DNA from: Nicotiana tabacum
Lineage: Eukaryota; Streptophyta; Magnoliopsida; Solanales; Solanaceae
NCBI RefSeq assembly: GCF_000715075.1
Contig: NC_134095.1
Location: forward strand, 9,100,722 to 9,164,721
Direction: 5' to 3'
DNA length: 64,000 nt
Shown here: one piece after another, positions 1-64,000 of the stretch
How positions within the stretch are numbered: the stretch's first letter is position 1
Layout of the letters: every line of letters begins with the position of its first letter
Notes under the pieces: generated by a model
The model's database searches: none
The model's input: only the letters and a program-made list of their open reading frames with translations
What the model was told of the DNA's origin: nothing
Program-made: the position numbers and the translations under genes

Positions 1-418
1 AAGCAAGTTAAGGGAAGAAGAGCAAGCAGCGATGCTTTTGATGGCTCTTTCTTGTGGATATGTCTACGTTTAGGACATTATTACTCCTCTTCCCAATAAA
101 ACAAACCATCTCTAGCTCTATGTCCTAGCAGTAGCACCGAGTGGAAACCCCTTATAGTCATTAAAAAGAGATCCAAAAGGTGATAATAATGCATAAAAGA
201 GAAGTCCGCATCCCAAGAATAGTACTAACATCTTGCTTTAGCAGGTATAAACAATATAAAAAAGTACCTTTTCAAGAATTATTCTATGAGTTTGATCCAG
301 ATAAATCTGAAAGATTTTTGGTCTCTCGCAACCTATGCATTACTTGAATCAACCTAGAAGGATAAGGTATCTAACACGCATCTAAATGACATATGATGAA
401 GTTATAAATTATAAGTAC

Positions 419-768
419 CTTGACTGATTCTATTATTCCTTCAGCTTGAGTAATACTAGCGAAAAGTAAACCCCTTTGCTGTCGCGGTCACCATTCTTCA
501 TTTTCATTGGCACAACATACCTATAAAAGAAAAGAATAATGTCAAATCTTTAGTTAGAAACGTTATTGGAAGCATGTTTGTGCAGAAACGGGGAAAAGAA
601 AACATTTCAGCACATGTAATTTTTCATTCTCTCTCACATGATATGAGAATTTTTTAACAAACACTAATGAACAATTACATTAGCACAAGCCTGGCTTTAG
701 ATTTCAATCAATACATACTTTCATAAAGGAGACTTGCAAGTTGAATCACATCTTCTTGTTGGTAACCA
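419..768 (-). other. two possible exons of an unidentified gene
   Basis: Read on the minus strand, 719-768 is preceded by a TGCAG acceptor and followed by a GTATGT donor, and can encode GYQQEDVIQLASLLYE. A second block, 419-520, sits between a TTATAG acceptor and a GTACTT donor; one frame reads LLFASITQAEGIIESVK over its 3' half. Both look like short plant exons, but I do not recognise the protein and the two frames have not been shown to join. They could be relics of a neighbouring gene that continues to the left of the window, or chance splice-like signals. Confidence 0.25.
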
Positions 769-1717
769 CTGCAAAGTTTGATAGAAGACAAGAAATTCTT
801 GGATCATCCATTCTCAAAAGAAGTTGCGATAGACACAAGATAACAGTGTCTAGTAATGGCTCCCCTAAGCTCGATACTACAAAAAGCAAGAGTAACGGTT
901 AGGCACGAAAGAGTTAGTCTACAATTGTATCAAACCAGTGAGGTCAGTAATTACGTAGATGTCTTATCATTTACAAAAAGTAGCAGCACCAGAGAAACAG
1001 GGACAATATCCATGTGCAGTGAAACATTTTCTTTGAGAGGCAAAATCACTTAAGACGCATATAGAATAATTTATACTTAAAGAGAGGCAAATCATAGAGT
1101 TCCAACAGTGAAGGTTTTTGTTTTTCAGGGGAGGGGGAGGCCAATAATTTCTTCACTCTGTCCGATAATTTCTTCACTCTGTTAACGAGACATGAGAGCA
1201 AGAGCCACTATGCTACAATAGAAACTAATAATTGTATATAGTTTCTTTTCTTACTAAAAAAAAGGGTAGCCCCGTGTCGGATCCTTCAAAAATGCACTAC
1301 TTTTGGAGGATCCGACACGTATCCTCCCACATTTTCGGAGAGTCTACGCAACACAACATAGGGTCAATCAAGTTGAGTTCCATAAAAGAACTGTGGTGCA
1401 GCTAAATTCCTGAGTTTTGTAGCATTTTATCATTCAAGAGGAAAGTTCAAATACCTTTGGCAATTCCCTACTTCTTTCGTTTCCCAGAACAAACAAAACA
1501 AAATTTTAAAAAAAGAATTGAAAGAAATAAAAGTATTTATATGTAGGTGAAACATTTTAGACGATAAAGCCAGTATTAAAAAAATTTAGTATAATGATTT
1601 CAAACCTCTCATGCTACATTATGGACTAGATAGGAACACAATTAGAAGGGTGAAGAAGGGGCATAACAAACAACGATCAATCAAAAAGTGGCTGACTCTG
1701 TAGCAAATGGTAGGTGG
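769..1717. other. non-coding stretch, no gene recognised
   Basis: AT-rich sequence with only short open frames and no recognisable protein. It contains the hairpin at 1273-1319 and a short run of repeated TAATTTCTTCACTCTG around 1143-1182. It may be intron or intergenic DNA. Confidence 0.5.
1273..1319. repeat. 19-bp-stem inverted repeat (hairpin)
   Basis: CGTGTCGGATCC at 1273 is mirrored by GGATCCGACACG ending at 1319. The pairing extends inward to 19 bp with one G-T wobble around a 9-base loop (1292-1300). No protein or larger mobile element was recognised around it. Short perfect hairpins like this are typical of foldback or MITE-derived fragments in plant genomes (inference). Confidence 0.7.
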
Positions 1718-1785
1718 GACACAGAGGCTTTGCTGCAAATGGTAGGGTGATGAAGTGTGGTAAGACATGTACTCATAATTAGGTA

Positions 1786-2209
1786 CCTGGATATCCAATT
1801 AACCCAGGTATTTGGATGCTAATGGAATCTGCTATGGTTCTCAACTCACCAGCATGGGATCTGGTTAGGAGATGTAAAGAGGAAAATTACACATATAAGA
1901 TGAGCTTTTTTGCTATGGAGGATATGGAATAGGAGCTAACTCTAGATGACATTTTGCAGCAAAGAGGAGTCTTCGAGATGTTGGTGCTGCACGACGCCTC
2001 AAAGGGAGACAATACAACATTTATGCCTTCACGCTCCAGCAGCTTTTGAGGTATGGCACTATTTCACAACAGCTTGTGGTTCCAACAAGAGAGGAAATAC
2101 ATCACAACAAGCTTGTTTACTTTGGTGGAAAAAAGAGGACATCACCTCTCATGCTGCTGTGGAGCTACCACCTCATGCGAGAAATTTATAAGATAGTAAT
2201 GTTATGAAC
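1786..2209 (+). pseudogene. LINE reverse-transcriptase zinc-binding fragment
   Basis: The frame at 1946-2191 encodes CWCCTTPQRETIQHLCLHAP followed by FEVWHYF. This resembles the zinc-binding domain (zf-RVT) found at the C-terminal end of plant LINE ORF2 proteins (CxxC...E.xxHLFxxC..A..xWxxF). Upstream codons in other frames continue the similarity, so it is frameshifted and lacks the reverse transcriptase. It lies between two halves of local repeat copy A: TGTACTCATAATTAGGTA at 1768-1785 and ATCACCCAGAT from 2210. The second cysteine-pair motif is degraded. It is a dead fragment of a family different from the minus-strand LINE that follows. Confidence 0.6.
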
Positions 2210-2560
2210 ATCACCCAGATAAGAACTAAGGAAACTACTTGTAATTACAAGAGCTTGTTTTCCCTGGAGTGAAGGGAATGGTGCATGCAACAACACTCTG
2301 ATCATGAAAGAACATTGCAGTTTTTTCTATGGGAGTGAAGCGCAATAATAGCATACTAACATGAAGTAGTGCAGTTTAAGTTTTAGATAAATCTTGTAAT
2401 GGAATAAACTGTGATTTCCTTGGAAACTAAAGTTATAGCAGTTTGGTATGACAGATCATAAGCAGACTGATCCTATACACAACAACACAAGATAGTGAAC
2501 AAGAATATTCTTTAAACAAGAAAAGGCCAAAACAGAACATCAAGAGAAAATGAAGAACCT
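2210..2560. repeat. local dispersed repeat, copy A
   Basis: Shares long diverged similarity with 5431-6060, 7430-7860 and part of 8455-8770: a GTGAAG..AATGGTGCATG-like start, GTTTTAGATAAATCTTGTAA, the GTTTAGCAGTTTG/ATAGCAGTTTGG block, and the GGCCAAAACAGAACAT end. A left part, about 1718-1785, matches about 2948-3014. Since one copy abuts an NPF transporter pseudogene, the repeats may be introns or flanks left by tandem duplication of that gene (inference). Confidence 0.6.
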
Positions 2561-2996
2561 AATTTAACACAGAAACACTATAGGAAGCAACAACAGAAGC
2601 AGCAAAATACTTTGGATAAAAGAGAATAGAAGTGCTGCAGATATTAATAATTGGAATTTTTTTCCATTTTGAGCTAAAAATAATTTCCCAAAGGATTGTT
2701 CAAAACTGTTCATTGGTATTGCGATTTTCTCTATAACGCTTTGCCCTCATACCTTGGTATAGTTGGGTTTATTGACTTCTGACTAAAGGCACAATCAGTC
2801 AAACTAATACTACTGCATAAATTCTCAGTCATCTACTTAAAAAAATTTATACAGCTTTCTGAAGAATGTCTACAAATACAGGTTAACATTAATATTAGCT
2901 GTCTCTGGCTCCAACATTTGGTGGACAACCAAAAATAGCTGGTCATCCTTTGCAGCACAACCTTATCGTCAGGTACATGTTGTTGTTGGTAAAATG
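2561..2996. other. non-coding stretch, no gene recognised
   Basis: A 61-codon open frame on the minus strand (2833-3018) has no recognised similarity. The right end, from about 2948, resembles the left part of local repeat copy A near 1718-1785. Nothing else is supported. Confidence 0.45.
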
Positions 2997-3017
2997 TGTA
3001 CTCATAATTAGGTATCA

Positions 3018-5425
3018 TTTTTTTTTTTTGATAAGATAAAAGTTTATTAATAAAGGTACCAAGAAGGTACTCAAATTACAACCAAACAAGACAGACCCTA
3101 TAACAATCTCTAGTTACATATTTCCAAGTGAGTCTAAAAATTACATATACTGATCAATACTCTCTAGAATACTCCTTTTACACCAAAAAAGCGGATTTTG
3201 CATACAAAGGTTCCTGACTCTAGAGATGTGGTTCCTTTTATTCTCGAAACAAGCATTATTCTTCTCTGTCCAAATAGTCCAGAAGACGCATAAAGGGATT
3301 GTTCTCCAGATCTGCTTTTGTATCCTTCCAATCCTCTGCCCGTTCCAGCTCTCCAACAAGCTCTTAACATCTGACGGCATAACCCAAGCTACACCACACG
3401 TATTTAGGACAAGCTCCCAGCATTGCTTAGCAAACTTACAATGAATAAAAAGATGATTGACTGATTCCAAATCCTCTTCACATAGATAACATCTGTTGCT
3501 TAAAGAAAAACCTCCCCTTTGCAAATTGTCTTGGGTTAAGCATGCTTTCCTATAGACAATCCACCCAAAACAGGCTACCTTAACAGGTGCTTTGGTCTTC
3601 CATAGTATTTTCCAAGGCCAATTTGACTCAAAGTGTTCAGATTGTTTCTGAAGAAGGTTATAGCAGCTTTTAACAGAGAACTTCAATTCATTGTTCGCTG
3701 TCCAGATCATAGAATCCTCTTTATCCTCTTCTACCATTGCTGTACCCAGTAGATGTAAAAATTGCCCCACCTCCTCCATCTCCCAATCATTAAAGTCTCT
3801 TCTGAATCTTAATTGCCACCCATTAGAGGAGTAGAAATCAGAAACACTACCATCTCTATTAAAAGAAATATTGAATAGAGTTGGGAATCTGTTTTTCAAG
3901 CTTACCTCCCCCAGCCAAACTTCAGACCAAAATTTTATTTTGGCACCATTTCCCAGTTTCAATTTTGTGTGCTGCTGAAACTCAGTCCACAATCTGCTTA
4001 TGTTACTCCAAATACTACCTCTTGAAGCACTTTGGGCAATAGGAGGGCACCATATATCCTTCTTCACATACTTTGCATTTTTCAAATTCTTCCAAGTTTT
4101 TTTCCTTACCATCATTATACCTCCACAACCATTTAAATAATAAACTCTTATTATGTATTCTCAGATTTCTAACCCCCAAGCCTCCCCCTTTCTTATCAAT
4201 CATTACCCTCTGCCATTTGACCAAATGAAACTTCTTTTTATCTGCCATGCCTTCCCATAGGAAATTACTTCTTAGGACATTTAATTTCTTCTCAACATAC
4301 GCAGGCAATTGAAACATAGACATTAAGTATGTTGGAATTCCATCCAATACACTGCTTCCTAAAGTAAGTCTACCCCCAAAAGATAGATATTGCTTTTTCC
4401 ATGGAGTCACCTTACTGTTACATCTATCCAGTACCCCTTGCCATATTCTTTGATTATTCTTCTTAGCACCCAACGGTAGCCCCAAATAAGTTGTAGACAA
4501 TTGCTCCACCTTACATCCCAACACCTCCGCTAAATCTTCTATACAATTGTCTGCATTAATACTAAACAAGCTACTTTTTGACAGATTCACCCTCAATCCT
4601 GTCACTGCTTCAAAAATCAATAGAATCCCTCTCAGATAGAAGAATTGTTCTCTATTTGCTTCACAAATAATCAGTGTGTCATCTGCATACAATATATGAG
4701 AAATGTTACATTTTACCCCTCCTCTTCTTCCAACCTGCAACCCCCTGATTCACCCTAATTGCTCAGCTTTTTTTAGCATTCTGCTAAGTATTTCCATGAT
4801 CAAAACAAATAGATACGGGGATAGAGGGCCCCCCTGCCTTAGCCCTTTGGAAGAACTAAAGAAAACTTGAGGACTTCCATTGATGAGCACTGAAAATCTT
4901 ATAGTGGATATACAATATTCAATCCATTTCAACCATTTTTCACCAAAATTCATCTGTCTCATGATACATATTAAACAAGCCCAATTGACATGATCGTATG
5001 CCTTCTGAAGGTCCAATTTACAAAGTACCCCTTGCCTTTTATTTCTCACCAAGTATTCCACACATTCATTTGCAACCATAGAAGCATCAACTATTTGCCT
5101 CCCCCTAATAAATGCATTTTGATTATCGGAGATTAGCCTTCCTATCACCAATTTAAGTCTTTCTGCCATCAATTTAGCAATAATTTTATAGACACTCCCC
5201 AAAAGACTAATTGGCCTGTAATCTTTAATTTCCACTGCATCCTTTTTTTTTTTTTTTTGGAATTAAAGCTATAAAAGTGGCATTGAAACTTTTAGCAAAG
5301 TTTCCTTCTTGGAAAAATAGTTTCACCGTTTCCCAGACATCTCTCTTGACTGTATTCCAGCATTTCTGAAAAAAATGAAGATTGAATCTATCTGGACCTG
5401 GTGCCTTGTCTCCTTTAAAGAGTTT
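3018..5425 (-). mobile_element. 5'-truncated LINE (L1-type non-LTR retrotransposon)
   Basis: The element reads on the minus strand and ends in a run of 12 A residues (T run at 3018-3029). It is flanked by a 5-bp direct repeat TATCA (3013-3017 and 5426-5430), compatible with a target-site duplication. It keeps only the C-terminal two thirds of ORF2; ORF1, the endonuclease and the start of the reverse transcriptase are missing, as expected for 5' truncation during target-primed reverse transcription. The host sequence on both sides is local repeat copy B. Confidence 0.85.
3141..5425 (-). pseudogene. LINE ORF2 remnant: reverse transcriptase plus zinc-binding domain
   Basis: Reverse transcriptase for target-primed reverse transcription. 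In order on the minus strand: 5425-5225 carries KAPGPDRFNLHFFQKCW and the ALIPKK motif; 5235-4750 carries DYRPISLLGSVYKIIAK, the FIRGRQI motif and GLRQGGPLSPYLF; 4740-4015 begins near the catalytic ILYADDTLI; 4115-3141 carries the C-terminal zinc-binding domain (CYLCEEDLESVNHLFIHC) and ends in a stop. Three frame changes break it: one at the T-rich run near 5247-5262, one after the GGPLSPYLF block (about 4745), and one near 4060-4115. The YADD aspartates are intact. It cannot make one protein and lacks the N-terminus. Confidence 0.85.
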
Positions 5426-5430
5426 TATCA

Positions 5431-6060
5431 CCCAGATTAGAACTAGGGAAACTACTTGTTTTCGCTGCTATCTACCTTTATGATCATTCACTATAAACCA
5501 AATACATAAGTACCAGGCTTGATGACTTGGTTTTTTTTCTTTAAAAAATGTTATAGAAATTAATGCTGCAAAGGAAGGAGTAAAAAAAGCAAATTAACTT
5601 GAGTGAAGAGAATGGTGCATCTGCAACAACACTCCAATCTTGCAAGTAAGTTGCAGTTATTTCAATGGGAGTGAAGCGCAATAGTAGCATACTAACACTG
5701 AAACAAAGCAAAGCTATAGTTTCAGTTTTAGATAAATCTTGTAATATAATAGTGTGTGATTTCCTAGGAAACTAAAGTTTTAGCAGTTTGATATGACAGA
5801 TCATAAGCCGGCTGATCTTATACACAACAAGAAAACATAGTGAACAAGAATATTCTTTAAACAAGAAAAGGCCAAAACAGAACATCAAGAGAAAATGTCA
5901 AACAGATAAAAGAAACAGGACATCAACAAATGGGCAAAAGCAAAGTAGGGCATCTTTCATAATTGAACTCTTCATTATAAACAATAAGAATGAACTCTAA
6001 GAGTCACAGGGACCTTGAGAAAAAGACACCACCTACACTGAATATGTGCAGACCTTTGAC
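5431..6060. repeat. local dispersed repeat, copy B
   Basis: The longest copy. It starts CCCAGATTAGAACTAGGGAA (matching 2214 onward in copy A) and runs through the GTTTTAGATAAATCTTGTAA and AAGGCCAAAACAGAACATC blocks. It then continues with a CATCTTTCATAATTGAACT and GACCTTGAGAAAA region shared with copies C and D. The LINE at 3018-5425 interrupts its left part. Confidence 0.6.
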
Positions 6061-6232
6061 TATTCCACTAGTATATGTTCTTGATAACCTGCCCATCAAA
6101 GTCAGGCAGATGAGATTTCTTCCCTTAATTCCCACCTTTTTGCTTACTTGCCTAACCACCAAATCAACCCCACCCCCCCAAAAAAAAGAGAAATAGATAA
6201 ACGCAATCAAAAGTTGGAACTAACCCTGCCTC

Positions 6233-6450
6233 CAGGGATTTGATTCAGCGGTAAGGACGCAGAACTTAAAATGAAGGTCAGACATATGTCACGAGTTAAA
6301 ACCCGGTAAATGATTGAAACTTGGTATGTAAGTGGGAGCAAGGTAGAGAGACGAGCCCATAGCCCTCAGAGTTCCGGACCTGTAAGCACATTAGAGTTAG
6401 GCCAGCTAACACACAGGGTATTCTCGGTTTTGAAAGAAAAAAGAAAAATT
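6233..6450 (+). mobile_element. tRNA-derived SINE-like element
   Basis: TTGATTCAGCGGTAAGG at 6240-6256 resembles the pol III box A of tRNA genes. ACGAGTTAAAACC at 6291-6303 resembles box B in the ACGAGTTCAAACC form common in Solanaceae SINEs. The spacing of about 35 bases fits. A body of about 140 bp follows and ends in an A-rich tail near 6427-6445. It is not a tRNA gene because no cloverleaf follows box B. I could not define a clear target-site duplication, so the ends are approximate. Confidence 0.5.
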
Positions 6451-6691
6451 GGATTCTATCGCTCCTCTAAAGAAACAAGGCTTGTAACCTCCTAGTGTAA
6501 CTCCTCGATGCAGTGCACTGCACTAAACAATCACTATGCCGACTACAAGAAACACGACCAAGCCAGTACAACATTTTCATCTTAATTCTCCACGAACAAA
6601 GTTATCCCACAGTACATCTTTCATATTGCACCTCCAATTTTGTAGATATAAGACCTTGCAAAGTACAAGAATAAAGTGAATGATAAAACAC

Positions 6692-7283
6692 TCAAAAAAG
6701 AAGCAAATAAAAGTAATCAAGATATGCTCGGTTCAAGTTATCTGAAAACCAACTATCATGACCGTATTTGGCAGTGGCTTTCACAATAAAAGAGATGAGG
6801 AAACTGCTCAAGAAGTTACCTACACCAATTAAGCTGAGATACAGAGCAATACCTACACTTTTCAGCTCCTCGGGCACCTGATCATAGAAGAACTCCTGCA
6901 GACAAATCAAGGTGAATACATCAGATATGCCATAGAGTATATACTGAGGTACTAACCACCAGATGCTCATGGGAACAGTTACCATCGGATTGTTGAAAAG
7001 CCCATTCTCTAGAGCAGTTTGTATACGATACTCTCAACTATGGCTGCAGTTATAATGACAACTATAGACACGAAAATTCTCGTTCGAATTCTTTGAAGCA
7101 TTGTGATGCCCGAAGGTTTCCTAGTCACAGCGAGGAGCCAAAATACAGTCATATATAGGAATAGGGAGCACTATAGAGATGGCAATGAAACATTGCAAAG
7201 AAGCTTGTAACACCTTGCTTGGTGAACAAAGTGGATGTCTGTAAAGACACTATGGCATATACTTCAGGTGCAAGCAATGCTGT
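6692..7283 (-). pseudogene. NRT1/PTR family (NPF) transporter C-terminal pseudogene
   Basis: NPF proteins are proton-coupled plasma- or vacuolar-membrane carriers of nitrate, peptides or hormones, with 12 membrane segments in about 580-600 residues. Here only the last four segments remain. Minus-strand pieces in order: YAIVSLQTSTLFTKQGV (about 7260-7207), SLQCFIAISIVLPIPIYD (about 7200-7148), GITMLQRIRTRIFVSIV (about 7115-7065), then a 98-codon open stretch with VPQYILYGISDVFTLICLQ, the hallmark EFFYDQVPEEL and the WFSDNLNRAYLDYFY ending, stopping at 6692. Frameshifts separate the blocks and an in-frame TAG occurs near 7127. A TTTCTACAG acceptor lies at the 5' end of the exon. No upstream exons were found, so it is a decayed 3' exon, probably of an NPF5-type gene. 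Confidence 0.85.
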
Positions 7284-7429
7284 AGAAAGACAACTAAAAG
7301 AGAATGTGTTAGTTCTGTCTTTGCTGTGTGAATCTTTGGTTGAAAGAATAGCATAACCCTATAGAAAAGACAGCTGATGAAAAGATCTCAATGTACTGAA
7401 ATTAATACAACAAAAAGAAATTACCTGAA

Positions 7430-7860
7430 GTGAAGGCAATAGTGCCTTGGCAATAACTCTCCAAATAATCAAAGTAAACTGCAGTTGGTTCTATATGAGT
7501 GAAGAACAATATTAACATGAAATAATGCAAACTATAGTTTAAGTTTTAGATAAATCTTGTAACGTAATAAACTGTGATTTCTTGGAAACCTAAGCTTTTA
7601 GCAGTTTGATAGAAAGATCATTTGCAGACTAGTCCTATAAACAACAATAAAAAAAGTGAACAAAACTATTTAAAACAAGAAAAGGCCAAAACAGAACATG
7701 AACAACTGGGCAAAAGCAGAGTACAACTTTCATAATGAAGCTTTTCATTATAAACAACAAGAACTCTAAGAGTTAGAGAGACCTTGAGAAAATGACAACA
7801 TCATCTACATTGCATAAACCGATGATGAAAAAATTTGTAGGTGTTCCTTGACCAACATAC
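7430..7860. repeat. local dispersed repeat, copy C
   Basis: Lies just upstream (minus-strand sense) of the NPF pseudogene exon and shares with copies A and B the GTTTTAGATAAATCTTGTAA and AAGGCCAAAACAGAACAT blocks. It ends with the CCTTGAGAAAATGACAACAT region shared with copy D. Its position suggests the repeat family derives from an NPF intron or flank. Confidence 0.6.
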
Positions 7861-8454
7861 AGATACCTATTTTTTAACTCTTTCATTCCACTTCACCCAG
7901 ATCACATACTGTATCTATTTTCTCCTCCACTTTAAACTGCTAAGATTTCCTCATCCTGTTTCTGAATTTGAATGTTCCATGTCGCTTTTCTGAATCTGTC
8001 TTTAAGTTTAATGCTAGAAGTTGGAGAAAGATTTAGAGAGTCCATCGAATAGAAGCTACTCCGGAGAGAATATGACTTTATAAAATTGTTGGTAAGAAGA
8101 GTATTAGGGAAGAGTAAAAGATGCTGAAAGAGCAAATACAGTGACAGCGAAGCAACTTAAGGTAAAATAGAGTGCACAAATGAAGTTTACAAGAGAACAT
8201 TCCATAAGTTAGCCATTTAGCCAACAAGACATGCAAAAATGACAACTGTCGAAATCGATGTTGTTAATGGAGAGTGAACAATATTACTTTCAGATGCCAA
8301 AAATTGTATAGCTCAACATCAGCAGTCAATGCATTCTGTTTTCCTTACTTAAGAGTCATCTTCAAGCCTCCTCCACTCGTTGCTACAAATGGAACTTTTT
8401 GTTCAGGTACTAAATTAATTTGACTTCTCTTATTTGCTGCTGTTGTCTTACTTT
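7861..8454. other. non-coding stretch, no gene recognised
   Basis: A 67-codon minus-strand open frame (7932-8135) has an internal ATG giving MDSLNLSPTSSIKLKDRF. I know no family for it and see no flanking exons. Otherwise the stretch is AT-rich and lacks recognisable genes. Confidence 0.4.
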
Positions 8455-8770
8455 TAGCAGCTTGATATTACAGATTATAAGAAGAGTGATCCTATACCAA
8501 CAACGCAAAAATAGTGAAACAACAAAATTCTATAAACAGGAAAACACAAACAGAATATCAAGAGAAAAATGTCGTACAGATCAAAGAAACTGGACATCAA
8601 CAAATGAGCAAAAGCAAAATAAAAAAGAGCATCTTTCATAATTGAACTTTTCATTATAAACAATAAGAATTGAACTCTAAGAGTCAGTGAGACCTTGAGA
8701 AAATGAAAACATCATCTACATTGCACAAAATCGATGATGAAAAAATGTGTCGGTTGTTATTTTAACACCA
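8455..8770. repeat. local dispersed repeat, copy D
   Basis: Shares with copy B the TAGCAGCTTGATATTACAGA start, ATCAAGAGAAAAATGTCGTA, the GGACATCAACAAATGAGCAA and CATCTTTCATAATTGAACTT blocks, and with copy C the AAAACATCATCTACATTGCA end. It lies 3' of the NAC gene. Confidence 0.6.
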
Positions 8771-8911
8771 ACATATCTAAATATCCCTAAGATTTCAGAG
8801 ATATCCCAACTAAAAGTACCCTAATCTAAAAAAAGTTATCTTGGATTTCAAAGAAACTCGAGAATAAAACATACCCTTTCCAAATATTTACCAAGCTTCA
8901 ATTTTCCAGAA

Positions 8912-9694
8912 TTAGTAAAGCAAGTCACTTTGCACTAAACCATGACCCCCAAAATCCAATAGAGAATCCCAATCAACTTCCACCTCATCACCTTCCTGAT
9001 AAGAGCATTCTTGATTTTCCATGTTCAGCATTCCAAAGAATCCATCAGAATCAGTTTGAACCAACATTCCATCCTTTGGTTCTAATTGTTCCACAGAAAA
9101 AGCATCAGACGAGGTACTCTCCAACATCATAGGATTGTTCTTAGAGAAAATCATAGTACTCTGTTGTGAGGGTTCTTGCAAGACACGGTCAATGAACCTC
9201 TTATATTCTACAACAGTAGCAATACTGTTTCCTCGGATTTCTGATCTGGGGTTCTTCTTAATTGCACAGATTACAAATTCTTTTGCTTCGTTAGATTTCA
9301 ACTGCTGAAGAAGAGAGTCAGCCAAAAAATACTCCATCATCAACCAACGGCCATTCAAAGAAGAGTCTTTCTTGTTCTTGTAACTCAAGCTTCTTTTATA
9401 CCCAATAATGAGACTCTCGTCCTCATCAAGAATCTCCTTGCCTTTATTCTGCTGTGTCCAAGTCCCATTAGAGGTAGTTCTGTTGAATCTGGCATCAGTG
9501 GGCTTCTTCTTCTTCAATTGAGTGAGGAAATAATGGGTTTTCTTGGTGTCTCCAATTAATTGCCATGGCTCTTTGCGGTAAACATCTGCAAAGTAAATTA
9601 ATCCTTCAGTTGGCAAGCATTTTCCAGCCAAAAACTTCAGCAATTGCATTATCAATTCAGTATCACAGGGACGAAATTGACCATTCTTCTCCAT
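8912..9694 (-). CDS. divergent NAC-domain transcription factor, 260 aa
   Basis: Predicted plant-specific DNA-binding transcription factor acting in the nucleus. With the ATG at 9694 as residue 1, the NAC subdomains appear in order: A, FRPCDTELIMQLLKFLAG (7-24); B, YFADVYRKEPWQL (34-46); C, HYFLTQLKKKKPTDARFNRT (54-73) and GTW..NKGKEI (77-88); D, IIGYKRSLSYK (96-106) and RWLMMEYFL (116-124); E, FVICAIKKNP (about 140-150). The usual GFRFHPTDEEL start is degenerate. The C-terminus is acidic (EGDEVEVDWDSLLDF), like an activation region. The frame extends 20 codons upstream to 9754, but the internal ATG is preferred because homologous NAC proteins start close to subdomain A. It is intronless, although most NAC genes have introns inside the domain, so it may be a retrocopy or a member of a fast-evolving Solanaceae clade. 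A 12.9 kb transposon composite begins about 200 bp upstream. Confidence 0.8.
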   Translation of the reverse strand: MEKNGQFRPCDTELIMQLLKFLAGKCLPTEGLIYFADVYRKEPWQLIGDTKKTHYFLTQLKKKKPTDARFNRTTSNGTWTQQNKGKEILDEDESLIIGYKRSLSYKNKKDSSLNGRWLMMEYFLADSLLQQLKSNEAKEFVICAIKKNPRSEIRGNSIATVVEYKRFIDRVLQEPSQQSTMIFSKNNPMMLESTSSDAFSVEQLEPKDGMLVQTDSDGFFGMLNMENQECSYQEGDEVEVDWDSLLDFGGHGLVQSDLLY

Positions 9695-9895
9695 GGATTC
9701 TTTCTTATGGATTCCCTTCTTTGTTGAAGACTGAAGAAAAATGGCACAAAACACTTTTTAGAATGCGAATGAACAAACACGAATAAGAAATAGCGTATCT
9801 TAAGTTTGAGGAGTTCAAGGTGGGTTTAGGAACATATAAAGACACATTCTTATTCCACTTTTGGAAACTAATTTTACAGCTGTGAGCGTGTGACT

Positions 9896-10558
9896 CAAGG
9901 GCGGCTCTAGGGTAAGGCAAGTGAACCCTTGCCTTCGGCCCAAAATAATTAAGGCCCCAAAAATAGAAAGTATTACTATATTATTATATAATATATACTT
10001 CATAATTTATATTCATATAATTATTAATAAAAGATTTTAAATTTTAATAATTTTTAATATTTGGTAGACGTAAAGATTGAGTGAGTTAATTGGAAAAAAA
10101 ATTTCTCACTAAATTAAATAATATATTTATCTTCTCATCAATTTTATTTTTCTTTATGTATAATCTTTTTTCATGGTTCTTACGATTTTACTTTCTAATT
10201 TCAACTCCGATTCTCTAAATTAACTATTTCTTTTGGTCACATTTGATTGAATCACATATCAGAAAGCAAGTTCTTTTGTGTCTCATCATTTTTAACTAAG
10301 AATTCCCCGAGGCAAATGTCGCAAGGTTCAAAACATAATGAATAATGGGCTCACCCTTTACCATTTTCACTTAAGGAAAGAATTCAATTCCATATGACGC
10401 GCGCCTAACTTATACATCATGAATTGTGCTCTCACCACTGTATCAAAATCATGTAGGTTTTTTTTGTGTCTCAATATTATACAAATTTTATAAAGACGTT
10501 TCAGGGTCTTTTTAATATATTTTGATTTAGGCCACCAGTTTTGTTGAGCCGCCCCTCA
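9896..10558. mobile_element. non-autonomous hAT-like sub-element
   Basis: Left end CAAGGGCGGCTCTAGGG at 9896. Right end, GCCACCAGTTTTGTTGAGCC followed by GCCCCTCA, ends at 10558 and is closely similar to the composite's far right end (GCCACCAATTTTACGGAGCC at 22788-22807). The interior is AT-rich with no coding capacity. The 8 bases outside its right end (ATTGACAA) do not match the left flank, so it has no duplication of its own. Confidence 0.6.
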
Positions 10559-11542
10559 TTGACAATCAACAATTATTTACAGACTACTGCCCTACTATAA
10601 ACGTACTGTTCAACCAGCTTCATTCACATTTGGTAACTGAATGACAAACTCGTTGTGTTTAATGCTCTTGTCATTGTTGCCTTATTTTAAGTGAGACTCT
10701 ATAAATTTTATTGAGAATGTCATGGGCGGATAAGTGGCTTTAGTAGGAGACTAGTAAAGCCTTGATTTAGGTCCCCAAAATTTTTAATAATGGATTTTAT
10801 AACTTTATTTCAAATTAGACAATATTAATGTTTGTAGAAAAAATAATAAAGTACATGTGATGACCCGGCCGGTCATCTTAAGAATTAAAGCCCCGATCCC
10901 CTATTAACTGCTTTCCCTAAGTTTATTTCTATTATTTTGATTTGCCGGGATGTTCGGTTTTGAGTTTCGGAGAGTTTTGGGACACTTAGTCCCTAAATGA
11001 GAGCTTAAATGTTGGAAAATTGACCGTAGTCGGAACAGTGTGAAGACGACCTCGGAATGGAAAACCGATGGTTATGTTAGCTTCGTTGGGTGATTTCGGG
11101 GTTAGGAGCGTGTTCAGATTGTGTTTTGGAGGTCCGTAGCTAATTTAGGCTTGAAATGCCGAAAGTTGAATTTTTGAAGTTTCCAGTCCGATAGTGAGAT
11201 TTTGATCCAAGGGTCGGAATGGAATTCCGGAAGTTGGAGTAGCTCCATAGTGTTGAATGTGATGTGTGTGCAAAATTTCAGGTCATTCAGACGAGGTTGA
11301 TAGACTTTTTGATCGAAAGCGTATTTTGAGGATTTTGGAGTTCTTAGGCTTAAATCCATGGTTAATTCGAGGTTTTGATGTTGTTTTAGGTGTTTTAAGG
11401 ATTGAGACAAGCTTGAATAAGGTATTAGATGATATTTGTGCTTTTGGTTGAGGTCCCGAGGGCCTCAGGGTGATTTCGGATAGTTAACGAGAAGTTTGAG
11501 GAAATATTGCAGCTGCTATATTTTTTGCTGCTTCTGGTATTT

Positions 11543-11745
11543 TCGCATCTGCGGTTTGGGGACCGCAAGTGCGGCGCCGCAGAAGCAGATTTTGGTATTT
11601 TCTTTAGGAACCGCAGAAGCGGTGGAATTACCATAGAAGCGGTACCGCATCTGCGGATTGGGAGTCGCAGATGCGGAAGCTGGCTCTTTAAGTGAAAGTC
11701 GTAGATGCGACATTTGTTCCGCAGAAGCGGGACCGCAAATGCGGA
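11543..11745. repeat. cluster of CGCAxxTGCGG-type imperfect palindromes in the LTR
   Basis: About a dozen copies of short words such as CGCATCTGCGG, CCGCAGAAGCGG, CCGCAAGTGCGG and CGCAGATGCGG are packed into 200 bp in both orientations. The 3' LTR has the equivalent at 19200-19406. Many are self-complementary, so the transcript could fold extensively (inference). Confidence 0.85.
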
Positions 11746-12649
11746 AACTGCTGGGCATTATTTTAAAAGGGGTTCCGCGACTTGGGGGTTTATTTCCACC
11801 ATTTCTAATCGTTTTTGGAGCTCTTTGAAGGGGATAGAAGAAGGATTCGAGGGGAATCGCTTGAAGGTAACATCTTCATAACTCGTTTTTATGTGATTAA
11901 AGACCTAATTAGTGATGAAAATTTTGGGGAAAATGGTTAATTAGGGCTTGAGTTTAAGAGACCTTTAAATGAGGATTTGAGGGGTCATTTGGACTCCGAA
12001 TTTAGTGTTCTTGTTATGTACACACTCGTGAGAGTACGAGGTTTCTGAAAATATAAATTTCACCCGATTTCGAGACGTGATCCTGAGGGGCGTTTTGGTC
12101 ATTTTGCGTATTAGCTTATAGTTTAATTGTAGAATCAGTTACTTGAAGTGTTATTTACATTATGCAATTAAATTGGATAGATTTGAGCTATTTGGAGTCA
12201 AGTACTCGTGGCAAGAACGTGGTCTCAGGTTGATTTTGAGCCGGTCCGAGGTAAGTGGCTTGTCTAACCTTGTGTGGGGGACCTTCCCCTTAGGATATGA
12301 TATATTTGATAATTTAAATGCCTTGTATGTGAGGTGACGAGTGCGTACTTGAGCTAATTGTTGAAAATCTGGTTTTACTTTAAGTACTTCAATTGAGTTC
12401 CTTTTTTCTGTTTTATTCTACTTGCGAATTTAGCTTGTTGTTAGTTTAGAAAAGCATGTTTAGTTGACTTAATTGCCTATTTGCTTAAACTGCCTTAATT
12501 GCATTATGTGAAGCATGTTAGGCTAGAATTAACTGTTTGCCTTAGTACGAAATTAACATTTAATTGAATATTCGTGTGGTTGCTGCTGTGTGTTTTTAAT
12601 TTGGGACTACGGGACGGAATCCCGGGAGATCCCCTGTGCGTATTTATGA

Positions 12650-12815
12650 TTTGGACTGAGGTGCGGGATACCAAGAGATCCCTGGCACGTGTATTGAGGA
12701 TACCAAGAGATCCCTAGCATATATTGAGGATACCAAAAGATCCTCGGGATACCAAGAGATCCCTTGTTTACAAGGAGGATACCAAGAGATCCTCGGGATA
12801 CCAAGAGATCCCCCG
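12650..12815. repeat. GGATACCAAGAGATCC tandem repeat in the LTR
   Basis: Six or seven units of GGATACCAAGAGATCC, alternating with short spacers such as CTCGG, CTGGCACGTGTATTGA and CTAGCATATATTGA. The matching stretch in the 3' LTR (20341-20456) has fewer units, so the copy number changed after insertion or during reverse transcription. Confidence 0.85.
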
Positions 12816-13489
12816 GTTATCATCCCTGCTATGAGTGTTTTCTCCTTGTGGTTTGCCTTTATCTCTGTTTCCGTTATTGTACTCTTATCATCCTGTATAG
12901 ATTTTTACTATAGATTCTCAATTTTACTACTTATCTTATCCGGTCATCTTATTATTTATTTAATCTTAGTAGGGCCCTGACCTTCCTCATCACTACTCGA
13001 CCGAGGTTAGGCTTGACACTTACTGAGTACTGTTGTGGTGTACTCATGCCCCTTCTGTGCATGTTATTCATATGCAGATCTAACTGCCACTACTCAGGCC
13101 TACCATCCTTGAGGGAGGCAACTGCTTTAGAGACTCCGAGGTACATCTGCCACGTTCGCAGACCAAGGAGTCCCTTTCTATTCCTGCCTTTAGTATTTAG
13201 TCCTTCTGTATTTTTCTATTCTTATTAGACATTCCGGAGTTAGAGCTATGTAGTATTTATCTTAGCTTGTGATTCGTGGGTTTCCGGGTCTTGGATTAGA
13301 TATTGGTTTTTGAGATTTATAAATGGTGTATGCCGAGCGGCACATTTAAACACTATTATTGCTTTATTTCTATTTTAAGTTATTTTACTTTCGCAAGTTT
13401 TGTTATCTTCCGCAATTTAGGCTTACCTAGTCGTAGAGACTAGGTGCCGTCACAATGGTTCACGGAAGGGCGAACCGGGATCGTGACAA

Positions 13490-13503
13490 GTTGGTATCAG
13501 AGC
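13490..13503 (+). other. primer-binding site (initiator tRNA-Met type)
   Basis: TTGGTATCAGAGC lies one to two bases after the 5' LTR end at 13488 and is complementary to the 3' end of plant initiator tRNA-Met, the primer of most chromoviruses. Confidence 0.9.
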
Positions 13504-13690
13504 TCTAGGTTCATAGGAGTCATGGATCACAAGCCGATTTATTAGAGTCTCGCTAATCAGTACGGAGACGTCTGTACTAATCTACGAGAGGTTATGTAAC
13601 TGTTAGGAAATTTTCTATTTCATTTGATTTCCTTGTCATGCGATATTTTGACATCATAATTCTAAACTCATGTTTTCTATTCTCTCACAG

Positions 13691-15112
13691 ATGGTGAGGA
13701 TACGTGCTACCTGAGATGATAAAGCATTCGCGCCCCCTACTACAGCCGTTAGAGGCCGGGGCCGGGGTAGAGGTCGGGAATGCGTATGTGAAGCAGCCAA
13801 AGCACCTATGCGAGCTGTCGCTGAGGTACCACCAGCGGATCTAGCGGGAGTCCAGGCACCTAACACGCCTACTGCTACTACTACTCCAGCCCTTTAGGAG
13901 ACTTTGGCACAGTTCATGAGCATGTACACCACTTTGGCTCAGGCAGGGTTGCTTCCCCTTGCTGCAGCTACGTCCCAGGCTGGGGGAGGAGCACAGACTC
14001 CCGCCGCCCGCACTCTTGAGCAGTGATTGCATGTTGAGCAGGTCCTTGAGATTATTCTTGTGCCGCCTGCAGTGTCAGTTCAGCCCGAGGACAGGGCATC
14101 GGCTTCCGAGGATGAGCAGCTGAGGCTTGAGAGGTTCAAGAAGTACAAGCCTCCAGTATTTAGTGGTCTAGCATTAGAGGATGCTCTGGGATTTCTTGAT
14201 GAGTGTTACCGCATTCTCCGTACCATGGGTATCTCAGGATCGAGCGGGGTCTCTTTCACTACCTTCCAGCTTCGAGGAGCCGCCTATAAGTGGCGATGCA
14301 CCTATGAGTTAGACAGTCCAGATGAGGCTGCTTCACTGACTTGGGCTCAGTTTTCAGATCTGTTCCTGAGGGAGTATGTTCCTCAAAGCCTCAGGGACGC
14401 ATGGCGCGCAAAGCATTTGCGCCAGGGTGCTATAACTATTTTAGAGTATGTTGTCCATTACACTAGCTTGGCTAGACATGCCCAAGCCTTGGTTTCTACT
14501 ATCCGCGAGAGGGTTCATCGGTTTATTAAGGGGCTTATTCCCAGCATCAGATCTAGCATGATTCGTGAGTTAGAGATGGATATTTTTTATCAGCAGGTGG
14601 TGAGCATTGCTAGGAGGATTGAGGGTATTCATGCTAGGGAGAGAGAGGAGAGGGAGGCCAAGAGGTCTCGAGAGTCGGGTCATTTCTCTAGTGCTTGTGC
14701 CCCAGCTGCAGGTCGTCATGGTAGGGGTTATATGAGTCGCCCTATTCATTTAGCTCTTTCAGCAGCTAGTAGTGCTCCAGCTCCTCCTAGGCCTCATGAG
14801 CCTTATTATGCACCTCCGGTTTCTAGCGCGCAACCTGCACCGGGTGCTTTTAGAGGTCAGTCCAGCAAACCTGGCCCTAGCCAGTCACAGCCACCGCATT
14901 CTCCCAGAGCTTGTTTTGATTGTGGTGACACACACCACGTGGTGAGGGATTGCCCTAGACTTGGGAGGAGTGTACCTCCACATACCTTTCAGCCACAGCA
15001 TGCCCCGCAGAGTTCCCAGGCTATAATTACAGCTCTAGTTGTTGCCCCACCTACTCAACCAGCTAGAGGTGGAGGTCGGGGAGGTAGGGGTCATCCTAGA
15101 GGGGGAGGCTAG
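13691..15112 (+). pseudogene. Tekay-like gag (capsid and nucleocapsid), disrupted
   Basis: Gag packages the retrotransposon RNA into cytoplasmic particles. The natural start is the ATG at 13691 after TCTCACAG (MVRIRAT). Stops at about 13712, 13898 and 14025 break the N-terminal region, leaving a 361-codon frame at 14027-15112. In that frame lie the capsid part (FKKYKPPVFSGLALEDALGF, the WAQFSDLFLREYVPQ block, residues about 30-130 of the frame), a basic linker, and a CCHC zinc knuckle, CFDCGDTHHVVRDC (about residues 297-310), with all four ligands intact. It ends in a Gly/Arg-rich tail. No separate host gene is implied by this long frame. Confidence 0.9.
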
Positions 15113-18100
15113 GCCAGATATTATGCCCTTCCTGCCCGTACGGAGGCTGTTGCCTCCGATTATGTCATCATAGGTATTATACTGGTTTGTCACATAGATG
15201 CATCAGTTCTATTCGCTTCAGGCTCCACTTACTCTTATGTGTCTTCTTATTTTTCTCCACATTTGGGTGTATCTCGGGATTCTTTGAGTTCCCCTATTTA
15301 TGTTTCTACTCCTATGGGAGATTCTCTTATTGTGGACCGCGTTTATTAATCGTGTTTGGTTGCTCTTAGTGGTTTTGAGACTAGAGTCGATCTATTGTTA
15401 CTCAACATGGTTGATTTTAATATTATCTTGGACTGGTTGTTGCCCCATTATGTTATTCTTGATTGTCACGCCAAAACTGTGACGCTGGCTATGCCAGGTG
15501 TACCGCGTGTTGAGTGGAGGGGTACTTTAGATCACACTCCCATTAGAGTTATTTCTTTCCTTAAGGCTCAACGTATGGTTGAGAAGGGGTGTGACAAGTA
15601 TTTAGCTTATGCGAGAGATGTCAGTATTGATACCCCTTCAGTTGATTCAGTCCCAGTAGTACGGGATTATCCCGATGTGTTCCCAACTGATCTTTTGGGC
15701 ATGCTGCCTGATAGAGATATTGATTTTGGCATTGATCTATTTCCAGGCACTCAACCTATTTATATTCCTCCGTATTGTATGGCTCTTCCTGAGTTGAAGG
15801 AGTTGAAGGATCAGTTTCAAGAATTGCTTGATAAGGTTTTTATTCGGCCCAGTGTATCGCCTTGGGGTGCTCCTATCTTGTTTGTGAAGAAAAAGGATGG
15901 TTCTATGCGTATGTGTATTGATTATCGCAAGTTGAACAAGGTCACAGTGAAGAACCGCATTTCTTTTTGCCTCGTATTGATAATATGTTTGACCAGCTTC
16001 ACGGCACACGGGTGTTTTCTAAGATTGATTTGCGCTCAGGTTACCATCAATTGAAAGATTCGGGAGCCAGATATCCCGAAGACTGCTTTCAGGACTTGGT
16101 ATGGTCATTACGAGTTCCTTGTCATGTCATTTAGGCTGACCAATGCCCTAGCAGCCTTTATGCATTTGATGCACAGTGTGTTCCGGCCATATCTTGACTC
16201 ATTCCTCATTATCTTTATTGATAATATTCTAGTGTATTCCCGGAATCAGGAAGATCATGAGTAGAACCTGAGGACTGTGCTTCAGACTTTGAGAGAGAAG
16301 AAGTTATATGCTAAGTTCTCAAAATGTGAGTTTTGGTTGGATTTAGTGGCATTCTTAGGTCACGTGGTATCGAGTGAGGGTATTTAGGTGGATCCGAAGA
16401 AGATAGAGGCTGTGCAGACTTGGCCCAGACCATCCTCAACTATAGAGATCCGCAGTTTCCTTGGTTTGGCGGGTTACTACCACCGTTTTGTGGAGGGGTT
16501 TTCATCGATTGCAGCCTCTATGACCAGCCTCAAGACAACTTTGACCACAACCCCAATTTTGATACTGCCTACAGGTTCGGGGTCTTATACGGTCTATTGT
16601 GATGCCTCGAGGATTGGCCTCGGAGCGGCGTTGATACAGGACAGTAGGGTGATTGCCTACGCGTCCAGAGAGTTGAAGATACATGAGAAGAATTACCCTG
16701 TTCACGACCTTGAGTTAGCTGCCATTGATCACCTCTTGAAGATTTGGCGCCATTATTTATACGGGGTTCCTTGTGAGATTTATATTGACCATAGGAGCTT
16801 GCAGCACTTGTTCAAGCAAAAGGATCTAAATTTGCGCCAGAGGAGGTGGTTAGAGTTGCTGAAGGACTATGATATCACTATTCTGTATCACTCGAGCAAG
16901 GCCAATGTAGTGGTTGATGCCTTGAGTCGTCGGACGGAGAGTTTGGGGAGTTTGGCTTATTTACCAGCATCAGAGAGGCCTATGGTGATGGATGATCAGG
17001 CCTTAGCCAGCCAGTTTGTGAGATTGGATATGTCGAAGCCCAGTCGGGTTCTTGCTTGTGTGGTTTCTCGGTCTTCCTTATTTGATCGTATCAGGGAATG
17101 GCAGTATGATGACCCTCATTTGTTTGTCCTTAAGGACAAGGTTCAGCACGATGATGCCAAAGATGTAACTACTGGTGATGATGGGGTATTGAAGATGTAG
17201 GGTCGGATTTGTGTATCCGGTGTTGATGTGCTTCGAGAGTTGATTCTGGAGGAGGCCCATAGTTCGCGGTATTCCATCCATCCAGGTGTCGTGAAGATGT
17301 ATCATGATTTGAGGCAGCACTATTGGTGGAGGCGGATGAAGAAAGATATAGTTGGATTTGTAACTCGGTGCCTCAACTGTCAGTAGGTGAAGTATGAGTA
17401 CCAGAGGCCGGGTGGGTTGCTTCAGCAGATAGAGATTCCAGAGTGGAAGTGGGAGCGGATCATCATGGACTTTTTAGTTGGACTCCCACGGACTTTGAAG
17501 AAGTTTGATGCTATTTGGGTGATTGTGGATCGGCTGACCAAGTCCGCTCATTCATTCCTATGTGTACTACTTATTCTTCGGAGCGGTTGGCGGAGATTTA
17601 CATCTGGGAGATTGTTCGTCTGCATGGTATTCCAGTTTTGATTATTTTAGATAGAGGTACTAAGTTCACATCACGGTTCTGGAGGGTTGTCCAGCATGAG
17701 TTGGGAACTCGGGTAGAGTTGAGTACAACATTTCACTCTCAGATGGACGGACAATCTAAACACACTATTTATATCCTTGAGGATATTCTCAGTACGTGTA
17801 TGATTGAGTTTGGATGGTCTTGGGATCAGTTCTTGCCATTAGCGGAGTTTGCTTACAACAACAGTTATCAGTAGTGTAGATCTCTGGTGGGTTGGTTTGA
17901 GCCGGGTGAGGCTAGACTATTGGGCACAGATTTGGTTCAGGATGCTTTGGAAAAGGTTAAGGTGATTCAGGATAGACTCCGTACAGCCTAGTCTAGACAG
18001 AAGAGTTACGCGAACCAGAAGGTTCATGATATTTCCTATATGGTTGGATAGCGGGTTCTGCTTTGGGTTTCGCTTATGAAGGGCGTCATGAGATTTAGGA

Positions 18101-18517
18101 AGAAAGGGAAGTTGAGTCCGAGGTTTATTGGACCTTTTGAGATATTGAGGCATGTTAGGGAGGTTGCTTATGAGCTTGCCTTACCTCCCAGCCTGGCCGG
18201 GGTTCATCCGGTATTTTATGTTTCGATGCTCAGAAGGTATCACGGTGATTCATTACACGTGTTGGATTTTAGTTCAGTCTAGTTGGATAAGGATCTATCC
18301 TATGTTGAGGAGCCGGTGACGATATTGGACAGGCAGGTTAGAAAGCTGAGGTCAAAGAACATTGCATTATTAAAGGTTCAGTGGTGGAGTCAGTCAGTCG
18401 AGGAGGCAACCTGGGAGACCGAGCAGGATATGTGCAGCCGTTACCCTCATTTTTTCACTACTTCAAGTATGTCTCTATGCTCGTTCGAGGACGAACGAAT
18501 GTTTAAATATAGGAGGA
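15113..18517 (+). pseudogene. Tekay-like pol: protease, RT, RNase H, integrase, chromodomain; disrupted
   Basis: Domains in order. Protease, about 15185-15520: the active-site Asp is replaced, LFASGSTYSYVS, with GCT at 15215-15217. Reverse transcriptase, about 15820-16400: [16 protein letters not shown] is present, a frameshift follows near 15955, and the catalytic FIDD is FIDN (AAT at 16223-16225). RNase H, 16560-16950: [14 protein letters not shown] and the [16 protein letters not shown] end. A block of about 20 residues before it appears deleted. Integrase, about 17210-18000: HYWWRRMKKDI zinc-domain part, [26 protein letters not shown], with several stops. Linker [20 protein letters not shown] (18076-18135). 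Chromodomain, about 18300-18460: SVEEATWETEQDM and RYPHFF. It cannot make a functional polyprotein. Confidence 0.9.
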
Positions 18518-21131
18518 TGTGACAACTCGGCCAGTCGTCTTAAGAATTAACGCCCCGATCCCCTATTAACTACTTTCCCCAAGTGTATTTCTGCTATTTT
18601 AATTTGCCGGGATGTTCGGTTTTGAGTTACGGAGAGTTTTGGGACACTTAGTCCCTAAATAAGAGCTTAAGTGTTGGAAAGTTGATCGTAGTTGGAACGG
18701 TGTGAAGACGGCCTTAGAATGGAAAATGGATGGTTCCATTATCTTTGTTGGGTGATTTCGGGGTTAGGAGCGTGTTCGGATTGTGTTTTGGAGGTCTGTA
18801 GCTAATTAGGGCTTGAAATACCGAAAGTTGAATTTTTGAAGTTTCCGGTCCGATAGTGAGATTTTGATCCGAGGGTCGGAATGGAAGAAGTTGGAGTAGC
18901 TCTGTAATGTTGAATGTGACGTGTGTGCAAAATTTCAGGTCATTCAGACGAGGTTTGATAGTATTTTTGATCGAAAGCGCAATTTGAGGATTTTGGAGTT
19001 CTTAGGGTTAAATCCATGGTTAATTCGAGGTTTCGATGTTGTTTTAGGTGTTTTAAAGATTGGGACAATTTTGAATAAGGTATTAGGTGATGTTTGTGCT
19101 TTTGGTTTAGGTCCCGGGGTCCTCGGGGTGATTTCGAATGGTTAACGAGAAATTTGAGGAAATGTTGCAGCTGCTGTATTTTTTGCTGCTTCTAGTATTT
19201 TCGCATCTGCAGTTTGGGGACCGCATGTGCGGCGCCACAGAAGCGGCTAAGGGGCCGCAGAAGTGGATTTTGGTCTTTTCTTTAGGAACCGCAGAAGCGG
19301 TACTGCATCTGCGGATTGGGAGTCGCTGATGCGGAAGCTGGCTCTTTAAGTGAAAGTCGCAGATGCGACACTTGTTCTGCAAAAGCGGGATCGCAGATGC
19401 AGAAATTGCTGGGCATTATTTTAAAAGGGGTTCTGTGACTTGGGGTCTTATTTCTACCATTTCTAATCGTTTTTGGAGATTTTTGAAGGGGATAGAAGAA
19501 TGATTCGAGGGGAAACCCTTGTAGGTAACATCCTTGACTTCATAACTAGTTTTTATGTGATTAAAGACCTAATTAGTGATGAAATTTTTTGAAAAAATGG
19601 GTAATTAGGGCTTGAGTTTAAGAGAACTTTAAATGAGGATTTGAGGGGTCATTTGGACTCCGAATTCAGTGCTCTTATTATGTACAGACTCGTGAGAGTA
19701 CGAGGTTTCTTAAAATATAAATTTCACCCGATTCCGAGACGTGATCTTGAGGGGCGTTTTGGTCATTTTTCATAATTTTGCATATTAGCTTATAGTTTAA
19801 TTGTAGAATCAGTTACTTGAAGTGTTATTTACATTATGCAATTGAATTGGATAGATTTGGGCCATCTGCAGTCGGGTACTCGTGGCAAGAACGTGGTCTT
19901 GGGTTAATTTTGAGCCGGTTCGAGGTAAGTGGCTTATCTTACCTTGTGGGGAGGGGACCTTCCCCTTAGGATATGATATATTTAATAATTGAAATGCCTT
20001 GTACGTGAGGTGACGAGTGCGTACTTGAGCTAATTGTGGAAAATATGATTTTACTTTAAGTACTTAAATTAAGTTCCTTTTTCCTGTTTTATTCTACTTG
20101 CTAATTTAGCCTGTTGTTAGTTTAGAAAAACATGTTTAATTGACTTAATTGCCTCTTTGCTTAAACTGCCTTAATTGAATTACGTGAAGCATGTTAGGCT
20201 AGAATTAACTATTTTACTTAGTATGAAATTAACATTTAATTGAATATTCTTGTGATTGCTGCTGTGTGTCTTTAATTTGGGACTACGGGACGGCATCCTG
20301 GGAGATCCCCTGTGCGTATTTATGATCTGGACTGAGGTGCGGGATACCAAGAGATCCCTGGCACGTGTATTGAGGATACCAAGAGATCCTCGGGATACCA
20401 AGAGATCCCTAGCATATATTGAGGATACCAAGAGATCCTCGGGATACCAAGAGATCCCCCGGTTATCATCCCTGCTATGAGTGATTTTTCCTTGTCGTTT
20501 GCCTTTATCTATGTTTCCGTTATTGTACTCTTATCATCCTGTATAGATTTTTACTGTAGATTCTCAATTGTACTGCTTATCCTTTCCGGTCATCGTATAA
20601 TTTATTTAATCTCAGTAGGGCCCTGACCTCCCTCGTCACTACCCGACCGAGGTTAGGCTTGGCACTTACTGAGTACCGCTGTGGTGTACTCATGCCCCTT
20701 CTGTGCATGTTTTTCATGTGCAGATCTAGGTACTGCGACTTAGTCCTATCACCCTTAAGGCGAGGCTACTGCTTTAGAGAGTCCGAGGTACATCTGTCGC
20801 GTCCGCAGACCAAGCAGTCTCTTTCTATTCTTGCCTTTAGTATTTAGCCCTTCTGTATTTTTTTGTTCTTATTAGACATTCCGGAGTTAGAGCTATGTAG
20901 TATCTTAGCTTGTGATTCGTGGGTTTTCGGGTCTTGGATTAGATATTGGTTTTTGAGATTTATAAATGGTATATGTCGGGCGGCACATTTAAACACTATT
21001 ATTGCTTTATTTCTGTTTTAAATTATTTTACTTCCGCAAGTTTGGTTATCTTCCACAATTTAGGCTTACCTAGTCGTAGAGACTAGGTGCCGTCATGATG
21101 GTTCGCGGAAGGGCGAACCGGGATCGTGACA
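18518..21131 (+). repeat. 3' LTR of the plus-strand Tekay-like element (2,614 bp)
   Basis: Colinear with the 5' LTR, beginning TGTGACAACTCGGCCAGTCG directly after the purine tract AGGAGGA and ending GGGATCGTGACA, followed by the duplication GTACA. It differs by scattered substitutions and small indels (for example a shorter GGATACCAAGAGATCC array and a missing GGAATTCC-like block near 18885), so the insertion is not recent. Confidence 0.95.
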
Positions 21132-21670
21132 GTACAAAAAAAATTGTAAAAAAGGAAAGAAAGGTGTCTACTCTTAAACAGTAAAAATATTTTTAAAACT
21201 TTGAATTAAACTACTTAAATCTTCATATTAGTAAATATATTTTCTACAACAATATCAAAGGTAACATATTGCAAATACATGTCTAATATCTCATTCATTT
21301 AAATTTTCCTTTTCTAATATAAATAATAATATTACTATGTGAAGTTAAAGACTATGTCATTTAAGAATATATGCTATAAACAACAAGTATGAAAAAATGG
21401 ATTAGTTACCTCCTATAGCAAAGGTTGATACCTTATTTATTTTAAATAAATGCTCTTTTAAAAAAATTATATTCTATAGCTATCTTTTGATTTTTATAGC
21501 CAAATATCTATTTATGGTTACCTCCTACCCTTAAGCCATAAAATATTCTTTGTATTATTTCTCTCATTCTTTCAGATTTTTGCCGCTTTCTTCTTCGCTT
21601 TTTCTTCCTTGTTATTTCCTTGTACGCCACCAAAATTCCGATTCCAATCACAAACACCAGATTCAAAAAA

Positions 21671-21826
21671 ATGGCTGAAGATTTAGTATTGGATACAACA
21701 ATTAGAGACTGGGTATTAATCCCGCTCTCAGTTGTTATGGTCCTAATTGGAATCCTCCGTTACTTTGTCTCAAAGCTTATGCGTTCTTCTACTCAAGTAC
21801 CTGATCCTAAAATCATCAAAGAAGGG
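21671..21826 (+). pseudogene. EMC3: captured first-exon fragment of EMC3 (ER membrane complex subunit 3)
   Basis: EMC3 is the insertase subunit of the ER membrane protein complex, which inserts tail-anchored and multi-pass proteins. The 52 codons from ATG 21671 match the N-terminus of plant EMC3 closely: MAEDLVLDTTIRDWVLIPLS at the start, the first membrane segment (about residues 15-32), then YFVSKLMRSS and PDPKIIKEG. A plausible 5' UTR precedes it, with a CT-rich stretch from about 21555 and an AATCACAAACACCAG leader. Similarity stops at codon 52, where the normal protein (about 245 aa) would continue; an open tail of unrelated residues runs to 21934. It lies in transposon DNA near the right end of the hAT-like composite and is fused to a cytochrome c piece, so it is a transposon-captured fragment and not the gene. 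Confidence 0.88.
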
Positions 21827-21894
21827 TTCATTTCTAACACTATTTTTATTAGGTTATACTTTCTGAAAATCAGAAAAAGCCCCAAATTCAAAAA

Positions 21895-21963
21895 ATGGCA
21901 TCTTTCGCAGAGGCACTGGGGAACGAAGCAGTAGGGGCAAAGATCTTCAAGACCAAGTGTGCC
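21895..21963 (+). pseudogene. captured N-terminal fragment of cytochrome c
   Basis: Cytochrome c carries electrons between complexes III and IV in the mitochondrial intermembrane space. From ATG 21895 the 23 codons read MASFAEALGNEAVGAKIFKT then KCA, matching the plant cytochrome c start (MASFxEAPPG...GxKIFKTKCA). It stops just before the haem-binding CxxCH, of which only the first Cys is present. After KCA the frame continues with unrelated residues to a stop at 22005. It begins only 69 bp after the EMC3 fragment, in another frame. The intervening bases (21827-21894) may be cytochrome c 5' UTR or transposon sequence. Confidence 0.85.
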
Positions 21964-22019
21964 CCAAATTTTGAGGGTTTCGAGTCAGAATCGCGGCTCT
22001 CTTGACGAGACGACATTTT

Positions 22020-22610
22020 CTGTTAATATATTTCAATGTATTTTCAATGTATCACGCTGTATTTTCACGTATTTCATTGTATTTTTTTTCATTGTAATTC
22101 AATGTATCTTGCTGTATTCTATGTATTTCATCGTATGCACTATCTTTTTTTCAATGTATCCCGTTGTATTCTATGTATTTCATTGTATTTCACTGTCTCG
22201 CTATATGCCATGAATGTATTCGTATATTTTTTTTAATTAATATAATTTATGTATTCAGATGTATTATATAATTTTCCGAAGATTGCTATATTTTTGGGGT
22301 ATTTTTCGGTTGAGAATCTTTTTATAATTGGAAATACAAAATTTGTGTGTTATAATTGAGTTTGTTGAGTTATATTAGGAGTCTATTATGTTAATTGATT
22401 CACTTTCCATTTAAAGACAATGTAATCCCCTGTTTCACGCCGTGAATACAGTCGAATACAATAATTTGTCCAGCTGTAATACCATGTTTCACGCCATGAA
22501 TACAGTCGAATACATTCGAATACAACAACTGATTAGCTGGACTTCCCTGATTTACGCCTATTTTTGCTACTGTTTTCATGAATACAGATACTTAAATACC
22601 TCTAATACAT
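22020..22610. repeat. TGTATT/GAATACA-rich region flanking the captured exons
   Basis: Words such as CAATGTATTT, TTTCATTGTATT and CTGTATTCT recur through 22025-22230, and the complementary type GAATACAGTCGAATACA recurs at 22443-22530. The inverted sense of the two halves and the paired ACGCC.TGAATACAGTCGAATACA units (from 22437 and 22491) suggest the body of a non-autonomous DNA transposon that carried the exon fragments. Faint inverted similarity exists between about 21470-21520 and 22640-22690, but I could not fix ends. Confidence 0.5.
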
Positions 22611-22822
22611 CTTATAACAACAGAAAACATATCTACAATTCGTAATATAACAAATAGTATCTATAAATAGCTAATTACCACTAAAATATAGTGCTTTATG
22701 AAAATTTCTCTTAATTTTTTTGCATATATGTGTGTATACGTACTAATAAAAAAAGTATAAGGCCTCTTATTAAAGTTTGGCTTTAGGCCACCAATTTTAC
22801 GGAGCCGCCCTTAGTGTGACTC

Positions 22823-23416
22823 CGATCCGTTTAAGAAATTAAAAATCCTATTAACCAACATATACTCCGTCTCTTAGTTTCATTCCTTTTAATTACTATC
22901 CGTTTAAGAATTTTTGAAGTAATCTTTTTTCCAAATCGCTGGAATCTCCTGATTTTTATTTCATTCAAGAACTTAGTTGATTTTATTAAAGAAGTTATAA
23001 TTACTATTATTAGGCCAATTCTAAATGAATTATTAGAAAGCTGTATAAATTTGTAGGGGAAGCTATATAAGTTAATATTTTTTCATTAATGAAAATTAAA
23101 TCATCTTGCTGTTTTCAAAAGCAAACAATTTACACTTGGTACATGCAAAAAATTCGTGTTAACTTACCATGGTTTAGTGATGAATTGTGTTAAGAATACA
23201 TATCAATTAACCATGTAAAAATAATAAAACTTATGTAAACAAAATATATGGCATACACTTATTGATTTAATAAATGCAACAGTGCGAGTAATTAAGTCTT
23301 TTTATTAATAAAAATTAATAAAAGAAAAAGATATTGATATAATGGTTTGATTTTATTTTTTACAATTATTAAAAATTAACTCAAACCGAACTACGAATAC
23401 GAGCATAGAGAGAACT
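22823..23416. other. AT-rich intergenic DNA, no feature recognised
   Basis: No open frame or repeat of note was seen. This is the DNA on the far side of the hAT-like insertion, so before that event it would have been continuous with the NAC upstream region at 9695-9887. Confidence 0.5.
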
Positions 23417-25600
23417 TGTAACGACCCGACTGGTCGTTTTGCCTTTTAGAACTCTGTTCCCTTAAATAAAACTCCACGTGCTTGCTTTAGCTAATTTACG
23501 ACTTGCGAGGACGATTGGTTTGGGGATTTGGAAGAGTTTGGAGTGAAATATGCTCATTTGATTCCTTAGGATTTTCTTAAAAAGTTAAGTTTGACCTTGG
23601 TCAACATTTTGAGCAAACAGACCCGGAATCGTAATTTGACGGTCTCGAAGGGTCCGTAGGAAAATATGGGACCTGGGCGTATGCCCAAAATCGAATTCCT
23701 AGATTACTAGCCCCAGTAATAAATTTTTATTAAAAATTGTTAATCTGAAGTTTTAAGGATTTAAAGAAACTAATTAATGATTGATTTCATGGGTATCGGG
23801 CTCGTATGTTGGTTCCGAAGCCCGACACCGGTCCCATATGTCATTTAAGACTTGCCCGCAAAATTTGGTGTCAATCCGAGTAGTATAAGAGCGTTTTGGC
23901 CCATTAGAGGGAAATCAAGAACTTGAAGTTCATAAGTTTGATTCATTTGGTTTTAGGGAGTGATTCTTAGATTTAGCATTGTTTCGGGTGTTCCGAAGGT
24001 TCGAGTAGGTCCGTTTAGTGATTTCAGACTTGCCGGTATGTTCGGGCGGGGCCCGGGAGCCCCGAGCGTCAATCGGATGATGCTCGAGTGAAGTTGAAAT
24101 TTTTGAGAAGAGCTGAAGCTGCTGCTTCTGTCATAACCGCACCTGCGGTTGGTGGACCGCAGGTGCGAGACCGCAGAAGCGGTTCTTTCATCGCAGGTGT
24201 GGTCCAGGGCAGGCCATGCCAGGAACCGTAGAAGCGGCTCCGCAGATGCGGCCTCAAGTCCGCAGTAGCCGTCCCAGCTCTTTTAGCCCATTTCACAGAT
24301 GCGGTCCATTTTTCGCAGATGCGGGACCACAGATGCGCCCCCCTGACCGCAGATGCGGAAATCGCTGAAGCAGTGAGGTTCATTTAATACGGGTTCTAAG
24401 TCATTTTTATCATTTTTTCACTCTTCCATTGGCGATTTTAGAGCTTTTGAGAGAAGATCTTCACCTAACATCTTGAGGTAAGTGTGTTCTACCTATTTCT
24501 AGTTTAATAATTTTGTCTTGGGTAGATTAAACACTAGTATTAAGGTGAAATCATGGGGTTAGAGCAAAAACCTAGGGTTTTAGTAAAAGTTAGATTTAAC
24601 CACGAAATTTGCTATGGAATAAATTAGAAATCATATATTATCGATCCTTAGGTTATAGAGAACAACTTCCTTAAAAAAAATTCGGAATCCGGGCACGTGG
24701 GCCCGAGGTCGGATTTTAGGAAACTTGTGTTAATCTCCGATGGTCAAGCCTACCAAGGACACGGAACCCAACATCACCTACCCGAGCCAAGGTACTCAAC
24801 CTTTGGAAAGGGTCTTTAAGGTTGGGAAATTGCTTAAATATCTAGAATTCGATCTTGTGAACCTATATTGACTAGTTCTTACCTCATTTAGCTTGTTTGG
24901 GATCGTTCGGCTCCGAATTGAGGGCTTGGACTCGTTCTTGGTATTGGAAGTGCACTTTGGAGCGAGGTGAGTCTCCTTTCTAACCTTGTAAGAGGTAATT
25001 GTCCCGATAGGTGTAATAATTGAGTAATTTGCTACTAAATGCGGGGGTTACGTATGCACCAGATGACGAGAGTCCGTGCGTAACTACTATTATATTAATT
25101 GTCCGGGTAGTCTAGGACCCACATCATGCTATATTTGTGAATATCTCTATGCTTTCCTCCTAATGCGATCACTTAGGATATGCTAGAGGCTTGGAAAGGA
25201 ATAAAAGTGAGTATATATACTTGTTGAACCCTTGCATGAATTTATTGAATATAAATGCGCCTTCGTGTGTTTTCTTGATATAAATAGATAATTGTGGATC
25301 GGGCCGGTCGCCTCGGTATAAATAGATGTATCTATGGTTCGCGCCATCCGACCCTCTGGCAGTGCATAGTTTATTTTTTGTTGGATCGGGCCGTCAACCT
25401 CGGTATAACTTACGCATGATATCTATGTGGAATTGTATCCATGACTTATCCTGTTAGATAGTTGAAATGTGATTTGGTTGACTGCTAAATTGTTCCGAAC
25501 ATGATCTATTACCTCTTGCTACAAACTGTTGACTAACATTGCTTTTTTCCCAAGTCCACTCCTCCGGTTTAAAGAAATCTTCTACATGTAACTTCAATGA
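23417..25600 (+). repeat. LTR fragment of a third Tekay-like family
   Basis: Begins TGTAACGACCCGACTGGTCG, the same kind of start as the other chromovirus LTRs here, and carries a cluster of CGCAGATGCGG-type palindromes (24130-24370) and paired GATCGGGCCGTC..CCTCGGTATAA units (25296-25402). No matching right end (..GTGACA), primer site or coding region follows, and similarity fades around 25600, so it is a truncated or solo LTR. An open frame on the minus strand across the palindromes (24069-24383) is not a gene. Confidence 0.6.
24130..24370. repeat. cluster of CGCAxxTGCGG-type palindromes
   Basis: At least ten copies of words like CCGCACCTGCGG, CCGCAGGTGCGAG, CCGCAGAAGCGG and CCGCAGATGCGG in both orientations over 240 bp, closely resembling the cluster in the unrelated-looking LTR at 11543-11745. 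Confidence 0.85.
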
Positions 25601-25794
25601 GTTTAATAACTTTCTTAGGTGGCACAAAAATTTGAGACCAAGAGATTCGGATGAAAAATAGCACCGATTTGATCAATTGAACTCCCCCAGCATCTGATAA
25701 GACTTTTGTTGTCTATGAGTTGATTCTTCACAGCATCTTCTTCCCCTTTGATTTGGAATGCTACTTTTGTTGCTTATTTATGATTCTATTTTTC

Positions 25795-26857
25795 GAGCGA
25801 GGTCGAATAATTTATTCGAGCGAGGTTGAATGTTGGTTAATTCGAGCGAGGTCGAATGTTAGTAAATTCGAGCGGGATCGAATGTTGATTCGAGCGAGGT
25901 CGAATGTTTAACTCGAGCGAGGTTGAATGTGAATTCGAGCGAGGTCGAATGTAGATTCGAGCGAGTTCGAATGTAAATTCGAGCGAGGTCGAATGTTTAT
26001 TCGAGCGAGTTCGAATGTTTAATTCGAGCAAGGTCGAATGTGAATTCGAGCAAGGTCGTATATAAATTCAAGCAAGGTCAAATGTAAATTCGAGCAAGGT
26101 CGAATGTAAATCTGATTGTATTTTTTGAGCAAGGTCGAATGTTTATTCGAGCGAGATCGAATGTTAATTCGAGTGAGGTCCAATATAAATTTGAGCGAGG
26201 TCGAATGTTGCTTAATTCGAGCGAGGTCGAATGTAAATTCGAGGGAGGTCGAATATAAATTCAAGTGCGGTCGAATATAAATTCGGTGAGGTCTAATGTT
26301 TAATTCGAGTGAGGTCGAATGTGAATTAGTGCGAGGTCGAATTCTTAACTCGAGCGAGGTTGAATGTGTATTCGAGCGAGGTCGAATGTGAATTTGAGCG
26401 AGGTTAATGTGAATTCGAGCGAGGTCGTATGTACATTCGAGCAAGGTCAAATGTGAATTTGAGCGAGGTCGAATGTCGATTCGAGCGAGTCAAATGTTTA
26501 ATTCGAGCGAGGTCGAACGTTGATTCGAGGGAGGTCGAATGTTGATTCGAGCGAGGCCGAATGTGTATTCGAGCGAGACCGAATGTTGATTCGAGCGGGG
26601 TCGAATGTAAATTCGAGCGGAGTTGAATATAAATTTGAGCAAGGTTGAATTTAACTTCGAGCGAGGTCGAATGTTGATTCGAGTGAGGTCTAATGTTTAA
26701 TTCGAGTGAGGTCGAATGTCGATTCAAGAAAGGTTGAATGTGAATTCAAGCGAGGTCGAATGTTGATTCGAGCGGGGTCGAATATGAATTCGAGCGAGAT
26801 CGAATGTAAATTCGAGTGAGGTCGAATGTAAATTTCAGCGAGGTCGAATATAACTTG
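25795..26857. repeat. tandem array of about 20-bp units, copy 1
   Basis: About 50 units of the form TTCGAGCGAGGTCGAATGT plus 1-3 A/T-rich bases, 20-22 bp each, with point differences. Each unit contains the inverted pair TTCGA...TCGAA. On the minus strand the array is open in long overlapping frames (repeating RPRSN.HSTSLE.), which is a by-product of the repeat and not a gene. Confidence 0.95.
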
Positions 26858-26929
26858 TTTAATTGATGCAGCGTCACTTTGGCGAAAATGCGGGTAAGCT
26901 TCATGCACTCATGCTTTGCCTACATATAT

Positions 26930-27590
26930 CGGAGAGATGTACATGTTTTCTGGCTAGCAGTCCAGTCCCAGTCTATATGGTCTCTTGGCATCTTCGGATT
27001 TGCTTTGACGACGATCGTTCCTTATTCGCGCATCTGGGAGAATGCTCATGTTTCTATTCTACTTAGAAAAACAGTCAGTTAAAACCAAATGAAATCGTTC
27101 GTTACCTCGATTTGATCGATCAACGAGTGGAGAGGAGTGACCACGTTCCCTTCTCCGGTTATGCTTTTAGTGGCCGTTACCAATTTGGCAAGGCCGTCCG
27201 TTTTGATATTATGTGCTCGAGGGATTTGGTCGAGCTGGCATTTGTCAAGCTCGGGTTACATCTTGCACATCTCGGCATGGTATTTTTACAGTATTTTTCC
27301 ATTGATTATGAAAGTCCACGTGACTTGATTGACAACGAGCTGGGAGTCACACCGTAGGACGACTCATTCTGCTCCGTACTCGAGTGCTAGCTTTAGACCT
27401 CCAATCATGGCCTCATGCTCGGCTTTGTTATTAGTCATATCTGGGCATCTTATGGACTGGAAAATTTCTTCGCTTGTTGGGACCTCGAGTTCGAGTCCCA
27501 GTCCCAATCCCGACGCATTTGTAACCCAATCCAATCTTGGGTGCACAAAACCAATCTTGAGTTTAGGAACTTGGTATAGTGCTGCATGAC
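26930..27590 (-). pseudogene. Tat-type pol scrap, copy 1: archaeal-type RNase H and integrase pieces
   Basis: The minus strand at about 27560-27364 reads RLDWVTNASG, IRCPDMTNNKAEHEAMIGGL and KLALEYGAE, typical of the second (archaeal-type) RNase H domain that Tat/Ogre elements carry between RNase H and integrase. It decays over 27360-27110. A short integrase-core-like piece (TDCF/FSQIRE-type residues, clearer in copy 2) follows around 27080-26940. Zinc domain and active sites are missing. Stops throughout make it non-functional. Confidence 0.65.
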
Positions 27591-27934
27591 ACTAACAGTA
27601 TACCACAAACATCCTTATGAGATGAGTTACTTTTAATAAATTGTTTTTAACCTTTGCTTCCTTAATGACACTTATTGTAGGTAAAAAATGTGCCTATCAA
27701 AAAGGCCGAAACACCACAAGGACCAAAGGAGAGTGAGAAAGTTAAGCCACATATATCACAAAGGCACGCTTTAAAGCTTTTGCCTACAGATTTTCAAGTT
27801 TGCATTTGTGGCGATAGGGTGACGCTACAATGAACAGAAAGTGGAACTAGAATTGAATTTTAGATCTAGAAAGAAACAAAAATTTTAACTAAAAAATCTC
27901 CATAGACGGCGCCAAATTATTTTACCAAAAAAAA

Positions 27935-28654
27935 TGTTACACCTTTTCTTAAAACGAATTAAATAAGAAGATAGAGGGTAAATCCTAGTTAAGGATAATT
28001 AATTCTAGATCTGAGATGGATAACATGAATAGAAAAATATAGTTGAGTATAAATGTTGGCAGTAGTTACGGCCGGATTTAATAGTATGAAAAAGACCATA
28101 CATTAAATAACATTAAATGTCGATAAAACGTAAATAAAGGAGAAGATTTACCCAATCTTGAGTGAGACGGATCGTCTTTCATTTGATAAAGATGAATCAT
28201 AGACAAACACAAGAATCTTAGTTCCCTTTTCGGATCTGATGGGGAGTGTGGCATAACAGATGATCTAATCTCTTTAGAGAGATGTGTTTTTATTTTTTCT
28301 AGAGACAGAGCCTTTTAGAAAATTTCTCTATTCCTATTTGTAAGGGATATCCCTATAAAACCGTAAAAAAGTACAATTAGAGGGAATATCCAGTAGAATA
28401 TTTCCTTTGAAGATTCCAAAGCAAAACTAGTTGTTACATTTATCTATACTGCTCGACCTCGGCCTTATTGATGATCACTGCTCGACCTCGGGCTTATTGA
28501 TCATTGCTCGACCTCAGCCTTATTGATCAATGCTCGACCTCGGCCTTATTGATCACTGCTTGACCTCAGCCAGATAGCTCAATTCGATTCGTATGTTGCT
28601 CATGACAATTGTCTCTACATGTCAAATTTCTCTAATTTGATTTTGACCCCTACA
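27935..28654 (-). repeat. central LTR of the Tat-like tandem (720 bp)
   Basis: In minus-strand sense it starts TGTAGGGGTCAAAATCAAA and ends GGTGTAACA. The purine tract AAAGGGAGGGACTAAA (minus strand, 28655-28670) lies just before its start and the TTTGGCGCCGTC primer region (27905-27917) just after its end, so it acts as 3' LTR for one unit and 5' LTR for the next. It contains five GCTCGACCTCGGCCTTATTG-like units (28450-28570). Confidence 0.8.
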
Positions 28655-28749
28655 TTTAGTCCCTCCCTTTATCGAGGTCGTCTTTTGGCTGATCTCGATG
28701 AGCGGACTTTATTAATCGTAGTTCAAGAAATTCGGATGGGGAGGTCAAA

Positions 28750-28990
28750 TAGTGAGGATCACGGTTGAGGGTGTCGATCTTCAGGTCAAAGTGGTATCCC
28801 TGCGGGCTAAATTTGAGCAAGTTCAACTAGGGCCAATGACTCGAGTGATGAGTTGATCGAGAAGATGGTAGAGTTGGAGAAGGCCAATGAGGCTAGGACG
28901 GTAGCTTTGGCAAGTAGGGCAATATCAGAGAAGGTCATCCATGTCCTTAGATCTGGATAGGCGATTCGGCCCTTGTAAGATGCCTTATCA
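28750..28990 (+). pseudogene. relic of an antisense ORF in the Tat-like element
   Basis: On the plus strand, opposite to the element, one frame reads LRAKFEQVQLG and, after a shift, DELIEKMVELEKANEARTVA ending in a stop near 28962. The composition is coiled-coil-like. Several Tat-lineage families (for example the maize Grande and Silene Retand groups) carry an extra ORF in antisense between integrase and the 3' LTR; the position here fits, but the identity is inferred from position and composition only. Confidence 0.4.
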
Positions 28991-29046
28991 GGTACCGCCT
29001 TTGATTTGGAATGCTACTTTTGCTGCTTATTTTTTATTCTATTTTT

Positions 29047-29955
29047 CAAGAGATGTCGAATGTATATTCCAGCGAGGTCGAATAATGATTCGAGTGGGGT
29101 CGAATGTTTAATTCGAGCGAGGTCGAATGTTGATTCGAGCGAGGTCGAATGTGAATCAGAGTGAGGTCGTATGTGAATTCGAGCGAGATCTAATGTAAAT
29201 TCCAGCGAGGTCGAATGTTAATTTAAGCGAGGTCGAATATAAATTCGAGCGATGTCGAATATAAATTCGAGCGAGGTCGAACGTGAATTCGGGTGAGGTC
29301 AAACGTGAATTCGGGCAAGGTCAAACGTAAATTCGAGCGATGTCGAATGTTTTATTCGAACGAGGTCGAATGTGAAATCGAGAAAGGTCGTATGTGAATT
29401 CGAGCAAGGTTGAATGTTGATTCGAGCAAGGTCAAATGTTTAATTCGAGCGAGGTTGAATGTTGATTCGAGCGAGGTCGAATGTTTAATTCGAGAAAGAT
29501 TGAATGTTTAATTCAAGAGAAGTCGAGTGCTGATTCGAGCGAGGTCGAATGTTGATTCGAGCGGGGTCGAATGTTGTTTCGAGCGGGGTCGAATGTTGAT
29601 TCCAGCGGGGTCGAACATAAATTCTAGTGAGGTCGAATGTTTAATTCGAGCGAGGTTGAATGTTTAATTCGAGTGAGGTCGAATGCAAATTCAAGCCAGG
29701 TCAAATATAAATTCGAGCGAGATCGAATGTGAATTCGAATGAGGTTGAATGGAATTCGAGCGAGGTCGAATGTTGATTCGAGCGAGGTCGAATGTTTAAT
29801 TTGAGCGAGGTTGTATGTTGATTCAAGCGAGGTCGAATGTTTTATTTGAGCGAGGTCGAATGTGAATTCGAGCGAGGCGGATGCTTAATTTGAGTGAGGT
29901 CGAATTATAATTCGAGCAAGTCAAATGTAAATTCGAGCAAGGTCGAATATAACTT
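29047..29955. repeat. tandem array of about 20-bp units, copy 2
   Basis: About 43 units of the same TTCGAGCGAGGTCGAATGT type as 25795-26857, but with a different order of variants and total length, so the two arrays have expanded or contracted independently since the unit duplicated. Confidence 0.95.
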
Positions 29956-30029
29956 GTTTAATTGATGCAGCGTCGCTTTGGCAAAAATGCGGGTCATCTC
30001 CATGCACTAATTCTTTGCCTACTTATATA

Positions 30030-30700
30030 AGAGAGATTTACATGTTTTCTGGGCTGGCAGTCCAGTCCCAGTCTATATGGTCTCTTGGCATCTTCGGATT
30101 TTCTTTGACAATGATTGTTCTCTTTTCGCGTATTTGGGAGAATGCTCCTACTTCTGTTCCACTTAGAAAAACAGTCAGTTAAAACCAAATGAAATCATTC
30201 GTTACCTCAATTTGATTGGTCGACGAGTGGAGGGGAGTGACCACGTTCCCTTCTCCGGTTCGCTACTAATTTGGCAAGACCGTCCGCTTTGATATTCTAT
30301 GCTCGAGGGACTTGGTCGAGCGGTCATTCGTCGAGCTAGTGTAACAGCTTGCAGATCTTGGCATGGTATTTTTACTGTCTTTGTTCCTTGATTTGGAAAG
30401 TCCAAGTGACTTTAATGACAATGAGCTCAGAGTCGCACTGTAGGACGACTCATTCTGCTCTGTACTCGAGTGCTAGCTTTAGACCTGCAATCATGGCCTC
30501 GTGCTCGGCTTCATTGTTAGTCATATCTGGACATCTTATGGAATGGAAAATTACTTCGCCTGTTGGAACCTCAAGTTCGAGCACCAGTCCCGATCCCGAC
30601 GCGTTTGTAACCCAATCCAATCTTGGGTGCACAAAACCAATCTTGAGTTTAGGAACTTGGTATAGTGATGCCTGACACTGATAGTATACCACAAATATCC
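30030..30700 (-). pseudogene. Tat-type pol scrap, copy 2: archaeal-type RNase H and integrase pieces
   Basis: A minus-strand frame at 30758-30450 carries FVHPRLDWVTNASGSG, IRCPDMTNNEAEHEAMIAGL and KLALEYRAE. Lower down, 30188-30120 reads VLTDCFSKW and, in the next frame, GAFSQIREK, the start of an integrase core. The zinc-binding part normally found between these domains is absent, so the two domains were joined by a deletion before the unit was duplicated. Both copies share the join. Confidence 0.7.
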
Positions 30701-31019
30701 TTATGATATGAGTTACTTTTAATAAAATTGTTTTTAACCTTTGCTTCTTTAATGACACTTATTGTAGGTAAAAAATGTGCCTATTAGAAAGGACAAAACA
30801 CCACAAGGACCAAAGGAGATTGAGAAAGTTAAGCCACAGATATCACAAAGGCATGCTTTAAAGCTTTTGCCTACATTTTTTCAAGTTTGCATTTGTAACG
30901 AAAGGGTGACGCTACAATGAACATAAAGTGGAACTAGAATTGAATTTTAGATTTAGAGAAAACTAAAATTTTAACAAAAAAATCCCACAGTCGGTGCTAA
31001 ATTGTTTGACCAAAAAGTA

Positions 31020-31759
31020 TGAGACCTTTTGTTAAACTAATTAAATAAGAAGATAGAAGGTAAATCCTAATTAAGGATAATCAATTCTAGATTTGAGATG
31101 GATACATGAATAGAAAAATATAGTTGAGTACAAATGTTGGCAGTAGTTATGGCAAGATCTAATAGTATGAAAAAACATACATTAAATAACATTAAATAGC
31201 AATAAAACATAAATAAAGGAGAAGATTCACCCAATCTCGAGGGAGGTGGATCCTCTTTCATTTGATAAAGATGAATGATAGACAAATACAAGAATCTTAG
31301 GAACCTTTTCGGATCTGATGGGGAGTGTGGGATAACAGATCATCTAATCTCTCTGTTTTTATTTTTTCTAGAGATATAGAGTCTCCCCCCCCGGATTAGA
31401 GAAGTCCTATCTTCCTATTTATAAGGGATATCCCTAAAAACCCTAAAAAAGTATAATTAGAGGGAATATCCAGTAGAAAATCCCCTTGAAGATTCCAAAG
31501 CAAAACTGGTTGTTACATCTATCTATACTGCTCGACCTCAGCCTTGTTGATGATCACTGCTCGACCTCGGCCTTATTAATCAATGCTCGACTTCGGTCTG
31601 ATTGATCACTGCTCGACCTCGGCCTTATTGATCAATGCTCGACCTCGACCTTATTGATCAATGCTCGACCTCGGCCAGACAACTCAATTCGATTTGCATG
31701 TTACTCATGACAATTTTCTCTACATGTCGAATTTCTCTGATTTGATTTTGACCCATACA
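31020..31759 (-). repeat. outer (5') LTR of the Tat-like tandem (740 bp)
   Basis: Colinear with 27935-28654. In minus-strand sense it begins TGTATGGGTCAAAATC (31759) and ends near 31020 with AAAAGGTCTCATA. It carries six GCTCGACCTCGGCC-type units (31525-31675). The sequence outside it (AGCAGTACATT) is host DNA; no duplication can be matched because the other end of the insertion is truncated. Confidence 0.75.
31415..31423 (-). promoter_or_regulatory. TATA box in Tat-like LTR
   Basis: The minus strand reads TATAAATAG about 340 bp into the LTR, a good match to the plant TATA consensus. The central LTR has a mutated version (TACAAATAG at 28334-28342). Confidence 0.45.
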
Positions 31760-31944
31760 AGCAGTACATTTCTTTCCATTGACATGATTCTTAGCTACAC
31801 TCTTTTATCAACAAATACTATTCTGTTCCTCAACTTTTCCTTCTCTTTTTGTCCATTTTTATTTTTGACAAAGGATGTGGGTGAATCTTATTCCTTCTCT
31901 TCGGTTACTGTCACTCATCAATTGTTGGCAGGGGACTGGTCTAA

Positions 31945-32327
31945 GAGTGTGTTTGGCTAAGCTTATAAGCTGGTCAAACTGGCTTATAAGCACTTTTTGG
32001 CTTATCTACGCATTTGGTAAAATTAAAAGTGCTTATAAGTTAAGTGCAAATAAGCCAAAAACCATAAGTTAGTCTCCCCCAACTTATCAAATTTCAGCTT
32101 ATAAGCACTTTAAGTTTGACCAAAATATTTACTATTCTATCCCTAAAATACTTCTTTTTAAAACAAAACTCTTCATATACCCCGTTCTTCAGCTACATAT
32201 TATTAATTTTAGCACATTTATCCAAACACGTAATTGCTTATTTTTTAAATTAGTTTCAGCACTTAAAAGTGCTTTTCAGCACCTAATGCTTATCAGCTAC
32301 TCTAAATCAGCTAAGCCAAACAGGCTC
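31945..32327. mobile_element. PIF/Harbinger-type MITE (383 bp)
   Basis: Terminal inverted repeats GAGTGTGTTTGGCTAAGC (left) and GAGCCTGTTTGGCTTAGC (right, minus strand) are flanked by a 3-bp duplication TAA (31942-31944 and 32328-32330), the signature of Tourist-like Harbinger MITEs. The interior is full of GCTTATAAGC palindromes and has no coding capacity. Confidence 0.85.
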
Positions 32328-32330
32328 TAA

Positions 32331-33091
32331 GTATGAAAAATTGAATCAACTACTACTATTTAGAAGAAAAAGAAAAGACTTTTGAACTGTTTTGTGCCTA
32401 TAAGCTCCTCATTAAGTTATTATTTGTAATTTATGGATAAGAGCAGAAGTTGCCAATGTTCTGTAGCTTGCTTTACTGGAAAATTAAGCTGTAAAGGAGT
32501 TTTGAAAGATGTCAAACAGAACGTCTCCTATTTTTTCTTTCTTGTGAGAATATTTTGTTAAAGAATGCATAACCTGTAGATAGATAGCTAACATATCTTA
32601 ATGGTACTGCTCCTCAACTATTTTTAGCTGTCGTACTTAAGCACAAACACAAGACAAATAGTGATTCTAATGGGTGAAACTTTATCATCAGGTAGCAATT
32701 GCTTCTTGTTTTGAACAGGTGAGAAAGTAGATTTTCATGTCAGAATGAAGTGAACAGAAGTGTACTGAGAACCTTATCAAAAGTTTTCACAGAGTACATA
32801 CATAAACCCTAAATAATTATCATCTTTTACTCAACTAGCAGATGCAGGGGGGATACATTCTCCGAGATTCACCAAGCCTAATGTAAACAAGCAGTTTTCT
32901 TTGGTTAATAGTACACATAAACAGGTAGTTTAGAAATGCAATAAGAATGAAATTAGATATAAGTTCTAACCAATATTCAGTTCAAAACATCCAAGCACAT
33001 AACCGTGGTATCCCGGCCGTCTTGCAAGCAGCTCGACTAATTTCACAAAATACCTGTATTGGGAAAAATTAAGTTCGTATATAGAACTGAT
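32331..33091. other. intergenic DNA with one possible minus-strand exon
   Basis: Mostly AT-rich without features. At 32971-33053 the minus strand has an ATACAG acceptor, an open 83-bp block encoding YFVKLVELLARRPGYHGYVL and CFELNI, and a GTTAGA donor. The peptide looks protein-like, but I do not recognise it and see no neighbouring exons. It may be an isolated exon fragment. Confidence 0.35.
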
Positions 33092-33609
33092 TGTAAGGTG
33101 ACACGTCATGACACATGGACTAGTTAAGGATGACAATTGGCAGAGAATAATTAAAGAGGCACGAGCTTCAACAGGCACAAGCAGATGTTCAAGAAAAAGG
33201 AGAAAGGATAGATGCTCGAACCTCTTGATGATCGAGGGTCGTATTAAGAGAATGAATTTGATAGCAAAAAAGGGTATAGATACATATAATTAATAGGCAT
33301 TAATTACGGAAAATGTTAGGGAATCTATATTGAATCAAATATGATTACCAATTATAACGTTACATTAAATGCCATTAATTATCAATAATGGTTCTATTAT
33401 GAGAGAAACAAAATGTATTACCTAGAGATAGCTATAAAAGGAGAAGACTGATCATTTGTAAAAGACACGAAATACTATTGGAATATATTGATTTACTTTG
33501 CTTTATACTCTGCTGTTATTTATCAATTATTCTAATTTCTATTTGATTATCAGTAACCCGAGTTCTTCTAAAATAAGCTTTGGCCGAAATCCCCATTTTT
33601 GGTTAAACA
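33092..33609 (+). repeat. 5' LTR of the Tat-lineage element (about 518 bp)
   Basis: TGTAAGGTGACACG at 33092 to GGTTAAACA at 33609, directly before the primer site. A TATA box lies at 33433. The left end is set only by the TG start because no second LTR is in the window. Confidence 0.6.
33433..33440 (+). promoter_or_regulatory. TATA box in Tat LTR
   Basis: TATAAAAG, an exact plant TATA consensus, 170 bp before the LTR end and 248 bp upstream of the gag ATG. Confidence 0.6.
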
Positions 33610-33612
33610 AAT

Positions 33613-33629
33613 TGGTTCCGTTAATGGGA
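33613..33629 (+). other. primer-binding site of the Tat-lineage element
   Basis: TGGTTCCGTTAATGGGA starts three bases after the LTR end. Its position and TGG start fit a tRNA primer site. The exact tRNA is not assigned. Confidence 0.5.
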
Positions 33630-33680
33630 ATATGATAATCGTTTGCTTTCTTAAATCAATTCTTTCATCAAAAACTTACC

Positions 33681-35524
33681 ATGTCGAACCAACACAATTT
33701 ACTACTCCAAGATCCACAACATCAAGTGAATGATGCGGATGACATAACCCTACCTCCCTCGCCACATGATTCACCGCGACAGTCTCAAGAGGGGACTCCA
33801 GATAGCTCTGAAGCAAATAATGGAGTTGCGAACCAAAACGGATCTAGGGCAAATCAAAATGACAGAGTTGCGAACGAACAAGCACTCGATGATGCTCTGA
33901 CGAAACTAATTGCTCAACAAGTCAATAATGCTCACTGGGCTTTTACCAGCCAGTTGCCAGTTGCGCCACCAACACCAACTCCGAATCACAATACTTTGGA
34001 AAACCCGCATTTTGGGCTCATTAATTCAGGCATTGGTGGAACTCCCAGCGAGTCTCGTGATGGCAAACCAGATAACATAGTTAATTCTGATTTACAAAAC
34101 TTAGTTTTAACCTTGCAGAAACAGCTCAAGGAGCAAAGCGATCGCATAGAGAAAATACTTGGAGAACCACCTATAATCAAAGGAATTGACATGGATAAAT
34201 ATTCACAACAACCATGGAAGCCCAGTGCTGCTCTTGTGTCGATTTCGAAGAAGTTCAAGATGCCTAATATTCCAAAATATGATGGCACAACTGATCCACG
34301 AGACCATGTGACTGCGTTCACAACTGGTGTGAAAGGCAACGATTTAACCAAACAAGAAATTGAATCAGTATTGGTCAAGAAATTCGGTCAAACACTCACT
34401 AAGGGAGCATTGACATGGTATTCTCTCTTACTCGAAAATTCTATAAATTCTTTTGCTGAGCTTGCAGATTGATTTATCAAAGTGCATTCAGGAGCTCAAA
34501 AAGTCGAAAAAAGAATGGAAGATATTTTCAAAATAAAGTAAGGAGATTCTGAGCTGCTTAGAAAATTCGTGGATAGATTCCAGCGTAAAAGGATGACGTT
34601 ACCACGCGTACCTGATAACTGGGCAGCTATGGCTTTTGCAAGTATTTGAATGAGAAAAGCTCAGAAGCCACGAGACGACTCAAAGAAAGTATTCATGAAT
34701 TTGCAACAACAACTTGGAATGATGTTTACAATAGATACAACACAAAACTAAGGATAGAAGAAGATACCATCTCCCGGTCCCAAAAAGAGGAGAAGGTGAG
34801 TTCGAGACGTGCAAAAATTGAAAAAAGGTCCGGAAAAAATAGATATGAACCCTACATAGGCCCAGCAGGAAAAGACTCACGTTCAAAGCAGGACAATTCA
34901 AAGTATGATCATAGATCGAGAAATAGAGAGTCGGGTTCATCATCGAGGTTTGGAAACAATCGAAACGTGCGAGAGACGCGAGATGATGATAGAAGCTTGA
35001 AGGCAAGATTTGGCGGTTACAATTTTAATGTCAGCACTTCAAAGTTAGTAGCAATATTAAGAAGCATGGGTGATAAGGTGAGGTGGCTAAAGAAAATGAG
35101 ATCAAATACAAATAGGCATAATCCTGATCACTGGTGCGTGTTTCACAACGATCATGGTCATAAAATGACAGATTGTAGATTCCTACAAGGTGAAGTAGAG
35201 CATTTATTAAAGCAAGGGTATCTTACCGAACTATTTAGTGAAAAAGGTAAGCAAGCATACATGAAGAACAGGCAGGAGCCCCCTAAACCTCCTTCTCCGA
35301 AAAGTGTCGTTAACATTATAGGCGGGGGCGAAGAAATCAACGACGTGACATATACAGCGGCCAAGAAAATTTCTAAAGTTACAGTCACACACGGGAAGCG
35401 ATTTCGACATGTTTTAGAGAAAGAAAGTATTACATTTGATGATGAAGATGCGGACGACGTGTTAACTCCACACAATGATGCTCTGGTAATATCTTTACTT
35501 GTACATGATACTAATGTTAAATGA
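33681..35524 (+). pseudogene. Tat-lineage gag, disrupted
   Basis: The ATG at 33681 (MSNQHNLLLQ) follows AAAACTTACC. An acidic, Asn/Gln-rich N-terminal half is followed by the capsid block with FKMPNIPKYDGTTDPRDHV (about residues 192-210) and GALTWYSLLLENSINSFAEL before a stop at 34472. The capsid continues in other frames through 34473-34645. A second open piece, 34646-35524, holds an Arg/Ser-rich linker and the Cys/His motif WCVFHNDHGHKMTDCRFLQG, typical of Tat/Ogre gag C-termini, and ends in an in-frame TGA at 35522 just before the protease. At least one stop and one frameshift disable it. Confidence 0.85.
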
Positions 35525-36477
35525 GTTTTGATTGATCCAGGTAGTTCCGTGAACATCATTTTGCTAAGAGTATTAAACAAGATGCAAGCTAAAGATAAGC
35601 TAGTACCCAAGGCACACACTTTATATAGTTTTGACAATAAGCGTTGTAACAAGAGGGAAGTAATACTTACAACATTCGCAGAAGGGGTTATCAAAGATAC
35701 GAAATTTCAGGTGGTTGAGATGGAAATGGCTTACAATATAATTTTCGAGAGACCATGGATTCATGTCACGACCCGGATTCCCAACCCTCGGGAGTCGTGA
35801 TGGCACCTACTAATGGGAGCTAGGCAAGCCAATTATCAAACAATTACCTTTTTACCAATTTTATTTCTCTTTAACAAACATAAAGCAATAATGCATAAAT
35901 AATGGAAGTTTAAATTTAAGCGGAAGAAAACAATGAAATATCTGAAATTTGCATTTATTACAACTACTTAAGCCTTAATCACCAAAAACATGGTGTCACA
36001 GTATCACAGACGGTCTAAGATTTGCTACATACAAAGTTTGAAGAAATAACAGTACATTGTTTCTGAAGTAAGGAGAATGAAACAGGGAATAAAGGATAGA
36101 GGGAGATGCCAGGGCCTGCGGACGCCTGCAGGTCTACCTTGGATCTCTGCGTGGACTAAAGGTAGCCTCCAAACTACGGTCCAAGAGCTGCTCCGGGGTC
36201 TGCACATAGTGCAGAGTGTAGTATCAGCACAACCAACCCCATGTGCTGGTAAGTGCCTAGCCTAACATCGGCAAAGTACTGGCGAGGCTAGGACCAAACT
36301 ACCAAATAACTTGTGCAATTCAATATATACAATGGAAAAGAAGTACAGAAATAAATAGTCAAGTATGCGAGGGGGAGCATGCTGCGGGGAAGATTTCAAT
36401 TCCGAATAGAAAGACATCAAGTAAACGAAAGAAACAATATAACTCAGGTATCAACAAAGAATCAAAAATCAATAAAT

Positions 36478-36745
36478 GCACGGCATCACCCTTCGTGCTT
36501 TTACTCTCGTCCTCACTAAAGAAATCATATAATAAAAATGTGCACGACATCACTCTTCGTGCTTTTACTCTCTTTCCTCACCATATAATCAATATAATCG
36601 GCACGGAATGGTACATCGTGCGGCGCGACATCACACTTCGTGCTTTACACTCTTTCCTTACAATCATACACGGCATCACCCTTCGTGTTTTACACTCTTT
36701 CGTCACAAAAATAATGCACGGCATCACCCTTCGTGCTTTAACTCT
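36478..36745. repeat. GGCATCACCCTTCGTGC tandem units in the LTR
   Basis: Five units of CACGGCATCACCCTTCGTGC-type sequence, each with an ACTCTxxTxCTCA tail, at irregular 45-80 bp spacing. The same array begins at about 63855 in the 5' LTR of the minus-strand element. Each unit carries the inverted pair GCACGA/TCGTGC. Confidence 0.8.
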
Positions 36746-37829
36746 CTTCCTCACCCAAACAACAATCACAACCAATAAGGCAAGGGAGATAAATGAAATT
36801 ATAATAAGAATCCCGGCAAGGGAACAACAATCCAACAATTAAGTCCCGACAAGGGAACAACATCAATAATATCAACATCTCGGCAAGGGAGATAACACAT
36901 AAAGAACCAAATTTCCTGGCAAGGGAGGCAATATAATGATCTCTTCTCTTTCTCACTTTTACTTCACAATTCAGTTCACAACTCGAGCCAATGATCTAAA
37001 GGTTCAATTATCACTTATACTTCCACAATTCGTATTACAACTTGAACCAACGCTCCTCAATGTTCATAAGTCACAATTCTTTCCACAAACTTTACACAAC
37101 AAATAGAAACCACCACCAAGGCATGAAAGATACAACAAAGTCATGATAATCACATTATAAAGACTCACGGGCATGCTAAACACCAACGTATAGATACTCG
37201 TCACCATGCCTATATGTCGTACTGAACAATTACCACATAGCAAATAGGACTCGACTCCTAATCCCTCAAGTTAAGGTTAGACCAAACACTTACCTCGATG
37301 CCACGAACATAATTCATGTTTCAATTATAGCTTTACCCCTTGATTCCACCACCAATCCGCTCGTATCTAGTCATAAGTTACTTAGTTACATCAATAAACG
37401 CTAAATGAATCAACCCCAAAGCATGAAACTGAGTTTTTCAAATTTTACCTCAAAAGGTCAAAAATAACCCCCGGGCCCATATGGTCAAAACCCAAGGTTC
37501 GAACCAAAAACCGATTACCCATTCCAGCCACGAACCCAAATACATAATTTGTTTTGAAATCGGACCTCAAATCGAGGTCCAAATCCCCAATTTTTTGAAA
37601 ACCTAGGTTCTACCCAAAATACCCAATTTTCCCTATGAAAATAATTGATTTTGAGTTGAAATCATGTTAAAAGATGTTAATGATTGAAGAAAATGAGTTA
37701 AAATTAACTTACAATCGATTTGGAAGAAGAGTTGTTCTTAAAATATTGCCCTAGGGAGTTTGTGTTTTGAAAAGATGTGAAAATGGGTTTAAAATTCGTC
37801 TAAGTATAAAAGTTGCAGGTCTCAGATGT

Positions 37830-38075
37830 GGGAATTGTGAACCCCAAACTCTACTAGCTTGGGAATTACGAAAAAGGGCTCGCATTTGCAAACCCTTCAG
37901 GAAAATTGGACTTTCGCATTTGCGAACAACATTTCGCATTTGCGACTTCAAGCATTACTAGTAGACATCGGATTTGCGATGGATTTCCTCGCATTTGCGA
38001 GAAGGATCTGGCCTGGGCTTCCTTCGCAATTGCGACAAGCCACTCTCATTTGCGATATCGCATTTGCGCCTGCAG
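37830..38075. repeat. cluster of CGCATTTGCGA-type palindromes in the LTR
   Basis: About ten words such as TCGCATTTGCGA, TCGCAATTGCGA and CGGATTTGCGATGG over 245 bp. The other LTR copy has the same cluster at 42185-42395. These are AT-centred relatives of the CGCAGATGCGG clusters elsewhere in the window. Confidence 0.85.
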
Positions 38076-39360
38076 GTCTGCTATGCACAACTGAAATTCT
38101 CCAATTTTTCTAAGTCCGAAATGCACTCCGTGGCCTATCTAAAACTCACTCAAGCCCTCGGGGCTCCAAACCCAAACATGCACACTACCTCAAATATCCT
38201 ACGGACTTATTCGTATACTTAAATCACCAAAATAACATCATGAACATCGAATTAAACCTCCAGATCAATGAAATTTCTCAAAACTTCTTTAAACATCAAA
38301 TTTTGCATTTAAGATCTGAATCACGTCAAATAGATTCCATTGCTTACCAAACTTCACCAACAACACATATAAATCATATTGAACCTGTACCAAGCTCCAG
38401 AACCATAATACGGGCCCGATACCACAGGTTTCAAATAACATTTCACTTTCAAAAACCTTTATATTTTTCAGAAAATAATTTCTTTCAAAAATTCATTTCT
38501 CTGGCTTGGGACCTCGGAATTCGATTCCAGGCATACGCCCAAGTCCCATATTTTCCTACGGACCCTCTGGGACTATCAAATCACAGGTCCGGGTCTGTTT
38601 ACCCAAAACATTGACCAAAGTCAAATTAATTCATTTTATAGTCCAAATTTATCATTTTTCACAGATTTTCACATATCGGCTTTCCGGATACGCGTCCAGA
38701 CTGCGCACATAAATCAAGGTGATGCTAAAATAGGTATTAAGGCCTCAAAATGCAGAATTTTCTTTTAAAACAAGTGATGACCTAAAGGTCATCACAATTC
38801 ATGAGATGTATGTTGTGCCGTCTACCTTACATCAAGTTATTAAATTTCCATCACCATGGGGAATATGTCAAATACGTGGGGATCAACATACATCTAGGAG
38901 CATCAACTCTATAGCAGATTCAAGTCAAAAAATGAAAAAAAGTAGCAATTACAGAATCCAGTTGAGGATATTACGACATAAGCCTCAACTGAACATGGGC
39001 GAACAGATGTGGACTCAAGGCTCGATTCCATTCAAGAACCAGAAGAAAATGAAAATATCAAAACAACGATGGAAAAGTTGGAGGTTATAGAACTATTCAC
39101 ACGATGGCCTGAAAAGAAAGTCTACATTGGGGCCAACTTAAGCCACGAAATGAAAGGTAAATTGATTGAATTTTTGAAAACTAATATGGATAGCTTTCCT
39201 TGGTCTCATTCTAATATGACAGGAATACCCCCGGAAGTAATGACTCATAAGTTAAATAAAGATCTATCGTATCCACCTATCAAACAAAAGAAGAGAAATA
39301 AGAGGTCTTTCAAAAATCAGGTGATTCAAGATGAGTCCAAAAACTTTTAAAAATTGGGTC

Positions 39361-41820
39361 TATCCGCGAGGTAAAGTATCCTAATTGGTTAGCCAATACT
39401 ATAGTAGTACCAAAAAAGAATGGCAAATGGCGAGTTTGTGTAGACTACACCGACCTTAACAAAGCTTATCCTAAAGATTCTTTTCCGTTACCACATATAG
39501 ATCAATTGATTGATGCTACTGCAGGACATGAATTGTTAAGCTTTTTAGATGCATATTCAGGGTATAATCAGATCAAAATGGATCCCTAGATGAGAAAAAA
39601 ACTTCATTTATAACAGACAGGGGGACTTACTGTTACAAAGTAATGCCCTTTGGCCTAAAAAACGATGGTGCCACGTATCAAAGGTTGGTGACAAAAATGT
39701 TCCAGGAACATTTAGGAATACTATGGAAGTCTACATAGATGATATGCTTGTCAAATCTCAACAATCAGGGGATCATATACCGCACTTGTCTGATACATTT
39801 CAGATCTTACGAAAATTTAATATGAAGCTAAATCCCGAGAAATGTGCATTTGGCATTTCACCAGGTAAGTTTTTGGGTTTTCTTATTTCTAACCGTGGTA
39901 TTGAAGTAAATCGCACGCAGATTAAAGCTATTTAAGAAATTCCTGATATGCTTACAAGTAAAAAAGAGGTGCAGAGGCTAACGGGAAGAATCGCAGCCCT
40001 GTGAAGATTTATTTCCAAGTCATCAAAAAAATGCTTTAAATTCTTCTCATCTCTTAAAAAGCAAGATTAGTTCGGATGGTCTGGGGAGTGTCAACAAGCA
40101 CTCAAAAACTTGAAGGCATACCTGTCAAATCCACTATTGCTCGCAAAACCAAAAGATGAGGAAATGTTGCTTATCTATCTAGCTGTTTCAGAAGTAGCGG
40201 TGAGTGCTATTTTGGTTCATGAAGACCAAGGTAAACAAACTCCAATTTATTATGTTAGCAAATTATTATTAGATGCAGAGACACGGTATCCTCAGCTAAA
40301 AGAACTTGCACTTGCATTAATCATGGCATCTAGAAAGCTAAGGCCTAATTTTCAATGCCACCCTATTTCCGTAGTAACTGCTTATCCACTCGTAATATGT
40401 TACACAAACATGAGTTATCGAGTAGGTTAGCCAAGTGGGCCATAGAATTGAGTGAATACAACATCACATATCAGCCTAGAACCGCAATAAAATCTCAGGT
40501 GTTAGCAGATTTTTTGGCTGATTTTAGCTAAGGGATGCAATTAGAAGCAAAAAAAGAACTACAGGTGTTCAACGGGTCTAATCAACTTGGACCTTATTTA
40601 CTGATGGCTCATCAAATGTAAAGGGGGAGGGTATAGGAATTGTTTTGAGACCACCTACGGGTGAAAACATACGACAAGCCATAAAATGTCATCTTATAAC
40701 TAACAATGATGCAGAGTATGAAGCTGTGATTGCAAGTTTAGAACTGGCACACGAACTTGGCATCGATCAGATCGTAATCAAAAGCAATTCCAGCTCATCG
40801 TTAATCAAATGCTGGGGACCTATACAGCCAGGGAAGCACGAATGAAACAATACTTAGAGAAAGCACATGATCTGGTTAGGCAATTCCAAACCTAGAAAGT
40901 TGTGCAGATACCAAGAGAGAAAAATGTCGAGGCAGACGCCCTAGCCAATCTTGCATCTGCGGCAGACGTGACTAGTAACAAAAATGCTTCTGTAATTCAT
41001 TTGTTTCATTCAGCACTCGATCATGACAAAAATGAGGTAAATTTCAATAACTTAACCTGAGATTGGAGGAACAAGATTGTCACTTTTTTGCAGTATGGAA
41101 CTGTCCATGAAGATAAGAAAGAGGCTCACGCGCTTCGTAAAAAAAGGCTGCTTGGTACTGTTTAAAGCAAAGCAATCTTTATCGTAAAATGTTCGTTGAT
41201 CCCTTAGCAAGATGCCTCGGGCCTTCTCAAATAGAGTATGTAATGGGAGAAATACACAAGGGGCATTGTGGAAATCACGGAGGAGGAAGATCATTAGTAA
41301 AAACCATGATTAGAGCAGGCTATTATTGGCCCAAAATGGAAGAAGAAGCAGAAAATTTCTTGGCTAAATGTGATAAGTGCCAAAGATAGGTAACAATATG
41401 CATAGACCTGCAGAGTTGTTACATCCGATCGTTGCATCGTGGCCTTTTATAAAGTGGTGATGGATATTGCGGGTCCACTACCACAAACAAAAGGCAAGGT
41501 AAAATTTTTACTAGTACTCACTGATTACTTTACTAAATGGGTAGAAACAAGTGTTTTTAAATAGGTACGAGAAAAGGAGGTCAGAGATTTCATTTGGCGA
41601 AATATTATATGTCGATTCGGTATACCAAAGGAAATCGTATGTGATAATGGCCCGCAATTTATAGGTGCACAAATCACAGAATTTTTTCAAAGTTGGCAGA
41701 TCAAAAGGATTACCTCAACGCCTCCGATGGGTAATGGACAAGCTGAATCAACAAATAAAGTCATTATCAACAATTTGAAGAAATGATTGGAAGAACCCAA
41801 AGGCAATTGGCTCAAGTTGT
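39361..41820 (+). pseudogene. Tat-lineage pol: RT, RNase H, archaeal RNase H, integrase (truncated)
   Basis: Reverse transcriptase: YPNWLANTIVVPKKNGKWRV (from about 39377), FLDAYSGYNQIKM (about 39545), a frameshifted stretch, then the catalytic VYIDDMLVKS (from 39729) with both Asp residues intact. RNase H: VSAILVHEDQGKQTPIYYVS (about 40200-40260). Archaeal-type RNase H: about 40590-40950, with GIGIVLRPPTGE-like residues, TNNDAEYEAVIASLELAHEL and the EADALANLAS-like end, shifted in frame. Integrase: zinc domain GHCGNHGGGRS...CDKCQR (41262-41388), then decayed core residues to 41820. More than ten stops or shifts are visible. It ends abruptly where the Tekay LTR remnant begins. Confidence 0.85.
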
Positions 41821-41822
41821 AA

Positions 41823-43010
41823 CCCAATTACTCATCCCCCCACGAACCTAAATATATAATTTGTTTTGAAATCGGACCTCAAATCGAGGTCCAAATCCCC
41901 AATTTTTGAAAACCTAGGTTCTACCCAAAATACCCAATTTCCCCCATGAAAATCATTGATTTTGAGTTGAAATCATGTTAAAAGATGTTAATGATTGAAG
42001 GAAATGAGTTAAAATTAACTTACAATCAATTTGGAAGAAAAGGTATTCTTGAAAAATCGCCCTAGGGAGTTTGTGTTTTGAAAAGACGTGAAAATGGATT
42101 TAAAATTCATCTAAGTATAAAAGTTGCAGGTCTCAGATGTGGGAATTGTGAACCCCAACCTCTGCTAGCTTGGGAATTGCGAAACAGTGCTCGCATTTGC
42201 GAACCCTTCAGGAAAACTGGACTTTTGTATTTGCGAACAACATGTCGCATTTGCGACTTAAAGCATTACCAGCGGACATCGCATTTGCGATGGATTTCCT
42301 CGCATTTGCAAGAAGGAGTTGGTCTGGGCTTCCTTCGCAATTGCGACAAGCCACTCGCATTTGCGATATCACATTTGCGAGCCATGCGAAGCCTGCAGGC
42401 CTGCTATGCACAACTGAAATTTTGCAATTTTTCAAAGTCCGAAATGCACTTCATGGCCTATCCAGAACTCACCCGAGCCCTCGGGGCTCCAAACCCAAAC
42501 ATGCACACTACCTCAAAACATCCTATGAACTTATTTATGTACTTAAATCACCAAAATAACATCATGAACATCGAATTAAACCTCAAGATCAATGCAATTT
42601 CTCAAAACTTCTTTAAACATCAAATTTTGCATTTAAGGTCCAAATCACGTCAAATGGATTTTGTTTCTTACCAAACTTCACCAACAACACATATAAATCA
42701 TATTGAACCTGTACTGCGCTTTGGAACCATAATACGGGCCCGATACCACAGGTTTCACATAACATTTCACTTTCAAAAACCTTTATATTTTTCAGAAAAT
42801 AATTTCTTTCAAAAATTCATTTCTCAGGCTTGGGACCTCGGAATTCGATTCCTGGCATATGCCTAGGTCCCATATTTTCCTACGGACCTTCCGGGATCGT
42901 CAAATTACGGGTTTCTGTCCATTTACCCAAAATGTTGACCGAAATTAAATTAATTCATTTTATAGTCCAAATTTAGAATTTTTCACAGATTTTCACATTT
43001 AGGCTTTCTC
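41823..43010 (-). repeat. truncated 3' LTR of the minus-strand Tekay-like element
   Basis: Matches solo LTR positions of roughly 37510-38690. Against the solo LTR it lacks about 1.75 kb on its outer side and about 100 bp at its inner start (the TGTGATGACCTTTAGG block). The long frame at 42078-42866 crosses the CGCATTTGCGA cluster (42185-42395) and is a by-product of the repeat, not a gene. Confidence 0.85.
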
Positions 43011-45962
43011 CACCTCTAAAACAACCGTTCGTCCTCGAACGGACAGAAGATGGACGTACTTGAGTCGGGGAAAAGATGGGGATAATGGCTCCGCATATCG
43101 GACTCGGACTCCTAGGTCGATGCCTCAGCAGGCTGACCTATCCACTAAACACGAACAAAAGAAAAACTCTTTGATCTCAACTGACGAACTTGCCAATCTA
43201 AAATAGCTATCGTCTCCTCCTCATAAGACAAGTCCTTGTCCAACTGGACAATGGTGAAATCTAACACGTGGGATGGATCGCCGTGATACTTCCGAAGCAT
43301 GGACACATGAAACACTGGATGCACAGCTGATAAGCTTGGCGGCAATGCAAGTCTATAAGCCACCTCTCCCACTCGATCAAGAATCTCAAATGGGCCAATG
43401 AACCTAGGTCTAAGCTTGCCCTTCTTCCCAAATCTCATCACGCCCTTCATAGGCGATACTCGAAGCAATAACCGCTCACCGACCATGAATGCCAAATCAT
43501 GAACCTTGCGGTTAGCATAACTCTTTTTCCTGGACTGAGCTATACGTAGCCTATCCTGAATAATCCTAACCTTGTCCAAGGCATCTTGAACCAGATTTGT
43601 GCCCAACAACCGAGCCTCTCCCGGCTCAAACCATCCAACCGGCAACCGACACTGCCTACCATACAAAGCCTTATACGGAGCCATCTGAATACTCCACTGG
43701 TAGATGTTGTTGTAGGCAAACTCTGCTAAAGGCAAAACCTGATCCCACGAGCCTCCAAAGTCAATGACACAAGCTTAGAGCATATCCTCCAAAATCTGAA
43801 TAGTTCGCTCGGACTGCCTGTCCGTCTGGGGATGAAATGTTGTGCTCAACTCAACTCGCGTGCCCAACTCTCGCTGAACTGCTCTCCAGAAACGTGATAT
43901 AAATTGCGTACCTCGGTCCAAAATAATAGACTCGGGCGAAGACGAATAATCTCCCGGATATAGATCTCAGCTAACCTCTCAGAAGAATAGGAGACTGCCA
44001 CAGGAATGAAATACGCTGACTTGGTCAGCCTAACAACAATAAACCACACTACATCGAACTTCCTCCGAGTCTGTGGGAGACCAACAACGAAATCCATAGT
44101 GATCCGCTCCCACTTCCACTCAGGAATCTCAATATTCTTGAACAAGTCACCAAGTCTCTAATGCTCATACTTAACTTGCTGACAATTCAAATACCGAGCC
44201 ACATATGCAACGATGTCCTTCTTCATTCTTCTCCACCAATAATGCTGCCGCAAATCCTGATATATCTTCCCGGCGCCCGAATGAATAGAGTACCAGGAGC
44301 TATGGTCTTCCTTTAAAATCAACTCTCGAAGCCCATCCACATTAGGCACACAAACTCGACCCTGCAATCTCAAAACTCCATCATCACCCAAGGTAAACTG
44401 CTTGGCACCTCCGTGTTGCACCGTGTCTCTAAGGACATACAAATGGGGATCATCATACTGCTGACCACGGATACGCTCCAATAAAAAAGAACGAGCGATC
44501 GTGCAGGCCAATACACGACTAGGCTCAGAAATATCCAACCTCATGAACTGATTGGCCAAAGCCTGAATGTCCAAAGCAAGCGGTCTTTCACTGACCGGAA
44601 TATAAGCAAGACTGCCCATACTGGCTGACTTCCTACTCAACGCATCAGCCACCACATTGGCCTTGCTCGGATGATACAAGATAGTGATATCATAATCCTT
44701 CAACAACTCCAACCACCTTCTCTACCTCAAATTCAACTCTTTTTGCTTGAACAAATACTGTATACTCTTATGATCCGTGAACACCTCACATGATACGCCA
44801 TACAGATAATGCCTCCAAATCTTCAATGCGTGAACAATGGCTGCCAACTTCAAATCATGAACCAGATAGTTCTTCTCATAAATCTTCAAATACCGCGAAG
44901 CATAGGCAATGACCTTGCCATCCTGCATCAACACTGCACCAAGCCCAATACGAGATGCATCACAATAAACTGTATAAGGCCCTGAACCTGTGGGCAAAAC
45001 CAACACCGGTGCCGTAGTCAGAGCTGTCTTGGAGCTTCTGAAAACTCGCCTCACACTCGTCCGACCATCTAAACTGGGCACCCTTCTGGGTCAACCTGGT
45101 CATCGGGGCTGCGATGGATGAAAACCCCTCCACGAACCGACGATAGTAGCCTGCCAACCCTAAGAAACTCCGAATCTCTGTAGCTGATGCTGGTCTAGGC
45201 CAGTTTTTGACTGCCTCAATCTTCTTCGGATCAACCTGAATGCCCTCTGCTGACACAATATGACCCAGAAACGCAACTGAACTCAACCAGAACTTACACT
45301 TCGAGATCTTAGCATATAACTGACTATCCCTCAAGGTCTGAAGAACCACTCTAAGATGTTGCTCGTGCTCCTCCCAACTGCGGGAATATATCAAAATATC
45401 ATCAATGAAGACTATCACGAACGAATCCAAATAAGGCCTGAACATTCGGTTCATCAAATCCATAAAAGTTGCTGGGGCATTTGTCAACCCGAATGACATC
45501 ACCAAGAACTCATAATACCCGTACTGAGTGCGAAAAGATATCTTAGGGACATCGGATGCCCTAATCCTCAACTGATGGTAACCAGATCTCAAGTCAATCT
45601 TCGAAAATACCTTGGCATCCTGAAGCTGATCAAACAAATCATCAATCCTCGGCAATGGATACTTATTCTTGATTGTAACCTTGTTCAACTGTCGATAATC
45701 AATACACATTCTCATCGATCCATTCTTCTTCTTAACAAACAACACCAGCGCACCTCAAGGCGAAACATTCGGCCTAATGAAACCCTTCTCAAGTAAGTCT
45801 TGCAACTACTCCTTCAACTCTTTCAACTCTGGCGGGGCCATAGGATATGGCGGGATAGAAATGGGCTGAGTGCCCGGAGTCAAATCAATGCAAAAGTCAA
45901 TATCCCTGTCGGGTGGCATACCCGGCATGTCTGAAGGAAATACCTCAGGGAACTCACGAACA
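43011..45962 (-). pseudogene. minus-strand Tekay-like pol: RT, RNase H, integrase, chromodomain
   Basis: Reverse transcriptase, 45745-44960: an uninterrupted frame of about 260 codons with [35 protein letters not shown] and the intact catalytic FIDDILIYS. RNase H, 45000-44640: [20 protein letters not shown], then a stop near 44724 before [20 protein letters not shown] and VADALSRKS. Integrase zinc domain: HSGAGKIYQDLRQHYWWRRM...CQQ (about 44305-44175). The core, 44145-43750, is frameshifted. C-terminal part, 43735-43145: EFAYNNIYQWSIQMAPYKAL and [20 protein letters not shown]. The chromodomain continues past a stop at 43145 as a broken EESDM..YPHLF-like tail. The polypurine tract AGAGGTGGAG lies at about 43012-43021 (minus strand). 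RT is the best preserved Tekay domain in the window. Confidence 0.9.
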
Positions 45963-45967
45963 ACAGG

Positions 45968-48266
45968 TGTAGACATGTGATTTTTGACCCTCCCCAAGAT
46001 TTTTTATATTTTAGCATGTAAATATTTAATTTAGGCCTAATATAGCTATTTCAACTATTTTGACTTCTTTACTTTATTTTCGTCATAAAAATAAAAAATT
46101 ACAAAAAAATATTTTAGTTTACATATCTTTCATAAATTTAAATAAAAACAAATATACAAAATAGTACCTTATCTTTATCTTTATATAATCTTGAAAACAC
46201 AAAAGTAGTTTTATGTTTTATAGTTTAGTTCAATTAATTAAAATTAGTTTTATATTTTTATATTCTAATTGTATATAATTTTAGAAGGATGAATTAGTTT
46301 TAGGTTGGTTTATCTCGTCTTTATAAATCTTATAGTCCATTTTTCTAGTCATGGCCCAATTCCCTAGCCCATAATTCCTAGACCCATACCCCTAACCTAA
46401 TCCCCACCCCTATATAATAGTACCTACACCTAAAATACACATAGAATCCACCGCAGAAGAGACAATGACCCCCTTCATCGTCTTCTTCAATGGAGACGGG
46501 TCTGTTCTCCTTCATCTCCTAAAGGCCCCAGCTCCTTTATCTTCTTTCTGATTCCACAGGAGAAGTTTCAGCCATTGATCCAAAACCAACAATCCTAACT
46601 TCATCTCCAAAAGCCATAAAAATAAACCATGAAACCCAGCAAAACCACGCCCCAAAACTGTCCAAACACAGCAGAAGCGCAGCAAAAGATCTAGCAAACT
46701 GCAGCAGCTGCGGCTTCCCCATTCCACTTGTGAAATTAGTTCTGAAGCCACGTAAATTTATCTCCACTAGGTCATTGCTTTTTCCGGCGTTTTGCCAGAG
46801 TTTCACCATCTCCGACCAGTTTGTTCTTACTATAAAACGTAGCAGCTTCAGCTTCTTTAACTGCTGCTGGTCTCTTAAGTCGAGCTCAGGTCGTTGAAGT
46901 TTCCGGCGAGGTTCCGGCTCTGCTACATTTTTGTTCGAGTCTGTGTCTATTATTCGAGCGTCAAAACAGTGTTGTGAATGAAGCTGTGTTTCATCGAAAG
47001 TTCAGGTTCATATTCTTAAATTCGTTTCTTCTCTCAACCTTGATTAATTTTGATTTAGTGTTCAGATGATATGGATTTGGTGTTTAAATGAAACACAAGC
47101 TATGCCCAAATTCTTATTTATGGTTTTTGAACAGCATCCAGTTGTGGCCTGGCTAGGTTATAACTTGATTACAATCATTTTGAAGTTGCACTGTATTTGC
47201 AACTATGATGTTAGTACTCATCACATATTATCATTTGGACGTTTGGATTATTTTGAAACTCTACTCTTTTGAGTCTAGTTACATGTTTGTTTGAAAATTT
47301 TCTATTATGAGGCCCATCGATATTGCTGCCATTGAGACGTGAAACCATAGCAGTCACTACATTTCTTTTTCTAATATTAATGTTTAAGTGCACAGTGATT
47401 AAAATTTGTTTATTTTACGAATCGTTAAGAATGATCCAAATATTGGAAAGTCAGTGAACTTACTAATTTAGTGCATGCACACCTAGTATTCAGTGCCTTC
47501 GGGGAATCTTTTGACTACATATGCTTATAGGTACATTCTTAATCAAATTAATCTACTATCGTGATTGTGGTTACTGTTACCGCGGCATGGTTACGATATG
47601 TGAATCTCAATTCGGGGGTGCATTTCATGTAACCCGATTATAACAACTTCGAATAATTAAGTCCTTTGAAATTAGAAATCGAGGCGTGCCATTTAGCGAA
47701 TTTCTATGGCCCTCGCGAAGTTGCAGGTGCGTAGTTGCTTTAGGTGCGCTATTTAAATTAATTTCCTTAAACTCGGGTGTGTATTTCATGTGACCCAACT
47801 CCAATTCTCAACAACGTTAAATAAAATGTATCGTGGATCGCGGGTGCATTTTATGTGGCGTGGTTCAAGGCGTGTTTTAAATAACGTTGAATCTTCCTAA
47901 AAAATAATTAAAAGCAGTCTATACGTTAAAATGTACCATAGGCTAAAACATGTATTAAAATCAGATAATAAGGCAATTATAATAGTTTAAGCGACCGTGC
48001 TAGAACCACGGAACCCGGGAATGCCTAACACCTTCTCCCGGGTTAACAGAATTCCTTACTCAGAATTTCTGGTTCGCAGGTTTCAAAAGGAAAGTCGACA
48101 TTTCCTCAATTTGGGATTTAAAATAAACCGGTGACTTGGAACACCAATTGAAATATTCCAAGTGGCGACTCTGATAATTAATTAATCCCTTTTCGAATAC
48201 TATCACTTAAAGTGGAAAATCTCCCTTGTACCCTTCCGGGGGTTAAGGTAAAAAGGAGGTGTGACA
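45968..48266 (+). repeat. 5' LTR of the Ogre-like element (2,299 bp)
   Basis: Colinear with 58676-60915 and highly similar. It contains about 60 bp (around 46893-46955) absent from the 3' LTR, which accounts for the length difference. Antisense open frames at 46537-46809 and its 3' LTR twin 59244-59516 survive only because the LTRs are alike. It ends GGAGGTGTGACA. Confidence 0.93.
46411..46420 (+). promoter_or_regulatory. TATA box in the Ogre-like 5' LTR
   Basis: TATATAATAG in a C-rich context (CCCACCCC just upstream), about 443 bp into the LTR. The 3' LTR has the same at 59118-59127. A likely retroelement promoter. Confidence 0.55.
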
Positions 48267-48270
48267 GCTC

Positions 48271-48288
48271 TGGCAACTCTGCTGGGGA
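48271..48288 (+). other. primer-binding site of the Ogre-like element
   Basis: TGGCAACTCTGCTGGGGA starts four bases after the LTR end. The TGGCGACTCxGCTGGGGA pattern is the primer site described for Ogre-type elements (tRNA-Arg); one base differs here. Confidence 0.7.
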
Positions 48289-50815
48289 TCGAACCTTGAA
48301 TCTCTGGTTTCAGGGTTCAAGAATTCGAGCTTAGAATAATTGTTATAGTTGGCTTTATCCATTATCTGAATTTGTTACATGATTTGGGCCTAATATGCTA
48401 ATTGATTGCTTTTACCGCTTTGATATTCCGTGAACTGTATATAAACTGTTGCGAAATCCCTCTTCTCTCCAAGTCTTCTAAATCATGAAGAAGTGTGCAC
48501 TTCGTGTGACTTCTTTTCTGTTATAGTCATATCCCAAATTTAGAACGAAGTTCGGACAAGTTGCAAAGCCGGTGAAGCTTCTGTATTCCCGGCACGCTGC
48601 CCCCCCCTCCCCCCCCGCGGCTCGAGTTGTCCGCTCGGGTAAGCCAGCTCTAGAACAATAAACCCAGGTTTTGAACCTAGAATAACTCAGCCTCATACCG
48701 GATCCCTAAATAGGAACGTTTGTTTTCATCATGTGCATTTAACTTTGGAGACTTAACACAGGGGTTGGGTCCGTCTAGGACAGGTGTACCCAAAATAACC
48801 AACCATCTTGATGCATCCTATGTGCTACATATTGCATTTCTTCAAGGGTAAAAGGGTCATTTGGCGGACCAATGATAATTGAGGGCGAATGAAAAAAAAG
48901 AGAAAAAAAAAAGAGAGACTGAAGTGTGAGGATGAAGCGAGTAGGGCCCAATTATATTTTTGTTACATTTTATTAAGGAAAAAAAAGAGCATGGAAACTT
49001 CAAAAAGATTTTGCACTTTTTATCATTTTTCAAAAATCAAAAAAATTGAAAAAAAGAAAAGAAAATCCAAAAATATTTTATATGTTTCATCATTTTTCGA
49101 AAAAAAATAAAAAAAATGTGTTTTCTATATGTCAATTGTTTTTTTTATTATTCTCGCCCGTATCCAATCTGCCCGAACTACACATACCTGATTCTCGTCT
49201 TTCGGGGCGTGATACGTAGGCAACTCACATAGGGTCTGGTCTTCCTAGTAAATCTTAGGTTCTTGGCTTTGCAGGGTCATAGCCAAAATTTGCACTTATA
49301 GCCACCTTTTGGCCAAATAAGCCAGTTTGCAAAAATAGCCTCAACCATGTCTTCCATGTGTCAAGTAGGGAGTGTTATTGTCTCACATACTGTTGATTTA
49401 TAGTTTTCTCATATAGGTGTGGATTTATTTACCGAAGTTTGAGCATGACAGACACCCCGTGACCATCCGGTCAGGATCGCTCAATCAGGAGTTGCTTGAG
49501 GAGATTTGTTTTACTTTTAAGTTTTGAGTCTGTTCTTCATTTTATGTCGTCTTTTACTTTCTAGTTTTGTACAGTAATGTCAAGCCTTTTGTTATTATAT
49601 TTTCTGCTTTATATTTGGAAAATATGCTGTAACTCAAAAATCCAAAAAAAAAGATGTTGCATTTTATATTTCGTTATAAATTTTCTTTAGAATACTAATT
49701 CTAGAAATGAAAAGAATTTGAGGTTGTTTTTCCTTTAGGCAATTAATATCTAGGACTTAAAATGAATTGTTTTATGTTTCTTTTTGTATATTAGGACCAA
49801 AATTTTAAAAAAAAAAAGAATTTTCTTTTAGTACTTCTTTAAAAGCTTTCTTTAGGGTGTTAATTCCAAAATCCAAAAAGATTTTCTTTTGAGGTGTCTT
49901 TTTAGGAAATTAGTGAAAAATTAGAAAATAATTCTTTTATTTTCATTAGAACTTTAGGATATTGTACATAGAAAAAAATAGTTTATCTTTTGTTTATCAT
50001 TAGAATTTCTTTTTTAGGTAATCAAATTGAAATCCAAAAGCATTTTGTTTTATCTTTTCCATTGCTCGTTTCGAAATATTGCGTCAGGTTATCAAATGAA
50101 AAATTCAAAATATGTTTCTGTGGTTTACTGTTTAGATTTCCTCCTTAAAAAAAATGAATCAAAAAATATTTTTTTCCCTTCTAGGGTTTTCTTTAATAAT
50201 TTCCCACGTAGTATTTGTCTTGAAAAATATATATGAACGTTAAGCTTGAGTTTAGTATAGGTTATAGAACATTAAGTTTAGAAAATTCAAAAAGAGATTT
50301 GCTTCTTTTATTTCCATTTTCTCGTCAGAGTAGTCATTAAGGTAAAAAGAAAAAGAATGTTAGTTTGTTTTCTTTATTCCCGATAGTCCAAAACTACGCA
50401 AAGGTCTGATTCATGCGGCGTCATGATACGTAGGAAACCTACATAGGGTTCGATCGAATCCTTTTTATTATTAAAAGAAAAAAAAGAAATAAAAGGAAAA
50501 AAAAGAAGATAAAAAAAGGGTGAAATTATGGGACGTGAGAAATGAGAGGAAAGAAAAGAGTGATAATTAGAAAAAAAAGGAAGGAAAATGATCAAGAAGT
50601 GCTAGAAAGGAAAGAAAAGAGAAGATTGAAATGAACAAATTGGGATGATGCCAGCTGACCGTTGTACCCTCGAAGTCATTCTTGAACCGTTAATTGTTGC
50701 TAGGTGCATTGCACGAAATGTGATATTTTTAGCTGTTAAATGCCCTAACGCTAACATGATGACTTCATTTTGTTCCTCTTTGTTCTCCTCATTATAGCAG
50801 AAGGGTGGTTGGTTT
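48289..50815 (+). other. 5' untranslated leader of the Ogre-like element
   Basis: About 2.5 kb without a gene: a C8-containing run near 48600-48618, A-rich stretches near 48888-49120 and 50470-50590, and a degenerate T-rich region (49520-50370) where AAAAAGATTTTCTTTT-like words and TTTTTAGGTAATCA-like words recur. The extra ORF1 that full Ogre elements carry upstream of gag was not recognised. Confidence 0.6.
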
Positions 50816-52652
50816 GTGGTTCTTAAGGTAACTCGTCTATACAACACAAGGTCAAAGGGCAAGGTAGCCATGGCTAGCAAAAACTTGGGCACAAGAGTTG
50901 TTGACCCATCAAGGGAGTTTGTGGAGTCAGAGTCTGAATTAAAAGAAGAGGTCCAAAGGGTGAAACAACAGATGGCAGAAATGTATCAGTCTTGGATCAG
51001 GGGGCATCCTCCACCTTCATCCCCCACTAACTATACTGAAAACCCTGCAACTGTCCCATCACTATCACAAATCTAGATTCCCACTTCTGTGATATCACCC
51101 CACAACCTTTTCACACTCTACCCGCCAAAACCACCTCGTATCCCGCTCCTTTAGCCACTCATGCTCTTGTAGCTCCTCTCCCAGCTACTTTTCCTCGATC
51201 CTCTAACGAGGCTGTGTTCAAAGTCCCTAATGCCCAACACTATGCTCCAGAACTAACTTTTAAAGTCTCAGGTTTATACTCTCCCATTCCTCATTCTGAG
51301 CCTCCCGGTGAAACTGAAAAGCCTGCTAAGACAGTGGAGCAAGATGAGATATCCAGGAAGGTGAAAATCTTAGAGCAGTCTTTAAGAAACATGCAAGGGA
51401 TAGGGAGCCAGATGAGTGTGGCTTACAAAAACTTGTGCTTGTTTCCTGACGTCAAACTGCCTGATGGGTTTAAGATGCCAAAGTTCAATTTATATGACGG
51501 ACATGGAGATCCCGTGGCCCATTTGAGAGGCTACTGCAGTAAGATGAGAGGCGTTAGTGGGAAAGACAAATTATTGATGACGTATTTCAGTCAAAGTTTT
51601 AGTGGGGCAGCTCTGGAGTGGTACACCCGCCAAGATGTTAGCAAGTGGTACACGTGGGATGATATGGCTCAAGCCTTTGCCAGACACTTTCAGTACAATA
51701 TAGAAATTGTCCCAGATCGCATGTCCCTCTACAAGATGGAAAAGAAGCCTAATGAAAGCTTTAGGGAATACAGCCTCAGATGGAGAGAGCAAGCTGCCAG
51801 AGTCCATCCTTTCATGGAAGAAAAAAGATGGTCGAGTACTTTCTTCAAGCTCAACAACCAACTTACTTTGGGCATTTGATCAAGGTTGTAGGTAGGTCTT
51901 TTAATGATGTGGTAAAAATGGGAGAAATGGTAGAAGATGGGTTGAATTCCAGCAAGATCATGAGTTATTCTGCTTTAAAAGCCACAACACAAGCAATTCA
52001 GAACGACACAAGAAGCTTGCTGGGTCAGAAGGAACATGATGATTTTGCCATGGTTGTTTCAGAGTCACGACGTGGACCAAAAGGTCCGCCTCACCAATAT
52101 ACTCAGCCTCAAGTCCAACCCTAAACTTGTCCCCGAGCTCCACATAATCCACCTCAGTATTATCCTCCGTACAATGTCCGGTCATATGTCCAACCACCAG
52201 GTCACCCCTTATGGCGAGCGCCAGCACCGCATAATGCATTCTTGACTTCACAACATTTTCAAGCACCCAACAACCCTAGAAAACAGGGGCAGAGAAGGGA
52301 ACAAAGGCAAAGAAATAGTTTCACGCCGATTGAGGAGTCCTACACAAGCTTGTTTGAAAAGTTAAAGCATTATGGCCTGATTGAGACACTCCTCGGCTAT
52401 ACTCCAGACCCATATGCAAAAGGCTTTGATCCTATAGTACGATGCATGTACCACTCTATTGTCCAAGGGCATAGCATTGAAGATTGTCGTTCTTTGAAAA
52501 GGGAAATAGAAAGAATGATTCAAGAAGGGGTAATTGTGATCAATGACAGTGACAAGGAGCATGCGAACCCTCTTGGGAACTTGCTGACTGAAGTTAATGA
52601 TATTGAAGTTGATAATGGTTTTGGCAATATTGATGTGGAACCCAGTGGCTAA
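50816..52652 (+). pseudogene. Ogre-like gag, disrupted
   Basis: Gag N-terminal part 50816-51076 (TRLYNTRSKGKVAMASKNLG, then a coiled-coil-like EELKEEVQRVKQQMAEMYQS segment) ends at an in-frame TAG. The main part, 51214-51879, holds the capsid with CLFPDVKLPDGFKMPKFNLY, DGHGDPVAHLRGYCSKM and ALEWYTRQDVSKWYTWDDMA, then a frameshift near 51800. It continues in 51780-52124 (YFLQAQQPTYFGHLIKVVGR) and 52242-52652 (FTPIEESYTSLFEKLKHYGL and the Cys/His-like CMYHSIVQGHSIEDCRSLKR). The last piece is the gag C-terminus next to where protease should start. At least two stops or shifts disable it. Confidence 0.85.
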
Positions 52653-53096
52653 GATGCCGTACTTGATAATTGGAAAGACGTTCCATCTCTTGGCTAGCTG
52701 GAGAGGAGTCTTAGTGGTTTATTTTGTTGTCATTTCTTTTATTCGGGTTATTTTTAGGGTTGTAATCCGGATATTATCTTGTGATTCAAACCGTTCTATC
52801 CTTTTATTTTGCCTAGTTTATTTTTTGTAGTAAATCGTTTAGTGTTGTCTAGGTTTGTTCCAGGGTTGTAGCCCAGTTTAGTTTGCTTGTTTTGTTGTTC
52901 AAACCCTTTCACCATCTGTCTAATGCAATTTTCTGTTTTCTATTATTTTTAGTCATTTTTTTTGTTCTCTTTTCCTTTTATAGTCCTTTTCATGTTGACT
53001 CTAGTGACATGACATGCACTCGTGATTCTCAGCCTGGTCTTAAAAAGTTAGTTTAGTCATGAAGCAATGAAATAATTTTGAAGATGATAGGGACAT
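52653..53096 (+). other. scar of the pol deletion
   Basis: Between the gag C-terminus and the pol C-terminal piece only about 440 bp of T-rich non-coding DNA remains. Protease, RT, both RNase H domains and integrase (normally several kb) are missing. Two TTTTATTCGGGTT/GGGTTGTAxxCC-type words repeat (52736-52765 and 52862-52875). Confidence 0.7.
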
Positions 53097-53357
53097 TTGA
53101 GGGAAAAAAGTAAAGGCATTTTGAGATCACTTCAAGCTCGAATCGTGAAACTGGGGCAGATAGAACAAAAAGAAATACTTTTGAAATGCATCCTGCCGTA
53201 TCAGGTTGAAGCTAAAGGCAAGTTTGCCCCAAATTGGCAGGAGTCGTTCATCGTAATGAGAGTGTCGTCCAATGGTACTTCGTATTTAACAGATATAGAA
53301 GGCAAATGTGTAGATATGACTATCAATTCTGATGAGGTCAAAAGATATTATGTATGA
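53097..53357 (+). pseudogene. Ogre-like pol C-terminal remnant
   Basis: The 86-codon frame ends KGKFAPNWQESFIVMRV..., YLTDIEGKCVDMTINSDEVK RYYV and a stop. This is the conserved tail after integrase in Tat/Ogre polyproteins (KILPHQ..KGKFxPNWxGPF...LTDIEG...NxDxVKRYYV). It shows that the element derives from a full pol-encoding ancestor by internal deletion and did not lack pol from the start. Confidence 0.8.
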
Positions 53358-54479
53358 TTTTTTTGGTTTGTTTAATTGTGTTGTTTGTGTTTGTCATGCT
53401 TTGAAGATTGGAATGACGAAGGCATTTTATTCTGTTATCTAAATACTTTATCCTTTGTCCCCCCTTTGAGCCTTATTTATTTTCTTTCATATCCCTCTTT
53501 TGGAATCAGAAGCAGAGTTTAGAAATGTGATATAGAAAAAGGGAGAAAAAAGAGAAAAAAAAGAGAAAAAGAGAAGGAAAAATGGAAAAAGTGTAAAGAA
53601 AAGAAAAGAAAATGAAGAAAAGAGAGGAAAAAGAAAAGGAAAAAGGAAGATAAAACAAAACAAAAAGGAAAAACAAAAACAAAAGTTTCCATGAACTACA
53701 TTCGACCTGATTCCTTTTAAGGATATGTTGGCAGCCTCACGGTTCGGTACCATCAAAATAAAAATTCAAAAGTCCCCAAGCAAAGAAACTGGGGCAGAAG
53801 TTGTGGTTGTTGTAAGAGATCTGATTCCAAAAGTTGTAAATTTGAGCCCTCTTAAGCTATTTTTGAGCCTTTATGATACCCTTCCTTTCTAACCCCATCC
53901 AAAAGCCCATATTACGTCCAAAGAAAAATCTTCCGATCAATCTTTGTGTAGTGCCAAGGCAAGCGCGTTAGAGGGATGATTCACATCAGGGGTAGCAATC
54001 TGTTCTACACAAGGAAAACAAAAATGAGAGAGTCTTATCGGTGAAAACCTCCACAGGTACCATAAGGCGACAGTAAGTTAAGAGAAAGAACAAAATGAGA
54101 GAGGTTTGATGGTGAAAACCCTTCGGGCACTACAAGTCGAGTAAGGATCGTGAATCAGATTGGAAAATCGGAGCATTGAAGCCTAGTTTCACGGCGAAGA
54201 GGTACAATAAGAGTTGAGCATCGGACTTGCTTGGCAAATTAGGCCATTTAATCCAAAGGTGCATGTCACGGTCATTAGAGTTGGTATCTACATCTGATAA
54301 GTGTTTAGTTTTCTTGTTAGGAATCATCTCTTTCCATTGTCCTTACTCTGTTCCTTTTGTTTTGTTTACTTCCCCTTCTTGAGTCTATTTGGTTAGAACA
54401 AGTGAGAAATGACTTCAAAATTTGCTACCAACTTTCCAATTGTACAAAACGAAATTTGGCTAGCACATCAAAGTGGCAT

Positions 54480-55005
54480 AAGTGAAGAAAGAACAATGTG
54501 CGCACTGAGTTGTTAACAATCAACATGCTTTAGGATTCATGTGAAATACAAAGGTTTGGTATATATCAATTCATGAACAATGCAACAGATAGAGGATGTT
54601 GGGTGAACTAATCAAAGGTATTCTCTGTGATGAGGTTGACAGAGAAAGTGGTTAACCAACGACAAGCAAGGTCTTCCAAGCGGAAATCAAAGTTATCATG
54701 GCAAGTGAAGGAGCAATAGGCCTCAAGGCCAAGGCCAGTAGTTTAAGTCAAGAAAGAACAACATACGCTCTGAGTGGGTGGCAATTGACATGCGTTGGGA
54801 TTCATGCGAGACACAAAGGTTTGGTAAATATCAGTTCATGAGCAATGCAACATATAGAGGGTATTGGGTCTGAACGGAGAAGAGGTATTCTCTGTGATGA
54901 GGTTGACAGAAAAAGTGGTTAACCAACGACAAGCAAGGTCTTCGAGTGGAAGTCAAAGTTATCATGGGAAGTGGAGGAGCAATCGCCCTCAAAGTCAAGG
55001 CCACA
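54480..55005. repeat. direct duplication of about 255 bp
   Basis: 54480-54735 and 54750-55005 share AGAAAGAACAA, GATTCATGxGAxA, CAAAGGTTTGGTA, GGTATTCTCTGTGATGAGG, AGTGGTTAACCAACGACAAG and AAGTTATCATGG in the same order with scattered differences. Confidence 0.85.
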
Positions 55006-55137
55006 AACTAACCACCGCATTTTAAACTGACAAGATTTTTCTTTGATTGAAACAGGGGCAGAAAGTTTCAATTGTTTCGGAGAAACCCTCCGTAGGGGAA
55101 AAGCAAGCACCAGACAGGTTTGACTTTTGATTCTCAG

Positions 55138-55560
55138 TACCCTCCTGGATAATGGGACATAGTTTAAAATTCAAAACAATCATGAGTAGCATAATCTTGC
55201 ATAAATTTAACCTCAAGGAATATAAGTTGGCTTCAAAGGCTGCATGTTTGAGATAGTATTCAATTAAGAGTTGTCAGGACCCTCCTGAATAATGGGACCT
55301 AGCTTTAAAATTTCCATTGGATAACAAAATTTAGCGTAAGTTCTGGTGTAAGGTAATATAATTTAGCCATAAAATAGTCACTCTTAAGATAAAACTTGAC
55401 TTTTAGATTTTCAGGACCCTCCTGGATAATGGGATGTAGCTTTAATACTTTCTTAGATAACAAGATGTAGCATAAGTAATACCTTCAGAAGATATAACTT
55501 AGATTTAAAATTGTCGTTTAATTAAGAGTTGTCAGGACCCTCCTGGATAATGGGGTGTAG
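55138..55560. repeat. CCTCCTGGATAATGGGA interspersed units
   Basis: CAGxACCCTCCTGxATAATGGG at 55137, 55275, 55410 and 55533, each followed by a TTAGATAACAAxATxTAGC-like stretch. The spacing of 120-140 bp makes this a four-unit tandem repeat of about 130 bp. Confidence 0.8.
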
Positions 55561-55589
55561 TTTAAAGATCGACTTAGATAACAAGATAT

Positions 55590-56470
55590 AGCGAAAGTAA
55601 TACCCTTAGGAGACGCACTTTCTAGTTTGGATCATATGAGTTTTAGTCACTGAAGTCTCACCCTTAGGAGACACACTTCCTAGTCTCGGTCATTTAAATT
55701 CATTCCTAGGAGACACACTTCCTAATTTAAGTCATTGATGCTCTACTCCTAGGAGACGCACTTCCTAGTCTTGGTATTTCAAGTTATATTTCGTAGTAGG
55801 AGACGCACTTCCTAAATTGAGATTTTACCACTAGGAGACGCACTTCCCATTTGGTTCATTTAAGTTCATTCCTAAGAGACACACTTCCTAGGTGGAGTCA
55901 TTGATATTTCACCCCTAGGAGACGTACTTCCTAGTCCGGGTCTTTCGGGTTATATTTTTGCGTTAGGAGACGCACTTCCTAAATTGAGATTTCCCCCTAG
56001 GAGACGCACTTCCTAGTCTGGTTCATTTAAGTTCATTCATAGGAAATACACTTCCTAGTTTGAGTCATCGAAGTTTCGCCCATAGGAGACGCAATTCCTA
56101 AAATTAAGAGTTCATTCATAGGAGACACACTTCCTAGTTCGAGTCATTGAAGTTACACCTTTAGGAGACGCACTTCCTAAATTGAGAGTTCATTCATAGG
56201 AGACGCACTTCCTAGTTTGAATCATCAAAGTTTCACCCCTAGGAGACGCACTTCTTAGTCTGGGTCTTTCAGGATACACCTGTAGGAGACACACTTCCTA
56301 AATTGAGATTTCACCCCTAGGAGACGCACTTCCTGGTTTTGGTTCATACAAGTTTTACCCGTAGGAGACGCACTTCCTAGTTTGGTTCATTTAGGTTTTA
56401 TTTTTAGTAGACGCATTTGGTAGTCAAAGTTTTGGTTTTACTCATAGGAGACGCACATCCTGGTCTAGTC
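55590..56470. repeat. AGGAGACGCACTTCCTAG tandem repeat
   Basis: About 20 units of (C)CTAGGAGACGCACTTCCTAGT followed by 20-30 variable bases (TTTxGGTCATTxAAGTT). Units are about 40-50 bp. CTAGGA and TCCTAG within each unit are complementary, so every unit can form a short hairpin. Confidence 0.9.
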
Positions 56471-56592
56471 ATTAGTTTACTCTCATCATTGCGTCAATAG
56501 TATAAGTGGTTTATAATATTTCTAACAACTCACAAATCTTTCTAGTGCAAACTGGGGGAGAAAATTTCGTTTGTTTTGTTTGTTTTAATGAC

Positions 56593-58020
56593 ATCAGGCG
56601 CCCACCTGGAGAGAACAAGGGAATACAGTTCAAGTTGGCAATCAGGCGCCCACCTGGAGAACAATGGAATACAGTTCGAGTTTTGGCAATCAGGCGCCCA
56701 CCTGGAGAACAAGGGAATGTAGTTCAAGTTTCGGCAATCAGGTGCCTACATGGAGAACAAGGGAATGCAATTCGAGTTTTGGCAATCAGGCGCCCACCTG
56801 GAGAACAAGGGAATGCAGTTCAAGTTTCGGCAATCAGGCACCTACATGGAGAACAAGGGAATACATTTCAAGTTCAGCAATCAGGCGCCCACCTGGAGAA
56901 TAAGGGAATACATTTTAAGTTCAGCAATCAGGTGCCCACCTGGAGAACAAGGGAACACACTCAAGTTTTAGTAATCAGGCACCCACCTGAAGAACAAGGG
57001 AATACATTTTCAAGTTCAGTAATCAGGAACCCACCTGGAGAACAAGGGAGTACAATTCAAGTCTTAGCTTTCAAATTCTTATTGATATGTAGAAACATGA
57101 TTTAGTTTACAATCACATATGTGCTCAGCCACCAAACTGGGGCAGAAAATTTGCTTTGTTTTCGTCTATTTTTGTTGAAATCAGGCGCCCACCTGAAGAA
57201 CAAGGGAATACATTTCAAGTTCAGCAATCAGGCGCCTACCTGAAGAACAGGAAATACATTTCAAGTTTTGGTAATCAGGCTCCCACCTGGAGAACAAGGG
57301 AATACATTTCAAGTTCAGCAATCAGGCGCCCACCTGAAGAACAATGGCATACATTTCAAGTTCAGTAATCAGGCGCCCACCTGGAGAACAAGAGAATACA
57401 TTTCAAGTTCAGCAATCAGGCACCCACCTGGAGAACAAGGGAATACATTTCAAGTTCAGCAATCAGGAGCCCACCTGGAGAACAAGGGAATACATTTCAA
57501 TTTCAGCAATCAGACGCCCACCTGGAGAATAAGGGAGTATAGTTCAAGTTTCAGCTTTCAAGTTCTTACTAATATTTTGTAACATGATTCAGTTAACACT
57601 CACGTATGTACCCTGCTACCAAACTTGGGCAGAAGTTTTTCTTTGTTTTTGTCTATTTTGTTAAAATCAAGAACCCACCTGGAGAACAAGGGAATACATT
57701 TCAAGTTCAGCAATCAGGCGCCCACCTGGAGAACAAGGGAATACATTTCAAGTTCAGCAATCAGGAGCCCACCTGGAGAACAAGGGAATACATTCAAGTT
57801 CAGCAATCAGGTGCTCACCTGGAGAACAAGGGAATACATTTTCAAGTTCAGCAATCAGGCGCCCACCTGGAAAACAAGGGAATACATTTCAAGTTTCAGT
57901 AATCAGGCACCCACTTGGAGAACAAGAGAAGACAGTTCAAGTTTCAAGGGAAAGTAGTTCCGAAGGAAGACAGTTCAAGATTTGGCAATCAGGCACCCAC
58001 CTGGAAAACAAGGGAATTCA
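56593..58020. repeat. 47-bp tandem repeat with higher-order inserts
   Basis: About 25 units of ATCAGGCGCCCACCTGGAGA followed by ACAAGGGAATACATTTCAAG and TTCAGCA, 46-48 bp each. Two inserts of about 100-120 bp (57065-57180 and 57560-57665), each containing AAACTxGGGCAGAAxxTTT and a TTTGTTTT..GTCTATTTT run, and a similar leader at 56545-56592, divide it into three blocks: a higher-order structure. The open frames of 199, 104, 98 and 110 codons across it are repeat by-products. Confidence 0.92.
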
Positions 58021-58662
58021 CTTTAGAATGCAATTCAAGTCAGCAACAAAAAAAGCTCGCGGCAGGAATGCGAGTCAACAGTCCGAAATGATCAACAGAA
58101 GTTAGTCACAATCCAGAATAATAAAAAAAAAAGAGAAAGGCAAGAAGTGAATCCAAATGCAGAAGTTGATGAAGGATGTGAGCTGCTCAAGACATGACCG
58201 AGGTCACAAGCACTGCATGTCCGACTTTGATCCGAAAAGTTGAAGAAGAATGAACTAGCAACTGCAACTAGTAAGCGTCAAGATTCAAATCCAAAGTCTG
58301 CATGAAGAACCATTCAAGACTCAATATCAAGCTTCAGAAGACTTATAGATAGGAATCTTGTAACTCGTAGTTGATAGGCTTAGCTAGTCTTTTTCATGTT
58401 TTGATTTTTGATGTAACATCAGGACCGGAACATCGGCGGAACGGCACCTCGATCGGCTCTCCACCTCGGCATACTCCATCATCTCACTCACCTTTGAACT
58501 ACACATGGCCTGATTCCTTTATAGTCAAGGATATGTAGGCAGCTCAGATACCAGGGCTCGGTTACATTCCCCTTTTCTCAATTTTAGTCCCTCCCAAATA
58601 CGGGTCGGGTCAAAAAACCTGTCTAGTCATTCTTTGTCCGAAAACTCTTCGTGTTTCTAGTC

Positions 58663-58675
58663 AAAGAGGGGCAGC
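58663..58675 (+). other. polypurine tract of the Ogre-like element
   Basis: AAAGAGGGGCAGC directly before the 3' LTR start TGTAGACATG, the plus-strand primer for retroelement DNA synthesis. Confidence 0.8.
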
Positions 58676-60915
58676 TGTAGACATGTGATTTTTGACCCTC
58701 CCCAAGATTTTTTATATTTTAGCATGTAAATATTTAATTTAGGCCTAATATAGCTATTTCAACTATTTTTGACTTCTTTACTTTATTTTCGTCATAAAAA
58801 TAAAAAATTACAAAAAATTATTTTAGTTTACATATCTTTCATAAATATAAATAAAAAAATATACAAAATAGTACCTTATCTTTATTTTTATATAATCTTG
58901 AAAACACAAAAATAGTTTTATGTTTTATAGTTTAGTTCAATTAATTAAAATTAGTTTTATATTTTTATATTATAATTGTACATAATTTTAGAAGTATGAA
59001 CTATTTTAGGTTGGTTTATCCCGTCTTTATAAATCTTATAGTCCATTTTTCTAGTATTTGGCCCAATTCCCTAGCCCATAATTCCTAGGCCCATACCCCT
59101 AACCTAGTCCCTACCCCTATATAATAGTACCTACACCTAAAATACACATAGAATCCGCCGCAGAAGATACAACGACCCCCTTCATCGTCTTCTTCAATGA
59201 AGACGGGTATGTTCCCCTTCATCTCCTAAAGGCCCTAGCTCCTTTATCTCCTTTCCGATTCCACAGGAGAAGTTTCAGCCTTTGATCCAAAACCAACGAC
59301 CCCAACTTCATCTCCAAAAGCCACAAAAATCAACCATGAAACCCAGCAAAACCACGCCCCAAAACTGTCCAAACACAGCAGAAGCGCAGCAAAAGATCTA
59401 GCAAATTGCAGCAGCTCCGGCTTCCCCATTCCAATTGTGAAATCGGTTTTGAAGCCACGTAAATTTATCTCTGCTAGGTCATTGCTTTTTCCAGCGTTTT
59501 GCCGGAGTTTCACCATCTCCGACCAGTTTGTTCTTACTATAAAACGTAGCAGCTTTAGCTTCTTTAACTGCTGCTGGTCTCTTAAGTCGAGCTCAGGTCG
59601 TCAAGGTCGTCGAAACAGTGTTGTGAATGAAGCTGTGTTTCATCGAAAGTTCAGGTTCATATTCTTAAATTTGTTTCTTCTCTCAACCTTGATTAATTTT
59701 AATTTGCTGTTCAGATGATATGGATTTAGTGTTTGAATGAAACACGAGCTATGTCCAGATTCTTATATATGGTTTTTGAACAACATTCAGTTGTGGCCTG
59801 GCTAGGTCATAACTTGATTACTATCATTTTGAAGTTGCACTGTATTTGCAACTATGGTGTTAGTACTCATCACATATTATTATTTGGACGTTTGGATTAT
59901 TTTGAAACTCTACTCTTTTGAGTCTAGTTACATGTTTGTTTGAAAATTTTCTATTATGAGGCCTATCGATATTGCTGCTATTGAGACGTGAAACCATAGC
60001 AGTCACTACATTTCTTTTTCTAATACTAATGTCTAAGTGCATGGTGATTAAAATTTGTTTATTTTATGAATCGTTAAGAATGATCCAAATATTGGAAAGT
60101 TAGTGAACTTATTAATTTAGTGCATGCATACCTAGTATTCAGTGCCCTCGGGGTATCTTTTGACTACAGATGCTTATAGGTACACTCTTAATCAAATTAA
60201 TCTACCATCGTAATTGTGGGTGTTGTTCCCGCGGCATGGTTACAATATGTGAATCTCAATTCGGGGGTGCATTTCATGTAACCCGATTATAACAACTTCG
60301 AATAATGAAATCCTTTGAAATTAGAAATTGAGGCGTTCCATTTAGCGAATTTTCATGGCCCTCGCGAAGTTGCAAGTGCGTAGTTTCTTTAGGCGCGCTA
60401 TTTAAATTAATTTCCTTAAACTCGGGTGTGCCTTTCATGTGACCCAACTCCAATTCTCAACAACGTTAAATAAAATTTGTCGTGGATCGCGGGTGCATTT
60501 CATGTGGCGTGGTTCAAGGCGTGTTTTAAATAACGTTGAATCTTCCTAAAAAATAATTAAAGGTGGTTTAATAAGTTAAAATGTACCATAGGCTAAAACA
60601 TGTATTAAAATCAGATAATAAGCCAATTATAATAGTTTAAGCGACCATGCTAGAACCACGGAACCCGGGAATGCCTAACACCTTCTACCAGGTTAACAAA
60701 ATTCCTTACTCAAAATTTCTGGTTCGCAGATTTCAAAAGGAAAGTCGAAATTTCCTCAATTTGGGATTTAAAATAAACCGATGACTTGGAACACCAATTG
60801 AAATATTCCAAGTGGCGACTCTGATAAATAATTAATCCCATTTCGAATAATGTCACTTAAAGTGGAAAAACTCCCTTGTACCCTTCCGAGGGTATAGGAA
60901 AAAGGAGGTGTGACA
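58676..60915 (+). repeat. 3' LTR of the Ogre-like element (2,240 bp)
   Basis: Colinear with 45968-48266, including the TATA box (59118-59127), with scattered substitutions and the roughly 60-bp deletion near 59605. It ends GGAGGTGTGACA followed by the duplicated ACAGG. Confidence 0.93.
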
Positions 60916-60920
60916 ACAGG

Positions 60921-61440
60921 CACATAATCAATAGAAGGAACCTCGGCACTAGAATCACGAACATATGCCAAATAGGCCAAACACCCCTTCTCGACCATAC
61001 GCTAAGCCTTCACATACGAGATAACACTACGGGTAGAATGAGCAGGAGTCCCTCTCCACTCTAAACGAGGCAAACCTGGCAAGGCTAAGGTCACAGTCTT
61101 GGCATGACAGTCCAAGATTGAGTGGTAAGGTGATAACCAGTCCATCCCTAATATGACATCGAAATCGACCATGTCCAGAAGAAGTAAATCTACGCGAGTC
61201 TCAAGACCTCCAATCACAACTATACATGAATGATGGACTTGATCTACCACAATAGAATCACCCACCGGTGTAGACATATAAACAGGAGCACTCAAAGAAT
61301 TACTAGGCATGACCAGATACGGTGCAAAATAAGATGACACATACGAAAATGTACCCCTAGATCAAATAACATTGAAGCATCTCTATCACAAACCAGAACT
61401 CTACATGTGATAACTACACAGCCTAGGGCCTGGCTGGAAG
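60921..61440 (-). pseudogene. minus-strand Tekay-like protease region
   Basis: The frame at 61340-61002 carries [40 protein letters not shown] and [20 protein letters not shown], the C-terminal half of a chromovirus aspartic protease. The usual active-site DSGATHSF block should lie around 61360-61420, where the frame is broken. The linker [20 protein letters not shown] and PSIDYVPVV runs down to the Ogre-like insertion at 60921. Confidence 0.85.
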
Positions 61441-62945
61441 AGCATAACATCGAGGTTGGGCCCCACCACCCTGAACTACATCTCTGGGACGGCCTGCTGC
61501 TGGCTGGCCTCCACCTCTAGCGGCCTGAGCACCACCTCTAATACCTCTTCCTCCACCTCTAGCGCCTCTATCCCCACCTCTAGCTGGCTGGGCGGGCTGT
61601 GGAACACCTGGTGCCTGAACTATGGCACGAGAACCCTAATGCTGAGAGCTACTCGATGCTCGAGGGCAAAACCTAGCAATGTGATCCATATCATCACCAG
61701 TGTAACAAGCCCTTGGTTGCTGAGACTGCTGACCCTGACGACATGAATGACCACCCCGAAAACTTTGAAGCTACGGTGCACTAATAGGAGTAGGTGGGGC
61801 ACTTTAGGACTGCTGATCAGAATACTGCTTCTGAGGACCATGGCCACCTGAAGCACCGTGAGAAACCTGAAGTGCTGACTGAAAAGCCCTAGGAGGATGG
61901 ACTTTACCATATGAATCCTTACCTCCAAACGAGATACCACTGAATTGGCCTGAATAACGGGGCCTCTTGTCCGACCCATGACCACTTCCCTGCGACATAA
62001 CCATCTCCACTCTTCGGGCCACATTGGCCGCCTCCTGGAAAGATATCTCACTCCTAGTCTCACTAGCCATATGAAGACGAATCGGCTAAATAAGTCCATC
62101 AATGAACCTCCTCACCCTCTCTCTCTCTCTCGATGGGAAGTATGATAAGAGCATGACAAGACAAGTCGATGAATCTAGTCTCATATTGGGTAACAGTCAT
62201 AGAATCCTGCTGGAGACGCTCAAACTGCCTCCGATAGGCTTCTCTTTGAGTGATGGGGAGAAACTTCTCTAGAAATAGCTGAGTAAACTGCTCCCAAGTC
62301 AAAGCTAGTGATCCGGCTGGTCTAGCCAAATAGTAATCCCTCCACCAAGTCTTGGCGAATCCAGACAAGCGAAAAGTAGCAAAATCGACCCCATTGGTCT
62401 CAACTATCCCCATGTTCCTGAGAACCTCATGACAATTGTCTAGATAATCCTGGGGATCCTCAGTAGATGCACCGCTGAAAGTAGTAGTGAAGAGCTTGGT
62501 GAACCTATCCAACCTCCATAAAGCATTGGCAGACATAGCTACTCCATCACTAGTCTGAGCTACCACACCCAGCTGAACTGCTCCAACTAGCTAAACTGCT
62601 GGAGTCTGAAATTGGGGAGCTACCTACTCTGGAGTGCGAGTAGCAGGAGTCTGGGCTCCTCCTCCAGCCTGAGAGACGGCTGGTTCTACAGGAAGCAAGC
62701 CTGCCCGGGTGACACAGGCCCACTAGGCGGACTAGAGCATCCTGAAGAATTGGGGTAGCAATAAACCCTTTTGGGACCTAAGCTGGGCCCACCAGAAATA
62801 CTGGGGCCGAAACCTCATCATCAAAATCAACCTAAGGCTTCGTTGCTGGTGCTGCTGCTCGGGGCTGAGCTCTTCCCCTCGTGGGAGCTACTGCTGGGGG
62901 CTCGGGCTCCTGGTAGGTGGATGAGGAAGCGCGTGTTCTCGCCAT
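61441..62945 (-). pseudogene. minus-strand Tekay-like gag, disrupted
   Basis: ATG at 62945 (MARTRASSSTYQEPEP), followed by several stops in the variable N-terminal part. Capsid in the frame at 62566-62099: FTKLFTTTFSGASTEDPQDY, FATFRLSGFAKTWWRDYYLA and LALTWEQFTQLFLEKFLPIT. A CT microsatellite (CTCTCTCTCTCTC near 62119-62134) marks the frameshift that ends it. A further piece, 62070-61804, is MASETRSEISFQEAANVARR and the basic linker. The zinc knuckle (CYTCDDMDHIARFC-like) and a Gly/Arg-rich tail lie at about 61750-61500. An open plus-strand frame at 61456-61746 is its antisense shadow. Confidence 0.88.
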
Positions 62946-63125
62946 CTGCGAAAGAATTGAATAGAAATTCAATTAGCATTGAGAAACCAAACCGCACGAC
63001 AGGAGAGAATAAATGTGAAGTTTTTCCTAACTCTGTAGCCTCTGGGGGATAAATACAGACGTCTCCATACCGATCATTCAGACTCTACTAAGCTTGTCTG
63101 TGAACTGCGAGACCCATGTAACCTA

Positions 63126-63140
63126 GAGCTCTGATACCAA
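63126..63140 (-). other. primer-binding site of the minus-strand Tekay-like element
   Basis: The minus strand reads TTGGTATCAGAGCTC two to three bases after the LTR end, the same initiator tRNA-Met site as at 13491. Confidence 0.88.
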
Positions 63141-63142
63141 CT

Positions 63143-64000
63143 TATCACGACCTGAATTCCCCAGCCTCGGGAGTCGTGATGGCGCCTACTAATGGGAGCT
63201 AGGCAAGCCTATTATCAAACAATTACCTTTTACCAATTTTATTTCTCTTTAACAAACATAAAGCGATAATGCATAAATAACGGAAGTTTAAATTTAAGCG
63301 GAAGAAAACAATGAAATATCTAAAATCTGCATTTATTACAACTACTTAAGCCTTAATCACCCAAACCTGGTGTCACAGTATCACAGACGGTGTAAGATTT
63401 GCTACATACAAAGTCTAAAGAAATAACAGTACACTGTTTCTGAAGTAAGGAAAATGAAATAGGGAATAAGGGATAGAGGGAGACGCCAGGGCCTGTGGAC
63501 GCCTGCATGTCTACCTTGGATCTCCGCGTAGACAGAAGGTAGCCTCCAAACTACGGTCCAAGAGCTACTCCGGGGTCTGCACATAGTGTAGAGTGTAGTA
63601 TCAGCACAACCGACTCTATGTGCTGGTAAGTGCCTAGCCTAACCTCGGCAAAGTAGTGACGAGGCTAGGGCCAGACTACCAAATAACCTATGCAATTCAA
63701 TATATACAGCGGAAAAGAAGTACAGAAATAAACAGTCAAGTATGGGAGGGGGAGCATGTTGTGGGGGAGATATCAATTCAGAATAAAAACACATCAAGTA
63801 AACGAAAGAAACAATATAACTTGGGTATTAACAAAGAATCGGAAATCAATAAATGCACGGCATCACCCTTCGTGCTTTTACTCTTGTCCTCACCAAAGCA
63901 ATCATATAATAAAAATGTGCACAACATCACCCTTTGTGCTTTTACTCTCTTTTCTCACCATATAATCAATATAATCGGCATGGAATGGTACATCGTGTGG
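63143..64000 (-). repeat. 5' LTR of the minus-strand Tekay-like element (partial)
   Basis: Matches solo LTR 35764-36620 closely, including the CACGGCATCACCCTTCGTGC array from about 63855. The LTR terminal CA on the minus strand is mutated (plus-strand TGTCACG is TATCACG here). It runs off the window; about 2.2 kb more is expected. Confidence 0.9.

Follow-up and report, generated by a model that had tools for sequence, protein, structure and literature searches.

Among the mobile elements that carry pieces of host genes, Pack-MULEs, reportedly treated by Jiang et al. in 2004, are the first to be considered for the element analysed here in Nicotiana tabacum. Pack-MULEs are described in the accessible portions of PMC6446971 and PMC3310237, the latter giving 1000-1200 bp as their most abundant size in tomato. 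As far as these portions go, our element is like them in being non-autonomous, in carrying host gene fragments, in the 9-10-bp target duplications, in existing in several copies and in its size class (about 1-1.4 kb); it is unlike them in that no terminal inverted repeat above chance was found in four of the five copies compared, and in that it contains two ordered captures, the second within the first, of which intermediates with cytochrome c (CYTC) only are still present. Non-TIR MULEs (VANDAL-type; PMC6446971, same portion) likewise combine a duplication of Mutator-type length with the lack of clear inverted repeats; VANDALs, however, are apparently autonomous, whereas the reading frames of our element all stay below 200 aa, and it is non-autonomous by that measure. 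Pack-TIRs formed by gap filling/FoSTeST (PMC8277862, in the part available) share with it the internal capture, the short breakpoint overlaps (median 2 bp, versus 2 bp at one junction here) and the subsequent multiplication, but they are described in animals; the authors state there that it would be worthwhile to examine whether their models apply to plant Pack-MULEs. Pack-TYPE elements, as outlined in the available text of PMC8903248, are also non-autonomous DNA transposons that acquire coding DNA, with hAT members among them; the route proposed for them is tandem insertion with re-mobilisation, whereas internal replacement would fit better here. Finally, the maize retroelement Bs1 (PMC13317346, available part) also unites fragments of several host genes in one mobile element, but it is an LTR element formed by RNA-based transduction, unlike the present case of genomic DNA with intron sequence. 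The process described below is a known one, Pack-MULE-type capture of host gene pieces; it is neither a new kind of capture nor capture by a hAT element. Among the titles and abstract beginnings listed in the literature search, no description of this element was found, and none for the gene names A4A49_65971 and A4A49_64391 (see below).

The window (the whole stretch of DNA that was analysed; 64,000 nucleotides) lies on contig C16 of the 4.0-Gb N. tabacum assembly. Its features are listed in Table 1. With a probability of roughly 0.9, we read the element as a Pack-MULE-type non-TIR MULE of about 1.31 kb, which lies in an unrelated hAT copy and was formed by two captures.

Table 1. Features of the window around the captured gene pieces
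Feature	Position	Strand	Basis or remark
hAT-like element, abundant family	9896-22813		fetched-locus alignment; ~1.33 kb without its two insertions
Ty3/gypsy-like LTR retrotransposon inside hAT	10856-21131	+	outside the captured-gene element
LTRs of the Ty3/gypsy-like element	10856-13488; 18518-21131	+	BLAST match 88.7%, K2P 0.084
MULE-like non-TIR non-autonomous element with CYTC and EMC3 pieces, ~1.31 kb	21399-22710	+	absent from 17/19 hAT loci
MULE-family 5' unit, common to copies without CYTC	21399-21581	+	5'-unit search
CYTC 5'UTR, upstream part	21582-21635	+	aligned to donors L037 (C6), L038 (C4)
Captured EMC3 genomic DNA, ~220 bp	21636-21855	+	alignment to donor genes L039 (C11), L040 (C13)
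EMC3 5'UTR tail	21636-21670	+	donor alignment
EMC3 exon 1 coding, 51 codons + 2 nt	21671-21825	+	donor alignment
EMC3 intron 1, first 30 bp	21826-21855	+	donor alignment
CYTC 5'UTR, downstream part	21857-21894	+	siblings without EMC3 (L029-L036, L041) and donor genes
CYTC coding, 23 codons + 1 nt	21895-21964	+	donor alignment
MULE backbone, 3' part	21965-22710	+	includes final codons of the fused frame with its stop (to 22005), tgtatt-type repeats
GT...AG stretch, 116 bp, putative intron	21797-21912	+	removal gives in-frame EMC3-CYTC fusion

The translation of 21671-21826 reads as the N-terminus of EMC3 (MAEDL...KIIKEG). It is matched by Pfam EMC3_TMCO1 (E 2.3e-9, above the family cut-off), by plant EMC3-type proteins in the protein search (best E 2e-21; 63 of 64 candidates at E <= 0.001) and by solved EMC3 chains in the structure search (E about 1e-5), and the donor DNA matches as well, with an identity to the window copy of 94% for the gene on C11, the best donor, and 93% for that on C13. 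The proposal of the initial annotation that an EMC3 N-terminus with its own ATG and 5'UTR is present here was thus borne out; of the 52 codons it had assigned, the translation indeed runs to 21826, but the coding part of exon 1 stops one base earlier, after 51 codons and 2 nt. The CYTC N-terminus (MASFAEA...KTKCA) was read from 21895-21963. Its protein match is weak when taken alone: the sole Pfam row was an unrelated family (E 0.11), and PDB 1ccr matched the 36-residue reading at E 0.02. The identity was settled by DNA, for which a 74-bp CYTC query gave 15 genomic places (15/15 scored), two of them genes (C6 and C4) that continue as cytochrome c past the breakpoint; the CYTC start with its own ATG and 5'UTR, likewise proposed earlier, is confirmed by these places. 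The C6 gene is the best CYTC donor (96.6% to the CYTC-only copy L041).

Coincidence of the breaks with exon ends, as considered in the initial annotation, was found in the donor alignment for neither piece. The EMC3 piece continues about 30 bp into intron 1, and therefore genomic DNA, not cDNA, was copied. The CYTC piece begins at GCCGC, directly after the TATA-like CTATAAA of the donor, and its 3' breakpoint, between TGTGCTC and AATGCC, falls 39 nt short of the GT at which the donor exon apparently ends. The gap between the two coding pieces consists of EMC3 intron followed by CYTC 5'UTR. The 10-bp repeat GCCCCAAATT that flanks the CYTC piece was considered as a target duplication and rejected; the other aligned copies differ at the 3' place, where they mostly have GCTCCAAATT or GCTCTAAATT, and GCCCCAAATT at this place is therefore a mutation in the window copy.

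A genome search was performed with 21640-21980 as the query, and all 18 candidates were scored: four fusions, three EMC3 genes or paralogues (one gene on C11, one on C13 and, also on C13, a diverged copy), nine CYTC-only elements and two CYTC genes. The latter two groups (11 of 18) match only from 21854 onward, and the 74-bp CYTC query recovered the same 15 CYTC places. Both donor genes occur in pairs in the N. tabacum genome, and the donors are identified to the gene pair. The fusion copies are the window and three places on C10 (L002, L003 and L004); they form one group with a FastTree support of 1.0, show 93-95% identity to each other and 89-92% to the CYTC-only copies, and have a single origin. 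The expectation that the fusion would have further genomic copies thus held, with four places in its own genome. An assembly chimera was ruled out by these four places and by two annotated proteins of N. attenuata that contain the fusion. The fusion is genuine and occurs in N. attenuata too, and its intermediates document it unusually well.

The initial annotation had ascribed the capture of two unrelated genes' 5' ends to a hAT-like transposon; capture by a transposon stands, but a transposon other than the hAT was responsible. The gene pieces do sit within outer hAT ends that bear an 8-bp target duplication (GTGTGACT at 9888-9895 and 22814-22821), and Pack-hAT elements are reported from maize and rice in the available text of PMC8903248, so that capture of both pieces by the hAT itself deserved attention. 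The hAT family is very abundant (2877 first-look candidates with segment 21137-21397, 40 scored). The 19 hAT loci that were fetched (L010-L028, of which L018 and L022 overlap) align to 21131-21400, many of them also through 9896-10855, the left end being cut short in some, and 17 of them to 22711-22812; these 17 pass from 21397-21400 to 22711 with just 5-11 bp between, and the remaining two (L015 and L027) give no alignment at 22711. The block between is therefore a separate element that landed in one hAT copy. Conversely, L002-L004 match the near-complete block (21396-22716) alone, with none of the hAT around it, and the CYTC-only relatives have their own ends, with an exact duplication in 4/9. 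Capture by the hAT is accordingly extremely improbable. As for the hAT duplication in ten other copies, it was exact in six, had 7/8 letters in one and 3-6 letters in three, shifts of up to 2 bp being allowed in the scoring.

The ends of the inserted element are GGAATTTTTACC...GAAAATTTCTC, with the termini GG...CTC. Target duplications were judged on the flanks of the window copy and 12 further copies (n = 13). An exact duplication of 9-10 bp abuts the ends in six (L002, L004, L030, L033, L034 and L036), one with a single mismatch was found in L035, and in the remaining six (window, L003, L029, L031, L032 and L041) none abuts the ends. Note that the duplications of L030 (low-complexity) and L035 were scored by eye and not picked by the script, and that the script's 8-bp matches in L031 and L032, which are not adjacent to the ends, were left uncounted. 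In the window copy, the hAT target is short by about 5-7 bp at the site of the element; a duplication of MULE length (8-11 bp) is thus a property of the family and not of the window copy itself. When the first and last 200 bp were compared, no terminal inverted repeat above shuffles was detected in the four copies mentioned above; for the fifth, L036, 8/300 shuffles equalled its score, and its ends may hold a weak repeat. Mutator-like target duplications in plants are 8-11 bp long, and some such elements lack inverted repeats, according to the accessible portion of PMC6446971. From the 9-10-bp duplications together with the lack of a clear inverted repeat, the element was classified as non-TIR MULE-like, of the Pack-MULE type, and it would have been mobilised in trans by a Mutator-type transposase. 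Helitrons and retrotransposed cDNA are also known carriers of gene pieces and could in principle have delivered those seen here; Helitrons make no target duplication and have a 5' TC and a 3' CTRR. The duplications in 6/13 copies and the ends GG...CTC clash with these Helitron features, and the roughly 30 bp of EMC3 intron 1 behind exon 1 speak against cDNA; we give next to no credit to either route.

The order of the two captures was read from the relatives of the element. A search with the 5' unit (L036:2230-2475) gave 1887 first-look candidates, and the 40 scored comprise 13 copies with CYTC and 27 without, the latter matching roughly the first 189 bp of the query only. In 17 of the 27 CYTC-free siblings that were inspected, the 5' unit is common and parts of the 3' backbone are found within the fetched stretch in 16, while the middles differ, some being partly common between copies. 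In one of them (L066), the position of CYTC is taken by some 310 bp of different sequence, possibly cargo in its turn, and the backbone resumes near the CYTC breakpoint. The nine CYTC-only copies and the donor genes retain, uninterrupted, the stretch of CYTC 5'UTR that EMC3 interrupts, and the four fusion copies have about 220 bp of EMC3 DNA in place of about 31 bp of this stretch; since the CYTC-only siblings keep the 5'UTR intact, EMC3 entered second. About 140 bp in the 3' backbone of most CYTC-only copies is missing from the four fusion copies.

The formation of the element can then be pictured in two steps. In the first, CYTC DNA of about 190 bp (5'UTR and 23 codons) was placed between the MULE 5' unit and the 3' backbone; this too was probably a replacement, a point made with reserve because the middle of L066 may itself be cargo. 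In the second, about 220 bp of genomic EMC3 DNA replaced about 31 bp of CYTC 5'UTR in one CYTC-carrying copy, most likely by template switching while a break inside the element was being repaired. The replacement, the genomic template, the internal position and the short overlap fit gap repair with template switching; we keep the repair route conditional because the overlap at the left EMC3/CYTC junction is 2 bp (AA at 21634-21635) and the right junction is ambiguous by a few bases. Tandem insertion with re-mobilisation fits less well because CYTC 5'UTR flanks EMC3 on both sides. The fused element then multiplied to at least four places in N. tabacum, and the same fusion is found in N. attenuata.

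In our judgement, the states before and after a gene capture are seldom found together in one genome. The N. tabacum genome holds the CYTC-free family, the element with CYTC only, the element with CYTC and EMC3, and both donors; the second capture can therefore be read base by base, with about 220 bp of genomic DNA taking the place of about 31 bp. This series makes the gap-repair idea testable for plant Pack-MULEs.

Two of the 17 CYTC-free siblings (L072 and L064) carry other gene-like pieces. The frame in L072 matches a portion of a phosphate:H+ symporter (TIGR00887, E 6.7e-39, 134 bits; the score is far under the whole-protein cut-off, as expected of a fragment). This cargo is an internal symporter-like piece on the reverse strand, from about 1378 down to 1022 (C8:59135981 region), and occurs at 19 genomic places including itself, ten of which match at 92-100%; either this cargo too has multiplied or the gene family is young. 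L064:1841-1993 (C3:156760031 region) resembles the start of a gene with UVSSA_N (Pfam E 1.7e-4, below the cut-off), which was the sole match under E 0.001 when seven sibling frames were compared with Pfam. The piece has four genomic places including itself, and two of them, matching at 78% on C19 and C7, may represent the UVSSA donor gene pair. From 1873 onwards, L066 has a frame that resembles a plastid transit peptide (MATATLASHHLHCCFSSS...), without a Pfam match. A copy of the MULE with UVSSA cargo is also present on C11 (L073:235-926 and L039:2577-3134), where about 0.86 kb separates its end from the captured part of the EMC3 donor downstream; it is split by an insertion of roughly 5.3 kb with TG...CA ends and a GTATT duplication (by eye). 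This copy shows that the family visited the EMC3 donor locus; it has no CYTC and so is not the parent of the fusion.

Few cases speak for repeated capture in one slot: CYTC, EMC3 inside CYTC, the UVSSA-like start and the phosphate-transporter piece of the siblings. It is conceivable, if unlikely, that the MULE family has a break-prone internal slot that would be serially refilled from host genes by repair, the refilled copies being transcribed in some species and spliced into hybrid membrane-anchor peptides.

As for expression of the fusion, removal of the GT...AG stretch would give a predicted frame of 72 codons and a stop (21671-21796 joined to 21913-22005). The two N. attenuata proteins, P0057 (A4A49_65971) and P0059 (A4A49_64391), both 73 aa, consist of EMC3 residues 1-42 in frame with CYTC and the same tail, and their joint equals the removal of this stretch; the simplest reading is that the joint is an intron placed by annotation. 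Both share a valine that marks the fusion copies, at which the nine CYTC-only copies and both CYTC genes have an alanine codon. Both differ from all four N. tabacum fusions, and they therefore represent other copies. In the protein search with the CYTC-only reading, the candidates (3/3) were P0057, P0059 and one weak cytochrome c match. The database name of both proteins starts with 'ER membrane protein complex subun...', and the naming is likely an annotation error on transposon-borne fusions; the practical error exposed is that two transposon pieces of N. attenuata stand under an ER membrane protein complex-type name.

Only these two gene models suggest a chimeric transcript, and the fusion might be a young expressed gene, transcribed within the element, spliced at a 115-119-bp intron and translated into a 72-73-residue protein made of the first membrane segment of EMC3 and the cytochrome c leader. 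P0057 and P0059 are exactly such a fusion, and the GT...AG stretch (115-119 bp) and the open frame (72, 72, 73 and 73 codons) are kept in all four N. tabacum copies, which could hint at use. The changes against the majority sequence of the four copies are, however, 19 nonsynonymous and two synonymous, where the fractions expected without selection are 0.69 nonsynonymous, 0.285 synonymous and 0.03 stops (calculated with an assumed transition weight of 4), and 21 changes would leave the frame free of stops with a probability of 0.54. In this small sample of four copies the fused frame shows no evidence of purifying selection, and a working fusion protein is on this account unlikely. By hand inspection, moreover, the acceptor falls within what used to be coding sequence and has a scant pyrimidine tract, and a CAG two bases before it would throw CYTC out of frame. 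We therefore consider a young gene very doubtful, and any transcript would be a by-product and not a selected gene.

The element copies might also be a source of small RNAs with EMC3 and CYTC as targets. Between the window copy and the C11 EMC3 gene, 107 distinct 21-mers are shared and the longest exact run measures 98 bp; for the C6 CYTC gene the figures are 40 and 36 bp. Action in trans is therefore possible; on the other side, strong silencing would be costly if both donors, which we take to be housekeeping genes, are such. Such an effect is on the whole improbable.

The other insertion in the hAT, the Ty3/gypsy-like retrotransposon, contains gag/pol-like frames (by eye) and is flanked by the target duplication GTACA (10851-10855 and 21132-21136). 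The alternative of two adjoining hAT elements, with inner ends near 10554 and 10720, was rejected; several ordinary hAT copies align through 9896-10855 unbroken. Just left of the hAT, a reading frame on the minus strand (8912-9754) resembles a piece of a NAC-type transcription factor.
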